From Halomonas alkaliantarctica (lineage in GTDB: Bacteria; Pseudomonadota; Gammaproteobacteria; Pseudomonadales; Halomonadaceae), in the NCBI RefSeq assembly GCF_029854215.1, contig NZ_CP122961.1, positions 496,001 to 560,000 on the forward strand: a stretch of 64,000 bases of DNA, given 5' to 3'. How positions within the stretch are numbered: the first letter of the stretch is position 1; every line of letters begins with the position of its first letter. Of this stretch, positions 1 through 64,000 are shown piece after piece. The notes below the pieces were generated by a model, which searched no databases, was not told where the DNA came from, and was given only the letters and a program-made list of their open reading frames with translations. A program made the translations under genes and the position numbers.

Positions 1-1413
1 GCGCTCATCTAGATCCTGGGTATTCGCCGCTTCGCTCATTAACGCATCAAATTCAGGCGAGCTATAGGCGCCGTAGTTATTCGATACATTGCTTTCCAAT
101 AGGCTTAAAAAGTTTTGCGCGTCATTGTAGTCACCAATCCAGCCTGCGCGAGCAACGTCGAAATCGCCTTGACGGATATCGGCGTAATGAACGGCCACCT
201 CGGCGTTATAAAGCTCAACTTCAATGCCCAGAGGTTTCCACATGGCGGCCACAGCAATAGCGACTTTGCGGTGATCCTCGCTGGTGTTATAGCGCAGCAT
301 GAGTTCTAACGGGTTATCCGGACCGTAGCCTGCCTCTTTCAGCAACTCACGGGCACGTTCTAGCCGCTCATCCTGAGAAAGATCGGCGAAGTCGACGCTG
401 GGAGCCTGATAATGGCTGACATTCGGAGGTACAAAACTATAAGCAGGCACTTCGCCTGTGCCGAGTATTTGGTCGGTAATCACTTCGCGTCTAACCGCTA
501 GGCTAAGCGCTTCACGGACACGCGGGTCAGCAGTCGCATGGCCATCACGGGCATTAAACGCGTAGTAGTAGATGCCTAGATAGGGCGCTACTTGAACCGC
601 TTCCGGCAGGTTCTCCTGCAGCCATTTATACTGCTGGGTGGGGAATTCACGGGCGATATCAATCTCTCCCGCGCGGAAACGATTGAGCGCTGTGTTGCGC
701 TCTTCAATAGGGAAGTAAACAATTTCGTCCAGCGCTACCTCGTCAGCGTCGTGAAAGTTGGGGTTGCGCGTTGCCGTGATACGCGTCTGCGACTGCCAGT
801 CTTCTAGCTGGAAAGCACCGTTGGAGACCATATTGTCCGGTCCAGACCACTCATTGCCGTATTCTTCCACTATGTGGCGTGGCAGCGGGTAGGCGGTGTA
901 ATGAGAAAGTTGATCTAAAAAGTAAGGCGTTGAGCGCTCTAGCGTAATCTGCAGCGTGGTCGCGTCGATGGCTTTTACACCCAGCTCGCTGGTCTCTACT
1001 TCGCCAGCATAGGCAGCTTCGGCATTTTTAATCGGGTAAAGCAGGTAGGCGTAATTAGCAGCGGTGGCGGGGTCCAAAATACGCTGAAACGCAAACACAA
1101 AGTCATCGGCGGTCACTGGCTCTCCGTCTGACCATTTAGCGTCGCTTCTCAACGTGAAGGTGTATACGGTACCGTCATCGGAGATTTCCCAAGACTCTGC
1201 AACGCCGGGGATACGCGACCCATCGGCTGCTTCAGTGACAAGGCCTTCAAAAAGGTCGCCCACTACATCGTTTTCCCAGGTGCCACTAATTTTATGCGGA
1301 TCTAGAGAGGCTGGTTCACCCATAATCGCTAAGCGCAGTGTGTCCGCTTGGAGCGGTGCGGCGAAGCTTAGGGCCAACGTCATTGAGCCCATGAGAACGC
1401 GAGTTTTTAGCAT
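1..1413 (-). CDS. Peptide ABC transporter substrate-binding protein, family 5 (partial)
   Basis: Periplasmic solute-binding protein of an oligopeptide (Opp/Mpp-type) ABC importer; the 3' end lies outside the window, so 471 codons are visible of a family that usually has 520-550. The start at 1413 follows a strong GGAGGG ribosome site. Residues 1-23 form a signal peptide (Lys/Arg, then an Ala/Leu/Met core ending PLQA). The mature protein opens with LRLAIMGEPASLDPHK, the typical family 5 beginning. Further on, GVAESWEISDDGTVYTFTLR and a WSDGEPVTADDFVFAFQR-type segment are the most conserved parts of OppA-like proteins. No permease or ATPase gene is in the window. Ligand cannot be told from sequence; peptides are most likely. 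Confidence 0.9.
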   Translation of the reverse strand, partial: MLKTRVLMGSMTLALSFAAPLQADTLRLAIMGEPASLDPHKISGTWENDVVGDLFEGLVTEAADGSRIPGVAESWEISDDGTVYTFTLRSDAKWSDGEPVTADDFVFAFQRILDPATAANYAYLLYPIKNAEAAYAGEVETSELGVKAIDATTLQITLERSTPYFLDQLSHYTAYPLPRHIVEEYGNEWSGPDNMVSNGAFQLEDWQSQTRITATRNPNFHDADEVALDEIVYFPIEERNTALNRFRAGEIDIAREFPTQQYKWLQENLPEAVQVAPYLGIYYYAFNARDGHATADPRVREALSLAVRREVITDQILGTGEVPAYSFVPPNVSHYQAPSVDFADLSQDERLERARELLKEAGYGPDNPLELMLRYNTSEDHRKVAIAVAAMWKPLGIEVELYNAEVAVHYADIRQGDFDVARAGWIGDYNDAQNFLSLLESNVSNNYGAYSSPEFDALMSEAANTQDLDER

Positions 1414-1460
1414 TTTGATCCCTCCATAATTATTTTAATACGATTGTTTGACTGCTTGAG

Positions 1461-1479
1461 TGCTAGTTAATTACTAGCA
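1461..1479. promoter_or_regulatory. Inverted repeat in the oppA-like/prfB divergent gap
   Basis: TGCTAGTTAATTACTAGCA has two perfect 7-base arms around TAATT. It lies 48 bases upstream of the binding-protein start, inside the 243-base divergent gap, where an operator would be expected. No regulator can be named. It could equally be a small hairpin without function. Confidence 0.3.
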
Positions 1480-1656
1480 TCGGTGAAAAGCAGGCGTCTA
1501 TAAGAAATTAAACATGCAGCTATGCACAATTTCGATACTGGGGACGTTACGCGGGGCAGGCCTGCATGGTTGTTGGCAGCCAAGTTGGTTACACTATGCG
1601 CTTTTCTGATCGATACACCTCTGTACGATCCGAGTAGACCAAGCTAGGGCGATCCC

Positions 1657-2755
1657 ATGTTGGAAACCAATCCGATTCACAACCAGCTCAAGGACCTGTC
1701 TGAGCGGACAGACGTTCTTAGGGGGTATCTTTGACTATGCCGAGAAGAAAGATCGGCTAGAAGAGGTCACCCGCGAACTGGAAGACCCCAATGTCTGGAA
1801 CGATCCAGACTACGCGCAGAAGTTAGGCAAAGAGCGCGCCTCCCTCGAAGCCATAGTGGCGACCATTGATGACCTTGAACAGGGCCTTGGCGATAGCCGG
1901 GATCTGCTAGAACTGGCTGAAATGGAAGAGGATGAAGGCACCGTCGAAGAAGTGTGCAAAGAGCTGGACAGCATGCAGGCGGCGTTAGAAAAGCTAGAAT
2001 TTCGGCGTATGTTCTCCGGTGAAATGGATCAGAACAACGCCTACCTGGAAATTCAGTCCGGCTCTGGTGGCACCGAAGCCCAGGATTGGGCCAATATTTT
2101 ACTGCGCATGTACCTGCGCTGGGCGGAGAGCCACGGCTTCAAAGCCGATATCACCGAAATCTCTGCGGGCGAAGTGGCGGGCATTAAGTCGGCCACCGTG
2201 CATATCCAGGGCGATTACGCCTTCGGCTGGCTGCGTACCGAAACCGGCGTTCATCGGCTAGTACGTAAGAGCCCGTTTGATTCCGGTGGCCGTCGGCATA
2301 CCTCCTTTGCCTCGGTATTTCTGTCCCCGGAAATTGACGACAGTTTCGAGGTAGAGATTAATCCCTCGGACTTGCGCGTTGATACCTACCGCTCTAGCGG
2401 TGCGGGCGGTCAGCACGTTAACACCACCGATTCGGCCGTGCGGATTACCCACGAGCCGACCGGTATCGTGGTGGCCTGCCAGGGGCAGCGCAGCCAGCAC
2501 GCCAACCGCGATTTTGCCATGAAGCAGTTGAAAGCGCGGTTGTGGGAACACGAGATGCAAAAGCGCAACGCTGCCAAGCAGGAGGCCGAGGACTCCAAGG
2601 CTGACATCGGCTGGGGCAGTCAGATTCGTTCTTACGTGCTGGATGATCAGCGCATCAAGGATTTGCGCACCAGCGTGCAGTCCAGCAACTGCGATAAAGT
2701 GCTCGACGGGGATATTGATCAATTTATCGTCGCCAGCTTGAAACAAGGTTTGTAA
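1657..2755 (+). CDS. prfB: Peptide chain release factor 2, programmed +1 frameshift
   Basis: RF2 reads UAA and UGA stop codons and triggers peptide release on the ribosome. The coding sequence is 1657-1731 joined to 1733-2755, giving 365 residues, the same length as E. coli RF2. The first 25 codons end in CTT followed by an in-frame TGA (1732-1734); slipping forward one base continues the protein. The tripeptide anticodon SPF is at residues 205-207 and the catalytic GGQ at 250-252. Residue 246 is Ser rather than the Thr of E. coli K-12. Followed at 34 bases by lysS, as in E. coli, so the two are probably cotranscribed. An annotation that ignores the frameshift would start falsely at 1856. Confidence 0.97.
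1720..1735 (+). promoter_or_regulatory. prfB autoregulatory frameshift site
   Basis: AGGGGGTATCTTTGAC contains an internal Shine-Dalgarno-like AGGGGG three bases before the slippery CTT and the in-frame TGA. This is the same arrangement as in E. coli prfB. When RF2 is scarce the TGA is read slowly, the ribosome shifts +1 and full-length RF2 is made. Mechanism is established knowledge; the bases are seen directly. Confidence 0.97.
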
Positions 2756-2789
2756 TCTTTTTAGCGTTTGAACATGAACAGGGTGCCCA

Positions 2790-4301
2790 ATGGCTAACCA
2801 AGACGCGTCTCCTGCAGACAACGAAAACCACCTGATCGCCGAGCGCCGTGCCAAGTTGACTGCTCGCCGTGAGCGCGCCGCTGAGCAGGGAAAGAGTGCG
2901 TTTCCCAATGATTTTCGCCGCGACAGCTTAACCGTCGAGCTGCAAAATGCCTTTGGCGATAAAGACAAGGCCGAGCTAGAAGCGCTGGATCACCACGCCG
3001 CGGTGGCCGGTCGTGTGATGCGTCAACGTGGACCCTTCATCGTCATTCAGGACGTGGCCGGGCAAATCCAGCTCTACGTTGATAAAAAAGGCCTGCCCGC
3101 CGACGTGCTGGAAGACGTTAAAAGCTGGGATATCGGTGACATCGTCGCCGCCCACGGGCCGGTGCATAAATCCGGCAAGGGCGATCTGTATGTGATGATG
3201 AAAGAGGCGCAGCTGCTCACCAAGAGCCTGCGCCCACTGCCGGATAAGTTTCACGGTCTCACCGATATGGAAGCCCGCTATCGCCAGCGCTACGTGGATC
3301 TGATCATGAATCCGCAGTCGCGCAAGGTGTTTGAAACCCGTGCAGCGGTCATCAGCTCCATGCGCCGCTTCTTTGAAGCGCGCGGTTTTATGGAAGTAGA
3401 GACGCCGATGCTCCAGCCGATCCCCGGTGGTGCGGCGGCGCGCCCCTTCATTACCCACCACAATGCGCTGGATATCGACATGTATCTGCGTATTGCGCCG
3501 GAGCTTTATCTCAAACGCTTGGTGGTAGGCGGCTTTGAAAAAGTGTTCGAGATTAACCGTAACTTCCGCAACGAAGGTTTATCCACGCGCCACAACCCAG
3601 AATTCACCATGGTGGAGTTCTACTGGGCGTACGCGGACTACCGCGACCTGCTCGATATGACCGAAGCCATGCTGCGCACCGCCGCTGAAGAAGTGCTCGG
3701 TAGCGCCATCATCGAGTATCAGGGCGCCAGCTACGATTTCGGTAAGCCGTTTACCCGTTTGACGCTGCGTCAGGCGATTCTTGATCATGGTGACGGCATC
3801 GCCGACAGCGATTTGGATTCTCTGGAAGCGGCGCGGGCAACTGCAGAGAAACTCGGCATTAAGGTCAAAGAGAGCTGGGGCCTGGGTAAGGTGCAAACGG
3901 AAATATTTGAAGAGGTTGCTGAGCATAAGCTCGACCAGCCGACCTTTATCACCGAATACCCGGCTGAAGTGAGTCCGCTGGCGCGGCGTAATGACGCTAA
4001 TCCGTTCGTCACTGACCGCTTTGAGTTCTTTGTGGGTGGGCGCGAAATTGCCAACGGCTTCTCGGAGCTCAACGACGCTGAAGACCAGGCTGAGCGCTTC
4101 CGTGCCCAGTCAGCGGAAAAAGATGCCGGTGACCTGGAAGCGATGTATTACGACGCGGATTACGTGCGTGCATTGGAGTACGGCATGCCCCCCACCGCTG
4201 GCGAAGGCATCGGCATCGACCGCCTGGTAATGCTTTTCACCGATAGCGCCTCGATTCGCGATGTCCTGCTGTTCCCGGCGATGCGCCCCGAAGTGGACTA
4301 A
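2790..4301 (+). CDS. lysS: Lysyl-tRNA synthetase, class II
   Basis: Charges tRNA-Lys with lysine using ATP in the cytoplasm. At 503 residues it matches the bacterial class IIb LysRS length (E. coli 505). An N-terminal OB-fold anticodon-binding domain covers about residues 60-150 ([17 protein letters not shown]). The class II catalytic core follows: motif 2 in [20 protein letters not shown] near residue 250, and motif 3 in [20 protein letters not shown] from residue 473. The start ATG has only a weak upstream AGGG. It lies 34 bases after prfB on the same strand. Confidence 0.97.
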
Positions 4302-4385
4302 CACGCTAAGATAGCGGATGAAAAGTTGGTAAGGGCGCGTTATAGCGCCCATAATGGTCAACGTTTCGACGGCGAGGAGAATCCC

Positions 4386-4772
4386 ATGAAACTGCTTAAC
4401 CGCTCCGCACTGAGCGTCAGGCCGACCCAGCCCTTTGTGGACTGGATCAACGCGCTGGAACCCACCATGGGAGACGACGACCTGACCCTGGACGACGTCG
4501 AACGTGAAAGTACCATTTACCTGATTCCAGAGATGGATACCCCGGAAGCGCTGGAAACGTTTGTGCGCGACCGCTACGTGGAAATTCTCGAGACTGAGCT
4601 GCGCGCTTGGGAAGAGGACGAACGTCAGTGGCCGGACAAGTTGGACTGGGCATTGTTCCAGGAATTTGTGCGCGTCGAGCACAGCTACCTGGCCATTGAT
4701 CTGGACGACGAAACGGCGCTAGAGATTTCAGAAGTCGATGATGCACTACTACTCGATAGCGAGCAGGACTAG
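4386..4772 (+). CDS. Conserved acidic hypothetical protein
   Basis: 128 residues, no signal peptide or membrane segment, very rich in Asp and Glu, especially the C-terminal third (DLDDETALEISEVDDALLLD). It begins MKLLNRSALSVRPTQPFVDW, which resembles conserved hypothetical proteins I recall from pseudomonads; no function is known to me. An in-frame start 60 bases upstream exists, but the ATG at 4386 follows GAGGAGAA at good spacing and was chosen. It lies 84 bases after lysS and before a terminator, so it may be the last gene of the prfB-lysS unit. Confidence 0.75.
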   Translation: MKLLNRSALSVRPTQPFVDWINALEPTMGDDDLTLDDVERESTIYLIPEMDTPEALETFVRDRYVEILETELRAWEEDERQWPDKLDWALFQEFVRVEHSYLAIDLDDETALEISEVDDALLLDSEQD

Positions 4773-4783
4773 CCGTTAGCGTG

Positions 4784-4833
4784 CTAGTATTTAGGCAAGC
4801 CTAGTACTAAGTAAGACCAGTATTACGTAAGCC
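4784..4833. repeat. 17-base degenerate tandem repeat, three copies
   Basis: CTAGTATTTAGGCAAGC (4784), CTAGTACTAAGTAAGAC (4801) and CAGTATTACGTAAGCC (4818) follow head to tail just after the acidic hypothetical gene. It is one of several such short repeats at gene junctions in this window. Confidence 0.6.
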
Positions 4834-4896
4834 CAGTGTTTGCCTGCGCGTTTGGCTGGTAACAGCTAGATAGCACACTGTTAAGTAGCGTATTTC

Positions 4897-4927
4897 GAAA
4901 CCGGCTTAGGCCGGTTTCATCGTTTTT
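4897..4927 (+). terminator. Rho-independent terminator
   Basis: GAAACCGGC, a TTAG loop, then GCCGGTTTC (9 base pairs), followed by ATCGTTTTT. It would end the prfB-lysS-hypothetical transcript before the MFS gene. Confidence 0.75.
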
Positions 4928-4930
4928 AAC

Positions 4931-4975
4931 GCTGTGTCTTTAGAAGCAGTGGCTTTTAAAGCAGTGTCCTTGATC
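4931..4975. repeat. 15-base degenerate tandem repeat, three copies
   Basis: GCTGTGTCTTTAGAA, GCAGTGGCTTTTAAA and GCAGTGTCCTTGATC lie head to tail in the gap before the MFS gene. No coding meaning is visible. Confidence 0.55.
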
Positions 4976-5026
4976 GTTTCGCGTTGGCCGTTTCGTTGAA
5001 TATCTCTCCTGCCTAGGAACGCTTGC

Positions 5027-6430
5027 ATGCGACTGTTTGAAACCCGCCCCGGCGACGATGGCCTGCCTGGGCCTGAACGTGCCCTTGCCGTGCTGGCGCT
5101 GGTGACCGGCACCTTGATGGCGGTGGTCGACACCACCATGATCAATCTGGCGCTGCCCACTATCGCCGCTGATTTGAATGTTTCGGCGTCCCGAGCGGTA
5201 TGGATTACCAACCTGTTTCAGGTCGTTTGCGCGGCTTTTTTGCTCGTATTTGCGGGCATTAGTGAGTTAATCACACGACGCAGGCTTTACCTGTTTGGGT
5301 TGGCCACCTTTGTTGCTGCCGCACTGGGGGCAGCGCTATCGCGTAATTTAGAAACGTTGCTGGTGTTCCGTGCCTTTCAGGGGCTAGGCGCCGCGGCCAC
5401 GCTATCGATTGGTCCATCGCTCTATCGCGCCATTTTCCCCTCGCGCCTATTGGGCAGCGCCCTGGGCTTAAGTGCCTTGGTGGTGGCCGGTGGCTACGCG
5501 GCAGGACCCACGCTAAGCGGTGTGATCCTATCCTTTGCCGACTGGCCCTGGCTGTTTGCGCTGAATGTGCCGCTGGGTCTCTGTTCGCTATGGCTCGCCA
5601 AGCGTGCACTGCCCCGGGAAGAGTCGCGCAAAGGTAGTTTTGATGTCGCTGGGGCGCTGCTCTCAATCGTTATGCTGGCCAGCTTCTTTATTGCCATGGA
5701 CGCCTTAAGCCACGCCGCGCCGATTTGGCAAAGCGGTGGCTGGGCGCTGTTGGCGGTATTGGCCTGCGTCGGGTTTGTCGCGCGTCAGCGTCGCGCACCT
5801 TATCCGCTGCTGCCGCTTAGCGTATTTGCTGAAAAGCGCTTTACGCTAGCGGTATCTGCCTCTGGGCTTGCCTTTATTGGTCAAGGGCTTACCTTTGTAG
5901 CGCTGTCGTTTTTCTACCAGGAGCAGATGGGCTTTTCGCCACTGGAAACCGCTTGGCTGTTCACCCCCTGGCCGCTGGCCATTATGTTGGTTGGCCCCAT
6001 CGCCGGACGCTTGGCTGACCGTATTAACCCCAGTATTCTCTCTAGCAGTGGGCTCGGCCTCCTTATCATTGGCTTGGTTGCGCTGGCGCTAGTCGATGAA
6101 TCGACCGGGGTCGCGGGAAGTCTTTGGCGCACCGCGCTATGCGGCATTGGTTTTGGCTTGTTCCAGCCGCCCAACAATCGCGAAATGATGGGCAGTTTGC
6201 CGCCGGAGCGCAGTTCCAACGTTTCTGGCGTCATGAGCACCACGCGTACCGTGGGGCAGTCGTTTGGCGTAGCCCTAGTCGGTGCTGCGCTGGCGCTAGG
6301 CTGGCCAGTTCAAGTAACGCTCTGGCTGGGGGCGGCGACCACGCTGCTGGCACTCTTGGCAAGTGTGGCGCGTATGCCGCTGGCAAGGCGCGCGTTACAC
6401 GCCCGCCGGGCATCGTCGGCAGGCCAGTAA
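5027..6430 (+). CDS. MFS drug/proton antiporter, DHA2 (EmrB/QacA) type
   Basis: Inner-membrane exporter of 467 residues, almost entirely hydrophobic helices, consistent with the 14-helix DHA2 family. The first loop shows ALPTIAADLNVSASRAVW. The GPTLSGVILSFADWPWLF then NVPLG segment is the characteristic DHA2 helix-5 region, and GRLADRI is the cytoplasmic loop motif. There is no membrane-fusion protein or regulator gene beside it, so it may work alone rather than in an EmrAB-type tripartite pump. The start follows AGGAA. Substrate cannot be inferred. Confidence 0.85.
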   Translation: MRLFETRPGDDGLPGPERALAVLALVTGTLMAVVDTTMINLALPTIAADLNVSASRAVWITNLFQVVCAAFLLVFAGISELITRRRLYLFGLATFVAAALGAALSRNLETLLVFRAFQGLGAAATLSIGPSLYRAIFPSRLLGSALGLSALVVAGGYAAGPTLSGVILSFADWPWLFALNVPLGLCSLWLAKRALPREESRKGSFDVAGALLSIVMLASFFIAMDALSHAAPIWQSGGWALLAVLACVGFVARQRRAPYPLLPLSVFAEKRFTLAVSASGLAFIGQGLTFVALSFFYQEQMGFSPLETAWLFTPWPLAIMLVGPIAGRLADRINPSILSSSGLGLLIIGLVALALVDESTGVAGSLWRTALCGIGFGLFQPPNNREMMGSLPPERSSNVSGVMSTTRTVGQSFGVALVGAALALGWPVQVTLWLGAATTLLALLASVARMPLARRALHARRASSAGQ

Positions 6431-6473
6431 GCGCGTACAATAAAACGGTTTGTGATCTCTCAAGGAGAACCTT

Positions 6474-6782
6474 ATGACGCTGCAGACACAGATTGAGCAG
6501 AAGTTAGCGGCACTCGCGCCGGACGTGCTGCAGGTTGAGAACGAAAGCCACATGCACAACGTGCCCGCTAACTCTGAGACCCACTTCAAAGTGACGCTAG
6601 TGAGTGACACCTTCGACGGTATGATGCCGGTGAAGCGTCACCAGCAAATTTATGCGCTGTTGGCCGATGAGCTATCTGGCCCGGTGCACGCCTTAGCGCT
6701 GCATCTTTATACGTCCAGCGAATGGCAGGCGCGGGGCGGTGAACGCCCGAATTCCCCCAACTGTCGTGGCGGCGGGAAGTGA
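6474..6782 (+). CDS. bolA: BolA family protein
   Basis: 102 residues of the BolA/IbaG family. These proteins partner monothiol glutaredoxins in iron-sulfur cluster handling, and in E. coli BolA affects cell shape and stress responses. The signature HSETHFKVTLVSDTF-like stretch is present as NSETHFKVTLVSDTFDG with VKRHQQIYALL. The conserved His residues (VKRHQ, ALHLYT) fit BolA. A strong AAGGAG precedes the ATG. Its stop overlaps the GTG start of the next gene (GTGA), so the two are translationally coupled. Confidence 0.9.
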   Translation: MTLQTQIEQKLAALAPDVLQVENESHMHNVPANSETHFKVTLVSDTFDGMMPVKRHQQIYALLADELSGPVHALALHLYTSSEWQARGGERPNSPNCRGGGK

Positions 6783-7684
6783 ACCAGGAAGTTACTCGGC
6801 GCCATTATCTGGACGCCATGGGGATTACCGCGTGGGCCGCTAAATACCAGCTGCCTAATGCGCTGCCTACCGAGGCCTGCGAGTGGGAGGATTCGGCGCC
6901 CGCTCCTACACCACCTCGCGAGCGGCTGCAGGCGTTGCTGGACGACGCCCCTGCGCCCAGGCGTCAAACGTCCAAACCTCAAGCGCCGGAACTTCAATCT
7001 TCCGACCCACAGGCTTCTGGCGAAACCATTGCCTCACCCTCGGCGGTGCGGGCTCTGCTGGGCCAAGACAAGCAACGTCAGGACAAGCCGGGTCATAAGA
7101 AGCCAGCGCTTGCCAGCCCGGATGCGTCAACGCCTGGCGTGGAAGCGGCGCCATCCACGCCAGCCAAACCCCTTAAGTTCGAGCTCTCATGTGTCTGTCT
7201 TGAGGGCCGCTGGATGGTACTGCAGGCAGGCAAGATGAGTCCCCTTGAGCAGCAGCTGCTGGCTAACCTGTTACAGGCCGCGGGCATTCAGCGGGGAGCA
7301 TTGCCTGAAGCGAGCCACTTCATCTGGCCGCAAATGGCCAATGCCTTTGCCGTGGAGGACCCGCTGGATGAAGCCCGCGAGGGCTTAGCGGCATTTATTG
7401 CCGGAAGCGCGAGCCGACGGGGATGGCAGTTAGAGCGATTACTGTGGTGGGGTGAGTTGAAAGTCGAGCCCGATACCAACTCAGGCGATGAGCAAGCGCC
7501 GTTGGATCGCATACTCAACGTGGCTGAAGGTCAAAGCCAAACGCTTTCGCTGCCCTTATGGCAGGGCCCACCACTTGAGTCGCTCCTCGACGGCAGCCAG
7601 AGTAAGCGCGACCTCTGGCCAGCGTTGCAGGCGCTAGGTCAGCTGTGGGTGGCCGACGCTAAGCAGATAACTGATGATCACTGA
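6779..7684 (+). CDS. holD: Probable DNA polymerase III psi subunit, pseudomonad type
   Basis: 301 residues from a GTG start overlapping the bolA stop. The first 30 residues (YLDAMGITAWAAKYQLP) resemble the N-terminus of E. coli psi (LQQLGITQWSLRRP), the segment that docks psi on the clamp loader. Residues 45-135 are a Pro/Ala/Gln-rich linker. A folded C-terminal domain follows (LSCVCLEGRWMVLQAGKMS). The gene sits directly upstream of rimI and overlaps it by 11 bases, as holD does in E. coli. From memory, pseudomonads have a cryptic psi of about this doubled size upstream of rimI. If correct it links chi, SSB and the clamp loader. Similarity beyond the N-terminus is too weak to prove by eye. 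Confidence 0.6.
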   Translation: MNQEVTRRHYLDAMGITAWAAKYQLPNALPTEACEWEDSAPAPTPPRERLQALLDDAPAPRRQTSKPQAPELQSSDPQASGETIASPSAVRALLGQDKQRQDKPGHKKPALASPDASTPGVEAAPSTPAKPLKFELSCVCLEGRWMVLQAGKMSPLEQQLLANLLQAAGIQRGALPEASHFIWPQMANAFAVEDPLDEAREGLAAFIAGSASRRGWQLERLLWWGELKVEPDTNSGDEQAPLDRILNVAEGQSQTLSLPLWQGPPLESLLDGSQSKRDLWPALQALGQLWVADAKQITDDH

Positions 7685-8117
7685 ACTCAGCGTTGAGCAC
7701 CTGGCCCTGCTGATTGCGCTTGAGCGACAGGCGCAAAGTGGCACTTCTGATACGCAAATGCTTGCAGCGTTGGGTAGCCAGGACACTTGCGTGTTGGGCT
7801 GGTGGCAGGATGAGCAACTGTTAGGGTACGCCATTTTAGCGCGACTGCCGTTTGAGGCGGAGCTGCAAGCCATTGGGGTTTTACCCGAGCGTCGTCAAAA
7901 TGGCGCGGGTCTGGCGTTGATGGAAGCGGTGTTTACTACTGCGCAAGGCTGGTCCAGCGAGCGACTGCTGCTAGAGGTGCGAATGGGTAATCTTAGTGCT
8001 ATCCGGCTCTACCAGCGCTGCGGGTTTAGTGAAGACGGGCGGCGCAAAGGCTACTACCCAGCGGCCAAAGGGGCCACTGGGCGAGAAGACGCGCTACTCA
8101 TGTCGCAGGTGCTCTAA
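7674..8117 (+). CDS. rimI: Ribosomal protein S18-alanine N-acetyltransferase
   Basis: GNAT-family enzyme of 147 residues that acetylates the N-terminal Ala of ribosomal protein S18 using acetyl-CoA. The fold is visible: LQAIGVLPERRQNGAGLALM is the acetyl-CoA loop (R/Q-x-x-G-x-G/A, here RQNGAG). LLEVRMGNLSAIRLYQRCGF is the classic RimI motif B region with N-x-x-A-x-x-L-Y-x-x-x-G-F, and GYYP follows. It overlaps the upstream psi candidate. Confidence 0.93.
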   Translation: MITELSVEHLALLIALERQAQSGTSDTQMLAALGSQDTCVLGWWQDEQLLGYAILARLPFEAELQAIGVLPERRQNGAGLALMEAVFTTAQGWSSERLLLEVRMGNLSAIRLYQRCGFSEDGRRKGYYPAAKGATGREDALLMSQVL

Positions 8118-8132
8118 GTAGCGCAAAGCTAG

Positions 8133-8327
8133 TTACGAAGCGCTAGTTGTTTCGAGGCTGTCAAACTTGCTGAGTAGACTGTTGAGGCGACGCTCCCACT
8201 CTTCGCGCTCCTCTTTCAGCTTGGCGTTTTCGCCGCGCAACTCTTCATTTTCCAACTTCATCATTTCCAGTGCATCAACGGTATCGGTGACTTTCTGTTC
8301 AAGCTGATTAAATAATTCCAGACTCAT
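8133..8327 (-). CDS. zapB: Cell division protein ZapB
   Basis: 64-residue all-helical coiled coil (MSLELFNQLEQKVTDTVDAL then MMKLENEELRGENAKLKEE) typical of ZapB. ZapB joins ZapA and FtsZ at the divisome and helps Z-ring assembly and its link to the chromosome terminus via MatP. An upstream in-frame ATG exists, but the start at 8327 follows GGGAGAG at good spacing and gives the family's usual N-terminus. It is convergent with rimI. ZapB length in E. coli is 81, so this is a short form. Confidence 0.87.
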   Translation of the reverse strand: MSLELFNQLEQKVTDTVDALEMMKLENEELRGENAKLKEEREEWERRLNSLLSKFDSLETTSAS

Positions 8328-8462
8328 GTATCTCTCCCTGGTGTAAAAACGAAAACCCATGATAGGTCATAAAAAAAGCACCCAAATAAACAAGCGCAAG
8401 GCTTGTCAGTAGATACGAATGAGGCGAGCGTAACGCCACCGCCGCGTGGCGGCAAGCGCTGT

Positions 8463-9083
8463 TTAAGGTGCTTGACGTTGATAGAGCCGTGCAGTGCTTT
8501 CGCCCGCCTGGGTTTCGCGGTGCAATAGCCAGTTGGTGGGCACCTTGGGAGCGAGCGACGTCTCGGTTTCCAGGTAAATCATTGCCTCGTTATCAAGCCA
8601 GCCGCTATTTTCCAGCGCCGTACAACACGGCGCGGCCAATTGCTGATGGAAGGGCGGGTCGAGAAAGACCAGCGTATAGGGCTTGGCTGGGCACGTCAGG
8701 TAGGCTTGAACGTCGTTAACATGCACCGCGCTTGCGGTAATGTTGAGCGATGCCAGATTGGTCGACAGCTGCTCCGCTACTCGCGGGTTGCGCTCGACAA
8801 AATCGACCCAGGCCGCGCCGCGAGACACGGCTTCAATGCCCAGCGCGCCGGTACCTGCGAATAGGTCGAGTACCTGTTGCCCGTAAAGCTGTTGGCCGAG
8901 CCAGTTGAACAGCGTTTCACGCACGCGGTCTGGGGTTGGACGCAAGCCAGGGCTATCCAATATCGGCAACTGACGGCGGCGGAACTCACCGCCGATAATG
9001 CGCAGTTTGCCAGGTTGTTGAACGCCACGCCGAGTAGATGCAAGGCGGGGAGCAGAAGATTTAGGGGGGCGTTTTCGTGTCAT
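8463..9083 (-). CDS. rsmD: 16S rRNA m2G966 methyltransferase
   Basis: SAM-dependent enzyme that methylates G966 of 16S rRNA in the 30S subunit. LRIIGGEFRRRQLP and RPTPDRVRETLFNWL are the RsmD N-terminal signatures. VLDLFAGTGALGIEAVSRGA is the SAM-binding motif I, and VFLDPPF is the catalytic DPPF motif IV. The ATG at 9083 (206 residues) was preferred to the one at 9113, which adds ten residues with no family match. It is divergent from ftsY with a 90-base gap, the conserved gammaproteobacterial arrangement. Confidence 0.93.
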   Translation of the reverse strand: MTRKRPPKSSAPRLASTRRGVQQPGKLRIIGGEFRRRQLPILDSPGLRPTPDRVRETLFNWLGQQLYGQQVLDLFAGTGALGIEAVSRGAAWVDFVERNPRVAEQLSTNLASLNITASAVHVNDVQAYLTCPAKPYTLVFLDPPFHQQLAAPCCTALENSGWLDNEAMIYLETETSLAPKVPTNWLLHRETQAGESTARLYQRQAP

Positions 9084-9173
9084 GAAACGGATTGTAGCGG
9101 GCTGTTTATCCAAAGTCTTGGATTACGGTGTTAGCATAACCTTAATGTCCACTATTTATGTCGGGTAACACTC

Positions 9174-10465
<1,292 letters not shown>

Positions 10466-10469
<4 letters not shown>

Positions 10470-11134
10470 TCGCTTTTGAGCATGTGGGAAAACGCTACGG
10501 CGGGCGCTTTGAGGCGCTGGCGCATCTTAACTTTCGCGTTGCCCGGGGCGAGATGGTGTTTCTTACCGGCCACTCCGGGGCGGGGAAAAGCTCGTTACTA
10601 CGCCTAGTGATGCGCCTAGAGAAACCTAGCCGTGGGCGCGTCGTTGTGGCAGGGCACGACATTGCCCAGCTGCATGCCAGCCAAGTGCCATTCTATCGGC
10701 GCCAAATTGGCGTGGTTTTCCAGGATCATCAGCTGCTCTTTGATCGCAGCATTTTTCACAATGTCTCTCTACCGCTGGAGATTCAAGGGGTTGAGCCTCG
10801 GGAAGCCGCCCGCCGAGTACGTGCCGCGTTAGATAAAGTGGGGCTGCTGCATCGTGAAAAGGCGTTGCCCATAGAACTCTCCGGCGGCGAGCAGCAGCGG
10901 GTAGGCATTGCCCGGGCGGTGGTTAATAAGCCCGCGCTGCTGCTTGCTGATGAACCGACGGGCAACCTGGATCCCCAACTCTCGGCGGATATCATGGCGC
11001 TGTTTGAGGACTTTAATCGGATTGGTACCACGGTGATGATCGCCAGCCACGATTTGGCCCTGATTGCCCGTCTGCGCCACCGCATCCTGCGCTTAAGCGA
11101 CGGCAGGCTGGTCGCCGATGAGGGGGCGGTATGA
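10466..11134 (+). CDS. ftsE: Cell division ATP-binding protein FtsE
   Basis: ABC-type ATPase of 222 residues that pairs with FtsX at the septum, where ATP hydrolysis activates peptidoglycan hydrolases through EnvC-type partners. Walker A is GHSGAGKSS, the ABC signature is [14 protein letters not shown], and Walker B is [12 protein letters not shown] with the switch His in IASHD. It overlaps ftsY upstream and ftsX downstream by four bases each, so ftsY-ftsE-ftsX form a translationally coupled operon. Confidence 0.97.
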
Positions 11135-12180
11135 AGTCATCAACGACACCCAAGCGTCGTCAGGGTGCGGCATTAAAAACGCCGCGCAAAGCCGCTGTTA
11201 AACCAGCGGTTGAGAAAGCCCGAGTCCCACAACGGGGCGCCAGATCACAGCAGACGCGCTTTTCCAGCCGTCTGCGGGCATGGGGTCGCCATCACCGCAG
11301 CATGGCGTGGGATAGCTTTCAGCGCTTGATACGCTATCCGCTGGGTAATCTCCTGACCATGCTGGCGATCGCTATTGCACTGGTACTGCCTGCGGCGCTG
11401 TGGCTAACCCTGGACAGCGCGCGGTTGTTGGATGCAGAGCTTGATGAGAGCGCCACCCTAACGGTCTACCTGGAGTTGAGCGCCGATGATGCCCAGTCGC
11501 TGCGTATCGAAGAGGCGGTCAACGCGGAACCGGACGTGCTCGAAACCCAACTGATCAGCGCCGAGCAGGGGATGGCGGAGTTCCAGCAGTCGCTGGGGCT
11601 AGATGATGCCTTGGCAGGGCTGGAGAGTAACCCGCTGCCTATCAGCATGGTGGTGCGCCCGGAAAGCGTTGACCCGGTTGCCATGCAGCAGTTGGCCGCC
11701 CGCCTTGAAGCGCTCACTGGGGTTGATGAGGTGCGCCTTGACCTGGCCTGGGTGGAGCGGCTGCGAAACCTGGCGGAACTAGGCCGACGTGTGGCGCTGG
11801 CGCTGGGTGCGCTGTTTGGTTTAGGCGTGCTGCTGGTGGTCGGCAATACTATTCGCCTCTCGGTGGAGAGTCGCCGCCGGGAAATTGAAGTCGTGATGCT
11901 CATTGGCGCTACGCATGCCTTTGTGCGACGGCCTTTTCTTTATAGCGGCGCTTGGTACGGTTTTGGCGGTGGGCTGTTGGCGCTGGCTTTGTTAGGCCTG
12001 GGCAATCACTGGCTTTCCCTGCCGGTAGCCGCTCTGGCGGCCAGTTACGGAGCGAGTTTCTCTTTGCCCCAACTTGACGTGACAGGCTCTACAATTCTGC
12101 TATCTTGCAGTACACTACTAGGTTGGTTGGGTGCCTGGTTGGCGGTGACTCGTCATCTCTCAAGCATTCGGCCACGATAA
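11131..12180 (+). CDS. ftsX: Cell division protein FtsX
   Basis: Inner-membrane partner of FtsE, 349 residues. About 70 basic, Lys/Arg/Ala-rich cytoplasmic residues precede the first membrane helix (LLTMLAIAIALVLPAALWLTL). A periplasmic domain of about 120 residues follows (LDESATLTVYLELSADDAQ), then three more helices. The ESRRREIEVVMLIGAT segment is the conserved FtsX cytoplasmic loop. The basic N-terminal extension is longer than in E. coli. Start overlaps the ftsE stop. Confidence 0.95.
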   Translation: MKSSTTPKRRQGAALKTPRKAAVKPAVEKARVPQRGARSQQTRFSSRLRAWGRHHRSMAWDSFQRLIRYPLGNLLTMLAIAIALVLPAALWLTLDSARLLDAELDESATLTVYLELSADDAQSLRIEEAVNAEPDVLETQLISAEQGMAEFQQSLGLDDALAGLESNPLPISMVVRPESVDPVAMQQLAARLEALTGVDEVRLDLAWVERLRNLAELGRRVALALGALFGLGVLLVVGNTIRLSVESRRREIEVVMLIGATHAFVRRPFLYSGAWYGFGGGLLALALLGLGNHWLSLPVAALAASYGASFSLPQLDVTGSTILLSCSTLLGWLGAWLAVTRHLSSIRPR

Positions 12181-12362
12181 TTGATAGATTTTAGGCAGTT
12201 AATGCGATACGGCTGGTGATGCTTAACCTGCGAACTTTATGCTGGCGTTAGGGTCTTAGTTTCGCAGACTTTTTATGACTGAATTAGTATCACGGTTTTG
12301 TAATAGGTTATTGATAACGTGCTACGTCAACCACGATGGGTTACAGGGGAGACCACCTGCAC

Positions 12363-13229
12363 ATGAGCACTAGTCTTCTACCGGTGGGGCAGCTTTCGCC
12401 CGGCGGCGATCTGGGCGGTTATATCCGCGCGGTCAATGGAATTTCGGTATTAACAGCCGATGAAGAGCGCGAACTCGCTTATCGTCTCTATGATGAAGGT
12501 GATCTGGAAGCCGCTCGTCGTTTGGTACTGTCGCATTTGCGCTTTGTGGTGCATATCGCGCGAAGCTATTCGGGCTATGGGTTGCCTCAAGCGGATCTGA
12601 TTCAAGAGGGTAACGTTGGCTTGATGAAAGCCGTCAAGCGCTTCGATCCGAACCAGGGCGTGCGTCTGGTTTCGTTTGCCGTGCATTGGATTAAAGCGGA
12701 AATCCACGAATTTGTGCTGCGCAACTGGCGGATCGTTAAAATCGCCACGACCAAAGCCCAGCGTAAGCTGTTCTTTAATCTGCGCGGTGCCAAGAAGCGT
12801 TTGGCATGGTTGAATAACGACGAAGTGGCCGCCATCGCCAAGGATCTCGACGTTAAACCTGAGATTGTGCGCGATATGGAAGGGCGCTTGTCGTCTTACG
12901 ATGCAGGCTATGATGCCCCGGCAGGCGATGATGAAGAGAGCACCTATCAAGCTCCGGTGCACTTCCTGGATGATTCCGCGTCCGACCCTGCCACGCAACT
13001 GGAAGATAGCAACTTCGAGGAAGACTCGACGCGTCGTTTACAGCTTGCCCTTGAAGGGCTGGATGAGCGCTCGCGGGATATTCTCCAGCGCCGCTGGCTG
13101 GCCGATAGCAAAGAGACGCTGCATGATCTGGCCGATGTTTACGGGGTCAGCGCGGAGCGTATTCGCCAGCTGGAAAAAAATGCCATGAAAAAGCTACGTC
13201 AGAAAATGGGCGAGGCAATGGTGGCTTAA
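12363..13229 (+). CDS. rpoH: RNA polymerase heat-shock sigma factor sigma-32
   Basis: 288-residue sigma-70 family factor that directs heat-shock transcription. Region 2 contains [18 protein letters not shown] sequence, [19 protein letters not shown] and [22 protein letters not shown]. The RpoH box QRKLFFNLR, specific to sigma-32, follows. Region 4 ends with the helix-turn-helix ([27 protein letters not shown]). The start at 12363 follows AGGGGAGA; an in-frame ATG 27 bases upstream is less likely. Placed after ftsX as in E. coli, but with a 182-base gap that probably holds its own promoters. Any RNA thermosensor in the mRNA cannot be judged by eye. Confidence 0.96.
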
Positions 13230-13285
13230 CGTCCCTTGCTAGCTTAAAGCAGTATCAAGGTAGCGTTTGTCGCTATTTCAGCATC

Positions 13286-13323
13286 AAAAAAACCGGCTCA
13301 CTTTAAAGGAGCCGGTTTTTTTT
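13286..13323. terminator. Bidirectional terminator between rpoH and slmA
   Basis: AAAACCGGCTC, a 9-base loop, GAGCCGGTTTT, with a run of A before and of T after. It serves both convergent transcripts. Confidence 0.9.
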
Positions 13324-13342
13324 GTGCCACCAATACGCTCGC

Positions 13343-13951
13343 CTAAGCGGGCTGTGCCGTGGCGCGCAGTAAGTGGGCTGACAGCAGCGACCACTGATCT
13401 TCCCAGTGTTCGGTGGGCAGGCGCTTAAAGTCGCTGCGCACATACTGGGAAATTCGCCCCTCCGCCTGGGCCGCTAGCAAATTGGCAACGGCAGACGCGG
13501 GGATAGTGGGGCGCAGGCCTTCACGCAGCTCGGCTTCACGCAGAATCTGCTTGAGCTGCGTTTCCAGGCGCTCGAACAGCTGGTTAACCCGCTGGCGTAG
13601 CCGAGCGGTTTCACCGGTAAGCACGTCGCCGCCCATTACACGGGCCAATCCAGGGTTTTTTTCAGCAAAACCTAATAGCAGCGCTAAGATGGTGCCGCAG
13701 CGCGTAGTAGCGTCGGGTACGTCTGCTAAAATACGCGTTATACGCTCAAAAATGCTCTCTTCAATAAAGTCGATGAGCCCCTCAAACATACGCGCTTTGC
13801 TGGGGAAGTGGCGGTAGAGCGCCGCTTCTGAAACGCCTACCTGGCGGGCGAGGGCGGCTGTGGTAATGCGCTTGCCGCTATCTTCCTCAAGCATCAATGC
13901 CAGGGCTTGGAGAATCTGCTCGCGGCGGCGAGGTTTTTGATCTTCGCTCAT
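13343..13951 (-). CDS. slmA: Nucleoid occlusion factor SlmA
   Basis: TetR-fold DNA-binding protein of 202 residues that binds chromosomal SBS sites and blocks FtsZ polymerisation over the nucleoid. RREQILQALALMLEED and ITTAALARQVGVSEAALYRHFPSKARMFEGLI form the helix-turn-helix region, nearly identical to E. coli SlmA. GFAEKNPGLARVMGGDVL and RINQLFERLE-like (RVNQLFERLETQLKQIL) segments support SlmA over a generic TetR. It lies 19 bases after argB and is probably the last gene of the coaBC-dut-algC-argB cluster. Confidence 0.93.
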   Translation of the reverse strand: MSEDQKPRRREQILQALALMLEEDSGKRITTAALARQVGVSEAALYRHFPSKARMFEGLIDFIEESIFERITRILADVPDATTRCGTILALLLGFAEKNPGLARVMGGDVLTGETARLRQRVNQLFERLETQLKQILREAELREGLRPTIPASAVANLLAAQAEGRISQYVRSDFKRLPTEHWEDQWSLLSAHLLRATAQPA

Positions 13952-13970
13952 AATGTGGCCTCCGTCGCGG

Positions 13971-14891
<921 letters not shown>

Positions 14892-14980
14892 TTATTATGC
14901 TGCTAACGTTTATGCTGATTGAGTGATGAGGGTCGCGCTTTCTAGGTGGTCGCGATCCCTTCAGCGCCTAACTATTTTGC

Positions 14981-15028
14981 GAGCTATTTACCGAGCCATT
15001 TGAAGAGCTATTTGAAAAGCTATCTGTC
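14981..15028. repeat. 12-base degenerate tandem repeat, four copies
   Basis: GAGCTATTTACC, GAGCCATTTGAA, GAGCTATTTGAA and AAGCTATCTGTC run head to tail between argB and algC and end at the algC stop codon. Confidence 0.6.
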
Positions 15029-16425
15029 TAGTCGGGTAGCTCAATGTCTGGCGCGACGCGCAAAAGCGCGTCGTTAAAAACGGCTTTGATGCGTGCTAGC
15101 GCGGCATCGTCTTTACCTTCAAAGCGCATTACCAGGGCTGGCGTGGTGTTAGAGGCGCGGCACAGGCCCCAGCCATCCTGGTAGTCAACACGGATACCGT
15201 CCAAAGTTGTTTTGATACCTTCGCCGAAGTCGCCCTCGCGAGCAAGCTTATCCACCAGAGAAAATTTGTTATCGTCGGTAACCGCAATATTAATTTCCGG
15301 GGTAGCCACGTCTTGGGGGAAGTTGGCAAAAAACGTATCGGCGTCGTCGGCTTGGTTGGCGAAAATCTCCACCAGCCGAGCGGCGGCATAGAGACCATCG
15401 TCAAAGCCATACCAGCGCTCTTTGAAAAAAATGTGCCCGCTCATCTCACCGCCAAGCTGGGCGCCGGTCTCCTGCATGCGCGCCTTGATCATCGAATGTC
15501 CGGTACGCCACATTTCCGGTTCGCCGCCGGCCTCGCTGATGACTTTGACCAGGTTGCCGGTGCACTTAATATCGAAAATAACCTTGGCCCCGGGTTGGCG
15601 CGCGAGCATATCGGTGGCAAACACCATTAGCAGGTGGTCGGGATAAATCAGCTTGCCAGAGGGGGTGACAACGCCCAGGCGGTCGCCATCACCATCGAAG
15701 GCAAGTCCAATGTCGGCCCTGGTTTCATGCACTTTGCGGATCAGATCCTGGACATTTTCCGGCTTGCCGGGATCAGGGTGATGATTGGGAAAGTTGCCGT
15801 CAATTTCGGCAAACAGCGGAATGGTCTCAATACCTAATCGTGCCAGCAGCTGCGGGCCGAGCTCCCCGGCAACGCCGTTACCGCAGTCGACCACGGCCTT
15901 GATCGGTCGATTGATTTTAACGTCGCTTAGAATGCGCGCTAAGTAGCGTTCACGGATGTCCTGCTGGCTGATGCGCCCTTGAATATTGTCCAAGTTACTG
16001 TCTAGGTTGCCGGACTGGATACGCTCGAAAAGGGCGGTAATCGCATCGCCAGACAGCGTTTCGCCGTTAAGCACGATTTTAAAGCCGTTATAGTCGGGGG
16101 GATTATGGCTACCGGTGACCATCACCCCCGATTGGGTGCCCTCCAGTGTATGAGTGGCGAAGTAGAGCACCGGGGTGGGTACCATGCCGATGTCGATCAC
16201 GTCGCGACCTGCGGCGTTCAGGCCCCGCATCAGCGCTGCTTGTAGTCGAGCGCCTGAAAGGCGCCCGTCGCGGGCTACGACCACGCTGGATTCGCCTCGT
16301 GCGGCGGCTTCAGAGCCGACGGCACGCCCGATCATTTCGACCGTCTCTTCAGTTAGCGTGTCGTCAACGATACCGCGAATATCGTAGGCGCGAAAAATCG
16401 AAGCAGGTACAGAGTGTGCGTTCAT
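15028..16425 (-). CDS. algC: Phosphomannomutase/phosphoglucomutase
   Basis: Interconverts mannose or glucose 6- and 1-phosphates, feeding surface polysaccharide and LPS sugar nucleotides. 465 residues in four domains. FRAYDIRGI opens the protein. The phosphoserine loop is TGSHNPPDYNGFK, the metal-binding loop AFDGDGDRLGV, and the sugar-binding loop GGEMSGHIFF. Closest in character to Pseudomonas AlgC. Located in coaBC-dut-algC-argB order as in pseudomonads. No alginate genes are visible here, so the specific polymer supplied is unknown. Confidence 0.95.
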   Translation of the reverse strand: MNAHSVPASIFRAYDIRGIVDDTLTEETVEMIGRAVGSEAAARGESSVVVARDGRLSGARLQAALMRGLNAAGRDVIDIGMVPTPVLYFATHTLEGTQSGVMVTGSHNPPDYNGFKIVLNGETLSGDAITALFERIQSGNLDSNLDNIQGRISQQDIRERYLARILSDVKINRPIKAVVDCGNGVAGELGPQLLARLGIETIPLFAEIDGNFPNHHPDPGKPENVQDLIRKVHETRADIGLAFDGDGDRLGVVTPSGKLIYPDHLLMVFATDMLARQPGAKVIFDIKCTGNLVKVISEAGGEPEMWRTGHSMIKARMQETGAQLGGEMSGHIFFKERWYGFDDGLYAAARLVEIFANQADDADTFFANFPQDVATPEINIAVTDDNKFSLVDKLAREGDFGEGIKTTLDGIRVDYQDGWGLCRASNTTPALVMRFEGKDDAALARIKAVFNDALLRVAPDIELPD

Positions 16426-16487
16426 AGGGCTTCCCAGCTAAACGGACGTTTCCTTAAAAAGGCTTCCTAAGCAGGCGTGATGGCTCG

Positions 16488-16946
16488 CTACTGACTGCCC
16501 GTACTGCCAAACCCGCCGCTGCCCCGGGAGGAGTCTTCAAAGGCGTCGACCAAGGAGAGTTCAGCTTGCACGACAGGCACCAGCACGTACTGTGCCAGCC
16601 GATCAAAAGGGGTTAGCGTAAACGTACTTTGACCACGGTTCCAGACCGAAATCATCAGTTCGCCCTGGTAATCTGAGTCGATCAAACCCACTAAATTGCC
16701 CAGCACGATGCCATGTTTATGCCCCAAACCAGAGCGCGGCAGGATCATGCCCGCCAAACCTGGATCTTCAATATAGATGGCAATCCCGGTGCGTACGAGC
16801 TGACAATCTCCGGGCGCTAGTATTAACGGCTCATCCAGCAGGGCGCGCAGATCCATTCCCGCCGAGCCAGCCGTCGCGTAGGCAGGGAGGTAGTCGTGCA
16901 AACGGTCATCTAATACTTTGCACTGTAGTCGGGGGCGGGCACTCAT
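16488..16946 (-). CDS. dut: dUTP diphosphatase
   Basis: Hydrolyses dUTP to dUMP and pyrophosphate, keeping uracil out of DNA and supplying dTMP synthesis. 152 residues, trimeric type. Motifs are AGMDLRALL (1), [18 protein letters not shown] (2) then LIDSDYQGE (3), FDRLAQYV (4) and the C-terminal [10 protein letters not shown] (5). Its start overlaps the coaBC stop by four bases. Confidence 0.97.
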
Positions 16947-18238
16947 TGAGACTCTCCAGAAGTTTTCTTAGCGGCTGTTTTAGGAAGCAGGGCGAGCGCT
17001 TGACGGATGATGATGGTGGCCAGTTGGGTCTTCGGCTGCGCTGTTTCTGAGCGGCTCTCGACGCCTTGAGGGGTGCGCCAGAGTAACCAGGCGGCGTTCT
17101 GATCGCTGCCAAAGCCCAGGCCCGCCTGGGAAACGTCGTTGGCGACGATCATGTCTAACCCTTTGCGCTGTAATTTATCCCGTGCGTAGCGCTCAACCTC
17201 TTGGGTTTCGGCGGCAAAGCCAATCACTAGCGGGCGTTGTTTAGCGGGCAGTGCTGCGACGCTGGCGATAATATCGGGATTTTTAACCAGGGTCAGGGTG
17301 AGTGTGTCGCTATCGTCCTGCTTTTTGAGCTTATGCTCGGCAGGGGCTGCGGCTCGATAGTCGGCGACGGCCGCGCAGCCGATAAAAAGTGCCGCCTGTG
17401 GCGCTAGCCGCTGAGCTTCAGCGTGCATCTGTTCGGCTGACTCAACGTCAATCCGCGTCACGCCCCGAGGGGTGGGTAGGTTAACCGGCCCGCTGATCAG
17501 CGTCACCTTTGCGCCTTCAGCTTCCGCGGCTGCGGCCAGGGCAAAGCCCATTTTTCCCGAGCTGTGATTGGAGAGATAGCGTACGGGATCCAGCGGCTCA
17601 CGGGTTGGGCCAGCGGTAATCACAATATGGGGAGCATGTGAGTGGGGTGCTGTGGTGAGAGGCGCTACAAACAGCGCCATTACCGCGCTAAAAATCTCTT
17701 CAGGCTCGCTCATGCGGCCTGGCCCCACATCGCCACAGGCTTGATCCCCTGCGGCAGGGCCTATGGGCTGCCAGCCGTCATGCTCCAGCTGCACTACATT
17801 GCGCTGGGTGGCAGGGTGTCGCCACATGGCCTGGTTCATCGCCGGGGCAATCAGTTTGGGCGCTTCAGAGGCCAGGCAGAGCGTGGTGAGCAGGTCGTCG
17901 GCCATGCCGTGCACCAAGCGAGCGATAAGGTCGGCAGTCGCCGGAGCGATCAATACGACGTCCGCCCAGCGGGCCAATTCAATATGGCCCATACCCGCTT
18001 CGGCTTCGGGATCGAGCAAGGAGGTGCGCACGGGCTCACCGGAGAGCGCCTGCAGCGTGAGCGGGGTAATAAAGGCCTGTGCCCCGTCGGTCATCACCAC
18101 GCGCACCTCGCAGCCCGCTTGCTTGAGCAGGCGTACAATCAGCGCGCTTTTGTAAGCTGCGATACCCGCACTGACGCCTAGCAGTATGCGTTTGCCTGCG
18201 AGCGTCGAGGCGCTTGTCGAGTTAACAGCAGAGGCCAT
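16943..18238 (-). CDS. coaBC: Bifunctional phosphopantothenoylcysteine decarboxylase/synthetase
   Basis: Makes 4'-phosphopantetheine precursors of coenzyme A: the CoaB domain joins phosphopantothenate and cysteine (CTP), and the CoaC domain decarboxylates the product with FMN. 431 residues from the ATG at 18238; the frame is open further upstream, but that would run into radC. CoaC part: [14 protein letters not shown] [20 protein letters not shown] (PxMNxxMW) and the catalytic Cys in [13 protein letters not shown]. CoaB part: [25 protein letters not shown]. The start has only a weak ribosome site. Confidence 0.95.
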
Positions 18239-18413
18239 GGTCAGTGATCCATATCCGCGTTCGTAAGGAGGCTTACCATACCATTGGCACCAACAATTTG
18301 GCATATTGAGCACAAACAAGGTTAAGCTAGGTTTAATGAGGCTTGTTGCTGTAAAGCTAATTGCGTTGAGGCTGGCTTCGATCAATAAAGATGGGCAGCG
18401 CGGGTGAGGTGCG

Positions 18414-19088
18414 ATGGGAATCAATCACTGGCCGGAAGGTGAGCGGCCCCGGGAAAAGCTATTAAATACTGGAGCACAGGCGCTTTCAGACGCTGAGTTG
18501 CTGGCAATTTTTTTGCGTGTTGGCGTGCAGGGCCGTTCGGCGGTCGATTTAGCGCGTGATTTACTCACTAGTTTCGGCGGTTTGCGTCAACTGCTTGAGG
18601 CCGATCAAGAAAGCTTCTGCACTGCGCGTGGGTTAGGCAGCGCCAAGTACGCACAGCTCCAGGCGACGCTTGAGCTATCGCGACGCCATTTAGCCAGCCA
18701 GTTGGCGCGAGGCAATGCGCTGACATCACCTGCCTTGGTGCGCCACTACCTGAGTTCGCAGCTACGTCATTTAGGGCATGAAGAGTTTGCGGTACTTTTT
18801 TTGGATACCCAGCACCGAATTATTCGCTATGAATCGCTGTTTCGCGGTACCCTAGATAGCGCATCTGTTTACCCTCGCGAAGTTGCCAAGCGCGCGTTAG
18901 AACTGAGCGCTGGCGCTGTTATCCTGGCGCATAACCACCCTTCTGGTGTGGCAGAGCCAAGCGATGCTGATCGACGTATCACGGAACGCTTAAAAGACGC
19001 GCTGGCACTTTTTGACGTGCGCGTGCTGGATCATTTCGTGGTGGGGGATGGAGAAGTGATCTCTTTTGCCGAGCGCGGCTGGCTATAA
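18414..19088 (+). CDS. radC: JAMM-domain protein RadC
   Basis: 224 residues of the RadC (YicR) family; despite the name, a DNA-repair role is not well supported in the literature. The N-terminal helix-hairpin-helix-like part is [25 protein letters not shown]. The C-terminal JAMM metal motif is [14 protein letters not shown], with the upstream acidic and [13 protein letters not shown] segments in place. It is divergent from coaBC with a 175-base gap, a conserved pairing. Confidence 0.95.
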
Positions 19089-19175
19089 GCAGCGTCAGTA
19101 CGTAGTGCCCTATGCAATGTTGACTAAGTAAAATGAGCAAAAAAGTGCTTTTTCAGCCTTTTTTGTGGGTTTTGC

Positions 19176-19204
19176 TTGCTGTAAGTCGGGTGCTCTGGTA
19201 TAAA
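19176..19204 (+). promoter_or_regulatory. Candidate promoter for rpmB-rpmG
   Basis: TGGTATAAAG contains an extended -10 (TG at 19196, TATAAA 19199-19204) with a weak TTGCTG 17 bases upstream. The same ten bases occur before rpsB, which supports a real promoter for ribosomal protein genes. Confidence 0.45.
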
Positions 19205-19346
19205 GTGCCACCTTTAAACTTGGGTTGAATAACGGATTTGGATAAAGCTTGGCGGTTAACGGCGTCGACACCTTCCCTGCTCCGGTTTGCCCGACAGTTT
19301 TGAACACTCAGGTTATTATATCCTGGCCAAGCAGTTGGAGGCTCTA

Positions 19347-19583
19347 ATGTCCAAAGTATGTCAGGTTACCGGCAAGCGTCCGGTAACTGGAAATAACGTT
19401 TCACACTCAATGCGTAAGACACGTCGTCGTTTCTTGCCGAACCTGCATACCCATCGTTTTTGGGTTGAGTCTGAAAACCGCTTCGTCAAGCTGCGCGTTT
19501 CCACTAAAGGAATGCGCATTATTGATAAAAACGGTATCGACGCAGTGTTGGTTGATATTCGTAAGCGCGGCGACGCTATCTAA
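19347..19583 (+). CDS. rpmB: 50S ribosomal protein L28
   Basis: 78 residues, the standard bL28 length. [40 protein letters not shown] and [16 protein letters not shown] are diagnostic. The ATG at 19347 follows TTGGAGG; an upstream in-frame start was rejected because it adds 20 non-conserved residues. Followed by rpmG at 39 bases. Confidence 0.98.
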
Positions 19584-19622
19584 GCCAGCGTTTCGGACCA
19601 AGCATTTTGGAAGGATTAAACC

Positions 19623-19778
19623 ATGCGCGATAAAATCAAGCTGGTGTCTAGTGCCGGTACAGGTCACTTCTACACCACTGATAAGAACAAGCGGAATACT
19701 CCGGATAAATTCGAATTCAAAAAATTCGACCCGGTCATCCGTAAGCACGTGATCTACAAGGAAGCCAAGATCAAGTAA
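19623..19778 (+). CDS. rpmG: 50S ribosomal protein L33
   Basis: 51 residues beginning [19 protein letters not shown] and ending YKEAKIK, the gammaproteobacterial bL33 without zinc-binding cysteines. An AAGGA site precedes the ATG. Forms the usual rpmB-rpmG pair of the large subunit, closed by a terminator. Confidence 0.98.
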
Positions 19779-19826
19779 TCGCTTTTGCGATGTTGATCAG
19801 CTTCCACTGCAGGCGAGCGCCTGTTC

Positions 19827-19853
19827 AAAAACCCGGCCTCAAGCCGGGTTTTT
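19827..19853 (+). terminator. Rho-independent terminator after rpmG
   Basis: AAAACCCGGC, CTCA loop, AGCCGGGTTTTT: a G/C-rich stem flanked by A and T runs, 49 bases after the rpmG stop. Confidence 0.9.
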
Positions 19854-19935
19854 GCATGCATGTCTTTCGTGTATCGCATGCTTTGCTAAACCACCTTCAT
19901 TAGGCTGTCATTACAGGCCGGTACGATGTCTCAAT

Positions 19936-20778
19936 ATGCCCGAACTTCCTGAAGTTGAAACCACCCGACGCGGGATTGCTCCCTATATTGAAGGTCAGGA
20001 AGTCACCGAAGTCCTGGTGCGTCAGCCGCGACTGCGTGTGCCAGTGCCCGATGACTTGGCCGAGCGGTTGGTGGGCGCGCGCATTGGGGTGTTGATGCGG
20101 CGTGCAAAATACCTGCAGATTCCTATTCAGGCGGGTGACGCGCTTGAAGGTGACGCTAGCGCGACACTGTTATGGCACTTGGGTATGTCGGGCAGTCTAC
20201 GGATTGCCCGGGTGGGGGATTTGCCTAAAAAACATGACCACGTGGACGTGGTGACTGCCAGCGGCTATGTGCTGCGCTATCACGATCCCCGTCGATTTGG
20301 CTTTGTGGATTGGCAGGCCGCAGACGCAGCGCAGGATAAACGGCTTGCTCACTTGGGCCCAGAGCCGCTGTCTGATGCGTTTAACGGCAAATGGCTGTAT
20401 ACGCTCTCGCGTAACAAACGCGTGGCGGTAAAGCCGTTTCTGATGGATAACCAAGTGGTTGTCGGCGCCGGGAATATCTACGCGGCAGAAGCACTGTTTA
20501 TGGCGGGTATTGATCCGCGCCGGGCGGCGGGAAGAGTTTCCCGTGCTCGCTATGACGCCTTGGCCCTGGCCGTGAAAGAGGTGTTGGCGGCGGCGATTAC
20601 CCAGGGCGGCACCACGCTGCGGGATTTTGTCAGTGGCCAGGGCGAGCCCGGCTACTTCGCCCAACGCCTGAATGTTTATGGTCGCCACGGCCAGCCTTGT
20701 TTGCGCTGTGGCGCTGAGCTTAGGCGCATTACGCTTGGCCAGCGTGCCAGTGTGTTCTGCCCTGGCTGCCAGCGCTAA
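19936..20778 (+). CDS. mutM: Formamidopyrimidine-DNA glycosylase
   Basis: Base-excision repair enzyme that removes 8-oxoguanine and formamidopyrimidines and cuts the strand. 280 residues starting [14 protein letters not shown]: Pro2 is the Schiff-base nucleophile and Glu3 the catalytic acid. The conserved RRAKYLQI Lys, and the H2TH region around [18 protein letters not shown], are present. The C-terminal zinc finger is C-x2-C...C-x2-C (CLRCG, CPGC). The start at 19936 is fixed by the need for Pro2 exposure; an upstream extension in the same frame is not genuine. Confidence 0.97.
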
Positions 20779-20842
20779 TGCCTACCTATCAGTGCTACTG
20801 TTTTATTTAAGTATCGCTTTGCCTCATCTTTTTGCCTTGTCT

Positions 20843-20915
20843 GAGTTTTTAAAACACGGGTTTTTAAGCCCAGGTTTTAAGACACAGGTTTTTAAGGCAA
20901 GGTTTTAAAGACAAA
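20843..20915. repeat. 14-15 base degenerate tandem repeat, five copies
   Basis: Units such as GGGTTTTTAAGCCCA, GGTTTTAAGACACA, GGTTTTTAAGGCAA and GGTTTTAAAGACAAA follow one another in the gap between mutM and rlmI, ending next to the rlmI ribosome site. Confidence 0.6.
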
Positions 20916-20931
20916 ATTTTTGGAGATTGCT

Positions 20932-22122
20932 GTGACCCAACGCCTGCGCCTGAATAAAAATGCTGACCGCCGCCTGAAAGCGGGCCATCTCTGGATCTAC
21001 TCCAATGAGGTGGATATCAAAGAGACGCCGCTGAAAAACTTTGCGGCAGGCGAAACCGCTCTGGTAGAAGCCTCCAATGGAAAAGTCATGGCGGTGGCTT
21101 ACGTTAATCCCCATTCGCTAATTGCAGCCCGTGTGATGTCTCGCGACCCCGAGATGCGCTTGGATCGCTCGCTGTTTGTGCACCGCTTTAATCAAGCGTT
21201 GGCGCTGCGTCAGCGCCTGTATGCGCAGCCGTTCTACCGCTTGATTCACGGCGAAGGCGACCTGTTGCCAGGCTTGGTGATTGATCGTTTTGGTGATGTC
21301 CTCGTCGTGCAGCTCAATACCGCGGGTATGCAGGCCTTGGCTGATGAAATTGTCGACGCGCTGGAAAAAGTCATCAAGCCGGAAGTGATCGTTTTCCGTA
21401 ATGACACTGGCGGCCGCCGTCAGGAAGGTCTTGAGGCCCACGTTGACGTCATCAAAGGCACGCTGCCTGACGAAGTGGTGCTCGAAGAGAACGGTGCCCG
21501 CTTTGTGGTGCCGGTGCTTAATGGTCAGAAAACCGGCTGGTTCTTTGATCACCGGGTTAATCGCGAATGGGTCAATCGCCAGGTGGAAGGTAAGCGTGTG
21601 CTGGACGTATTCAGCTACGTAGGTGGTTGGGGCGTGCAGGCGGCCGTTCATGGCGCGAAAGAGGTGCTGTGTCTGGACTCTTCTGGCCCGGCGCTGGATC
21701 AAGTCGCCCGCAACGCCGAGCTGAACGGCGTGCAGGAGAAGGTGGCGGTTAGCGAAGGAGACGCGTTTGAAGCGCTAGCGGCGTTGAAGGCAGAGGGCGA
21801 GGAGTTTGACGTGGTCATTATTGACCCGCCGGCGTTTATCAAAAAGCGCAAGGACATTCCCAACGGTGAGCGCGCCTATGCCCGCTTGAACCGCGAAGCT
21901 ATGCGACTGTTGGGGCGTGATGGTCTGCTGCTGTCAGCCTCTTGCTCAATGCATCTTGCACCTGAGCGTTTAATGGACGTAGTGCGTGGTGCGGTTCGCC
22001 ACCAGGATCGTCACGGGCAGGTGATTTTCCAAGGCCACCAAGGGCCTGATCACCCGGTGCATCCGGCTATTCCTGAAACGTCTTACCTGAAGGCGCTGGG
22101 TGTGCGTGTGTTCCGCGACTAG
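20932..22122 (+). CDS. rlmI: 23S rRNA m5C1962 methyltransferase
   Basis: 396 residues. An N-terminal PUA domain (residues 1-75, LKAGHLWIYSNEV) is followed by a SAM-dependent methyltransferase: GQKTGWFFDHRVNR, motif I VLDVFSYVGGWGVQAA, and catalytic IIDPPAFIKKRKD with SCS (SASCSMHL) holding the likely catalytic Cys. This is the RlmI (YccW) architecture, which methylates C1962 of 23S rRNA. The GTG at 20932 was chosen because TTGGAG lies six bases upstream; the earlier in-frame TTG would sit inside that ribosome site. Confidence 0.9.
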   Translation: MTQRLRLNKNADRRLKAGHLWIYSNEVDIKETPLKNFAAGETALVEASNGKVMAVAYVNPHSLIAARVMSRDPEMRLDRSLFVHRFNQALALRQRLYAQPFYRLIHGEGDLLPGLVIDRFGDVLVVQLNTAGMQALADEIVDALEKVIKPEVIVFRNDTGGRRQEGLEAHVDVIKGTLPDEVVLEENGARFVVPVLNGQKTGWFFDHRVNREWVNRQVEGKRVLDVFSYVGGWGVQAAVHGAKEVLCLDSSGPALDQVARNAELNGVQEKVAVSEGDAFEALAALKAEGEEFDVVIIDPPAFIKKRKDIPNGERAYARLNREAMRLLGRDGLLLSASCSMHLAPERLMDVVRGAVRHQDRHGQVIFQGHQGPDHPVHPAIPETSYLKALGVRVFRD

Positions 22123-22183
22123 TTCAGGCTAGAGTTCAGAGACGTCAGCGTGCAGGGGATTCAAGTTACACGGGAGTTAGCCA

Positions 22184-22618
22184 ATGGAGTGGGCACTGCC
22201 CGATCCTTTTGTGATCGATATCCGCGTGGCCGATGAGGCGATCGATGCTTATCAGCACGTCAACAACAGTGAATACCTGCGCTGGGTTGAGCAGATTAGC
22301 TGGGCTCACTCGGTCGCGCTCGGCCTCTCTCTCGAGCGTTACCAAGAGCTTGATCGGGCCATGGTGGTTCACCGCCACGAGCTGGATTATCTGGCGCCTG
22401 CCTTTGCAGGTGATGAGCTACAGTTGGCGACCTGGATTGTCGATTGTGACGAGCGCTTTAGTCTAACGAGGCGTTTTCAGTTGGTGCGTGTCAACGATGC
22501 GAAAACACTGCTTTACGCCCGTACGCGCTTTGCCTGTGTAGCGCTTACTTCGGGTCGACCCAAACGCCTGCCCGAGGAGTATCGGCGTATCTACGGCGGC
22601 GCAGTTATTGTGGAGTGA
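22184..22618 (+). CDS. Acyl-CoA thioesterase, hot-dog fold (YbgC/FadM-like)
   Basis: 144 residues of the 4-hydroxybenzoyl-CoA thioesterase superfamily. The active-site signature is DAYQHVNNSEYLRWVEQISW, the usual D-x-x-x-H-V-N-N-x-x-Y-x-x-W helix with the catalytic Asp. HRHELDYLAPAFAGDELQLATWI is the central strand region. It likely hydrolyses acyl-CoA thioesters in the cytoplasm; the substrate cannot be told. Stands 61 bases after rlmI and before a terminator. Confidence 0.85.
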   Translation: MEWALPDPFVIDIRVADEAIDAYQHVNNSEYLRWVEQISWAHSVALGLSLERYQELDRAMVVHRHELDYLAPAFAGDELQLATWIVDCDERFSLTRRFQLVRVNDAKTLLYARTRFACVALTSGRPKRLPEEYRRIYGGAVIVE

Positions 22619-22674
22619 CGAAGAAAGAAGTGGATTTTTTCGTGTAGAACCGGCAATCGCTAGATTTTTCTCCT

Positions 22675-22702
22675 AAAAAACGCCTTAACCGGCGTTTTTT
22701 TT
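22675..22702 (+). terminator. Rho-independent terminator
   Basis: AAAAAACGCC, loop TTAACC, GGCGTTTTTTTT: closes the rlmI-thioesterase transcript upstream of ald. Confidence 0.9.
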
Positions 22703-22792
22703 GTTTTGCGTTCCTGGGGTGGTGGTCAACGTTAGCTGTGCTGTAATTTGCTTAACAACATGACTCACCTTTAAAAGCACAGGAAAAATCCA

Positions 22793-23911
22793 ATGAAAAT
22801 CGCCGTTCCCAAAGAGATCAAAAATCACGAGTATCGCGTGGCCTTAACCCCTACCGGCGCACGGGAATTAGCCGGACGCGGCCATCAGGTGAGCGTTCAG
22901 GCCGGTGCTGGAGAAGGTGCAGGCTTTAGCGATGCTGATTTCCAAGCCGCTGGCGCACAAATAGAAGCGGATGTGGATACTTTGTGGCGTAACGCCGAGC
23001 TGATCCTCAAAGTGAAAGAACCGCAGCCGGACGAAGTGGCGCGACTCACCCCACAGCATACGCTGTTCACCTATCTACACCTGGCCGCCGAAGAGCCCCT
23101 TACCCGCGGTCTGATGGAGAGCGGTGCCACCTGTATCGCCTATGAAACCATTACCGATGCCCGCGGTGGCCTGCCGCTGCTGGCGCCAATGAGCACCGTG
23201 GCGGGACGAATGGCGGTACAGGCGGGGGCTCATAGCCTGGAGAAGGCCCAGGGCGGTGCAGGCGTACTGTTGCCCGGTGTGCCCGGTGTGGCGCCGGGTA
23301 AGGTAACCGTGATCGGGGGTGGCGTAGTAGGCGAAAACGCTGCGCGCATGGCGCTGGGGTTAGGCGCGGAGGTTACCATTCTGGATAAGTCGTTAGCGCG
23401 GCTTGAAGTGCTGGATGACCGTTATCAGGGCCGCATTAAAACCGTTTACTCCACCGCAGACGCGCTGGAAACGGCCACACGTGAGTCGGATATGATCATT
23501 GGCGCGGTGCTGGTGCCCGGCGCCGCCGCGCCAAAATTGATAACGCGCAGCATGTTGGCTGATATGAAGCCTGGCAGCGTACTGGTCGATGTTGCCATCG
23601 ATCAGGGCGGCTGTTTTGAAACCAGCAAGCCCACTACTCATGCCGAGCCGACCTATATCGTCGATGGGGTGGTGCACTACTGCGTGGCCAATATGCCCGG
23701 CGCGGTAGCACGTACCTCCACCCAGGGGCTGACCAACGCCACGCTGCCCTTTGTGCTTGCCCTGGCAGATAAGGGCTGGCAGCAGGCGCTGCGTGACGAC
23801 CCGCACTTCCTGCCGGGCCTTAACGTGCACGCGGGTCAAGTCACCTACCAAGCCGTAGCGGATGCCTTTGGGCTGGAAAGCAGTGATCCTGCAAGCGTTG
23901 TTGGCAGCTAA
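22793..23911 (+). CDS. ald: Alanine dehydrogenase
   Basis: NAD-dependent reversible oxidative deamination of L-alanine to pyruvate and ammonia. 372 residues, the family's usual length. [20 protein letters not shown] opens the protein. [12 protein letters not shown] and LFTYLHLA are substrate-domain motifs. [28 protein letters not shown] is the Rossmann NAD-binding loop. [20 protein letters not shown] and [15 protein letters not shown] complete the active site. It has its own gap upstream and no Lrp-type regulator beside it. Confidence 0.96.
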
Positions 23912-23971
23912 GCTGTTAGAAGCAAACTGCTGGTGGCTAATTAATTAGTCGCATCCCGGGCTGGCGTTAGT

Positions 23972-24220
23972 TCAGTAGTGGGGCGGAAGTTCATCCTCGG
24001 GGCGCTGACTGCCCTGGGGTTCGCTTGCCTGGAGTGCCTGGTGCTGCTCACGCAGACGTTCGCGCATTAGCCCGCTGAGCTGCTCCAGTTTCTCCAGGCG
24101 CCGCTCCTGTTGTACCACTGCTTGATCCAGGGTATCCAGCCAGTGCTCTTGATGGGCTAAGCGGCTCTCTAAAGATTCAAGACGTTGAGCCAGGTCAACA
24201 GGCGATAATTCGTGTGTCAT
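23972..24220 (-). CDS. slyX: SlyX family protein
   Basis: 82 residues, a coiled-coil (LAQRLESLESRLAHQEHWLDTL) with the C-terminal PPHY that marks SlyX proteins. Cellular role is not established. It is convergent with ald and divergent from the membrane cold-shock protein. Confidence 0.9.
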   Translation of the reverse strand: MTHELSPVDLAQRLESLESRLAHQEHWLDTLDQAVVQQERRLEKLEQLSGLMRERLREQHQALQASEPQGSQRPEDELPPHY

Positions 24221-24332
24221 GATAACATTGCAGCCTTATGTAGTAGTATGCCGGTGCTATTGGGAATGGGCCTGATAGTGCGGGTATTGTCCTTCGTCTG
24301 TTACCCATACAACAAGAGAGCTTTTTTTTTCT

Positions 24333-24875
24333 ATGAACCCAAAAGTTGTGTTTCGCTGTTTCTTAATCAGTGTATTACTTGCCGCCCCCACGCCACTTTT
24401 GCTGGCGGGGATTGTTCATTTAACCGATAGTGCCCTCGCCGAGCTGTGGATGGCCGAGCTGGCAATCAGTGGAGTTAGCAGCGTTTATATTGCCGTTGCG
24501 ATAGGTAGTTTTATTGTTCTGTGTATTGGCACATTAGCGTCTGCCGCTTTTGCGCCCTCGATCGTGGTGGCATCCGATGTGGTGGCTTCGAAGCTAGCAG
24601 CGCGCCAACCTCAAGCAGCCGCACCGTTGGACGATGATGAAGAGGAAGACATCATCGATCCTAACGATGGCCGCGAAGAGGGTGAAGTGAAGTGGTTTAA
24701 TACCAACAAAGGCTACGGTTTTATTACCCGCGATAATGGCGAAGATGTGTTTGTCCACTTCCGAGCCATTCGGGGTCGTGGTCCGCGTATGCTGGCAGAA
24801 GGTCAAATCGTGCGTTATCACGTGATTAAAAATGAGCGTGGTTTGCAGGCCGACGATGTGAGTATTATTGAGTGA
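24333..24875 (+). CDS. Membrane-anchored cold-shock domain protein
   Basis: 180 residues in two parts. Residues 1-85 hold two hydrophobic helices (LISVLLAAPTPLLLAGIV; VYIAVAIGSFIVLCIGTLA). An acidic linker (DDDEEEDIIDPND) at about 98-112 leads to a full cold-shock domain from about 115 to the end. Its RNA-binding motifs are intact: GEVKWFNTNKGYGFI (RNP1) and DVFVHF (RNP2). This should place a single-strand nucleic-acid-binding domain on the cytoplasmic face of the inner membrane. The ribosome site is weak and a run of nine T lies just before the ATG. Function is unknown; the domain identity is clear. Confidence 0.88.
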   Translation: MNPKVVFRCFLISVLLAAPTPLLLAGIVHLTDSALAELWMAELAISGVSSVYIAVAIGSFIVLCIGTLASAAFAPSIVVASDVVASKLAARQPQAAAPLDDDEEEDIIDPNDGREEGEVKWFNTNKGYGFITRDNGEDVFVHFRAIRGRGPRMLAEGQIVRYHVIKNERGLQADDVSIIE

Positions 24876-24912
24876 GCCCAACGGCTAGTTAATTTAGATT
24901 GATCGTTGGGTA

Positions 24913-24944
24913 GCAAACGACCCCGCTTCGGCGGGGTCGTTTGC
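24913..24944. terminator. Strong hairpin terminator with TTCG tetraloop
   Basis: A perfect 14-base-pair stem (GCAAACGACCCCGC / GCGGGGTCGTTTGC) closed by TTCG, between two convergent genes. T runs are short (GTTT), but stem strength makes it a probable bidirectional terminator. Confidence 0.8.
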
Positions 24945-24958
24945 GTTTAAGCGCTCGC

Positions 24959-25348
24959 TTAGCGCCCTGAATCGGGCCACTCTATTGCCCCTTCTTTCCC
25001 GCCGGGCAACACTTGCCAAAAGCGGTCGGGATCATCACCGGGGTGCCAGCCGCCCAGTGAGCAGCGCACCTCGGTTTGCAACGCTTCTGCGGCCTGTTGG
25101 GCACACTCCTGGTCGGTCATCCAAGGTGTGTGGTTGCTATCAAACCATAGGCTGGCAAAGCCATCAGCGGCTTTGTCTACCAGCAATACCGGCACGCAAT
25201 CGCCCTGGTATTGGCCGCGGGTTTTCCATTTGCCTTTGCCTGCGGGGCTCAGCGGCGGTGCGATTAGCGCGCTTTTCAACCACTCATTGAGCGCATCAAG
25301 CGACACGCTGGCTAGGTAAATCTCTATATCGGGGTAACGCTCCATCAT
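24959..25348 (-). CDS. Conserved hypothetical protein downstream of dapE
   Basis: 129 residues, soluble, no signal peptide or recognised domain. [24 protein letters not shown] at the N-terminus and [22 protein letters not shown] at the C-terminus look conserved in character, with several Trp residues. The start overlaps the dapE stop by four bases (ATGA), so it is translationally coupled to the lysine pathway. No function can be assigned. Confidence 0.75.
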
Positions 25349-26517
25349 AGGTTTACCTCGCCGGAGGAGAGCAGCGCTTGCAGCGTCGCTTCGTAAATCC
25401 GGCTTAAGTCGTCTAGATCGCTGGCGCGAACGCGCTCATTGACCTTATGGATGGTGTCGTTGAGCGGGCCTAGCTCGACCACTTGGGCGCCAAGAGTGGC
25501 GATAAAACGGCCATCGGAGGTGCCGCCGCTGGTAGAGAGCGTCGGGCGCTCGCCAGTCACCGCTTCAACGCCTTTAATGGCGGCGTCAACCAGCGCGCCT
25601 TCCGCGGTTAAAAACGGCTCGCCGTTGAGCGTCCAGTCTACCTGATATTCCAATCCATGCTGGTCGAGAATGGTTTCCGTGCGCGCTTTGAGCTCATCAG
25701 AGGTCACCTCGGTGGAGAAGCGCAAGTTAAACACCACTTCCACATCGCCGGGGATCACGTTGGTGGCACCGGTGCCTGCGCGCAGATTGGAAATCTGAAA
25801 GCTGGTGGCGGGAAAAAAGTCGTTGCCCGCGTCCCAGTGCTCGTTGACCAGCGCATCCAGCGCTGGCATGGCCTGATGAATGGGGTTCCGGGCTAAATGT
25901 GGATAGGCCACGTGACCCTGCACGCCTTTAATGTGCAACGTGGCCCCTAGTGAGCCGCGGCGACCGTTTTTGATCACATCGCCCAGGCGCGTGGTCGAGG
26001 ATGGCTCGCCGACAATGCAGTAGTCGAGGCGCTCATTGCGCTCGCGCAGGTGCTCGACCACCGCGCGGGTGCCGTCCACTGCCGGGCCCTCTTCATCGGA
26101 GGTGATCAGAAAGGCGATACGGCCATCGTGATCTGGGTGGTTGTTCACAAAGCGCTCAACGGCGGTCAGCATCGAGGCCAAGCTGCCTTTCATATCCGCC
26201 GCGCCGCGCCCGCACAGCATGCCCTCGTCATCAATGCAGGGCTCAAACGGCGGGTACTGCCAGTTGGTATAGGGGCCGCTGGGTACCACGTCGGTGTGAC
26301 CGGCAAAGGCCACCACAGGGCCGTGATGGCCGCGAACCGCCCAGAAATTCTTTACGTCGCCAAACGGCAGCCGCTCAATATGAAAACCGAGCGCTGCTAA
26401 GCGCTCGATCATGAGTTCCTGGCAGCCCTCGTCGTCCGGCGTTACTGAGGCCCGGCTGAGCAGCTCAAAGGCGAGCGTGAGCGTCGGCGACAGTCCTTCA
26501 GGCTCAGTTGTGGGCAT
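25345..26517 (-). CDS. dapE: Succinyl-diaminopimelate desuccinylase
   Basis: Zinc enzyme removing succinate from N-succinyl-LL-diaminopimelate, on the route to lysine and peptidoglycan. 390 residues of the M20 family. Metal and catalytic motifs: [11 protein letters not shown] (His), [12 protein letters not shown] (bridging Asp), [14 protein letters not shown] (general-base Glu and ligand Glu), and [11 protein letters not shown] near the end. Overlaps dapD by 14 bases. Confidence 0.97.
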
Positions 26518-27529
26518 GCAGCGCCTCGTTCAGGGCGATAGCACTTTTATTGGTCAAGCACTCAATGCGGCCATTCTGGGAGTTGCGGCGCCACAGCTGG
26601 TCGTCTTGCCCGGCTAGCTCGCGGGCGGCTACGGTGCTCACTTCCTGGCCCTGATCATCCAGTAAGGTTACTTTTGAGCCAGCGGTGATATACAGACCTG
26701 CTTCTACTGTGCAACGGTCACCCAGTGGAATGCCGATGCCGGCGTTGGCACCGACCAAGCAGCCTTCCCCGACCTTGATGACGATATTGCCGCCACCTGA
26801 GAGGGTGCCCATGGTGGAGCAGCCACCGCCCAGGTCGGAGCCTTTACCGACCATCACCCCGGCTGAGATACGGCCTTCGATCATACCGGGTCCTTCCGTA
26901 CCCGCGTTGAAGTTGACGAAGCCTTCGTGCATGACGGTAGTACCTTCGCCCAGGTAAGCGCCCAGGCGTACGCGGGCAGTGTCGGCAATGCGGATGCCGG
27001 TGGGCACTACGTAGTCGGTCATTTTGGGGAATTTATCGACACAGTCGACGGAAAGCGCGCGGCCCGCCATGCGCGCCTTCAAGCGGCGCGTAGGCAGCTC
27101 TTCAATGTCGATGGCGCCTTCGTTGGTCCAGGCAATATTGCGCAGAAGGCCAAACATGCCGGTGAGATCGAGACCGTGAGGTTTGACCAGGCGGTGCGAC
27201 AGCAGGTGCAGTTTTAAATATACCTCTGGCGCGGTTTGTGGCGCTTCGTCGCTCTCTAGGAACATGGCGACCAGCGGGCGTTGGCTGGCAGAGAGCGCTT
27301 CGGCAAGCTCTGCTTGGTCAGCGTGCCCGGCGGCGTCTAACGCTTTAGCCAGACGGGTGCAGTCTTCAGGCAAAAAGCTGAGGGCGGTATTGCCTTGGGG
27401 GGCGTCAAGAGCCTGTTTAGCGGCTTCCACTAGGTTGGCTGGTGGGTTGAGCAGCGGCGCCGGGTAGTAGATCTCCAGCCAATCGCCCTGGGTGTTTTGG
27501 GTGCCGATTCCAAGTGCAAAGCTCAGCAT
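26504..27529 (-). CDS. dapD: Tetrahydrodipicolinate N-succinyltransferase, long form
   Basis: Succinylates tetrahydrodipicolinate with succinyl-CoA, two steps before DapE. 341 residues, the long Pseudomonas-type DapD rather than the 274-residue E. coli type. The C-terminal half is a left-handed beta-helix of hexapeptide repeats ([38 protein letters not shown]). [22 protein letters not shown] is the conserved catalytic end. The dapC-dapD-dapE trio on one strand gives the whole succinylase branch. Confidence 0.95.
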
Positions 27530-27597
27530 AAGAAGGTGTCCTGTAGTGAGAAATAGTGAAGAAAAACAGACAAAGCCAAGGTGCCTGGTTGTTTAAT

Positions 27598-27621
27598 TAC
27601 TTAGCTACTTGAGTACTTAGC
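27598..27621. repeat. 8-base tandem repeat, three copies
   Basis: TACTTAGC, TACTTGAG, TACTTAGC overlap the stop codon of the arsC-like gene (TAA on the minus strand at 27619-27617). Each copy carries TAG or TAA on the minus strand. Confidence 0.55.
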
Positions 27622-27958
27622 CGAGCTTGTCGTAATCGCCCTCGCGGTAGCCGACTAAAATTGTGGAGTCGTCTACTTCCAGCAGCGGCCGCTTCAGCAG
27701 CGTAGGGTATTTCATTAGTAGCTGGCGGGCCGAGTTGGCGTCGTAATCTTTTTCCTCATCGGAAAGTTCGCGCCAGGTTTTGCTGCGTTTGTTAATGACT
27801 TCCACAAGCGGCACGCGATGTAAAATATGTTCTAGCAGCGCAGCGGAGAGACCATCTTTGCGCAGATCGTGGGTTTTATACAGCAGCGCTTTCTCATCCA
27901 AGGCTTTACGTGCTTTGCGGCAGGTATCGCAGTTATCGATGATATACAGCGTCAGCAT
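27617..27958 (-). CDS. ArsC/Spx-family reductase-like protein
   Basis: 113 residues with a thioredoxin-like ArsC fold. The N-terminal IIDNCDTCRKARKAL contains a C-x-x-C where ArsC has its catalytic Cys. The family's downstream Arg is in PTLLKRPLLEVDD (R-P motif). It fits the YffB/Spx-like subgroup often found beside dapD/dapE in gammaproteobacteria. True arsenate reductase activity is doubtful; a glutathione-linked redox role is the usual guess. Between dapD and dapC. Confidence 0.85.
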   Translation of the reverse strand: MLTLYIIDNCDTCRKARKALDEKALLYKTHDLRKDGLSAALLEHILHRVPLVEVINKRSKTWRELSDEEKDYDANSARQLLMKYPTLLKRPLLEVDDSTILVGYREGDYDKLG

Positions 27959-27968
27959 ACGACCTCCT

Positions 27969-28013
27969 GAGAATGTTGAACCAGAGAATGTTGAGTCAGA
28001 AAGAGTTGAATAA
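27969..28013. repeat. 15-base degenerate tandem repeat, three copies
   Basis: GAGAATGTTGAACCA, GAGAATGTTGAGTCA and GAAAGAGTTGAATAA fill the gap between the dapC stop and the arsC-like start. Confidence 0.65.
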
Positions 28014-28014
28014 G

Positions 28015-29211
28015 TTAACCGCGCTCGACGAGTCGACGAATTCGTTGGGCGGCTTCAAGAGTGGGTGCTAGTTCAGCCACCAGCGCCAGGCGCAAACGCC
28101 CCGCGCCGGGGTTAACGCCAGTTGCACCCCTGCGGCCCATTAGGCTGCCCGGCAGTACGCTAACGTGCTGCTCGGCAAACAGTCTCTGCGTGAAGGCGAT
28201 ATCGTCGCCACCGGGTACTGCAGGCCATAGGTAAAAGCTAGCTTGTGGCGCGGGAAAATCCATGACCGGAGCAAGCACCTCGGTGACCGCGCTAAATTTT
28301 TCGCGGTAGGCGTCGCGGTTGGCGCGCACGTGCTGCTCATCCTGCCAGGCGGCGATGGAGGCGTGCTGCAGCGGCAGCGACATGGCACAGCCATGGTAAG
28401 TGCGGTAGCGCTTAAAAGGAGTGAGCAGTGCCGCATCCCCCGCCACAAAGCCCGAGCGCAGGCCCGGCAAGTTGGAGCGCTTGGAGAGTGAGTGAAACAC
28501 CACACAGCGCCGGTAGTCATCACGACCCAGCTCGGCGCAGGCTTGCAGCAACCCTGGCGGTGGGGCGGCTTCGTCGAGGTAGAGCTCGGAGTAGCACTCG
28601 TCCGAGGCGATAATAAAGTCGTGCTCATCGGCTAACGCAATGAGTTGTTTGAACTCCTCAAGAGGCGTGACGGCTCCGGTGGGATTGCCCGGTGAGCAGA
28701 TAAACACCACCTGCACATCGCGCCAAATAGCAGCAGGCACAGCGTTGAAGTCAGGTCGGAAATCGTTTTCAGCGGTACAATCCAGATAGAGCGGTTCGCC
28801 GCCTGCCAGTAGCGTTGCGCCTTCATAAATCTGATAAAACGGATTGGGCACCGCGACTTTCGCCGGGCGGGTTCGATCCAGCGCCGCCTGCACAAAGGCA
28901 AAAATGGCTTCCCGAGTGCCGTTAACGGGGACCACGTGCCGTTCGCTGTCGAGTTCGCGCAGTTGAAAGCGTTGGCTTGCCCAACTGGCGATGGTTTGGC
29001 GGAGCGCTGGCAGGCCATTGGTCGCAGGATAGCGGGCCATTTCCAGTTGGTGCGCCACCAGCGCTTCAAGCGCCGCTGGGAAGGGTGCGTGTTGGGGTTC
29101 GCCAATGGTCAGCGGGATATGCGCCACGCCAGCTGGAGGCGTTAATTCGGCTTTCAGTGCGGCCAGCTTTTCAAACGGGTAGGGATGCAGGGCGTCAAGG
29201 TCGGCGTTCAT
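28015..29211 (-). CDS. dapC: N-succinyldiaminopimelate aminotransferase
   Basis: PLP-dependent class I/II aminotransferase of 398 residues that makes N-succinyl-LL-diaminopimelate from glutamate and the keto substrate supplied by DapD. Features: YPATNGLPALRQTIASW, PNPFYQIYEGATLL, FICSPGNPTG and the PLP-lysine motif SLSKRSNLPGLRSGF. The ATG at 29211 (MNADLDALHPYPFEKL) gives the expected N-terminus; upstream extension would run into glnD. The location between glnD and dapD, as in Pseudomonas, supports DapC over other transaminases. Confidence 0.93.
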   Translation of the reverse strand: MNADLDALHPYPFEKLAALKAELTPPAGVAHIPLTIGEPQHAPFPAALEALVAHQLEMARYPATNGLPALRQTIASWASQRFQLRELDSERHVVPVNGTREAIFAFVQAALDRTRPAKVAVPNPFYQIYEGATLLAGGEPLYLDCTAENDFRPDFNAVPAAIWRDVQVVFICSPGNPTGAVTPLEEFKQLIALADEHDFIIASDECYSELYLDEAAPPPGLLQACAELGRDDYRRCVVFHSLSKRSNLPGLRSGFVAGDAALLTPFKRYRTYHGCAMSLPLQHASIAAWQDEQHVRANRDAYREKFSAVTEVLAPVMDFPAPQASFYLWPAVPGGDDIAFTQRLFAEQHVSVLPGSLMGRRGATGVNPGAGRLRLALVAELAPTLEAAQRIRRLVERG

Positions 29212-29278
29212 GATGTGTCCGTTGATGGCTGGCGGCATAAACCGTCGATTATAGGCAAGCCCAGGTGCAGTCTCAAAC

Positions 29279-31954
29279 TCAAACCCCCAGCACCTCAATC
29301 AGGCGTTCGCGCAGCTGCTGCTGGCGCTCGGGGTCAGTCAGTGGTTCGCCTGCTTTGGTGGTGATAAAAAAGACGTCTTCTACCCGCTCACCGAGAGTGG
29401 CGATTTTTGCCGCGGAAAGCGAGATGTCCTGCTCCATAAAGATACGCCCCACCCGGGCCAGAAGGCCGGGACGGTCGGGAGCCGTTAGCTCCAGCAGCGT
29501 GCGCTCATTGGCTGGATCCTGCTCAATCAGCACTTCCGTAGGCACCTTGAAATGCTTGAGCTGGCGCGGCGTGTGGCGGGTGACGATATCTGGATAGTCG
29601 TCAGGGTCATCCAGTTCTTCCACCAGATGTTGGCGCATCTCTTCGATGTGGCCTGGGTCACGAATGGGCTGGCCATGGTGGTCGAGCACGATAAAGGTGT
29701 TCAGCGTCCAATCGTTGTGGGAGGTCGCAATGCGCGCATCGTGAATCGAAAGCCCCAACTGCTCCATGGCAGCGGCAGTAGCCGCGAAAAGGTCGTCCAC
29801 CGAACGGGTGTGGATAAACACTTTGGTGCCGCCTTCGGACATGTCCGCCGTCGGTGCGCTGATCAACACCAGCGGCAGCGGCGACTGGTTGTGATTGAGA
29901 ATGCCCTGGGTCTGCCAAACGATTTCGCTGGGCGCGTACTGTAGGAAGTAGTCTTCCCCTAGCGATTCCCAAAGATGATCGATTTGCTCACGATTAACGC
30001 CGATGGTTTGCAGCAGAGAGCGTGCTTCGGTGCGCGTTTCCCGCACCCAGTCGTCGCGGTCGGGTGGATTGTTCAGGCCACGGCGCAGGGCGCGCTTGGT
30101 TTCAGCGTGTAGTTGGCGCAGCAGCGATGCCCGCCAGCCGTTCCACAGCGTGGGGTTGGTGGCATTAATGTCGGCCACGGTGAGCACGTAAAGATAGTCC
30201 AGGCGCGTTTCGTTACGCACGATCAAGGCAAAATCGCGAATCACATCGGGGTCGCTGATATCGCGCTTTTGCGCCGTCATCGACATCAATAGATGGTGCT
30301 CAACCAGCCAACTGACCAAGTTCGTGTCGTGGGGCGAGACGTGGTGGCGCTGGCAAAAATGCTCAACGTCCCGGGCGCCGATTTCCGAGTGATCGCCGCC
30401 GCGGCCCTTGCCAATGTCGTGAAACAGCCCGGCGATCCACAGCAGGTCAAGCTTGGGCAACTGCTGCATCAAGGCCACTGCCACAGGAAAGTCACCCTTC
30501 GCTTCCGGTTTGCGGAAATTGTGCAGAAATTTGAGCAGCAGCAGGGTGTGGGCATCGACCGTGTAGATGTGAAACAGGTCGTGCTGCATCAGCCCTATGG
30601 CGCGGCCAAATTCGGGCAGGTATTTGCCCAGAATACCGTAGCGGTTCATGCGCCGTAGCTGACGGGGTACGTTGCCGGGGGCGCGCATAATGGCCATAAA
30701 TAGTCGCTGATGGCGCGGGTCTTCCCGGTAGTGGTCGTCGATCTGGTGGCGATGATCGCGAATTAGCCGGATAGTGTCTGCCCGTACCCCTTCGATTTCG
30801 GGGTGCTTGGCCATCAGCAGGAATAGCTCCAGCATCGCCGCAGGCCGCTCGCGGAATAGATTGCGCGAACGTACCTGGATATAGCCTCCCTTGGTCTCGA
30901 AGCGCTCGTTGAGTTTGACGGTTTCCAGCGCCTCTTTGCCGCGCAGAATGACCTCGTCAAAGTGCTGCAGCAGCATATCGTTGAGTCCCGCCAGCGCGGT
31001 GACGTGTCGGTAATAGCGCTTCATAAACTGCTCAACCGCTAGACGTTCCGGCGTATCGCGGAAGCCAAACATTTCGGCGATGGTGCGCTGGTGGTCAAAC
31101 AGCAGGCGGTCTTCGGCGCGGTCGGTAATCATATGCAGGGCATAGCGCACCTGCCACAAGAACGCCTGCCCCTGGCTTAAAATGCGCAGTTCGGCATCGT
31201 TCATAAAGCCGTTGGCGACGATGTCGGTGTACTGCTCGGTACCGAAGTGACGCTTGGCCACCCAGCCGATCATCTGGATATCGCGTAGTCCGCCAGGGGA
31301 GCTTTTGAGGTTCGGTTCTAAGTGGTACTCGGAGTTGTTGTAGCGGTAGTGACGGGAGATCTGCTCCTGCCACTTGGCTTCAAAGAAGCGGTCGGCGGGC
31401 CAAATGTGCTCGGCCCTGAGGCGTTCGCGCATCGCTTCGCGCAGGCTTTCTGGTCCCGCAATCAGGCGAGATTCGAGCAGGTTGGTGATCACCGTGACAT
31501 CCGCTTCGGCTTCCCGCTCGCAGTCGCTAAGCGAGCGAACGCTATGACCAATTTCCAGGCCAATATCCCACAGGAAGGTGATAAAAGCGGTCAGCGGTTC
31601 GCGATAGGCAGTGTCGTCGTCCTGCTCCAACAGTAGCAGTAGATCGATATCCGAGTGGGGGTGTAGCTCACCACGGCCATAGCCGCCTACTGCCACAAGC
31701 GCAATACCATCATCAGGCCACTCATGCTGCGCCCAGGCAATCGCCAGTAGTTGATCCAGGTACCAGGCGCGGCCGCGCACAAGGTCGCGGATGTCTGCAC
31801 CGGCGCGGAACTGGTCGTCCAGGCGCGCCTGTAGCTCGCGCAGTGCGGCCTTGAAGGGCGCTACCGGCGAACGTGAGCCGGCAAGCTCGGTGCGGAAAAG
31901 ATCCAGGTCGAAAAGCGTGGTGTCCGGCTCAAACCGGTGGTGGTGTAATAGCAT
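29279..31954 (-). CDS. glnD: PII uridylyltransferase/uridylyl-removing enzyme
   Basis: Senses glutamine and adds or removes UMP on PII proteins, setting nitrogen metabolism. 891 residues, matching E. coli (890). Nucleotidyltransferase domain: VGGYGRGELHPHSDIDLLLL near residues 78-98. HD domain: GLFHDIGKGRGGDHSEIGARD near 510-535. Two C-terminal ACT domains bind glutamine (VFIHTRSVDDLFAATAAAME; LLELTAPDRPGLLARVGRIF). Its start shares one base with the map stop. Confidence 0.97.
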   Translation of the reverse strand: MLLHHHRFEPDTTLFDLDLFRTELAGSRSPVAPFKAALRELQARLDDQFRAGADIRDLVRGRAWYLDQLLAIAWAQHEWPDDGIALVAVGGYGRGELHPHSDIDLLLLLEQDDDTAYREPLTAFITFLWDIGLEIGHSVRSLSDCEREAEADVTVITNLLESRLIAGPESLREAMRERLRAEHIWPADRFFEAKWQEQISRHYRYNNSEYHLEPNLKSSPGGLRDIQMIGWVAKRHFGTEQYTDIVANGFMNDAELRILSQGQAFLWQVRYALHMITDRAEDRLLFDHQRTIAEMFGFRDTPERLAVEQFMKRYYRHVTALAGLNDMLLQHFDEVILRGKEALETVKLNERFETKGGYIQVRSRNLFRERPAAMLELFLLMAKHPEIEGVRADTIRLIRDHRHQIDDHYREDPRHQRLFMAIMRAPGNVPRQLRRMNRYGILGKYLPEFGRAIGLMQHDLFHIYTVDAHTLLLLKFLHNFRKPEAKGDFPVAVALMQQLPKLDLLWIAGLFHDIGKGRGGDHSEIGARDVEHFCQRHHVSPHDTNLVSWLVEHHLLMSMTAQKRDISDPDVIRDFALIVRNETRLDYLYVLTVADINATNPTLWNGWRASLLRQLHAETKRALRRGLNNPPDRDDWVRETRTEARSLLQTIGVNREQIDHLWESLGEDYFLQYAPSEIVWQTQGILNHNQSPLPLVLISAPTADMSEGGTKVFIHTRSVDDLFAATAAAMEQLGLSIHDARIATSHNDWTLNTFIVLDHHGQPIRDPGHIEEMRQHLVEELDDPDDYPDIVTRHTPRQLKHFKVPTEVLIEQDPANERTLLELTAPDRPGLLARVGRIFMEQDISLSAAKIATLGERVEDVFFITTKAGEPLTDPERQQQLRERLIEVLGV

Positions 31955-32745
31955 CAGTTGGTTAGAAAACTGAAGTCTTCATCGCCACGCGCGGTCAGTA
32001 CTTCTACACCGCCCTCGGTCACCAGCAGCGTATGTTCCCACTGCGCTGAAAGGCTGCGATCTTTGGTGACGGCGGTCCAGCCATCGCGTAGCACCTTGGT
32101 TTTATACCCGCCAACGTTAATCATCGGCTCGATGGTAAAGCACATGCCTGCGGCGAGCTTAATGTCGGCATCCGGTGCGTAGCCGTCGTAGTGTAAAAAC
32201 TGCGGCTCTTCGTGGAATTCGGCGCCGATGCCGTGGCCGCAGAAGTCCCGAACGACGGAGTAGCCGTTGCTTTCGGCATGTTTTTGAATCACGCGGGCAA
32301 GCTCTGAGAGGCGCACGCCAGGCTTCACCAGCTCGATACTTTTATACAGGCACTCCTGAGTAATTCGGCACAGCCTTTCGCCCTGGATGGTCTCACCCAC
32401 TACGAACATCACGCTGGAGTCGCCATGGTAGCCGTCGGTGGTCTTAACGGTGATATCCAGGTTCATGATATCGCCATTTTTGAGCTTCTTGGCGTCGTCG
32501 GGGATGCCGTGGCACACCACATGGTTGATCGACGTACAGGTCGCTTTGGGAAAACCGTGGTAGTTCAGCGGTGCCGGGGCTGAACCCAGCTCGTTAACAA
32601 TATACTCATGACAGAGACGGTCGATTTCACCCGTGCTAATGCCCGCCTGTACGTGCGGGGTGATCATTTCAATCACGCTAGCCGCTTGGCGCCCGGCTTC
32701 GCGCATGTGTTCGATTTCAGAAGGCGTCTTGATAGGAACGTTCAT
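31954..32745 (-). CDS. map: Methionine aminopeptidase, type I
   Basis: Removes the N-terminal Met from nascent proteins. 263 residues, E. coli size. Metal ligands lie in NLDITVKTTDGYHGDSSVMF (Asp, Asp), FCGHGIGAEFHEEP (His), FTIEPMINVGG (Glu) and QWEHTLLVTEGG (Glu); the catalytic His is in NYHGFPKATCTSINHVVCHG. The ATG at 32745 was preferred to an upstream extension lacking family similarity. Divergent from rpsB, the usual arrangement. Confidence 0.97.
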   Translation of the reverse strand: MNVPIKTPSEIEHMREAGRQAASVIEMITPHVQAGISTGEIDRLCHEYIVNELGSAPAPLNYHGFPKATCTSINHVVCHGIPDDAKKLKNGDIMNLDITVKTTDGYHGDSSVMFVVGETIQGERLCRITQECLYKSIELVKPGVRLSELARVIQKHAESNGYSVVRDFCGHGIGAEFHEEPQFLHYDGYAPDADIKLAAGMCFTIEPMINVGGYKTKVLRDGWTAVTKDRSLSAQWEHTLLVTEGGVEVLTARGDEDFSFLTN

Positions 32746-33079
32746 GAATGCTCGATATGGGTTCTGAATGGATAATTGAATGGCGCAATTTAAGACCGTC
32801 AAACGGGGTGCGACTTCATCTTGGCAATGATCTATGGTATAAAGCCGCGCGCTTTCCTGCAATCGTGATTCCGAGCTTCTTGTTAGCTGGGAAGGACGCA
32901 GTAGGGCAGGGCGATGAATCCGCAGGGTGCTCGCTAACGGGCGCGTTGCTTACTATCAAGCCTTAAAAACACACATGCACCGGCACATGGTCCCGGGTGC
33001 CGCTGGCAGCGTTTAACGCGGTCAACGGTCGGATCCATGGGGTGCGTGGAGGCCTAACCCGAGTTTTAGGAGTTCTACC
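32746..33079 (+). promoter_or_regulatory. rpsB leader region with sequestered ribosome site
   Basis: This 334-base map/rpsB gap has no gene. TGGTATAAAG at 32835-32844 is an extended -10 promoter candidate, leaving a leader of about 230 bases. Within it GTTAGC (32882-32887) can pair with GCTAAC (32933-32938). Just before rpsB, CCTAA (33053-33057) pairs with TTAGG (33066-33070), burying part of the AGGAG ribosome site (33068-33072). In E. coli, protein S2 represses its own operon through the rpsB 5' leader; this is the likely counterpart. Confidence 0.6.
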
Positions 33080-33829
33080 ATGTCTCACGTTAATATGCGT
33101 GACCTGCTGAAAGCAGGCGCTCACTTTGGTCACCAGACTAAGTACTGGAACCCGAAGATGAGCAAATTTATCTTCGGCGCGCGCAACAAGATTCACATCA
33201 TCAACCTTGAGCACACCCTTCCGGCGCTGAACGAAGCGATCGATGTGGTCGAGAAGATGGCGGCATCCAACAACAAAATTTTGTTTGTTGGCACCAAGCG
33301 CAGCGCTAGCAAGGTAATTAAAGAAGAAGCCAATCGTGCAGGTCAGCACTTCGTCAACCATCGCTGGTTGGGCGGCATGTTGACTAACTTCAAGACCATC
33401 CGTCAGTCGATTAAGCGTCTGCGCGATCTTGAAGCTATGCGCGAAGACGGCACCTTTGAGAAGCTGACCAAGAAAGAAGTGTTGGTAGCGACTCGCGAGC
33501 AGGAAAAGCTTGAGCGCTCTATCGGCGGTATCAAGAACATGGGCGGCCTACCGGACGCACTGTTCGTGATCGACGTTGACCACGAGCGCATCGCGATCAA
33601 CGAAGCCAACAAGCTGGGTATCCCGGTTATCGGCGTGGTGGACACTAACTCCAACCCCGATGGCGTTGACTACGTAATCCCCGGCAACGATGACTCTATC
33701 CGCGCTATCCAGATCTACGTAAAAGCGATTGCGGATGCGTGTGGTCGTGCCAAAGAAGGCAACGCTCAAGAGTTCGTTGAAGTGACCGAAGAGGCCGCTG
33801 CAGCTGAAGACAACACTGCCGCTGAGTAA
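33080..33829 (+). CDS. rpsB: 30S ribosomal protein S2
   Basis: 249 residues, small-subunit protein bridging head and body. [57 protein letters not shown] and [20 protein letters not shown] are diagnostic. Ends in an acidic Ala/Glu tail ([16 protein letters not shown]). First gene of the long plus-strand block; followed by an intergenic terminator/attenuator before tsf. Confidence 0.98.
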
Positions 33830-33871
33830 TAGCAGCAGTGGGTGCGGTGAGCAGGTGTGCCGCATCAAGAC

Positions 33872-33894
33872 AAAGGGGGCTATGCCCCCTTTTT
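33872..33894 (+). terminator. Attenuator/terminator between rpsB and tsf
   Basis: AAAGGGGGC, TAT loop, GCCCCCTTTTT. A hairpin with a T run between two genes that must both be expressed; partial termination would set the S2:EF-Ts ratio, as is known for the E. coli rpsB-tsf operon. Confidence 0.8.
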
Positions 33895-34056
33895 CCCGCT
33901 ACAGATGAACTGTCTGAGCGGACGAATTTGCCGGCACTCAGTACCGGCCCCGCAATACAGGGAGATATAGGCAGCGTGATACATGATGGTCATTTATCAT
34001 GCCTATACTCTGTGTTGCGTCTAACTCTCATAGAACCATTTCAGAGGTGAATTCTC

Positions 34057-34926
34057 ATGGCAGCTATCAGCGCCTCTCAGGTCAAGGAACTTCGCGAACG
34101 TACCGGTCTCGGCATGATGGAGTGTAAAAAAGCACTCACCGAAACCGACGGTGATATCGAAGTTGCGATTGAAAACCTGCGCAAAAGCTCCGGCCTAAAA
34201 GCGGCGAAGAAAGCCGATCGTATCGCCGCAGAAGGTGTAGTGGTTACGCGTGTAGCGGAAGACGGCAGCTACGGCGTAATGGTTGAAATCAACTCCGAAA
34301 CCGACTTTGTTGCCCGTGATGACAACTTCATCGCATTTGCCGACAAAATCGCCGCAGCCTTCTTTGCAGCGAAAAGTGAAGATGTCGCCGCCGTTATGGC
34401 TGGCGAGCTGGAAACTGCTCGCGAGCAGTTGGTTCAGAAAATCGGCGAGAACATCGGTGTGCGTCGTGCCATCGTTGTGAACGCTGTTGGTGGTGGCCTG
34501 GTAGGCGAATATGTCCACGGCGGTCGCATTGGTGTTCTAACCGTGCTGACTGGCGGTACTGCGCAAGTGGCAAAAGACGTTGCGATGCACGTAGCCGCAA
34601 TTAACCCTGCGGTTGCGCATCCTGCCGACATGCCCCAAGAGCAGCTGGATCAGGAAAAAGCGATTATTCTGGCACAGCCGGATATGGCTGGTAAGCCGGA
34701 GCAGATCGCTGAGAAAATGGTTCAAGGCCGCTTGAAAAAGTACCTGGCAGAAAACAGCCTGACCGAGCAGCCGTTTGTAAAAGATCCCAATCAGACGGTT
34801 GCTGAGTTCGTCAAAGCTGCTGGCGGCGAAGTGGTTAGCTTTACGCGCTTTGAAGTTGGCGAAGGTATCGAGAAAGAAGAAGTCGACTTTGCTAAAGAAG
34901 TTATGGAACAGGCTGGCCGTCGCTAA
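34057..34926 (+). CDS. tsf: Translation elongation factor Ts
   Basis: Nucleotide exchange factor for EF-Tu, 289 residues. The N-terminal UBA-like domain is [41 protein letters not shown]. The core starts at the conserved [10 protein letters not shown], containing the Asp-Phe pair that pushes into EF-Tu's magnesium site. The dimerisation and C-terminal module follow ([14 protein letters not shown]). GAGGTGA precedes the ATG. A 227-base gap separates it from rpsB. Confidence 0.98.
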
Positions 34927-34950
34927 GGTCAGAGGTTTCAGAAAAAAGAT

Positions 34951-34972
34951 GGCGTGCGCGTGAGCGCACGCC
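34951..34972 (+). other. Perfect hairpin between tsf and pyrH
   Basis: GGCGTGCGC, GTGA tetraloop, GCGCACGCC: nine perfect base pairs without a T run, 24 bases after the tsf stop. More likely an RNA-stabilising or processing hairpin than a terminator. Confidence 0.55.
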
Positions 34973-34991
34973 TTCGCGTATCCGGCCCCTG

Positions 34992-35012
34992 TATAATTAA
35001 TGCTAGTATAAT
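34992..35012 (+). promoter_or_regulatory. Candidate pyrH promoter (two TATAAT boxes)
   Basis: Two exact TATAAT hexamers at 34992-34997 and 35007-35012, 15 bases apart, lie about 100 bases before pyrH. No good -35 element is visible at standard spacing for either. Confidence 0.35.
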
Positions 35013-35102
35013 CGGCCCTAAGATAGCTGGTTTTATACACTGGTTTTATACCAAGGGGCTGACCCGCCTGCCTGTTTACAGGTCTGCCTCAGGAGAGATG
35101 CC

Positions 35103-35876
35103 ATGTCGCGTGATGTTCAAGAACCTACCCCCCATGTAGCACCCAGCAAGGCTGAGGGTTCGAAGTCAAAATACAAACGTATTTTGCTCAAGCTTTCTGG
35201 CGAAGCGCTCATGGGTGAGCACGATTTTGGTATTGACCCTAAGGTGCTTGACCGCATGGCGCTGGAAATTGGCCAGCTCGTCGGCATCGGGGTTCAGGTT
35301 GGCATCGTGATTGGCGGTGGGAACTTGTTCCGCGGCGCGGCGCTTAATGAAGCTGGCATGGATCGTGTCACCGGTGACCATATGGGCATGCTGGCGACCG
35401 TGATGAATGCGCTGGCGATGCGTGATGCGTTAGAGCGTTCCAATATCCGCTCGCGCGTGATGTCTGCCATCCCGATGAGCGGCGTAGTAGAGCACTATGA
35501 CCGGCGTACCGCCATTCGCTACTTAACCTCTGGGGACGTAGTGCTGTTCTCTGCAGGTACTGGTAACCCCTTCTTCACCACCGACTCTGCTGCCTGTTTG
35601 CGCGGTATTGAGGTGGACGCCGACGTCGTGATCAAAGCGACCAAAGTCGATGGCGTCTACAATAAAGACCCGGTAAAACATCCAGATGCGGTGAAGTACG
35701 ACCAGCTCTCTTACGACGACGCCCTGGATCAAAAATTGGGCGTTATGGATTTGACCGCTATCTGCCTGGTACGTGACCATAATATGCCGGTGCGGGTATT
35801 TGACATGAATAAGCCTGGTGCCCTACTGAATATGGTCGTAGGGGGCAAGGAAGGCACGCTGATATACAGAGGGTAA
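35103..35876 (+). CDS. pyrH: UMP kinase
   Basis: Phosphorylates UMP to UDP; hexameric amino-acid-kinase fold. 257 residues, with about 20 extra polar N-terminal residues compared with E. coli (241). [42 protein letters not shown] and [19 protein letters not shown] are family signatures. AGGAGAG precedes the ATG. Followed by frr at four bases. Confidence 0.97.
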
Positions 35877-35880
35877 TGAC

Positions 35881-36438
35881 GTGATCAACGATATTAAGAA
35901 AGATGCCGATTCGCGCATGCAAAAAAGCGTTGAGGCGCTGCATAGCAACTTCAATAAAATTCGTACCGGTCGTGCTCACCCGAGCATATTAGACGCCGTT
36001 ACCGTGGACTATTACGGCAGCCAGGTACCGCTTAGCCAAGTGGCATCGGTCAACGTTGAGGACGCCCGCACGCTGACGATTGCGCCGTGGGAGCAGGGCA
36101 TGGTGCAGAAGATCGAAAAAGCCATCATGACCTCTGATCTTGGTTTGAACCCGGCCAGTGCGGGTAACGTGATCCGGGTGCCGATGCCGATGCTCACCGA
36201 AGAGACCCGCAAAGGTTACATCAAACAGGCGCGTAGCGAAGCTGAACACGCCCGCGTTGCCGTACGTAACGTACGTCGTGATGCGAACGGCGACTTCAAG
36301 TCGTTGTTAAAAGATAAAGAGATTACTGAAGACGATCAGCGTGAAGGCGAAGACGCGATTCAAAAGCTGACCGACAAGTATATTGCTGAGATCGATAAAG
36401 CGCTGACTGCAAAAGAGCAGGATCTCATGCAGGTATAA
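35881..36438 (+). CDS. frr: Ribosome recycling factor
   Basis: 185 residues; with EF-G it splits post-termination ribosomes. [52 protein letters not shown] and [22 protein letters not shown] match the three-helix bundle and beta domain. Starts at GTG, four bases after pyrH. Confidence 0.98.
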
Positions 36439-36458
36439 ACCTGTGCTTTATTCAGCCG

Positions 36459-36482
36459 CGGGCAGCTTAGGCTGCCCGTTTT
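36459..36482 (+). terminator. Hairpin with short T run after frr
   Basis: CGGGCAGC, TTAG, GCTGCCCG, TTTT. It may be a partial terminator before uppS, whose transcription would then depend on readthrough or its own promoter. Confidence 0.6.
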
Positions 36483-36531
36483 GCCACACTCTGGCTGGTT
36501 TTTTTATGACTGAACTTTGGTGCGAGAATCC

Positions 36532-37320
36532 ATGACGTCTCCGCAGCTTCCTGATAAACAGCCGGATGACGCCTGTGCTTCTTCTTTGGCCGGGGAGGCC
36601 CCGCCGTCCCACGTTGCCATCATTATGGATGGCAATAACCGCTGGGCGCGCGCGCGCGGGCTCTCGGGGGTGCGCGGGCACCGGGCTGGGGTGGAAACCG
36701 TTCGTGCGGTGATTCAGCGGGCCGCCGAGCGCGAAGTGCAAACGCTTAGCCTGTTTGCCTTCTCCAGTGAAAACTGGAAACGCCCAGCCGCAGAGGTCAA
36801 TGCGTTAATGGAGCTGTTTTTGATGGCGCTGAAGCGTGAAGTCAAAAAGCTCAATGAGCGTAATGTCCGCCTCTCGATTATTGGCGAGCAGCGCGGCTTT
36901 TCCCACGCCATTCAAAAGCATATTCAGCGTGCTGAAGCGCTAACGGCCGACAACACGGGCATGCATCTGGTGATTGCCGCCAACTATGGCGGTCAGTGGG
37001 ATATCGCACGCGCGGCGCGCACTCTAGCCGAGCAAGTGGCGGCTGGCGAATTAGCACCTGCAGATATTGACGAAGTCTGCTTTGATCAAGCGATGGGAGT
37101 TGATAATGTACCACCGGTAGATCTGTGTATACGCACCAGTGGTGAGCAGCGGCTATCCAACTTTATGCTTTGGCAGTTGGCTTATGCCGAGCTGCACTTT
37201 TCCCCACTGCTATGGCCCGATTTCGGTGCAGATGCGTTTGATGCGGCATTAAACGACTTCTGTCAGCGTCGTCGTCGCTTTGGTATGACGGACGAACAAA
37301 TAGAGGCGCAGGGTGCTTAA
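36532..37320 (+). CDS. uppS: Undecaprenyl diphosphate synthase (cis-prenyltransferase)
   Basis: Makes the C55 lipid carrier for peptidoglycan and O-antigen from FPP and IPP. 262 residues. The first about 30 are polar and variable. HVAIIMDGNNRWARARG holds the catalytic Asp; GHRAGVETVRAV, LSLFAFSSENWKRP and DLCIRTSGEQRLSNFMLWQLAYAEL follow. The ATG at 36532 was preferred over an upstream TTG; its ribosome site is weak. Confidence 0.96.
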   Translation: MTSPQLPDKQPDDACASSLAGEAPPSHVAIIMDGNNRWARARGLSGVRGHRAGVETVRAVIQRAAEREVQTLSLFAFSSENWKRPAAEVNALMELFLMALKREVKKLNERNVRLSIIGEQRGFSHAIQKHIQRAEALTADNTGMHLVIAANYGGQWDIARAARTLAEQVAAGELAPADIDEVCFDQAMGVDNVPPVDLCIRTSGEQRLSNFMLWQLAYAELHFSPLLWPDFGADAFDAALNDFCQRRRRFGMTDEQIEAQGA

Positions 37321-38143
37321 ACAGCGGATTATCACCGCAGCTTGGCTAGCACCTCTGGTGCTGGCTGGTCTGTTTGGTTTAGACGGCGGCGCTTTTGCGC
37401 TTTTTACGGCACTGATAGTGCTACTCGCCACCTGGGAGTGGGCCAATCTGGCGGGTGTTACCCGCTCGGCGCAGCGTGCCCAGCTAGTGGCCGTGATGGC
37501 GGTGTTGATGGTGGTCATGTGGCTTATCGGGGCTGCCACATCGATATGGCCGCTTTGGCTCTCCGCCGCTGGCTGGCTGGTGAATCTCTACTGGGTAACC
37601 CGCTACCCTGCGGCGGGTGAACAGTGGCAGGCCACCGCACGTCGCCTGGCGATGGGCTTATGGGTGCTATTGCCCTGCTGGGTGGGCTTTAACGTTCTGC
37701 GTGACATCGGTATGGTTTGGCTGCTGTTTGTGCTCCTGCTGGTTTGGTGCGCGGATATCGGCGCCTACTTTGTGGGGCGGAATTGGGGTAAGCGCAAATT
37801 GGCTCCCCATGTGAGCCCTGGCAAATCATGGGAGGGCGTTTACGGCGGATTAGCGGCGACCGCTATTCTGGCCATCCTCTTTGCGCTGTGGTTGCCGCTC
37901 GGTCTAGTGGGTGGCATTGCTCTGATACTCATCACCGCCGTGGTCACCCTGGCCTCGGTGCTAGGGGATCTGCTGGAAAGCATGCTCAAGCGCCACCGTA
38001 ATATCAAAGATTCGAGCCAGTTGCTCCCCGGCCACGGCGGGGTTCTGGATCGCATTGATAGTCTCACCGCGGCAATTCCGCTGTTTGCGCTGTTCTATGT
38101 GGAAGTACTGATTGAGGTGTTTGCTCAGGTGCCACCGCTATGA
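37313..38143 (+). CDS. cdsA: Phosphatidate cytidylyltransferase
   Basis: Inner-membrane enzyme making CDP-diacylglycerol from CTP and phosphatidic acid. 276 residues with about eight hydrophobic helices. The signature [29 protein letters not shown] matches the family pattern (S-x3-R-x3-K-D-x6-PGHGG-x2-DR-x-D). GTG start, overlapping the uppS stop by eight bases; its own stop overlaps the dxr start (ATGA). Confidence 0.96.
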
Positions 38144-39339
38144 GCCAACTCGCTAATAAGCAACGTGTGACCGTACTTGGCTCGACAGGCTCTGTGGGCA
38201 CTAGCACGCTGGATGTGATTAGTCGCCATCCCGACCGCTATTGCGTACATGCCCTGACCGCGCACACCTCAAAAGAGGCTCTGCTAGCGCAGTGTTTAGC
38301 GCACCGCCCCGCGGTTGCCGTGCTAGATGATGAAGCCGATGCCGCTTGGCTGCGCCAAAAGCTCAAAGGGGCAGGCCAGCTAACCGAGGTGAACGCAGGC
38401 CCCGAGGCGTTATGCGAGGTGTCTCGAGAGGCCAGCGTCGACTGCGTAATGGCAGCCATTGTTGGGTCGGCGGGCTTGCTGCCTGCACTAGCCGCAGCGG
38501 AAGCAGGCAAGCGTGTGCTATTGGCCAATAAAGAGGCACTGGTGATGAGCGGCGCGCTATTTATGGAGGCTGTTTCCCGCTCCGGCGCAACATTACTGCC
38601 GATAGATTCCGAACATAATGCCATTTACCAGTGTCTACCTGCGGAGCATCGTGGCGGGCTTGCCAAGCACGGCGTACGTCAACTGCTGCTAACGGCCTCA
38701 GGTGGCCCGTTTCGTACCTGGAGCCAGGCCGATATCAACAATGTCACTCCCGAGCAGGCCTGCGCTCATCCGAACTGGTCGATGGGGCGTAAAATATCGG
38801 TGGATAGCGCCACGCTGATGAATAAAGGGCTGGAGCTTATTGAAGCTTGCTGGCTGTTTGATGCTACCCCCGAACAGATCCAGGTGGTGGTTCACCCGCA
38901 AAGCGTGATTCACTCCATGGCGGCCTATCAGGATGGCTCAGTGATTGCTCAGTTAGGTAATCCTGATATGCGCATCCCCATCGCCTACGGGCTAGCGTGG
39001 CCAGAGAGAATTGACGCGGGGGTCGAAACACTGGATCTTTTTCAGGTGGCGCGGCTTGATTTCGAAGCCCCCGATGAAACACGTTTTCCCTGTTTAGGGC
39101 TTGCCCGTGAAGCGATGCGGCAGGGCGGCATGGCACCCGTAGTGCTCAACGCTGCCAATGAGGTTGCGGTTGAGGCATTCCTACAGCGTCGGCTTGGCTT
39201 TACAGCCATTGGGCAGTTGGTAGCCGACGTTTTGTCGCGCCCCTGTCAAGGCCGGGTTGATAGCCTTGATAGCGTATTAGCAACGGATCAATGGGCGCGA
39301 CAGCAGGCGCTGGAACTAGTAACAAGGTGGTCCGCTTAA
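38140..39339 (+). CDS. dxr: 1-deoxy-D-xylulose 5-phosphate reductoisomerase
   Basis: Second step of the MEP isoprenoid pathway, NADPH-dependent, supplying IPP for UppS. 399 residues. [18 protein letters not shown] is the NADPH loop. [27 protein letters not shown] (metal Asp and Glu) and the flexible active-site loop with [21 protein letters not shown] are intact. [11 protein letters not shown] closes the core. Translationally coupled to cdsA. Confidence 0.97.
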
Positions 39340-39385
39340 GCATTCGCTGAGCTGGTCGTTAGAGCGGGGCATTAAGGAGTTCAGT

Positions 39386-40744
39386 GTGGGCCTTATACAG
39401 AATATTTTAGCGGTCATTGTGGTTTTAGGCCTGTTAGTGACCTTCCACGAGTTTGGCCATTTTTGGGTGGCCAGGCGCTGCGGAGTCAAAGTTCTGCGTT
39501 TTTCGGTAGGCTTTGGTAAGCCGCTATGGTCACGGGTTGATCGCCACGGCACCGAGTTCGCGATAGCCGCCATTCCGCTGGGTGGCTATGTCAAAATGCT
39601 TGATGAGCGTGAGGCGCCGGTTCCGGAAGAGCAGCTTGACCAAGCGTTTAACCGCAAAACCGTGTGGCAGCGCATTGCGATTGTGGCAGCGGGGCCTATT
39701 GCCAACTTTTTACTGGCGATCGTCGCTTACTGGGCGTTGTTTGTGGCGGGCACCACGGTGGTATCGCCGATGGTAGGCAGCGTTGCGCCTGACTCGCCCG
39801 CCGCCGAAGCCGGTCTTGCCAATGGCGATGAAATTGTCGCTATCCAGGGCGATGAGATGCGCTCCTGGGAAGATGTTAACCTTAAGCTGGTGTCGATCAT
39901 TGGTTTTAGCGGTGAGCTGGATATCGACGCCCGCCCCGAAGGCGCCAGCGACCCACAGCGTTTTGGCTTATCGGTGAACGATTATTTGGTTCGCCAAGAT
40001 CCGCCACAGCCGCTGCAATCGTTGGGCATTACCCCTTGGCAGCCGGAATTTCCCGCGGTCTTAGGTCAAGTGATCAGCGGTGAGGCCGCCGAGCAAGCAG
40101 GACTCGAGGCGGGCGATAGGATAGTAGCGATTAATGGCGAACCAGTGGATGATTGGATGCACTTCGTTAATAGGGTGCGAGGTAGTCCTGGTGAAACGCT
40201 GCAGCTTACCTACGAGCGTGACGGTGAGCAGTCGAACGTCGACTTAACCCCAGGACGTAACCGTTTGGAAACGGGTGTTGAAATTGGTTATATCGGCGCA
40301 GGCGCGCAACAGGTCGAGTGGCCAGAAGCGTTTCAGCGTGAAATTCGTTATGGGCCTATTGAAGCGGTAGGTCAGGCGCTTTCACGCACCGGCGAGATGA
40401 CGCTGCTCACCATCGACGCCATTCGAAAAATGCTGGTAGGGCTTATTTCGCCCTCCAATCTGTCGGGGCCGATCACCATTGCGCAGATCTCGGGTGATTC
40501 AGCCCGTGCTGGAATGGAGGCGTTTATTGGCTTTCTAGCGTATCTTTCTATCAGTCTTGGGGTGCTTAACTTACTGCCTATCCCCGTGCTCGATGGCGGC
40601 CACTTGCTTTATTATTTTATGGAGGTCGTGCGTGGACGGCCAGTATCTGAAAAAACTCAAGCTGTAGGATTACGCATTGGGCTTGCCATGGTCGGCACCC
40701 TGATGTTGATGGCACTCTATTTTGATCTGATGCGCCTGTGGTAA
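39386..40744 (+). CDS. rseP: Site-2 intramembrane protease RseP
   Basis: Inner-membrane zinc protease that cleaves anti-sigma factor RseA after DegS and clears signal peptides. 452 residues. The zinc motif FHEFGH is in the first helix. Two periplasmic PDZ domains follow, with VGSVAPDSPAAEAGLANGDEIVAI and VISGEAAEQAGLEAGDRIVAI. The C-terminal LLPIPVLDGGHLLYYF carries the third zinc ligand Asp. GTG start after AAGGAG. Sits between dxr and bamA in the standard envelope cluster. Confidence 0.97.
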   Translation: MGLIQNILAVIVVLGLLVTFHEFGHFWVARRCGVKVLRFSVGFGKPLWSRVDRHGTEFAIAAIPLGGYVKMLDEREAPVPEEQLDQAFNRKTVWQRIAIVAAGPIANFLLAIVAYWALFVAGTTVVSPMVGSVAPDSPAAEAGLANGDEIVAIQGDEMRSWEDVNLKLVSIIGFSGELDIDARPEGASDPQRFGLSVNDYLVRQDPPQPLQSLGITPWQPEFPAVLGQVISGEAAEQAGLEAGDRIVAINGEPVDDWMHFVNRVRGSPGETLQLTYERDGEQSNVDLTPGRNRLETGVEIGYIGAGAQQVEWPEAFQREIRYGPIEAVGQALSRTGEMTLLTIDAIRKMLVGLISPSNLSGPITIAQISGDSARAGMEAFIGFLAYLSISLGVLNLLPIPVLDGGHLLYYFMEVVRGRPVSEKTQAVGLRIGLAMVGTLMLMALYFDLMRLW

Positions 40745-40844
40745 TGACGCGTGTAGCGCGCAGGATGCCTTGTCACCTGCCTGCACAAATGTATATGGTG
40801 CTTTTCTGGAATGAACGGCAGACCAACGCGAGCGAATTGACTGC

Positions 40845-43196
40845 ATGAAAATCAAGACCCTTGGAATGGCGGTACTCTTGCTGGCAGGCGCCAGCGGCGC
40901 CCAAGCACAATCCTTTGATGTTTCAGACATTCGAGTGGAAGGACTGCAGCGGGTATCCGCCGCCTCGGTCTTCAATGCATTTCCGGTGAGTGCCAATGAG
41001 CGCGTCAGCGAAGCACAATTAGCTGCTGCTGCCCGTGACTTGTTCGCTACCGGGCTATTTGACGATGTCTCCCTGGCACGCGAAGGCGATGTACTGGTGA
41101 TTCAGGTCGTCGAGCGCCCGACCATTGCGCGGCTAGATATTAGCGGCAACGATCAAATATCTGAAGAAGACCTGCGCGATGGGTTGCGTCAATCGGGGCT
41201 CTCGGAAGGTCAGGTACTGGAGCTCTCCACGCTTGAAGAGATTCAGCGTGAACTGGAAGGCGTCTACCAGTCTCAAGGTCGCTACAGCGCCAGCATCGAT
41301 ACCGAAGTTGAAGAGGTTGATGAGGGCCGGGTTCAGGTCAATATCAATATCAACGAAGGCGAAGTTGCTAAGATTCGTCAAATTAATATCGTTGGTAACG
41401 AAGCCTTTGACGATGAAACGCTGCGCGGCGTGTTTGAGTTAAATGACCGACCAGGACGCTTCTTCGGCTGGTTCTCTAGCGACGAGTATTCCCGTGAAGC
41501 ACTATCCGGTGATATTGAGCGACTGCGTTCATTTTATTTGGACCGTGGCTACGTCAACTTTGATGTGACATCGACTCAGGTGTCGATTGGCCCGGAAAAG
41601 TCCGAAATCTTTATTACTCTCAACGTCGATGAAGGTGCCCAGTATCGGGTTGGCAACATTCGTTTCGTGGGTGATCTACAGATCAGTGAAAATGAAGCCC
41701 GCCAACTGTTGACCGTCGAAGAGGGTGAGATTTTCTCGCGCGACGATGTCAATACGTCGACTGAAGCCTTACGCCAACGTCTTGGTGCCGAGGGCTTCGC
41801 TTTTGCTGATATTCAGGGCATCCCTGAAGTGTCAGACGATGGTGAAACGGTCGATCTTGTTATCGCTGTTGAACCCGGTGAGCGCGCCTATGTACGCCGT
41901 ATCGAGTTCTTCGGTAATACCACTACCCAGGATGAAGTGCTGCGGCGTGAAATGACCCAGCTAGAGGGCGCACCCGCTTCCACCGAAGCCATTACACAGT
42001 CCCGCCAGCGCCTTGAGCGCTTGGGCTTCTTTAGCCAAGTCGAAGTTGACACCCAGCCTGTTCCCGGTGAACCAGACTTACTCGACGTTACCTATACCGT
42101 CGAAGAACAGCCCTCTGGCTCGGTTTCCGCAAGTGTCGGTTTTTCCCAGAGCGCCGGGGTTATTTACGGCGTCGGCCTGTCGCAAAACAACTTCCTGGGC
42201 ACGGGTAACCGGGTCAACGTGGGCGCACAGCGCAGCGACACTTTTACCAGCGTGAACTTTGGTTTCACCGACCCCTACTGGACACTGGATGGCATTTCTC
42301 GCGGCTATAATCTGTTCTACCGTGAAACAGACTATGCCGATTCGGATATCTCGACGTACTCAACAGATGCCTACGGTGGCGGTATAAACTTCGGTTACCC
42401 CATCAGCGAGCTATCAAGGCTTAACTTCGGTGCAAGTATTGAAGAGTTGTCGGTCAAGACCTACAACGATACGGCCTCGGAAATTCTTCGCTATGTGGAA
42501 GATGAGGGCGAAGATGCGCAAAGCCTGAAGCTGACCGCTAGCTGGACACGCAACAACCTCAACCGCGGTATTATGCCGACCGATGGCAACTACCAGCGCC
42601 TGTCGCTGGAAACCGGCGTGCCCGGCAGCGATGCTGAGTACTACAAACTGCGTGCGCGGGCTCAACAGCTTTTCCCGATTAACGACGATGAGTCGTGGGC
42701 GTTCAAATTTACCGGCAACGTCGGCTATGCAGATACCCTGGGTGGCAACGATCCCTTCCCCTTCTATGAAAACTTCTACGCTGGCGGTCTTGGCTCGGTG
42801 CGCGGTTATACCTCCAATACGCTGGGCCAGCGCACTACGCCAGCAAATGAAGGCGACCGTGACCGCACCCTAGGCGGTAACGTTTCTATTGAAGGCAGTG
42901 CCGAGATTATCTTCCCACTACCCTTTGTTGAAGATCAACGTTCCCTGCAAACATCACTGTTCCTGGATGGGGGTAATACATTCCTGAGCTCTTGCTACGA
43001 TGTGCTCGAGGAAGATGCAGGGCGCCAGCAGTGCAACTCCGGCGTTGATCTGGGCGATTTGCGCTACAGCGCCGGTATCGGCCTTTCTTGGCTGACGCCG
43101 GTAGGCCCGCTGACCTTTAGCGTTGCCGAACCCTTGAACGATGAGAGCGGGGACGATACCCAGTTCTTCCAGTTCTCACTCGGCCAATCGTTCTAG
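40845..43196 (+). CDS. bamA: Outer membrane protein assembly factor BamA
   Basis: Omp85 protein that inserts beta-barrels into the outer membrane. 783 residues. A signal peptide ends at about residue 21 (GASGAQA). Five POTRA domains span about 22-420, starting FDVSDIRVEGLQRVSAASVF. The C-terminal 16-strand barrel includes GLGSVRGYTSNTLG (the VRGF/Y motif of strand lid loop L6) and ends in the terminal Phe signal FQFSLGQSF. Barrel loops are acidic, as expected in a halophile. Confidence 0.97.
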   Translation: MKIKTLGMAVLLLAGASGAQAQSFDVSDIRVEGLQRVSAASVFNAFPVSANERVSEAQLAAAARDLFATGLFDDVSLAREGDVLVIQVVERPTIARLDISGNDQISEEDLRDGLRQSGLSEGQVLELSTLEEIQRELEGVYQSQGRYSASIDTEVEEVDEGRVQVNININEGEVAKIRQINIVGNEAFDDETLRGVFELNDRPGRFFGWFSSDEYSREALSGDIERLRSFYLDRGYVNFDVTSTQVSIGPEKSEIFITLNVDEGAQYRVGNIRFVGDLQISENEARQLLTVEEGEIFSRDDVNTSTEALRQRLGAEGFAFADIQGIPEVSDDGETVDLVIAVEPGERAYVRRIEFFGNTTTQDEVLRREMTQLEGAPASTEAITQSRQRLERLGFFSQVEVDTQPVPGEPDLLDVTYTVEEQPSGSVSASVGFSQSAGVIYGVGLSQNNFLGTGNRVNVGAQRSDTFTSVNFGFTDPYWTLDGISRGYNLFYRETDYADSDISTYSTDAYGGGINFGYPISELSRLNFGASIEELSVKTYNDTASEILRYVEDEGEDAQSLKLTASWTRNNLNRGIMPTDGNYQRLSLETGVPGSDAEYYKLRARAQQLFPINDDESWAFKFTGNVGYADTLGGNDPFPFYENFYAGGLGSVRGYTSNTLGQRTTPANEGDRDRTLGGNVSIEGSAEIIFPLPFVEDQRSLQTSLFLDGGNTFLSSCYDVLEEDAGRQQCNSGVDLGDLRYSAGIGLSWLTPVGPLTFSVAEPLNDESGDDTQFFQFSLGQSF

Positions 43197-43254
43197 TTTT
43201 GCTAGACCGCGTGCCATGGTGGCGCGCGCTAGCGTAATTTAAGGAGGTAACAAT

Positions 43255-43755
43255 ATGCGTAGACTAACAGCGATGCTATGCCTGTTGGGCGCGATGATTT
43301 TGCCTGCTCACGCCGCAGAAGTAGCGGTGTTGGACTGGCGAGCAGCACTGATGAATACCCAGTCTGCACAGGCGTCAATGAGCAGCCTGGAAGGTGAAGT
43401 TGGCAATCAGCAGCGTGAAGCGCAGAGCCTTGGCAATGAGTTGCAGCAGCTTCAGCAGCGTTTGCAGAATGAAGGCGAAACGATGGCTCAGTCCCAGCGG
43501 GAGTCGCTGATTAGCGAGCTTCAGCAGAAAGGCAGCCGTTTTGAGCAGCTTCGCCAGGAAGTGTTGCAGGCACAGCAGCGTTCCGAACAGCAATTTTTAG
43601 AAGGCGCCGAGCCGAAACTTGAGCAAGCTGTTGAGGAAGTGCTGGAACGCCACGGTATTGATGTGCTGGTCGAGCCTCAGGGCGTACTGCACTCCGGGGT
43701 TGATCTGCCCAATGTGACCGATGAAGTCACACAGATTTTTGATTCCTTGAACTAA
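43255..43755 (+). CDS. skp: Periplasmic chaperone Skp/OmpH
   Basis: 166 residues. The signal peptide ends at about 20 (ILPAHA). EVAVLDWRAALMNTQSAQASM is the N-terminal body, followed by long Gln/Glu-rich coiled coil arms (about residues 45-120), then VLERHGIDVLVEPQGVLHS returning to the body. Trimeric jellyfish chaperone carrying unfolded outer-membrane proteins to BamA. AAGGAGG precedes the ATG. Confidence 0.93.
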   Translation: MRRLTAMLCLLGAMILPAHAAEVAVLDWRAALMNTQSAQASMSSLEGEVGNQQREAQSLGNELQQLQQRLQNEGETMAQSQRESLISELQQKGSRFEQLRQEVLQAQQRSEQQFLEGAEPKLEQAVEEVLERHGIDVLVEPQGVLHSGVDLPNVTDEVTQIFDSLN

Positions 43756-43768
43756 ATTTAAACGATGA

Positions 43769-43791
43769 TTGGTGTGGCCAAGCCACACCAA
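43769..43791 (+). other. Hairpin between skp and lpxD
   Basis: TTGGTGTGGC, CAA, GCCACACCAA: ten perfect pairs directly between two operon genes and without a T run. Probably modulates mRNA stability or partial termination. Confidence 0.55.
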
Positions 43792-43808
43792 AGCTTCCCT
43801 GGGCTCCT

Positions 43809-44843
43809 ATGACGCACGCTTCTCATCAGCTTACTCTCGCAGACATTGCGCGCCAATTGGGCATTACCGTTAGCGGCAATGCCCAGCAGCCGATACGTGG
43901 TTTGGCAACGTTAAAAGAAGCGCAGCCGGATCAAGTCGCTTTCCTGGCCAATCGTGCCTATCTGAAAGATTTGGCGACGACTAAGGCGGCAGCAGTATTG
44001 CTGCACCCTGAACATGGCAAGCACTGCCCGGTACCTCGTCTGGAAATCGACAACCCTTACCTGGGCTACGCCAAGCTATCGCAGTTGTTTGACCCGCTGC
44101 CCGCCCGCGACGTCGTCGGTATTCACCCTACGGCGGTAGTGGCGGAAGGCGTGAAGCTAGGCGCCGATGTTTGCATTCAAGCTCACGCGGTGATTGAGTC
44201 TGGCGTGGTGCTGGGTGACCGCGTAGTGATAGGGGCGGGCAGCATGGTGGGGGCCGACAGCATTATCGGTGAAGCAACGCGGCTGCATGCCAATGTCACC
44301 GTGTGCCATGGTGTGGTGGTAGGTAAGCGAGTCATTCTGCAGAGCGGCTGTGTTATCGGCGGTGACGGTTTTGGCTTCGCCCACGACGGTGCTGGCTGGC
44401 ATAAAATTGCCCAGTTGGGGGGCGTTGTGCTGGGCGACGACGTTGAGGTGGGCAGTTGCTCCAGCATTGATCGAGGCGCGCTGGGTGATACGGTGATTGG
44501 CGATGACGTCAAAATTGATAGTCAGGTACAAATTGCCCATAACGTCATTATTGGCGACCACAGCGCCTTAGCGGGCTGTGTGGGTATTGCTGGGTCTACC
44601 AAGGTGGGTAAGCATTGCATGCTGGGTGGCGGCGTTGGTTTATCCGGCCATCTAACCATCTGCGATGGCGTCCAGGTGACGGGAATGAGTTTAGTGACTA
44701 ACTCAATTCATGAGCCAGGAGTCTACTCCTCCGGTACCGGCGCCATGGCTAATGCCCAGTGGCGTAAAAACGCAGTGCGTTTTAAACAGCTTGATGACAT
44801 TGCTAAGCGTCTGGCGAGATTGGAAAAAAAGCAGCGTGATTAG
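43809..44843 (+). CDS. lpxD: UDP-3-O-acyl-glucosamine N-acyltransferase
   Basis: Third step of lipid A synthesis: adds an N-linked hydroxyacyl chain from ACP. 344 residues. An N-terminal uridine-binding domain (LADIARQLGITVSGNAQQPIRGLATLKEA) is followed by the hexapeptide left-handed beta-helix, with catalytic His in IGGDGFGFAHDGAGWHKIAQLG. A C-terminal helix (KQLDDIAKRLARLEKKQ) follows. Confidence 0.97.
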   Translation: MTHASHQLTLADIARQLGITVSGNAQQPIRGLATLKEAQPDQVAFLANRAYLKDLATTKAAAVLLHPEHGKHCPVPRLEIDNPYLGYAKLSQLFDPLPARDVVGIHPTAVVAEGVKLGADVCIQAHAVIESGVVLGDRVVIGAGSMVGADSIIGEATRLHANVTVCHGVVVGKRVILQSGCVIGGDGFGFAHDGAGWHKIAQLGGVVLGDDVEVGSCSSIDRGALGDTVIGDDVKIDSQVQIAHNVIIGDHSALAGCVGIAGSTKVGKHCMLGGGVGLSGHLTICDGVQVTGMSLVTNSIHEPGVYSSGTGAMANAQWRKNAVRFKQLDDIAKRLARLEKKQRD

Positions 44844-44875
44844 TAGTAGCTGATTGAATTTTACCTGCTGCGGTT

Positions 44876-44903
44876 TTGTGGCTAGATGGCAGCGGGGTAT
44901 AAT
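44876..44903 (+). promoter_or_regulatory. Candidate internal promoter before fabZ
   Basis: Exact TATAAT at 44898-44903 with a weak TTGTGG 16 bases upstream, 90 bases before fabZ, in the largest gap (149 bases) of the lipid A cluster. Confidence 0.4.
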
Positions 44904-44992
44904 CTCTGTCTTTTAATCAGCGGACGTGCTGGTATTCGCCTGACTCTCTTCAGGAGTACATCAGGTTTTTTGTTATTTTAGAGGTCGCTACG

Positions 44993-45436
44993 ATGGTTAT
45001 GGATATCAATGAAATTCGCGAGTACTTGCCCCACCGCTACCCTTTTTTGTTGGTGGATCGAGTAACGCAACTAGCCATCGGTGAATCCATCGTTGCGTAT
45101 AAGAATGTCAGCATTAATGAGCCGTTTTTCAACGGCCATTTCCCCCATCACCCGATTATGCCGGGCGTGCTGGTGATCGAAGCACTGGCCCAAGTATGCG
45201 GCATTCTCGGCTTTAAAACGGTTAATAAACTACCTGCCGATGGCTATGTCTACTATTTGGTCGGCAGTGACAAAGTGCGCTTTAAGCGCCCGGTATTGCC
45301 GGGTGACCAGCTCACCTTAGAGGCCGATGTGATTAAAGGTAAACGCGGTATTTGGAAATTTGCATGCCGTGCCAAGGTTGACGGTGAGCTGGCCTGCGAA
45401 GCGGAAATTATTTGTGCCGAGAGGAAGGTGGCTTGA
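44993..45436 (+). CDS. fabZ: 3-hydroxyacyl-ACP dehydratase
   Basis: Dehydrates 3-hydroxyacyl-ACP in fatty acid elongation; competes with LpxA for hydroxyacyl-ACP. 147 residues, hot-dog fold. [14 protein letters not shown], then the active site [23 protein letters not shown] with catalytic His and Glu. Stop overlaps the lpxA start. Confidence 0.97.
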
Positions 45437-46200
45437 TACATCCTACTGCACTGGTCGACCCGACGGCGCGCCTTGCCGACGACGTTGAGGTAGGCCCTTT
45501 TAGTATCATCGGCCCCGACGTCGCAATAGGCGCGGGCTCGGTGATTGGCCCCCATGTGGTGGTTAAAGGCCCTACTACGCTGGGTGAGCGCACGCGTATC
45601 TTTCAGTTTGCCTCGGTAGGTGAAGACTGTCAGGACAAAAAATACGCTGGCGAGCCCACGCGGTTAGTCATGGGTGACGATAACGTGATCCGCGAAGGCG
45701 CCACGATTCACCGTGGCACCGTGCAGGATCGCAGTGAAACCACCATTGGTTCGCGCAACCTGTTGATGGCCTACGTCCATGTCGGCCATGACTGCGTGAT
45801 CGGTAATGACTGCATTTTGGCCAATCAGGTAACCCTGGCGGGGCATGTCACCGTTGGCAATCATGTCATTCTGGGTGGTTTGGCGGCAGTGCACCAGTTC
45901 TGCCATTTTGGCGATCACGCCATGGCCGGTGGCGGCTCGATTATTACCAAAGACACGCCCGCCTACATCATGATTAATGGCAACCCTGCCGAAGCACGTG
46001 GCCTTAACCTGGTGGGCTTAAAGCGCCGTGGCTTTAGCCGCGAAGCGATTAATGCCTTAACCGCCGCTTATAAAATGGTCTATCGCCAAGGGCTGACCAC
46101 TGAGCAGGCGCTTACCGAAATGCGTAGCCGCTTTGAGCTACCCGAAGTCGAGCATTTTGCTGCCTCCATTGAGCGTTCGACTCGCGGCATTACCCGTTAA
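45433..46200 (+). CDS. lpxA: UDP-N-acetylglucosamine acyltransferase
   Basis: First step of lipid A synthesis. 255 residues from a TTG start that overlaps the fabZ stop (TTGA), with AGGAAGG upstream; an in-frame ATG 21 bases earlier lacks family similarity at its N-terminus. Hexapeptide beta-helix begins [12 protein letters not shown]. Catalytic His is in [21 protein letters not shown] [31 protein letters not shown] and [20 protein letters not shown] are diagnostic. Confidence 0.95.
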
Positions 46201-46217
46201 CCGATGCTAATCATTTT

Positions 46218-47390
46218 ATGACCCTGCAACGCGTCTACCTCGTGGCCGGAGAACTTTCCGGCGATATTCTTGGCGCTGGGCTGATGCGTGAACTGAAAGC
46301 ACGTCATCCCGATGTTGAGTTTCGTGGTATTGGCGGGCCGCGCATGCAGGCGGAAGGCATGGAGAGCCGCTTTCCTTTAGAGACCCTCGCGGTGATGGGG
46401 CTGGTTGAGGTGCTTAAGCACCTCCCCGAACTAATCCGTGTACGGCGCACCCTAAAAGCCGAAGCGTTGGCCTGGCAGCCGGATATTATGCTTGGCATCG
46501 ATGCGCCTGATTTCAATTTAGGCCTGGAGCGCCAGCTGCGCGAAGCGGGCATGACCACCGCCCATTACGTCAGCCCTTCCGTATGGGCGTGGCGCCAGGG
46601 GCGGGTAAAAGGCATCGCTAAGTCGGTAGATGGCATGCTGACACTACTCCCTTTTGAAGCCGCCTTTTATCGTGAACACCGTGTCCCCGTCGCCTTTGTG
46701 GGACACCCGCTGGCAGATGAAATGCCACTGGAAAATGACCGCGCTGCCTCCCGCCTGGCTCTGGAGCTGGCGCCTGATAACCAAGTGTTGGCGCTGCTGC
46801 CAGGCTCCCGAGCCAATGAAATTCGGTTTTTGGGCGACACTTTTCTTGCCGCCGCCGAACAGCTCTGCCAGCGTCACCCCGCGCTAAGCGTAGTGATTCC
46901 AGCGGCCACATCTGATCGGCGCCGGGAAATCAGCGCAGTGATGGCCAGTTACCCGCTGCTTGCCGAGCGTACTACGCTGCTGGATGGTCAGGCCCGCGAA
47001 GCGATGGTGGCTAGCGATGTTGTATTGCTGGCCTCGGGCACCGCCGCGCTGGAAGCCATGCTATGTCACCGCACCATGCTAGTGGCCTATAAGATGGCAC
47101 CGGTCACCCACTGGCTGGCTAAGCGGTTGGTAAAAACCCAATGGGTCTCACTGCCCAACCTGATTGCTCAAGAGACGCTGGTGCCTGAACTCATTCAAGA
47201 CGCCGCCTCCCCGACGGCGATTGCCGATCAACTCAGTGCCATGCTGGCGGATGACGATAGCCGCCATGCCTTGGAAGCGCGCTTTGCCGAGATGCATGCT
47301 ACGCTCCAGCGCAACGCCAGCCGTCGCGCTGCCGAGGCCATTAGTCTATTGGCTGCGCGACTGCCGCTGGAGGCTGTTGATGGCGATTGA
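46218..47390 (+). CDS. lpxB: Lipid A disaccharide synthase
   Basis: GT19 glycosyltransferase joining UDP-diacylglucosamine and lipid X. 390 residues. [60 protein letters not shown] and [10 protein letters not shown] are family motifs. Overlaps rnhB by 11 bases. Confidence 0.97.
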
Positions 47391-48012
47391 GCACTGGTTG
47401 ATAGAGCATAACGATTTTCCACCATTAGACATTGCCTACCGTGGTGAGCGGCTGGCAGGAGTCGATGAAGTAGGCCGCGGGCCGCTGATCGGCAGTGTGG
47501 TAGCCGCTGCGGTGATTCTTGATCCCACTAAGCCGATTGACGGTCTTACCGATTCTAAAAAGTTAACGGCGCGCAAACGTGAAGCGCTGGATAGTCAGAT
47601 ACGCGAGAGGGCGTTAGCCTTTGCCGTGGCAGAAGCCAGCGCTGCCGAGGTGGATGCGTTGAATATTTACCACGCCACTCACTTGGCCATGCGTCGAGCT
47701 ATTGATGCACTAGCACCGGCGGCGGAATATCTACTGGTTGATGGCAATAAATTACCTGGGCATCTGCTGCCCGGCCAGGCCGTGGTAAAGGGCGATTCAC
47801 GCCACTGTGCCATCGCCGCAGCGTCGATTTTGGCCAAGGTCGCTCGCGACGCCCAGATGGTCGCCTTGGATGAGTGCTATCCTGAGTATGGTTTTGCGCG
47901 CCATAAAGGCTACCCGACCAAAGAGCATCTGACGGCGCTTGCAGCTCACGGGCCACTTACCGAACATCGTCGTAGCTTCGCGCCAGTGCAGCGTCAGTTG
48001 GCGCTGCTTTAA
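47380..48012 (+). CDS. rnhB: Ribonuclease HII
   Basis: Cleaves RNA in RNA-DNA hybrids and at single ribonucleotides. 210 residues. Active site [12 protein letters not shown] (Asp-Glu), then the Asp in LLVDGN, and the Asp in [38 protein letters not shown] is diagnostic. Start at ATG 47380 inside the lpxB end; longer open frame upstream is not coding. Confidence 0.97.
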
Positions 48013-48050
48013 CGAATTTTTTCTTCATCTAGCGTTTTGCTGAGAGTCCC

Positions 48051-51000
48051 ATGACGGTTCCGTTCGTTCATTTACGTTTGCACAGTGAATATTCTCTGGT
48101 CGATGGCTTGGTGAAGCTCAAGTCGCTGGTCAGCACCACGGCTGAACGGGCGATGCCAGCGCTGGCCTTGACCGATGAAACCAATCTGTTCGGCTTGGTG
48201 AAATTTTATAAAGCCGCCCAGGGGGCGGGGTTGAAGCCGATTATTGGCAGCGACTTATGGCTGCAGAATCCCCATGATGAGTCCCACCCTTACCGGCTAA
48301 CGCTGCTGGCGATGAACGACGTTGGCTATCGCAACCTGACCGAGTTGATCTCGAAAGGTTGGACGCATGGTCAACGTCAGGGGCGCGCTATTCTCGATAA
48401 ACAGTGGGTGCTTGAGCAGAGCGAAGGTTTGATTGCGCTCTCTGGTGCGCGTGAGGGTGAGATTGGCCGCCACCTGCTGTCTGATCACGAACAGGATGCG
48501 CGGGTACTGCTCGAAGAGTGGCAGGCGGCATTTCCTGAGCGCTTTTATCTAGAGCTGGTTCGCACCGGCCGCCCGCTGGAAGAGGCCTGCGTTCACGCCA
48601 GCGTCAAGCTGGCCATTGAAACAGGCACCCCAGTGGTGGCGACAAACGACGTGCGCTTTCTTGAGCGCGACGATTATTGGGCTCATGAGACTCGTGTCGC
48701 CATCGGCGAAGGTAAGGCGCTGGACGACCCGCGCCGCGAACGCCGCTATACCGAAGAGCAGTACTTAAAAAGCCCCGACGAGATGGCGGCGCTGTTCTCA
48801 GATATTCCCGAAGCGCTGGAAAACAGCGTGATGATCGCCGAACGCTGCAGCGTGGACGTGCGCCTAGGCGAGATTTTCCTGCCCGAATTCGGCATTCCTG
48901 AAGGCATGACCCAGGATGAATTCTTCCGCAAGGTGTCCCATGACGGCCTAACCGAGCGGTTGGATTTCCTTTTCCCCGCTGAACGCTATCCCCGCGACAG
49001 CGAAGAGTACCGGGCGATCGACCAACGCTACCGCGACCGGTTGGAGTTTGAACTCAACGTTATTATCCAGATGGGCTTCCCTGGCTACTTCCTGATCGTT
49101 ATGGACTTTATCCAGTGGGCCAAAGACAACAGCGTGCCGGTAGGCCCGGGGCGTGGTTCCGGTGCTGGTTCGCTGGTGGCCTACGCGCAAAAGATTACCG
49201 ATCTGGATCCGATCGGCTACGACCTGCTGTTCGAGCGCTTTCTTAACCCCGAGCGTGTCTCCATGCCCGACTTTGACGTCGACTTCTGCATGGAAAAACG
49301 CGACAAGGTGATCGAGTACGTGGCCGAGCGCTACGGGCGCAATGCGGTATCCCAGATTGTGACCTTTGGCACCATGGCCGCCAAGGCCGTAGTGCGTGAT
49401 GTTGCACGCGCTCAGGGTCGCCCCTACTCGCTGGGCGACAAGCTTTCCAAGCTGATCCCCTTTGAAGTGGGCATGACCCTGGCCAAAGCCATTGAGCAGG
49501 AGCCCGCGCTCAAAGAGTTTATCGGCAACGATGAAGAAGCCGAGGAGATCTGGGAGATGGCCCTCAAGCTTGAGGGCACCACCCGGGGTACCGGTAAGCA
49601 CGCCGGGGGCGTGGTCATCGCGCCGACCAAACTGACTGACTTCTCGCCTCTGTTGTGCGACGAAGACGGTTCAGGGCTGGTGGTGCAATTCGATAAAAAC
49701 GATATCGAAGAGGCGGGGCTGGTCAAGTTCGACTTTCTGGGTTTGAGGACGCTGACGATTATCGACTGGGCCCTGGAGATGGTCGATAAGGTGCGTAGCG
49801 TTAATGGCCAGGGGCCGCTCAAAATCGAGAGCATCCCGTTGGACGACGCGCCAACCTTTGAGATGCTCAAGCGCGCTGAAACCACGGCGGTATTCCAGCT
49901 TGAATCTCGCGGCATGAAGGAACTGATCAAGCGCCTGCTGCCCGACTCACTGGACGATATGATCGCCCTGGTGGCATTGTTCCGCCCTGGCCCGCTGCAG
50001 TCAGGGATGGTTGATGACTTTATCAACCGTAAGCACGGCCGAGCCGAAGTTTCTTATCCACACCCGGATTACCAGCACGAACTGTTGAAACCCGTGTTGG
50101 CGCCTACCTACGGCATCATCCTCTACCAAGAGCAGGTCATGCAGATCGCTCAGGTCATGGCAGGCTACAGCCTCGGCCAAGCCGATATGTTGCGCCGGGC
50201 CATGGGTAAGAAAAAGCCTGAAGAGATGGCCAAGCAGCGCGACGGCTTCATGGAGGGGTGTGCCGCCAACGGTATCGATAAAGACCTCGCCGGTAACATC
50301 TTTGACCTAGTAGAGAAATTCGCCGGTTACGGCTTTAACAAGTCGCACTCGGCAGCCTACGCCTTGGTTTCCTACCAAACCGCATGGCTAAAAGCCCACT
50401 ACCCGGGGCCGTTTATGGCTGCGGTGATGTCCACAGAAATGGACAACCTGGATAAAGTAGTGCCGTTGATTGAGGAGTGTCGCAACCTCAAGCTCACTGT
50501 GACTCCCCCCAACGTTAACGTCGGTGGCTATAAATTCACCGTCGATACCGATGCGCGTGTAGTTTATGGCTTGGGCGCGATTCGCGGCGTGGGCGAAGGC
50601 CCGATTGGCGCCATTGTCGAAGCCCGTGGGGCAGATGGCCCCTTCAAAGATATCTTCGATTTCTGTCGCCGTATTGACCCCAAGCGGATGAATAAGCGCA
50701 CCCTGGAGGCGCTGATTCGCTCTGGTGCGCTGGATACCATTGGCCCCAACCGCGCGGTGTTGTTCGCTGCCATGGAAGACGCGCTAAAAGCCGCCGCTCA
50801 GAGCCACGCCAATCAAAATCTGGGTATGCTGGATATGTTCGGCGACGCCTTCGTTGAAGCCGATGACACTGATAGCAACGTTTACGCCGAGTATATCAAC
50901 GCCCGAGAGTGGACAGATCGCGAGCGTCTCTCTGGGGAGAAAGACACCTTAGGGCTTTACCTGACGGGGCACCCGATCGACGAGTACGAGCGCGAATTAA

Positions 51001-51557
51001 AGCGCTTTGTCTCGACGCGGATCAGCGATTTAAAACCCTCCCGCGACCCCCAACGTGTAGCTGGTCTCGTGGTTGGCGTGCGTACCATGAAGTCCAAGCG
51101 CGGCGATACCATGGCGTTTATTACCCTGGACGACCGCACCGGGCGTATTGAGGCCTCGCTGTTTGGGGAGCTATTCGAGCAGTTGCGCGGTCAGATTGAG
51201 GCCGATCAGGTACTCATCGTAGAGGGCGAAGTCTCCAGCGATGAATTCTCCGGTGGCCTGCGCCTGCGCGGTAAAGACGTTACGCCGATGGTGACGGCGC
51301 GTATTCGCTACGGCCAAGCGGTGGAGCTGGCGCTGGACGCAGGGCAGATCAATGGTCGCTTAATTGAAACCCTGCGTGACAGCCTGACGCCGTATCGCGA
51401 TCAAGAGGGCTTACCGGTACGCCTACAGTACCGGCACCCGGCAGCCGTCGCGTGGCTGGAACTCGCCGATGAGTGGAAAGTCGCCCCGAGTGACGATTTA
51501 CTGCTGGCGCTGCGGGATGTGCAGGGCCAGGCAGGCGTTCAGCTACGTTATCGTTAA
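48051..51557 (+). CDS. dnaE: DNA polymerase III alpha subunit
   Basis: Replicative polymerase, 1168 residues (E. coli 1160). N-terminal PHP domain ([19 protein letters not shown]). Palm: [15 protein letters not shown], then PDFDVDFC with two catalytic Asp. The third Asp is further on, in the [14 protein letters not shown] region. Fingers include [16 protein letters not shown] and [23 protein letters not shown]. Beta-clamp-binding and OB-fold ([24 protein letters not shown]) lie in the last 250 residues. The stop codon lies in a 12-base direct duplication. Confidence 0.98.
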   Translation: [1168 protein letters not shown]

Positions 51558-51572
51558 AAGTATCGTTAACGG
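51549..51572. repeat. 12-base duplication over the dnaE stop codon
   Basis: TATCGTTAAAAG and TATCGTTAACGG are adjacent; the first contains the last two dnaE codons and its TAA. A shorter GTAAACGGG follows. Confidence 0.55.
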
Positions 51573-51675
51573 GTAAACGGGCGAGCATCCACCTTGCGCA
51601 GCAGGGTCAGGGTGCGATAATGCTCTTTATACTCTCTACACACATATGCATGCTTATTTTGACCAGGCAGAGCCG

Positions 51676-52632
51676 ATGAATCCTAATTATCTCGATTTTG
51701 AACAGCCTATTGCCGAACTCCAGGCAAAAATTGAAGAGCTGCGTTTGGTCAGCTCCGACAGCCAAGTGAACCTTTCCGACGAGATCTCTCGGCTGGAAGA
51801 GAAAAGCCGTAAGCTGACGGAATCGATCTTCAAGGATTTGACTCCCTGGCAGGTTTCTCAGCTATCTCGACACCCCCAGCGGCCCTATACGCTGGACTAC
51901 CTCGAGCACATCTTCACCGACTTTGACGAGTTACACGGCGATCGTAATTTCGCCGATGATGCCGCGCTAGTGGGTGGCATCGCGCGCTTGAACGACGCGC
52001 CGGTGATGGTGATTGGCCATCAAAAAGGCCGCGATGTAAAAGAAAAAGTGCGCCGCAACTTCGGTATGCCGCGCCCAGAAGGCTACCGCAAAGCGTGCCG
52101 CCTGATGGAAATGGCCGAGCGCTTTAAAATGCCGATTCTGACTTTTATCGATACGCCTGGGGCTTATCCCGGCATCGATGCGGAAGAGCGCGGCCAGTCA
52201 GAGGCCATCGCCTATAATCTGGCCGTTATGTCGCGACTGAAAACACCGATTATCTCTACCGTGGTCGGTGAAGGCGGCTCCGGTGGCGCGCTGGCCATTG
52301 GCGTATGCGACGAGCTGCAAATGCTACAGTACTCCACCTACTCGGTGATCTCGCCGGAAGGCTGCGCCTCGATTCTATGGAAGAGCGCTACCAAAGCTTC
52401 CGACGCCGCTCAGGCCATGGGGATTACCGCCGAGCGACTTAAAGAGCTGGGTTTTGTCGACTCACTAATTAAGGAGCCGCTTGGTGGTTCTCACCGCCAT
52501 CCGCTCACCACCGCTGAACGGGTCAAAGAGGCGCTTACCGCCAGCCTGGAACGTTTGCAGTCGATGGACACCGACGCGCTGCTAGAGCGTCGCTATAAGC
52601 GTTTAATGAGCTATGGCGCCCCAGCCGCTTAA
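51676..52632 (+). CDS. accA: Acetyl-CoA carboxylase carboxyltransferase alpha subunit
   Basis: Transfers carboxyl from biotin to acetyl-CoA, with AccD. 318 residues. [22 protein letters not shown] is the usual N-terminus, so the ATG at 51676 was chosen over one 30 bases upstream. [48 protein letters not shown] and [15 protein letters not shown] are the carboxyltransferase core. Its last 20 bases overlap tilS. Confidence 0.97.
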
Positions 52633-53911
52633 TTTGCTGCAAGGCTTACTCAACGACGCCCTGGCGGAAACCCCGCCGGGGCGCTCTATTTGGGTGGCAC
52701 TCTCGGGCGGTTTAGACTCTTGTCTACTGCTCGCGTTAGCCGCAGAGGTCTGCGAGCACGCAGACCGCCGCTTGCAGGCAATCCACGTTAACCACGGCCT
52801 GCAGGCGGCAGCGCAGACATTCGAAGTGCACTGCCGAGATATGTGTGTGCGTTTAAACGTGCCGCTGACGGTGGTCAATGTGACGGTAGATGCTCAGGGC
52901 GAAGGCATCGAAAGCGCCGCCCGAAACGCCCGCTACGAGGCCTTCTTCGCGACTATTCCTGGGGGTGACACCCTTTGGCTAGCCCAGCATCAGGACGATC
53001 AGGCGGAAACCTTTCTGCTCGCCGCTCTGCGCGGCAGCGGACTACGTGGCCTGGCCGGTATGCCCTATCGCCGGGACGCTCAGAGTATCTATCTGGTGCG
53101 CCCCTGGCTCTCTGTGCGCCGAGCGGAGCTCGAAGCGGCGGCTGGGCTGCTTGAGATAAGCTGGTGCGAAGACCCCACCAATCAAGATATTCGCTTTGAT
53201 CGCAACCGCCTGCGTCACCGGCTACTGCCCGCGATGCGCGAGCGCTGGCCGGCGGCAGAAACGGCGCTGGCGAATAGCGCTGCCCATGCCAGTGAAGCAG
53301 ATGCAGTGCTTAGTGAGTATTTAGCTGCGGAGCTAACAGAGCTCATCACCGGAGAAGGGCAGGTAGATGCAAGCGCGCTTAGTCAGCGCTCCCGCCCCCG
53401 CCAGCGGCTGCTGGTGCGTGCTCTTTGCCAGCAGCAAGAATTGCCAACGCCGCCGCAGAAGCGTTTAGAGAGTCTTCTAGATCAACTGGCAGCCAAAGCC
53501 GATGCCGAGGTTTGCGTTGAGTGGCCGGGCGCGCAGGCGCGCCTATGGCGCCAGCGGCTCTATCTGCTTAAGCCCCTTGAACCGCTACCGCCTTGGGAAG
53601 CTAGCTGGGATGGTCAAACGCCGCTAGAGACGCCCATTGGGCCGCTAGGCTGGCAAGTGGCACCATCTCAACCGCACTCTCAACTATTGAGGGCGAGCTG
53701 GCGTCAGGGCGGCGAGGTGATTCATTTGCCCAAACGAGGGCGGCGCGATCTCAAACGGCTGCTACAAGAGGCGGATATGCCGCCCTGGGAGCGTGAGCGG
53801 CTGGTGGTCATCATGCAGGATGAAGCGTGCATTGGGGTGATTTGCCCCCCTGCTCAGCTGCTATGGCAGGCAGAGGGCGTTCGCTTTACCCGTCTGACTT
53901 CGCCTGTTTAA
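52613..53911 (+). CDS. tilS: tRNA(Ile)-lysidine synthetase
   Basis: Adds lysine to C34 of the AUA-reading tRNA-Ile. 432 residues. The PP-loop [15 protein letters not shown] (SGGxDS) and HVNHGLQ, with [13 protein letters not shown] and [28 protein letters not shown], define the N-terminal domain. The C-terminal domains include [19 protein letters not shown] and [23 protein letters not shown]. It starts within the accA end and its own end overlaps convergent ppx by 26 bases. Confidence 0.95.
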
Positions 53912-55439
53912 TGATCAGCTTAAAACCGGCGGCTTCCATAAACGCCTGCTCCTGCTCCAAATCGGTGCTCAGCAGGGTAGGTTCATCGTTTGCAGGCAGC
54001 GTGATGGTCAGGCTATCGCTGTCAGCGCTTATCTCAGGCAGCGAGGGAGCGGTTTCAGGGCGCGAATGGTTGAGCAGTACGGCTAAACGCAACAGCCGGG
54101 AGAGCTTTTGCGTCACGGCTTGCTGTGCTTCAGGCAGCGCCTGCCATTCTTTGAGCGGAAATTTACGACGATGGGCGCGCACTAAAAACGCCAACAGGCG
54201 CTGTTCAGGGCGTGAAAAGCCAGCAAGGTCGGAGTGCTCAAGCAAGTAGGCACCGTGGCGATGAAACTGGCTGTGGGAGATCGCCAGGCCGATTTCATGC
54301 ACATGGCTGGCCCATTGCAAATAGCGTCCTTGATCAAGGTTTAGCGACCAGGCATGGCGCACCTGATTAAACAAGCGCTCGGCGGTGTCGGCAACGTTAA
54401 GCCCTTGGCGAGTGTCAACATCGTACGTGCGCTGCAGCGACTCCAGGCTTTTCGAGCGTGAGTCTTCCGCGGTATTGCGCCCGGCCATGTCGTAGAGAAC
54501 GCCCTCGCGCAGAGCGCCATCGGCAAAGCGCATCTGGGTTAAATCAAAGGCTTCAAAGATCGCGCCAAGGATGGCAATGCCCGCTGGGAAGACTTTAGCG
54601 CGGTCAGCTTTTAGGCCATCCAGCGCGACTTTATCCAGCTGCTTGCATTTTAGCAGCCGGTCGCGCAGTTTCTTCAACCCTCCACGGGTGATCACACCTT
54701 CGTGGGGCGTATCGCCGTAAGCATACAGCACGCTGGCGGCGGCCTTGATCGTACCGCTTGAACCAACGGGGTCATCCCAGCCCAGGCGCTGGTAAGGACG
54801 CTGAATATTGGCAAGCTCCGAAAGGGCGGCTAGCTCGGCGCGGCGCATACGTTTTTCGTTTAACTCGCCGTCGGGGAAGAAGCGCCGAGAAAAGGTCACG
54901 CAGCCCATGCGCAGGCTTTCCAGCGCTTTGGGCTCAAAGGCTTCGCCAATGATAAATTCGGTTGAACCGCCGCCAATGTCGACGATTAAGCGGCGGCCAT
55001 TTTCGGCCAGCGCGTGGGCGGCGCCTAAATAAATCAGCCGGGCCTCTTCGCGACCGGCAATAATTTCGATGGCGTGACCTAGTTGGGCCTCGGCGCGCTC
55101 GATAAACGCTTGGCTATTATCGGCATCGCGCAGCGCGTTAGTGCCGACAATACGCAAATTGGCGTTGGCAATGTCGCTTAAAAACGGCGCAAAACGGCCC
55201 AGGCAGTCCAGGGCACGCTGCATTGCCTCTTCGCTGAGCTGGCCGTCATCATCTAAACCCGCGGCGAGCTGCACTTTTTCACCTAAGCGGGCGACCACCT
55301 GGAGGCGTTCGTGTTGGTAGTTAGCCACCAGTAGGTGAAAGCTGTTAGAGCCCAGGTCTATAGCGGCGAAGCGCTGCGGTGCACCGCTGTCTGCCTCCGC
55401 GGCAGAGGTGGCAATGGGGGGCGAAATATCCGTGGGCAT
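53886..55439 (-). CDS. ppx: Exopolyphosphatase
   Basis: Processively hydrolyses polyphosphate, and the family also acts on pppGpp. 517 residues. ASKHA-type ATPase fold: FAAIDLGSNSFHLLVANY, VDIGGGSTEFIIGE and GSSGTIKAAASVL are phosphate and metal loops. The C-terminal HD-like half contains ASHVHEIGLAISHSQFHRHGAYLLEHSDLAGFSRPEQ. The start at 55439 follows AAGGA by six bases; an ATG two codons upstream is too close to that site. Convergent overlap with tilS. Confidence 0.95.
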   Translation of the reverse strand: MPTDISPPIATSAAEADSGAPQRFAAIDLGSNSFHLLVANYQHERLQVVARLGEKVQLAAGLDDDGQLSEEAMQRALDCLGRFAPFLSDIANANLRIVGTNALRDADNSQAFIERAEAQLGHAIEIIAGREEARLIYLGAAHALAENGRRLIVDIGGGSTEFIIGEAFEPKALESLRMGCVTFSRRFFPDGELNEKRMRRAELAALSELANIQRPYQRLGWDDPVGSSGTIKAAASVLYAYGDTPHEGVITRGGLKKLRDRLLKCKQLDKVALDGLKADRAKVFPAGIAILGAIFEAFDLTQMRFADGALREGVLYDMAGRNTAEDSRSKSLESLQRTYDVDTRQGLNVADTAERLFNQVRHAWSLNLDQGRYLQWASHVHEIGLAISHSQFHRHGAYLLEHSDLAGFSRPEQRLLAFLVRAHRRKFPLKEWQALPEAQQAVTQKLSRLLRLAVLLNHSRPETAPSLPEISADSDSLTITLPANDEPTLLSTDLEQEQAFMEAAGFKLIIKQAKSDG

Positions 55440-55974
55440 GAGCATTCCTTCGTATTGGCTGTGCCAAGGTTGCGGTGGCCTTTACCTATTGTCAATTGCC
55501 AAAGGCTTGCGTTTGTCGCGGCGCTTGACTACCATCGAGCTACTGGCTTGATCTGACCTGATTAGTTAGTGTGTCCACAAGTACTTCGTTGTTAAGATGG
55601 TTTAGATAGACGAGTTGAATAGAGAGTTTAGATAAATCATATTGCATGCGTCGTTCAAGTACGGCACCTTGGTCGCCCCAGACGTTACTCACTGTTTATC
55701 CCGTTAGCGTCAGCCAGAATTCCAAGTCGTCAGATAGCCCACTGGTTTCACTACTCTCCTGTGCAACCAGATTAAACAAGTGTTAGCACCCTCGAGTTGA
55801 GTCTTAATAACAACAAGCAGCTGTGTTGTTAGTTAAGTCCAACGCCGTTCCTTTCATCTTCGAGCGCGTGCCTTTACCGGGGTCTGAACGCATCACACGG
55901 CGTCACTTTCACGCCTCCTGTCATACTCCCGGCGCCTGGCGCCCAGCTTCCATGAGCAACTTTCTAACACACCG
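55440..55974 (+). promoter_or_regulatory. Long rho leader region
   Basis: The ppx/rho divergent gap has no recognisable protein gene; trxA, found here in pseudomonads as I recall, is absent. A possible promoter is TTGAAT (55615) with CATATT (55638) at 17 bases. A 46-codon ORF at 55646-55786 lacks a ribosome site. GTTTAGATA occurs twice (55600, 55626). Nearest rho, a frame open from 55811 ends at TGA 55976-55978, overlapping the rho ATG. Rho autoregulates its own leader in E. coli, which has a leader peptide rhoL; this region is the likely counterpart. Confidence 0.5.
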
Positions 55975-57234
55975 ATGAATCTCACTGAACTCAAGCAAAA
56001 AACCGTTCCCGAGCTCCTTGATATCGCCCGTGAAATGGGTATTGATAACTTGGCCCGTTCGCGCAAGCAGGACATCATTTTCGCCATCCTCAAGAAACAC
56101 GCCAAAAGTGGCGAGGATATTTACGGCGACGGTGTGCTGGAAATTCTTCAGGATGGCTTCGGCTTCCTGCGTAGCGCTGACAGCTCCTATCTCGCCGGTC
56201 CCGACGATATCTACATATCGCCTTCGCAGATCCGCCGTTTCAATCTGCGCAAGGGTGACTCCATTTCCGGCAAAATCCGTCCACCGAAGGAGGGTGAGCG
56301 TTATTTCGCCCTGCTGAAGGTCAGTCAAATCAACTTTGACCGCCCGGAAAATGCCAAGCACAAGATCCTGTTTGAGAACTTGACGCCCCTGTTCCCAGAC
56401 GATCGTATGCGTATGGAGATCGGTAACGGCTCCACGGAAGACCTTACCGCACGGATCATCGATCTAACCGCGCCGATCGGTAAAGGCCAACGTGGCTTGC
56501 TGGTATCGCCGCCCAAGGCGGGTAAAACGTTGATGTTGCAAAACATCGCGACCTCCATCACGCGCAACAACCCAGAGTGTCATCTGATCGTACTACTGAT
56601 AGATGAGCGCCCTGAGGAAGTGACCGAAATGTCGCGCACCGTGCGTGGCGAAGTAGTGGCGTCGACTTTCGATGAGCCGCCTGCGCGTCACGTGCAAGTG
56701 GCTGAAATGGTAATCGAGAAAGCCAAGCGTTTGGTTGAGCACAAGAAAGACGTGGTCATCCTGCTTGACTCGATTACCCGCTTAGCGCGTGCTTACAATA
56801 CCGTGGTACCGAGCTCCGGCAAAGTGCTCACCGGTGGTGTCGATGCCCACGCCCTTGAGAAGCCGAAACGCTTCTTTGGTGCGGCGCGTAACATCGAAGA
56901 GGGCGGCAGCCTGACGATTATCGCCACGGCGCTGGTCGATACTGGCTCCAAGATGGACGAAGTCATCTTCGAAGAGTTCAAGGGTACCGGCAACATGGAA
57001 GCCCACCTGGACCGTAAGCTGGCAGAGCGTCGCGTATTCCCGGCGATCAATATCCGTCGCAGTGGCACCCGTCGTGAAGACCTGTTGGCCTCTGAAGATG
57101 AAATGCAGCGCATGTGGATTCTGCGCAAGTTGCTCAATCCGATGGAAGACACCGCTGCCACTGAATTCCTGATTGACCGTCTGAAAGATACCAAGACCAA
57201 TCTGGAGTTCTTTGAAGCGATGAAGCGCCGCTAG
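55975..57234 (+). CDS. rho: Transcription termination factor Rho
   Basis: Hexameric RNA-dependent ATPase ending transcription. 419 residues, E. coli length. [22 protein letters not shown] is the N-terminal helical part. The RNA-binding cold-shock-like domain has [18 protein letters not shown]. Walker A is [12 protein letters not shown], Walker B is [16 protein letters not shown]. The secondary RNA site and R-loop are in [24 protein letters not shown] [22 protein letters not shown]. No Shine-Dalgarno precedes the ATG; the start overlaps an upstream stop (ATGA). Confidence 0.98.
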
Positions 57235-57252
57235 CTTGTGGTAAAAAAAGAG

Positions 57253-57272
57253 CGCCGCTAGAGCGGCGCATT
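57253..57272. other. Hairpin between rho and ubiD
   Basis: GCGCCGCT, AG, AGCGGCGC, preceded by a run of seven A. On the minus strand it resembles a terminator; on the plus strand there is no T run. Confidence 0.4.
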
Positions 57273-57292
57273 CGCCAGCCAGGGAGCGTGCC

Positions 57293-58783
57293 TTGAAGTA
57301 TAAAGACTTGCGTGAGTTCATCGCGGCACTTGAAGCCCAGGGTGAACTCAAGCGTATCCATGTCGAAGTCGATCCTTACCTGGAAATCACCGAAATTTGC
57401 GACCGCACGCTGCGTGCCGGTGGCCCGGCGTTGCTGTTTGAAAACGTCAAAGGCCACGACATGCCATTGCTGGGCAACCTGTTTGGCACCCCCAAACGGG
57501 TTGCGCTGGGCATGGGTCAAGACTCGGTAGAAGCCCTCAGAGAAGTGGGCAAGCTGTTGGCGTTTCTCAAAGAGCCTGATCCCCCCAAAGGCTTGAAGGA
57601 TGCCTGGGACAAGCTGCCGATCTTCAAGCAAGTGCTCAGCATGGGGCCGAAAAACGTCAAGCATGCGCCGGTACAGGAAGTGGTGTATGAAGACGACGAG
57701 GTCGATCTCGGCCTGCTGCCGATTCAGCACTGCTGGCCTGGCGATGCGGCACCCCTGGTCACTTGGCCACTGGTGATTACCAAAGGGCCGAACAAGAAGC
57801 GCCAGAATCTAGGGATTTACCGTCAGCAGAAGATTGGTAAGAACCGCCTGATCATGCGCTGGCTCTCCCATCGTGGCGGCGCGTTGGATTTTCTGGAGTT
57901 CCAGAAAGCCCACCCAGGCGAACCTTTCCCGGTTGCGGTGGCGCTTGGCGCCGACCCGGCGACGATTCTGGGCGCCGTTACCCCAGTACCAGATTCGCTC
58001 TCAGAATATGCCTTTGCGGGCCTACTGCGCGGTTCGCGTACTGAGCTGGTGAAGTGTGGACACGCCGACCTTGATGTTCCCGCGTCCAGCGAGATTATCC
58101 TCGAAGGCTTTATCTATCCGGATGATATGGCAGCGGAAGGCCCCTTTGGTGACCACACCGGTTACTACAATGAGGTCGACCACTTCCCAGTGTTTACCAT
58201 CACGCGGATGACCATGCGCCGTGATGCGATCTATCACTCGACCTATACGGGGCGTCCGCCGGATGAACCGGCGATTCTCGGCGTGGCGCTTAACGAAGTG
58301 TTTGTGCCCATTCTGTGTAAGCAGTTTCCCGAAATTGTCGACTTCTACCTGCCACCGGAAGGCTGCTCTTACCGCATGGCGGTGGTCACTATGAAGAAGC
58401 AGTACCCCGGCCACGCCAAGCGCGTGATGATGGGGGTATGGAGCTTTCTGCGTCAGTTTATGTACACCAAGTTTGTGATTGTGCTGGATGACGACGTGGA
58501 CGCACGCAATTGGGAAGATGTGATCTGGGCGATCACCACCCGGATGGATCCCGCGCGGGATACCGTGATGGTCGAAAATACGCCCATTGATTATCTCGAT
58601 TTTGCTTCGCCGGTCTCAGGCCTGGGCTCGAAAATGGGGCTAGATGCCACCAATAAGTGGCCGGGCGAAACTGACCGTGAATGGGGCACCCCGATTGTAA
58701 TGGACGATGCCGTTAAAGCGCGCGTGGATGAACGCTGGGAAGCGCTGGGTATCGACCTTGAGTTGCCGCCCGCTCGACACTGA
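57293..58783 (+). CDS. ubiD: 3-octaprenyl-4-hydroxybenzoate carboxy-lyase
   Basis: Prenylated-FMN-dependent decarboxylase of ubiquinone synthesis; needs UbiX for its cofactor. 496 residues (E. coli 497). [22 protein letters not shown] from a TTG start with AGGGAGC upstream. [24 protein letters not shown] is the cofactor and metal region; [20 protein letters not shown] carries the catalytic acidic residues. Follows rho, as in pseudomonads. Confidence 0.96.
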
Positions 58784-58824
58784 ATGCGATGTATCGCTGA
58801 CCAACTTTGTAAAAAGAGGCTTTC

Positions 58825-59565
58825 ATGAGTGCAAGGACGTTGACTTGCCAAGTCACCGAGGTTGAGAACTTAAGCCCCGATGTGTTTGGTGTGACGCTAA
58901 CCGGGCGCGCCGAAGCCATGCAGCACGCGCCGGGGCAATATTTAGAGCTTAAATTGGACGACACCACCTGGGTGCCGTTTTCGATTGCCAGTGCAGATCG
59001 TAGAGACGGGGTTATCGAGCTGCATATTCAACACTGGCCGGAACGGGATAACTCAGCGCGGCTGCGTGAGCTACTGCAGGTAGCCAATCAGCTCACGCTG
59101 CGTTTGCCCGGCGGTGAGTGCGTGCTTGATCGCGAGAGCGAAAGGCCGCTGCTGCTGATTGCAGCAGGAACCGGTTTTTCCCAGATGAAAGCCATTGTCG
59201 AAGCGGTACTGCATGAACAGCCACAACGAGATATTTCGCTGTGGTGGGCCGCTCGGGAACACCGCGACCTCTATTTGGAACAGTTGGCCAGCCTGTGGGC
59301 GCAAACCCACAACAATGTCTGCTTTCATGCGGTAACCGAATCGCCCTTGGAAGAACCGTTAGCAGCGGGCGAGCGGATCACCCATCACCTGGGGCGTATT
59401 GATCAGGTGTTGAAAACCGCAGATATCACGCCAGATACCCATGATGTTTATATCTCGGGTTCGCCCAACATGGTCTACGCTTGCCTGGATGTGCTCGACA
59501 CAAAAGGCATGAAGCTTGAGCGGGTGTTTTCGGATGTGTTTGCCTACGCACCCCGTTCTACTTAA
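58825..59565 (+). CDS. fre: NAD(P)H-flavin reductase, Fre-like
   Basis: 246 residues resembling E. coli Fre, which reduces free flavins with NAD(P)H and may support UbiX/UbiD flavin chemistry next door. APGQYLELKLDD, then WVPFSIAS where family members have R-P-F/Y-S-x-A/G-S; the Arg is replaced by Val. LIAAGTGFSQMKAI is the nucleotide loop and YISGSPNMVYACLDVL the C-terminal motif. Follows ubiD at 41 bases. Substrate is likely FMN or riboflavin. Confidence 0.88.
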   Translation: MSARTLTCQVTEVENLSPDVFGVTLTGRAEAMQHAPGQYLELKLDDTTWVPFSIASADRRDGVIELHIQHWPERDNSARLRELLQVANQLTLRLPGGECVLDRESERPLLLIAAGTGFSQMKAIVEAVLHEQPQRDISLWWAAREHRDLYLEQLASLWAQTHNNVCFHAVTESPLEEPLAAGERITHHLGRIDQVLKTADITPDTHDVYISGSPNMVYACLDVLDTKGMKLERVFSDVFAYAPRST

Positions 59566-59624
59566 TATGGCCGCAGCGTTGTAACGCTCCCCCTGATATA
59601 GCGTTGATAAAAAAGGAGGCTAAC

Positions 59625-59753
59625 ATGGCCCATCACGACGAAAACTTTAAAGACAATTCTGGTTTCCTGTCCATCTTTCTAGGCTTGGTGGTACTGGTAA
59701 GTATGAGCGCGCTGCCCGCGACGATTGGCGTGATTCAAGCTTTTGGCGGTTGA
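59625..59753 (+). CDS. Small membrane protein, 42 residues
   Basis: Begins MAHHDENFKDNSGFLSIFLG and has one hydrophobic helix of about 26 residues (FLSIFLGLVVLVSMSALPATIG). A strong AAAGGAGG sits five bases before the ATG, which argues for real translation. 59 bases after fre, in a possible ubiD-fre unit. I do not recognise it. Probably a single-pass inner-membrane peptide. Confidence 0.65.
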   Translation: MAHHDENFKDNSGFLSIFLGLVVLVSMSALPATIGVIQAFGG

Positions 59754-59879
59754 GTATTGCCATTTGCAGCGCTTGCAGGCAGGATTAAACCTTAGCGCCA
59801 TGGCGGTAGCCTTATCACAAGCGCTTTACTTGGGCTAGCGATTGCCAGCGTAACTAACAGAATCTAACGGAATATGGGC

Positions 59880-59990
59880 ATGCAGCGACTAACCACACCA
59901 GATACAGTGAATCCACCGCTAGAATTGGTTGGTGGTTTTGCGTTTTATGGGTATTGGTTTAGCCACGGTGTGCCCCTGGCCGACGCCTAA
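59880..59990 (+). CDS. Aromatic amino acid leader peptide for DAHP synthase
   Basis: 36 codons with GFAFYGYWFS at residues 19-28: six aromatic residues (F20, F22, Y23, Y25, W26, F27) in eight codons, using all three aromatic amino acids. It stops at TAA 59988-59990, inside a hairpin, 44 bases before a terminator-like hairpin. The only gene downstream is a DAHP synthase. A weak GGA lies eight bases before the ATG; another in-frame ATG is two codons upstream. Ribosome stalling at 59937-59960 would report Phe, Tyr and Trp supply together. Inference from pattern; no homologue checked. Confidence 0.6.
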   Translation: MQRLTTPDTVNPPLELVGGFAFYGYWFSHGVPLADA

Positions 59991-60054
59991 CGTCGCGCCA
60001 CCAGGCACACCACTCGGTTGCCTGCCGCAAGCACAGAAGCCCCGGTCGGTAACC
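59967..60054 (+). promoter_or_regulatory. Alternative RNA structures of the aromatic attenuator
   Basis: Hairpin A pairs GGTGTG and CCTGG (59967-59979) with CCAGG and CACACC (60001-60011), around the leader stop. Competing with it, CAGGCA (60002-60007) pairs with TGCCTG (60019-60024). An antiterminator pairs 60016-60027 with 60043-60054 (11 pairs, two of them G-U, one mismatch) and excludes the terminator hairpin. Early stalling would favour A plus antiterminator; a ribosome at the stop would favour CAGGCA:TGCCTG plus terminator. Pairings are visible; the logic is inferred. Confidence 0.5.
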
Positions 60055-60076
60055 CCGCCGGGGCTTCTGGCGTTTT
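60034..60076 (+). terminator. Terminator-like hairpin upstream of DAHP synthase
   Basis: CAGAAGCCCCGG pairs perfectly with CCGGGGCTTCTG (12 pairs, 12-base loop). A TTTT run follows after three bases, so it is not fully canonical. It could end the fre/small-protein transcript or act as the attenuator terminator; these are not exclusive. Confidence 0.65.
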
Positions 60077-60151
60077 AGAGCCCCAGCGATGTATAGGCTG
60101 AGCGATTTTCGGCAATAGTTATTCATCATTATTTCATCAAGGAGCAGCATC

Positions 60152-60313
60152 ATGATTTATCGCGCACTGACTAACGCTTTCGCTACCTATTTTGTGGGTA
60201 ATGGCTATAGCTGGCGATTTAGCGACGCGCGGTCGGTGCTAGCTACCACCTCCGACCGTGTTCACTTGGGTGGTCACACAACCATACGATGTCACACGAT
60301 CGCGGAGAGTTAA
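60152..60313 (+). CDS. Second aromatic-rich leader ORF
   Basis: 53 codons with a strong AAGGAG eight bases upstream. Residues 9-24 (AFATYFVGNGYSWRFS) carry F, Y, F, Y, W, F. It ends with TAA two bases before the DAHP synthase ATG, so the two should be translationally coupled. After the aromatic stretch, CGGTCGG (60230) can pair with CCGACCG (60252), or ACCACC (60245) with GGTGGT (60269), but not both. CTCCG (60250) can also pair with the synthase ribosome site CGGAG (60303). Either a second leader or a short coupled protein. Confidence 0.45.
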   Translation: MIYRALTNAFATYFVGNGYSWRFSDARSVLATTSDRVHLGGHTTIRCHTIAES

Positions 60314-60315
60314 TC

Positions 60316-61413
60316 ATGAATGCGCCTGTCAGCCCTGTTATTAATAAAACTGTTGTAACCAATGCCCACGCTACTGCTCGACTAACGCCTGCAGCGCCTG
60401 AGTCAGTTGCCAAGCGGCTGCCTACCCCCGCCGAGCTCCGGCAACGTATTGCGTTAAGCGATCCGCTTATTGAGCAAATTGCCCGTCAGCGCCACGCCGT
60501 ACAGCAAATTTTGAGTGGTCACGATGATCGCCTGCTTGTTGTCGTTGGCCCTTGCTCCGTTCACGATCCCGATGCAGCGCTGGAGTACGCGGATCGCCTG
60601 GCTGCCCTAAGCGAAGAGGTCAGCGAACGTATTTTGCCGGTCATGCGTGTCTACGTTGAGAAACCGCGCACCACCGTGGGCTGGAAAGGGCTGGCTTACG
60701 ATCCAGATTTGGATGGTAGCGGCGATATGCCCCGTGGTTTGGCGCTCTCTCGTGAACTGATGCATGCCGTCGCTGCTCGCGGCCTGCCGGTGGCTACCGA
60801 GCTCCTACAGCCGATGTTGGCGCCCTATGTAGACGATTTGCTGAGCTGGGTAGCCATTGGTGCGCGCACCACCGAGTCGCAACTGCACCGTGAGCTGGCC
60901 AGCGATTTGTCAGCGGCAGTGGGGTTCAAAAATGCCACCAGTGGCGATGTACAAGTGGCTATCGATGCCATGAGTGCGGCGGCCCATCCGCACCAGCGTT
61001 TCGCGGTAGACCCGCAAGGTTACCCAATCGTCCAGCAAACGGCAGGCAACCCGCACACCCACGTAGTGCTGCGTGGCGGGCACGGCGAGCCGAACTATCA
61101 GGCACAACACGTACGTGCGGCAACCACCGCGCTGCGTAATGCCGGGCAAAACCCGCGGCTCATGGTGGATTGCAGCCATGCCAATGCGCGTAAAGACCAT
61201 CGCCGCCAGAGTGAAGTAATGCTGGATGTATTGGCGCAGCGTCAGGCAGGAGAAGCCAACCTGGTCGCGCTGATGCTGGAAAGCCACCTGTTCGAAGGCA
61301 AGCAGCCGCTAAAACCTGGCGCGATGCGCTACGGCGTATCCGTCACCGACGCCTGCGTGGGCTGGGAAACGACCGAACACTTACTCAAAACGGCTGCAGA
61401 TCGCTTGGCGTAG
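60316..61413 (+). CDS. aroG: 3-deoxy-7-phosphoheptulonate synthase, type I (AroF/G/H family)
   Basis: Condenses PEP and erythrose 4-phosphate, the first shikimate pathway step. 365 residues, about 15 longer than E. coli AroG, with a Thr/Ala-rich N-terminus. LLVVVGPCSVHDPDAALEYADRL, VEKPRTTVGWKGL, IGARTTESQLHRELAS, VGFKNATSGD and MLESHLFEGKQ are the family's active-site segments. Which amino acid inhibits it cannot be told, so the symbol is by family. The ATG at 60316 follows GGAGAG; an upstream in-frame ATG at 60289 overlaps the leader ORF. Confidence 0.93.
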   Translation: MNAPVSPVINKTVVTNAHATARLTPAAPESVAKRLPTPAELRQRIALSDPLIEQIARQRHAVQQILSGHDDRLLVVVGPCSVHDPDAALEYADRLAALSEEVSERILPVMRVYVEKPRTTVGWKGLAYDPDLDGSGDMPRGLALSRELMHAVAARGLPVATELLQPMLAPYVDDLLSWVAIGARTTESQLHRELASDLSAAVGFKNATSGDVQVAIDAMSAAAHPHQRFAVDPQGYPIVQQTAGNPHTHVVLRGGHGEPNYQAQHVRAATTALRNAGQNPRLMVDCSHANARKDHRRQSEVMLDVLAQRQAGEANLVALMLESHLFEGKQPLKPGAMRYGVSVTDACVGWETTEHLLKTAADRLA

Positions 61414-61430
61414 GTACATACACAACCGGG

Positions 61431-61566
61431 GACAAGTTAAAGCAAGGGTCTTTCGCCAGGGCCGGAAAATGTTCCCAACAATTCCGGCATTTCCGCCATC
61501 CATGGCGGTCAGATGGCGAAAGTAGCGCCCATGGAAGGGTCTACAGCGCCCTTGCGTCAATTTGTG
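61431..61566. repeat. Nested imperfect palindrome of about 135 bases
   Basis: Outer arms 61432-61448 and 61549-61565 pair with two mismatches and one G-T. Inside, CTTTCGCCA (61450-61458) pairs with TGGCGAAAG (61514-61522). That encloses GCCGGAA/TTCCGGC (61461/61482) and CCGCCAT/ATGGCGG (61493/61502). A further TAG-CCC/GGG-CTA hairpin covers 61523-61543. It lies 17 bases after the aroG stop. Size and layout recall ERIC-type intergenic repeats or a structured RNA. Only one copy is seen in the window. Confidence 0.7.
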
Positions 61567-61647
61567 CGCGGGGAGTCGAATACTATTACTTGTTTGCCCT
61601 GGCCAGCCCCGTATCATAGGGCGTTTGCAGCGATAATGAGGCTGGCC

Positions 61648-62160
61648 ATGGTATTTACCCTAGAACATCACGACCCCGAGACTTACCGCCGCAAAGCCCG
61701 CATGATCAGCTTTGCCATGGCGGGGCAACTGATTATTTTCGGCCTCCTGTTCTCAATGCTCCTTACCTCCACCTTTGGCAGCAGCCTATGGCTCAATGCC
61801 CTAGGCGTGCTACTTGGGCTATTGGCCACCAGCGCGCTATTTGCTGTGCTGCGTGAACGACCCTGGATGACGGAGGTGCGCTACGTCTGGCAGCTCAAAC
61901 ATCATTTGTCACAAGTCAGTGGCTATCTTTCGCAACTGCGTAAAGCGGTGGAAGAGAACAATCGCACGGCGCTGGATCTGCTCACTTTCTATCACCAGGG
62001 CATGGCGCAGTTGGCGGAGCTTAATGGGCGCACCACCGATGACGACGCCGAACGGCTAGCGGAAAAAATGCAGGTTAAAATCAAGCGCGAAGAGCTAGGG
62101 TTGCCCCCGCAGGTGGAAAGTATCGATACGCATGATCTGCAGGCGTTCAAACGTGGGTAA
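61648..62160 (+). CDS. DUF3087-type membrane protein
   Basis: 170 residues. The N-terminal VFTLEHHDPETYRRKAR is characteristic of a conserved gammaproteobacterial family I recall as DUF3087. Two membrane helices follow (residues about 20-67: ISFAMAGQLIIFGLLFSML; LNALGVLLGLLATSALFAVL). The C-terminal hundred residues are soluble and helical. Function unknown. The ATG at 61648 follows GAGG by six bases; upstream in-frame ATGs give no conserved extension. Confidence 0.75.
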   Translation: MVFTLEHHDPETYRRKARMISFAMAGQLIIFGLLFSMLLTSTFGSSLWLNALGVLLGLLATSALFAVLRERPWMTEVRYVWQLKHHLSQVSGYLSQLRKAVEENNRTALDLLTFYHQGMAQLAELNGRTTDDDAERLAEKMQVKIKREELGLPPQVESIDTHDLQAFKRG

Positions 62161-62205
62161 GTTGTTCAGCAAGTAATAGAATTAGTTATACAGGGAGCAT
62201 GACGT

Positions 62206-62937
62206 ATGAATACGTTAAAAGCATGGGGTGGGGCTATCGCCGCTGCCAGTTTAATAGTGGTGCTTGGGGGGTGTGCAGCGACGCCCTCCACAGAAACGAA
62301 CGCCGCTAACCAAGCAACGCTGGATAACCGGGCGCCGTTTCTGCCATCGGCGCTTTTTCCTGGCTCTGCGCAGGCCTTTGATGCGTGGCACTGCGAGCCT
62401 GCTCAGCAGCACTTAGTCACCGCCACCAATGCCAACGATTTGCGCCTATGGTCGCTGCATGGCGCATGGCAACTGCCCCAAGCCGTCGTGGCTAGCGGCG
62501 CACGCTACCAAGATGGTGAGATCAGCTTCTGGAACCGGGGAGACAAGGCGTTAGTGGAAACGCCAAGAGGACAATTGCAGTGCTCGCTGGCCGAGCAGCG
62601 TGACGCCTTAACCCGCACTGACCAGCCCGGCGTGATGTTCTTTGGCCAGGGTAACGAACCGGGCTGGACGGTTGCCTTAGCGAATGACACGCCAACGCTG
62701 ACGATGGAGACGAATTACGGGGAAGAGCGCCTTCAACTACCTTATATGGTTAGTGTGATGGACAATGAAGCGGGTCGGGTCGTAATTGAAAACGCCGACG
62801 TGAAGCCCTTTTTCCGCGTGCGTATCGACGCTGGAGCCTGTTTCGATAACATGAGCGGCAAGCCTTTCCCCGCTCGCGTTACGCTGACCTATGGTGGAGA
62901 GCAATATAGCGGCTGTGGCCAAGGTATTGCGCCCTAA
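62206..62937 (+). CDS. Lipoprotein with MliC-like lysozyme-inhibitor domain
   Basis: 243 residues. A lipoprotein signal with lipobox VLGGC puts the acylated Cys at residue 23. Residues about 60-128 match the MliC pattern: WHCEPAQQHL... ISFWNRGDKALVETPRGQLQC, with two Cys likely bonded. A second domain (PGWTVALANDTPTLTMETNYGEERLQLP ... VTLTYGGEQYSGCG) resembles the beta-barrel domain found in COG3650-type lipoproteins. Probably outer-membrane anchored, possibly inhibiting host or phage lysozymes; that role is inference. AGGGAG precedes the ATG. Confidence 0.75.
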   Translation: MNTLKAWGGAIAAASLIVVLGGCAATPSTETNAANQATLDNRAPFLPSALFPGSAQAFDAWHCEPAQQHLVTATNANDLRLWSLHGAWQLPQAVVASGARYQDGEISFWNRGDKALVETPRGQLQCSLAEQRDALTRTDQPGVMFFGQGNEPGWTVALANDTPTLTMETNYGEERLQLPYMVSVMDNEAGRVVIENADVKPFFRVRIDAGACFDNMSGKPFPARVTLTYGGEQYSGCGQGIAP

Positions 62938-62949
62938 TAAAGCGCTAGC

Positions 62950-64000
62950 TCAGCAGCGATAAATCACACGCTCGGCCCGCCATTCATGTGCCACAAAGTC
63001 GCTGGCGCACAGGGCCGAGGTGTTGCCTGCGGCACGAGCAGCAAGACGCGATAGCGTTTCCATCTGAATGCCGCGGGTACTTTCCAGCTGCTCGCTGACC
63101 GCAAGCGGCGCCCAGCGTTCGTCCTCTAACGTTGCCAGTGTAAAGTTAAACGGATGAAAACCTGGGAAACCGAGTCGAATATCAGTAGCGATCAGCGTCT
63201 CTTTTCCATCCAACTGCCGCGTTTCGTAGCGCAAGAAAGGTCCCGTAAACCATGTTAAGCGCTGCCCTTGCTGGCTGGCCAAAGCGAACATTTCTAGTTC
63301 AGTGTTACGAATCAGCGGCTCAAGACGCGGTTGACGGTCGCCGTCAAACACACTGATTAGACTTTCATAATAGCGGTCGCCGTCAATCACTGTGGCGCGC
63401 CATAACACAATGTTAAACGGTGTTGGCTGTAACAGCAGCGGAGCTTCTTCAAGCCCCTGCTCCGCAAGGACTGGGGCAAGACGTTGCTCTACCGCTAACT
63501 TCGCACCTGCTGCTACCACTAGATAAACACTGGTGATGGCCAATCCCCACGTGCAGGCTTTACGGACCCGTTGAGAGATCAAGGCGATCCCCAGGGTGAG
63601 TAACAACGGCAGCGTATAGAGCGGATCGATAATAAAAATAATCGGCCACGCGGCAGGAGCGAGATCAAGCGGCCAAAGCAACTGGGTACCGTAAGTGGTC
63701 AGCGCATCCAGCAGCGGATGGGTAAGCAATATAAGCGCAAAAAAGCACCACCAGCGGGGCAGGCTAATATCCTTTGCGGGAGCAAAGCGTGCGCAAAGCA
63801 GCGCCAATAGGGTGGCTAGCCCTGTGAGTACAAAAAGCGAATGGCTAAAACCACGATGCTCGGTGACATTGGCCACGGCATCGCCATAATCCAACGCTAC
63901 ATCAAGATCGGGCAGGGTGCCCAGTACGGCGCCGATGAGAATGGCCTTCCGGCCTAGGCGTCGGCCCAGTACGACTCCACCAATGGTTGCGCCAAGTGCG
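62950..64000 (-). CDS. YdjM/DUF457-type metal-dependent membrane hydrolase-like protein (partial)
   Basis: The frame is open to the window end, so the N-terminus is missing; 350 codons are visible. Near the truncated start are LIGAVLGTLPDLD and VTEHRGFSHSLFVL, the D-x-D and H-R-G-x-x-H-S motifs of this family, formerly called LexA-binding inner-membrane hydrolases. Four or five membrane helices follow. The C-terminal 170 residues are a soluble domain (FNIVLWRATVIDGDRYYESLISVFDG). Function is not established. Convergent with the lipoprotein gene. Confidence 0.82.
   Translation of the reverse strand, partial: ALGATIGGVVLGRRLGRKAILIGAVLGTLPDLDVALDYGDAVANVTEHRGFSHSLFVLTGLATLLALLCARFAPAKDISLPRWWCFFALILLTHPLLDALTTYGTQLLWPLDLAPAAWPIIFIIDPLYTLPLLLTLGIALISQRVRKACTWGLAITSVYLVVAAGAKLAVEQRLAPVLAEQGLEEAPLLLQPTPFNIVLWRATVIDGDRYYESLISVFDGDRQPRLEPLIRNTELEMFALASQQGQRLTWFTGPFLRYETRQLDGKETLIATDIRLGFPGFHPFNFTLATLEDERWAPLAVSEQLESTRGIQMETLSRLAARAAGNTSALCASDFVAHEWRAERVIYRC

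Follow-up and report, generated by a model that had tools for sequence, protein, structure and literature searches.

A putative pan-aromatic attenuator, homologous to the P15 RNA, and a second aromatic leader ORF upstream of a DAHP synthase gene in Halomonas and Pseudomonas-type genomes

The window, i.e. the whole stretch of 64,000 nucleotides of Halomonas alkaliantarctica DNA that was analysed, contains an aroG-type DAHP synthase gene that is preceded by two short ORFs and a series of potential RNA stems. The initial annotation had named this gene as the next biosynthetic gene and as the first enzyme common to the three aromatic amino acids, and the profile matches agree (TIGR00034, PF00793). 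The nearest named relative is Halomonas sp. EAR18 (65% in AroG), which fits the Halomonadaceae. The features are as follows.

59874 to 59990, + strand: ORF of leader peptide 1; start at ATG 59874 or, more likely, 59880, stop codon TAA at 59988-59990
59937 to 59960, + strand: aromatic codon cluster of leader 1, F-A-F-Y-G-Y-W-F (from sequence and codon counts)
59936 to 60064, + strand: sub-threshold match to Rfam RF00627 (P15) over the full model length; 27.2 bits, E 0.0017, gathering cut-off 70 bits
59967 to 59979, + strand: segment X, predicted to pair with C; its start is 12 nt beyond that of the Trp codon (59955)
60001 to 60011, + strand: segment C, predicted from pairing and covariation to pair with X (starved) or D (replete)
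60016 to 60027, + strand: segment D, predicted from pairing and folding to pair with C or E
60034 to 60069, + strand: predicted intrinsic terminator hairpin of 12 bp, followed by GCGTTTTAG (covariation, folding)
60043 to 60054, + strand: segment E, predicted to pair with D as antiterminator; shares bases with the 5' arm and loop of the terminator
60139 to 60144, + strand: Shine-Dalgarno sequence AAGGAG of leader 2 (from sequence)
60152 to 60313, + strand: ORF of leader peptide 2, 53 codons and a stop; ends 2 nt before the aroG ATG
60212 to 60223, + strand: leader 2 codons TGG CGA TTT AGC (Trp-Arg-Phe-Ser), nearly invariant over the first nine bases
60230 to 60258, + strand: pseudoknot stem 1, 60230-60236 with 60252-60258; 97.5% of cells paired
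60245 to 60274, + strand: pseudoknot stem 2, 60245-60250 with 60269-60274; every cell paired in 40 sequences
60316 to 61413, + strand: aroG-type class I DAHP synthase

The ORFs, the codons, the stems and their position before the gene are shown by comparing sequences. Between the upstream gene and leader 1 there is a short hydrophobic ORF (59604-59753, + strand; translated from an internal ATG it reads MAHHDENFKDNSGFLSIFLGLVVLVSMSALPATIGVIQAFGG). The sole above-threshold Rfam match in the window is an ordinary feature, a t44 RNA (RF00127, 32952-33058, + strand, 73.4 bits). The promoter scan found no promoter on this strand, a search of up to 330 nt ahead of the leader 1 motif revealed no TyrR-type box, and the leader region had no match among plasmid records.

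The terms "same genus" and family are used here as labels of the genome collection; 60 of the 61 same-genus genomes were used (G066 was left out). The Pseudomonas-type set consists of L003 and L072-L149, including two MAGs named only Gammaproteobacteria. Eight duplicate loci and the paralogue L002 were removed before the motifs were counted. The alignments comprised 44 of 60 loci (A1), 43 of 79 (A2), 40 (A3), 40 of 58 (A4) and 37 of 79 (A5).

The initial annotation described leader 1 as a 36-codon ORF with six aromatic codons in eight, covering Phe, Tyr and Trp, and with a weak ribosome site. All of this holds: 36 codons are counted from the second ATG (38 from the first), which is the start kept in relatives such as L028 and L029, the six codons lie within 59937-59960, and the Shine-Dalgarno sequence is poor in the window genome. 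In six nearby genes including aroG (1984 residues) the maximum is 3 aromatics per 8-residue window and 5 per 12. The end of the cluster, TATTGGTTT, is nearly invariant. Of 142 upstream loci, 141 gave a match to the codon motif Tyr-Trp-(Phe/Leu), and the one miss, L071, carries another aromatic run; the motif match of L026 is a false site, and its true leader was located separately.

Phe, Tyr and Trp are all present in the 12 codons ending at the motif in 59/60 same-genus loci, the sole exception being the false site of L026, and in 79/79 Pseudomonas-type loci. The mean number of aromatic codons per 12 is 5.2 in the former (60 loci; lowest true value 3, in L009) and 6.15 in the latter (79 loci; lowest 5). 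The aromatic residues change their order but remain as frequent, and this suggests that it is the composition that is selected. The Pseudomonas-type leaders use TTT 195 times versus 21 for TTC and TAT 177 times versus 14 for TAC, the rough background calculated from long ORFs on both strands being 19% TTT and 22% TAT. No third-position excess was detected over the length of leader 1. ORFs with at least 5 aromatics in 12 residues precede 3 of 20 order-level DAHP synthases, which gives a background value, and none precedes the paralogue L002. The peptides of leaders 1 and 2 had no match in Pfam or NCBIfam. Protein databases contain 122 and 86 relatives of the Pseudomonas peptides of leaders 1 and 2, respectively; where named, they are called hypothetical or uncharacterized protein, and one record adds the name of an unrelated transporter.

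The 3' part of the leader 1 ORF overlaps segment X, and the RNA that follows can adopt alternative pairings. The 12-bp terminator-like hairpin and the competing antiterminator of the initial annotation (60016-60027 with 60043-60054) were both recovered as described, the hairpin being formed by 60034-60045 with 60058-60069 (-29.2 kcal/mol). The 231-nt region folds at z = -4.9 in comparison to 200 shuffles. The T run, already noted as short, is so in the window genome, and many relatives have longer ones; owing to the poor Shine-Dalgarno sequence and the short T run, the hairpin was not listed by the consensus terminator scan.

The initial annotation had proposed, as a check, to look in relatives for a conserved codon run and covarying stems. 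This is largely what we see: the codon run is kept, as counted above, and covariation is found for X:C, for C:D between genera and for the terminator, whereas the antiterminator covaries weakly. X:C and the inner stem together have 92.6% of cells paired and 5 pairs with changes on both sides. The inner 8 pairs of the terminator are paired in all cells (40 sequences), and 4 of them show changes on both sides. Between genera, the terminator and C:D together have 44 double-change cells versus a shuffled mean of 13.5; within the genus, covariation of C:D is absent. In 44 same-genus sequences, 98.1% of the cells of the 11 D:E pairs are paired. Its double-change pairs were matched by 77/500 shuffles and its covariation score by 6/500; in another alignment the corresponding values were 197/500 and 61/500.

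We infer translation, stalling and the direction of control from this arrangement. Leader 1 would be a ribosome-mediated transcription attenuator that senses charged tRNAs of three kinds at once, namely those for Phe, Tyr and Trp. With one of the three in short supply, the ribosome would stall in the aromatic cluster and X would pair with C; D would then be free to pair with E, no terminator would form and aroG would be transcribed. If all three were plentiful, the ribosome would reach the stop codon and cover X, so that C would pair with D and the terminator would form. For Pseudomonas, folding predicts an extra hairpin between the aromatic codons and the region of the stop codon, by which termination would be restored if the leader is not translated.

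The effect of ribosome position was investigated by folding the RNA ahead of the ribosome, i.e. a nascent transcript that ends before the 3' arm of the terminator. The ribosome edge was assumed to lie 12 nt downstream of the A-site codon's first base, this codon being Trp in the starved and the stop codon in the replete state; L026, L150 and L151 were left out. By folding, the antiterminator is likelier in the starved than in the replete state in 59/59 same-genus and 79/79 Pseudomonas-type sequences. The replete state still favours the antiterminator at equilibrium in 17/59 same-genus sequences, the window included, where its probability is 0.90; for the window to terminate, C:D (-12.2 kcal/mol) would have to form first, while the RNA is still being made. 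That the probability falls so little in the window itself is the chief weakness of the argument for an attenuator. In the starved state, C:D is ahead of the antiterminator in 16/79 Pseudomonas-type sequences. Shuffling X cuts the mean starved antiterminator probability from 0.88 to 0.28 and from 0.74 to 0.17, and shuffles as good as the real X were 5/708 and 25/948. We note that the probabilities depend on where the nascent end is placed, the Pseudomonas mean being 0.40 in one test and 0.74 in another.

The distribution of the antiterminator probability along the codons was calculated for leaders with the commonest stop distance (57 same-genus, 73 Pseudomonas-type), positions being given relative to Tyr. 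In the Pseudomonas-type leaders the mean is 0.45-0.73 at codons -4 to +2 and at most 0.24 outside them, and these codons are aromatic in 94-100% of the sequences, except codon -1. In other words, the antitermination zone predicted by folding coincides with the aromatic codons in Pseudomonas. In the same-genus leaders the probability is at least 0.76 from -5 to +2, goes down to 0.35 at +3, directly past the last aromatic codon, and lies at 0.30-0.50 between +3 and the stop. Upstream codons give high values as well (0.56 at -14), meaning that by the folding model these leaders, unlike those of Pseudomonas, would tend to be read through when there is no translation.

The same data bear on the number of amino acids that are sensed. 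The most constant codons are the last three, Tyr-Trp-Phe, and in the AroR leader of Corynebacterium glutamicum aroF (Neshat et al. 2014) the sequence Phe-Tyr-Phe answers to Phe and not to Tyr, as summarised in PMC11802643. A leader that responds in practice to one amino acid only, e.g. Trp or Phe, is thus conceivable here. We nevertheless consider it unlikely, as all six aromatic positions lie inside the predicted Pseudomonas antitermination zone and the leaders remain rich in F/Y upstream of YWF even where the order changes.

The RF00627 match in the window came from an Rfam scan at a relaxed threshold. Scanning 58 relatives gave 20 matches, i.e. 19 same-genus ones below the cut-off (28.8-37.8 bits) and one above it, located upstream of a DAHP synthase 58% identical to the window's. 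In 20/20 further loci the match is above the cut-off and directly upstream of the gene. The 21 genomes recorded as Pseudomonas, Stutzerimonas, Halopseudomonas or Denitrificimonas all exceed the 70-bit cut-off (21/21; they are part of the 23 genomes behind named loci, and P. aeruginosa is not among them), with a single match each except for two in S. chloritidismutans. Halomonas sp. EAR18 has no match and Kushneria indalinina one below the cut-off. In the S. chloritidismutans genome (L072) the two matches are equal and on different contigs, unlike in the other 22 genomes. The RF00627 model begins inside the aromatic codons. By sequence, the window element is judged to be a homologue of RF00627, not a member by the curated cut-off, and the Pseudomonas version of the leader 1 element is P15 itself.

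A model of the element was built from 40 sequences and used at a threshold of E <= 1e-6. One match per genome was found in 132/151 genomes of the window's family and in 113/148 of the Pseudomonas-like family (that of G056), some of these genomes being model sources. We looked at 39 of the 54 negatives, i.e. 19/19 in the window's family and 20/35 in the G056 family. Seven of the 39 have a close orthologue (66-69% identity), and all seven carry a diverged aromatic leader 1, e.g. CYRAGYWRWF or YWFGFTWYWF. The remaining 32 comprise 31 with more distant DAHP synthases alone (46-52%; G651 has one 54% fragment besides) and one with none. Identity alone does not settle orthology, since L211, L212 and L217 have a leader motif upstream. 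Of 369 genomes drawn from across the class, 44 gave a match at E <= 0.01. The six matches above 45 bits are all before a DAHP synthase (G000 and G056 are model sources), and no DAHP synthase was found near the 24 other fetched loci. Two loci of family f197 (L177, L179) have leader 1 and a terminator before a DAHP synthase, without the leader 2 motif; L179 has, by eye, another short uORF that overlaps the gene start.

RF00627 is entitled "Pseudomonas sRNA P15", and its function was called unknown in a 2017 paper, which describes its overexpression in P. fluorescens lacking hfq (PMC5627042). It was detected as RNA in P. aeruginosa by Livny et al. and missed by a later screen, according to the relevant part of PMC2375449. 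Detection as an RNA is what premature termination would give, and the released short RNA could hold a second role besides attenuation. The window element and P15 are alike in sequence, position and terminator; P15 is catalogued as an sRNA, and the cited passages on it mention no leader peptide or link to an aromatic gene. The catalogue entry and the hfq effect (PMC5627042) would suit a trans-acting sRNA whose terminator lies before aroG by chance of place, with incidental aromatic codons. We regard this as very improbable: high-scoring matches, where the surroundings were viewed, sit upstream of a DAHP synthase gene, almost all genomes contain just one match, match-less genomes mostly have no close orthologue, and the model itself starts inside the aromatic codons. 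Moreover, P15 had already been suspected to be a riboswitch from synteny, as stated in part of PMC2527527.

Leader 2 (MIYRALTNAFATYFVGNGYSWRFSDARS...), absent from the initial annotation, lies between the terminator and aroG and has a good Shine-Dalgarno sequence. The motif TGG-(C/A)GN-TT(T/C) precedes the gene in 139/141 loci and is missing in L007 and L070; it is also missing in L207-L210, where leader 1 is retained. The codon CGA is kept in 136/137 loci and TTT in 137/137. The 12-mer count of leader 2 leaves out L025 and L060, in which a false site comes first, and that of leader 1 leaves out L026. A modest third-position excess is seen in leader 2. L217 has a leader-2-like ORF (MPYATYYAWPIQWRFSHL...) at -173 to -50 from the start of the protein match, and the DAHP synthase downstream of it is 50% identical to the window's.

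Downstream of the motif an H-type pseudoknot can form, with 7 bp in stem 1 and 6 bp in stem 2 (40 same-genus sequences). In these, stem 1 has 9 double-change cells, a value reached by 0/500 shuffles, and stem 2 has 3, reached by 2/500. In 37 Pseudomonas-type sequences all cells of stem 2 are paired, with one double-change cell (19/500 shuffles), and stem 1 has a mismatch at one pair in 34/37, with 84.9% of cells paired versus 85.5% in shuffles; this alignment (A5, 37/79) was picked for carrying the pseudoknot segment, so that its counts are no measure of how widespread the structure is. The stutzeri- and citronellolis-type Pseudomonas sequences shown lack the pseudoknot. In a plain fold the leader 2 region is only slightly better than shuffles (z -1.58). 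The distance from the first base of the Phe codon of leader 2 (60218) to the beginning of stem 1 is 12 nt, which would put stem 1 at the front of a ribosome decoding Phe.

In most of 41 Pseudomonas-type sequences the interval from the stop codon of leader 2 to the Shine-Dalgarno sequence of aroG is taken up by a stable hairpin, which suggests coupling to aroG translation; the hairpin is weak in L141 and L147. Leader 2 would be placed to influence translation, its stop either adjoining the aroG start (same genus) or being separated from it by this hairpin (Pseudomonas). We infer that leader 2 probably acts on the translation of aroG. When nine loci were folded in several ribosome states and compared by eye, no consistent change was seen at the aroG ribosome site.

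Two specific routes were considered. Frameshifting from leader 2 into aroG came into question because the pseudoknot follows a near-invariant codon run; it was rejected, as the frame relation differs among relatives (the ORF ends at -2, -3 or -4). Sequestration of the aroG Shine-Dalgarno sequence by CTCCG of leader 2 occurs in the fold of the window and is not claimed, because it was not seen by eye in the other eight loci folded.

Leader 2 might also have no regulatory role, being a real small protein or the relic of a duplicated leader. Many Pseudomonas records predict it as a hypothetical protein, and the third-position excess and the absence of the motif from six loci that keep leader 1 (L007, L070, L207-L210) point the same way. 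On the other hand, it is the nucleotide sequence that stays constant, including the minor codons CGA and TTT, the pseudoknot overlaps the reading frame in many genomes, and its length and C terminus differ widely, which makes a mere protein or relic rather improbable. H-type pseudoknot architecture is also used by riboswitches, and leader 2 holds one. Even so, a metabolite-binding riboswitch or a T-box in place of ribosome-mediated control seems hardly credible to us: no Rfam riboswitch or T-box reaches the threshold in the window, and the predicted switching of leader 1 is explained by ribosome position.

Taken together, we consider leader 1 a pan-aromatic transcription attenuator and leader 2 a second aromatic uORF placed to influence aroG translation, with a probability of about 0.85. 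The pan-aromatic reading of the initial annotation is supported; what it observed is right but falls short of the whole, as the element is also P15 and there are two leaders instead of one. More tentatively, and with somewhat less than even odds, the locus may hold two successive pan-aromatic sensors, the P15 attenuator being followed by a translation-level sensor. In the latter the ribosome would pause at the near-invariant Trp-CGA-Phe, exactly against the H-type pseudoknot upstream of the aroG start. Such a two-stage gate with a pseudoknot as the second switch was not found in the literature searched.

The trp, phe and his attenuators of E. coli have a leader ORF rich in codons of the end product, alternative hairpins and an intrinsic terminator before a biosynthetic gene, and leader 1 resembles them in these respects. 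It differs in that three amino acids would be sensed at the first shared enzyme and a second leader follows; the same-genus form, by folding, also does not have the hairpin that restores termination in the absence of translation. The trp and phe attenuators are summarised in part of PMC11802643. Leader control of a DAHP synthase is known from C. glutamicum, where the sections cited describe AroR as a leader peptide attenuator at aroF (PMC11802643, PMC4046766); as described there, AroR has no Trp codon and no second leader, and it belongs to a distant phylum. Given this precedent, the novelty lies in the pan-aromatic, two-leader form. The uORFC-13-1 motif upstream of Acholeplasma aroF (24 examples) likewise combines, at a DAHP synthase gene, a predicted uORF containing Phe with a terminator after it; in the cited entry of PMC8632094 it is a prediction with Phe only, from one named genus and environmental sequences. 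Leader-based control was also predicted for Shewanella aroF and aroH (PMC2659441, in the passage cited). The tandem attenuators of Salmonella mgtCBR share the feature of two short ORFs in one leader, but the gene and the signals are others and, in the part of PMC3641672 that describes them, not aromatic.

The literature searched, which was mostly outside subscription journals, does not describe this leader for either Pseudomonas or Halomonas. The analysis offers a function for the orphan RNA family P15. It also proposes how the first step of aromatic biosynthesis may be controlled in Pseudomonas and Halomonas, two groups that attract interest for the production of aromatics. It would extend attenuation to a sensor of three amino acids. 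The prediction is that, when Phe, Tyr or Trp becomes scarcer, the P15-sized RNA would fall and aroG mRNA would rise.
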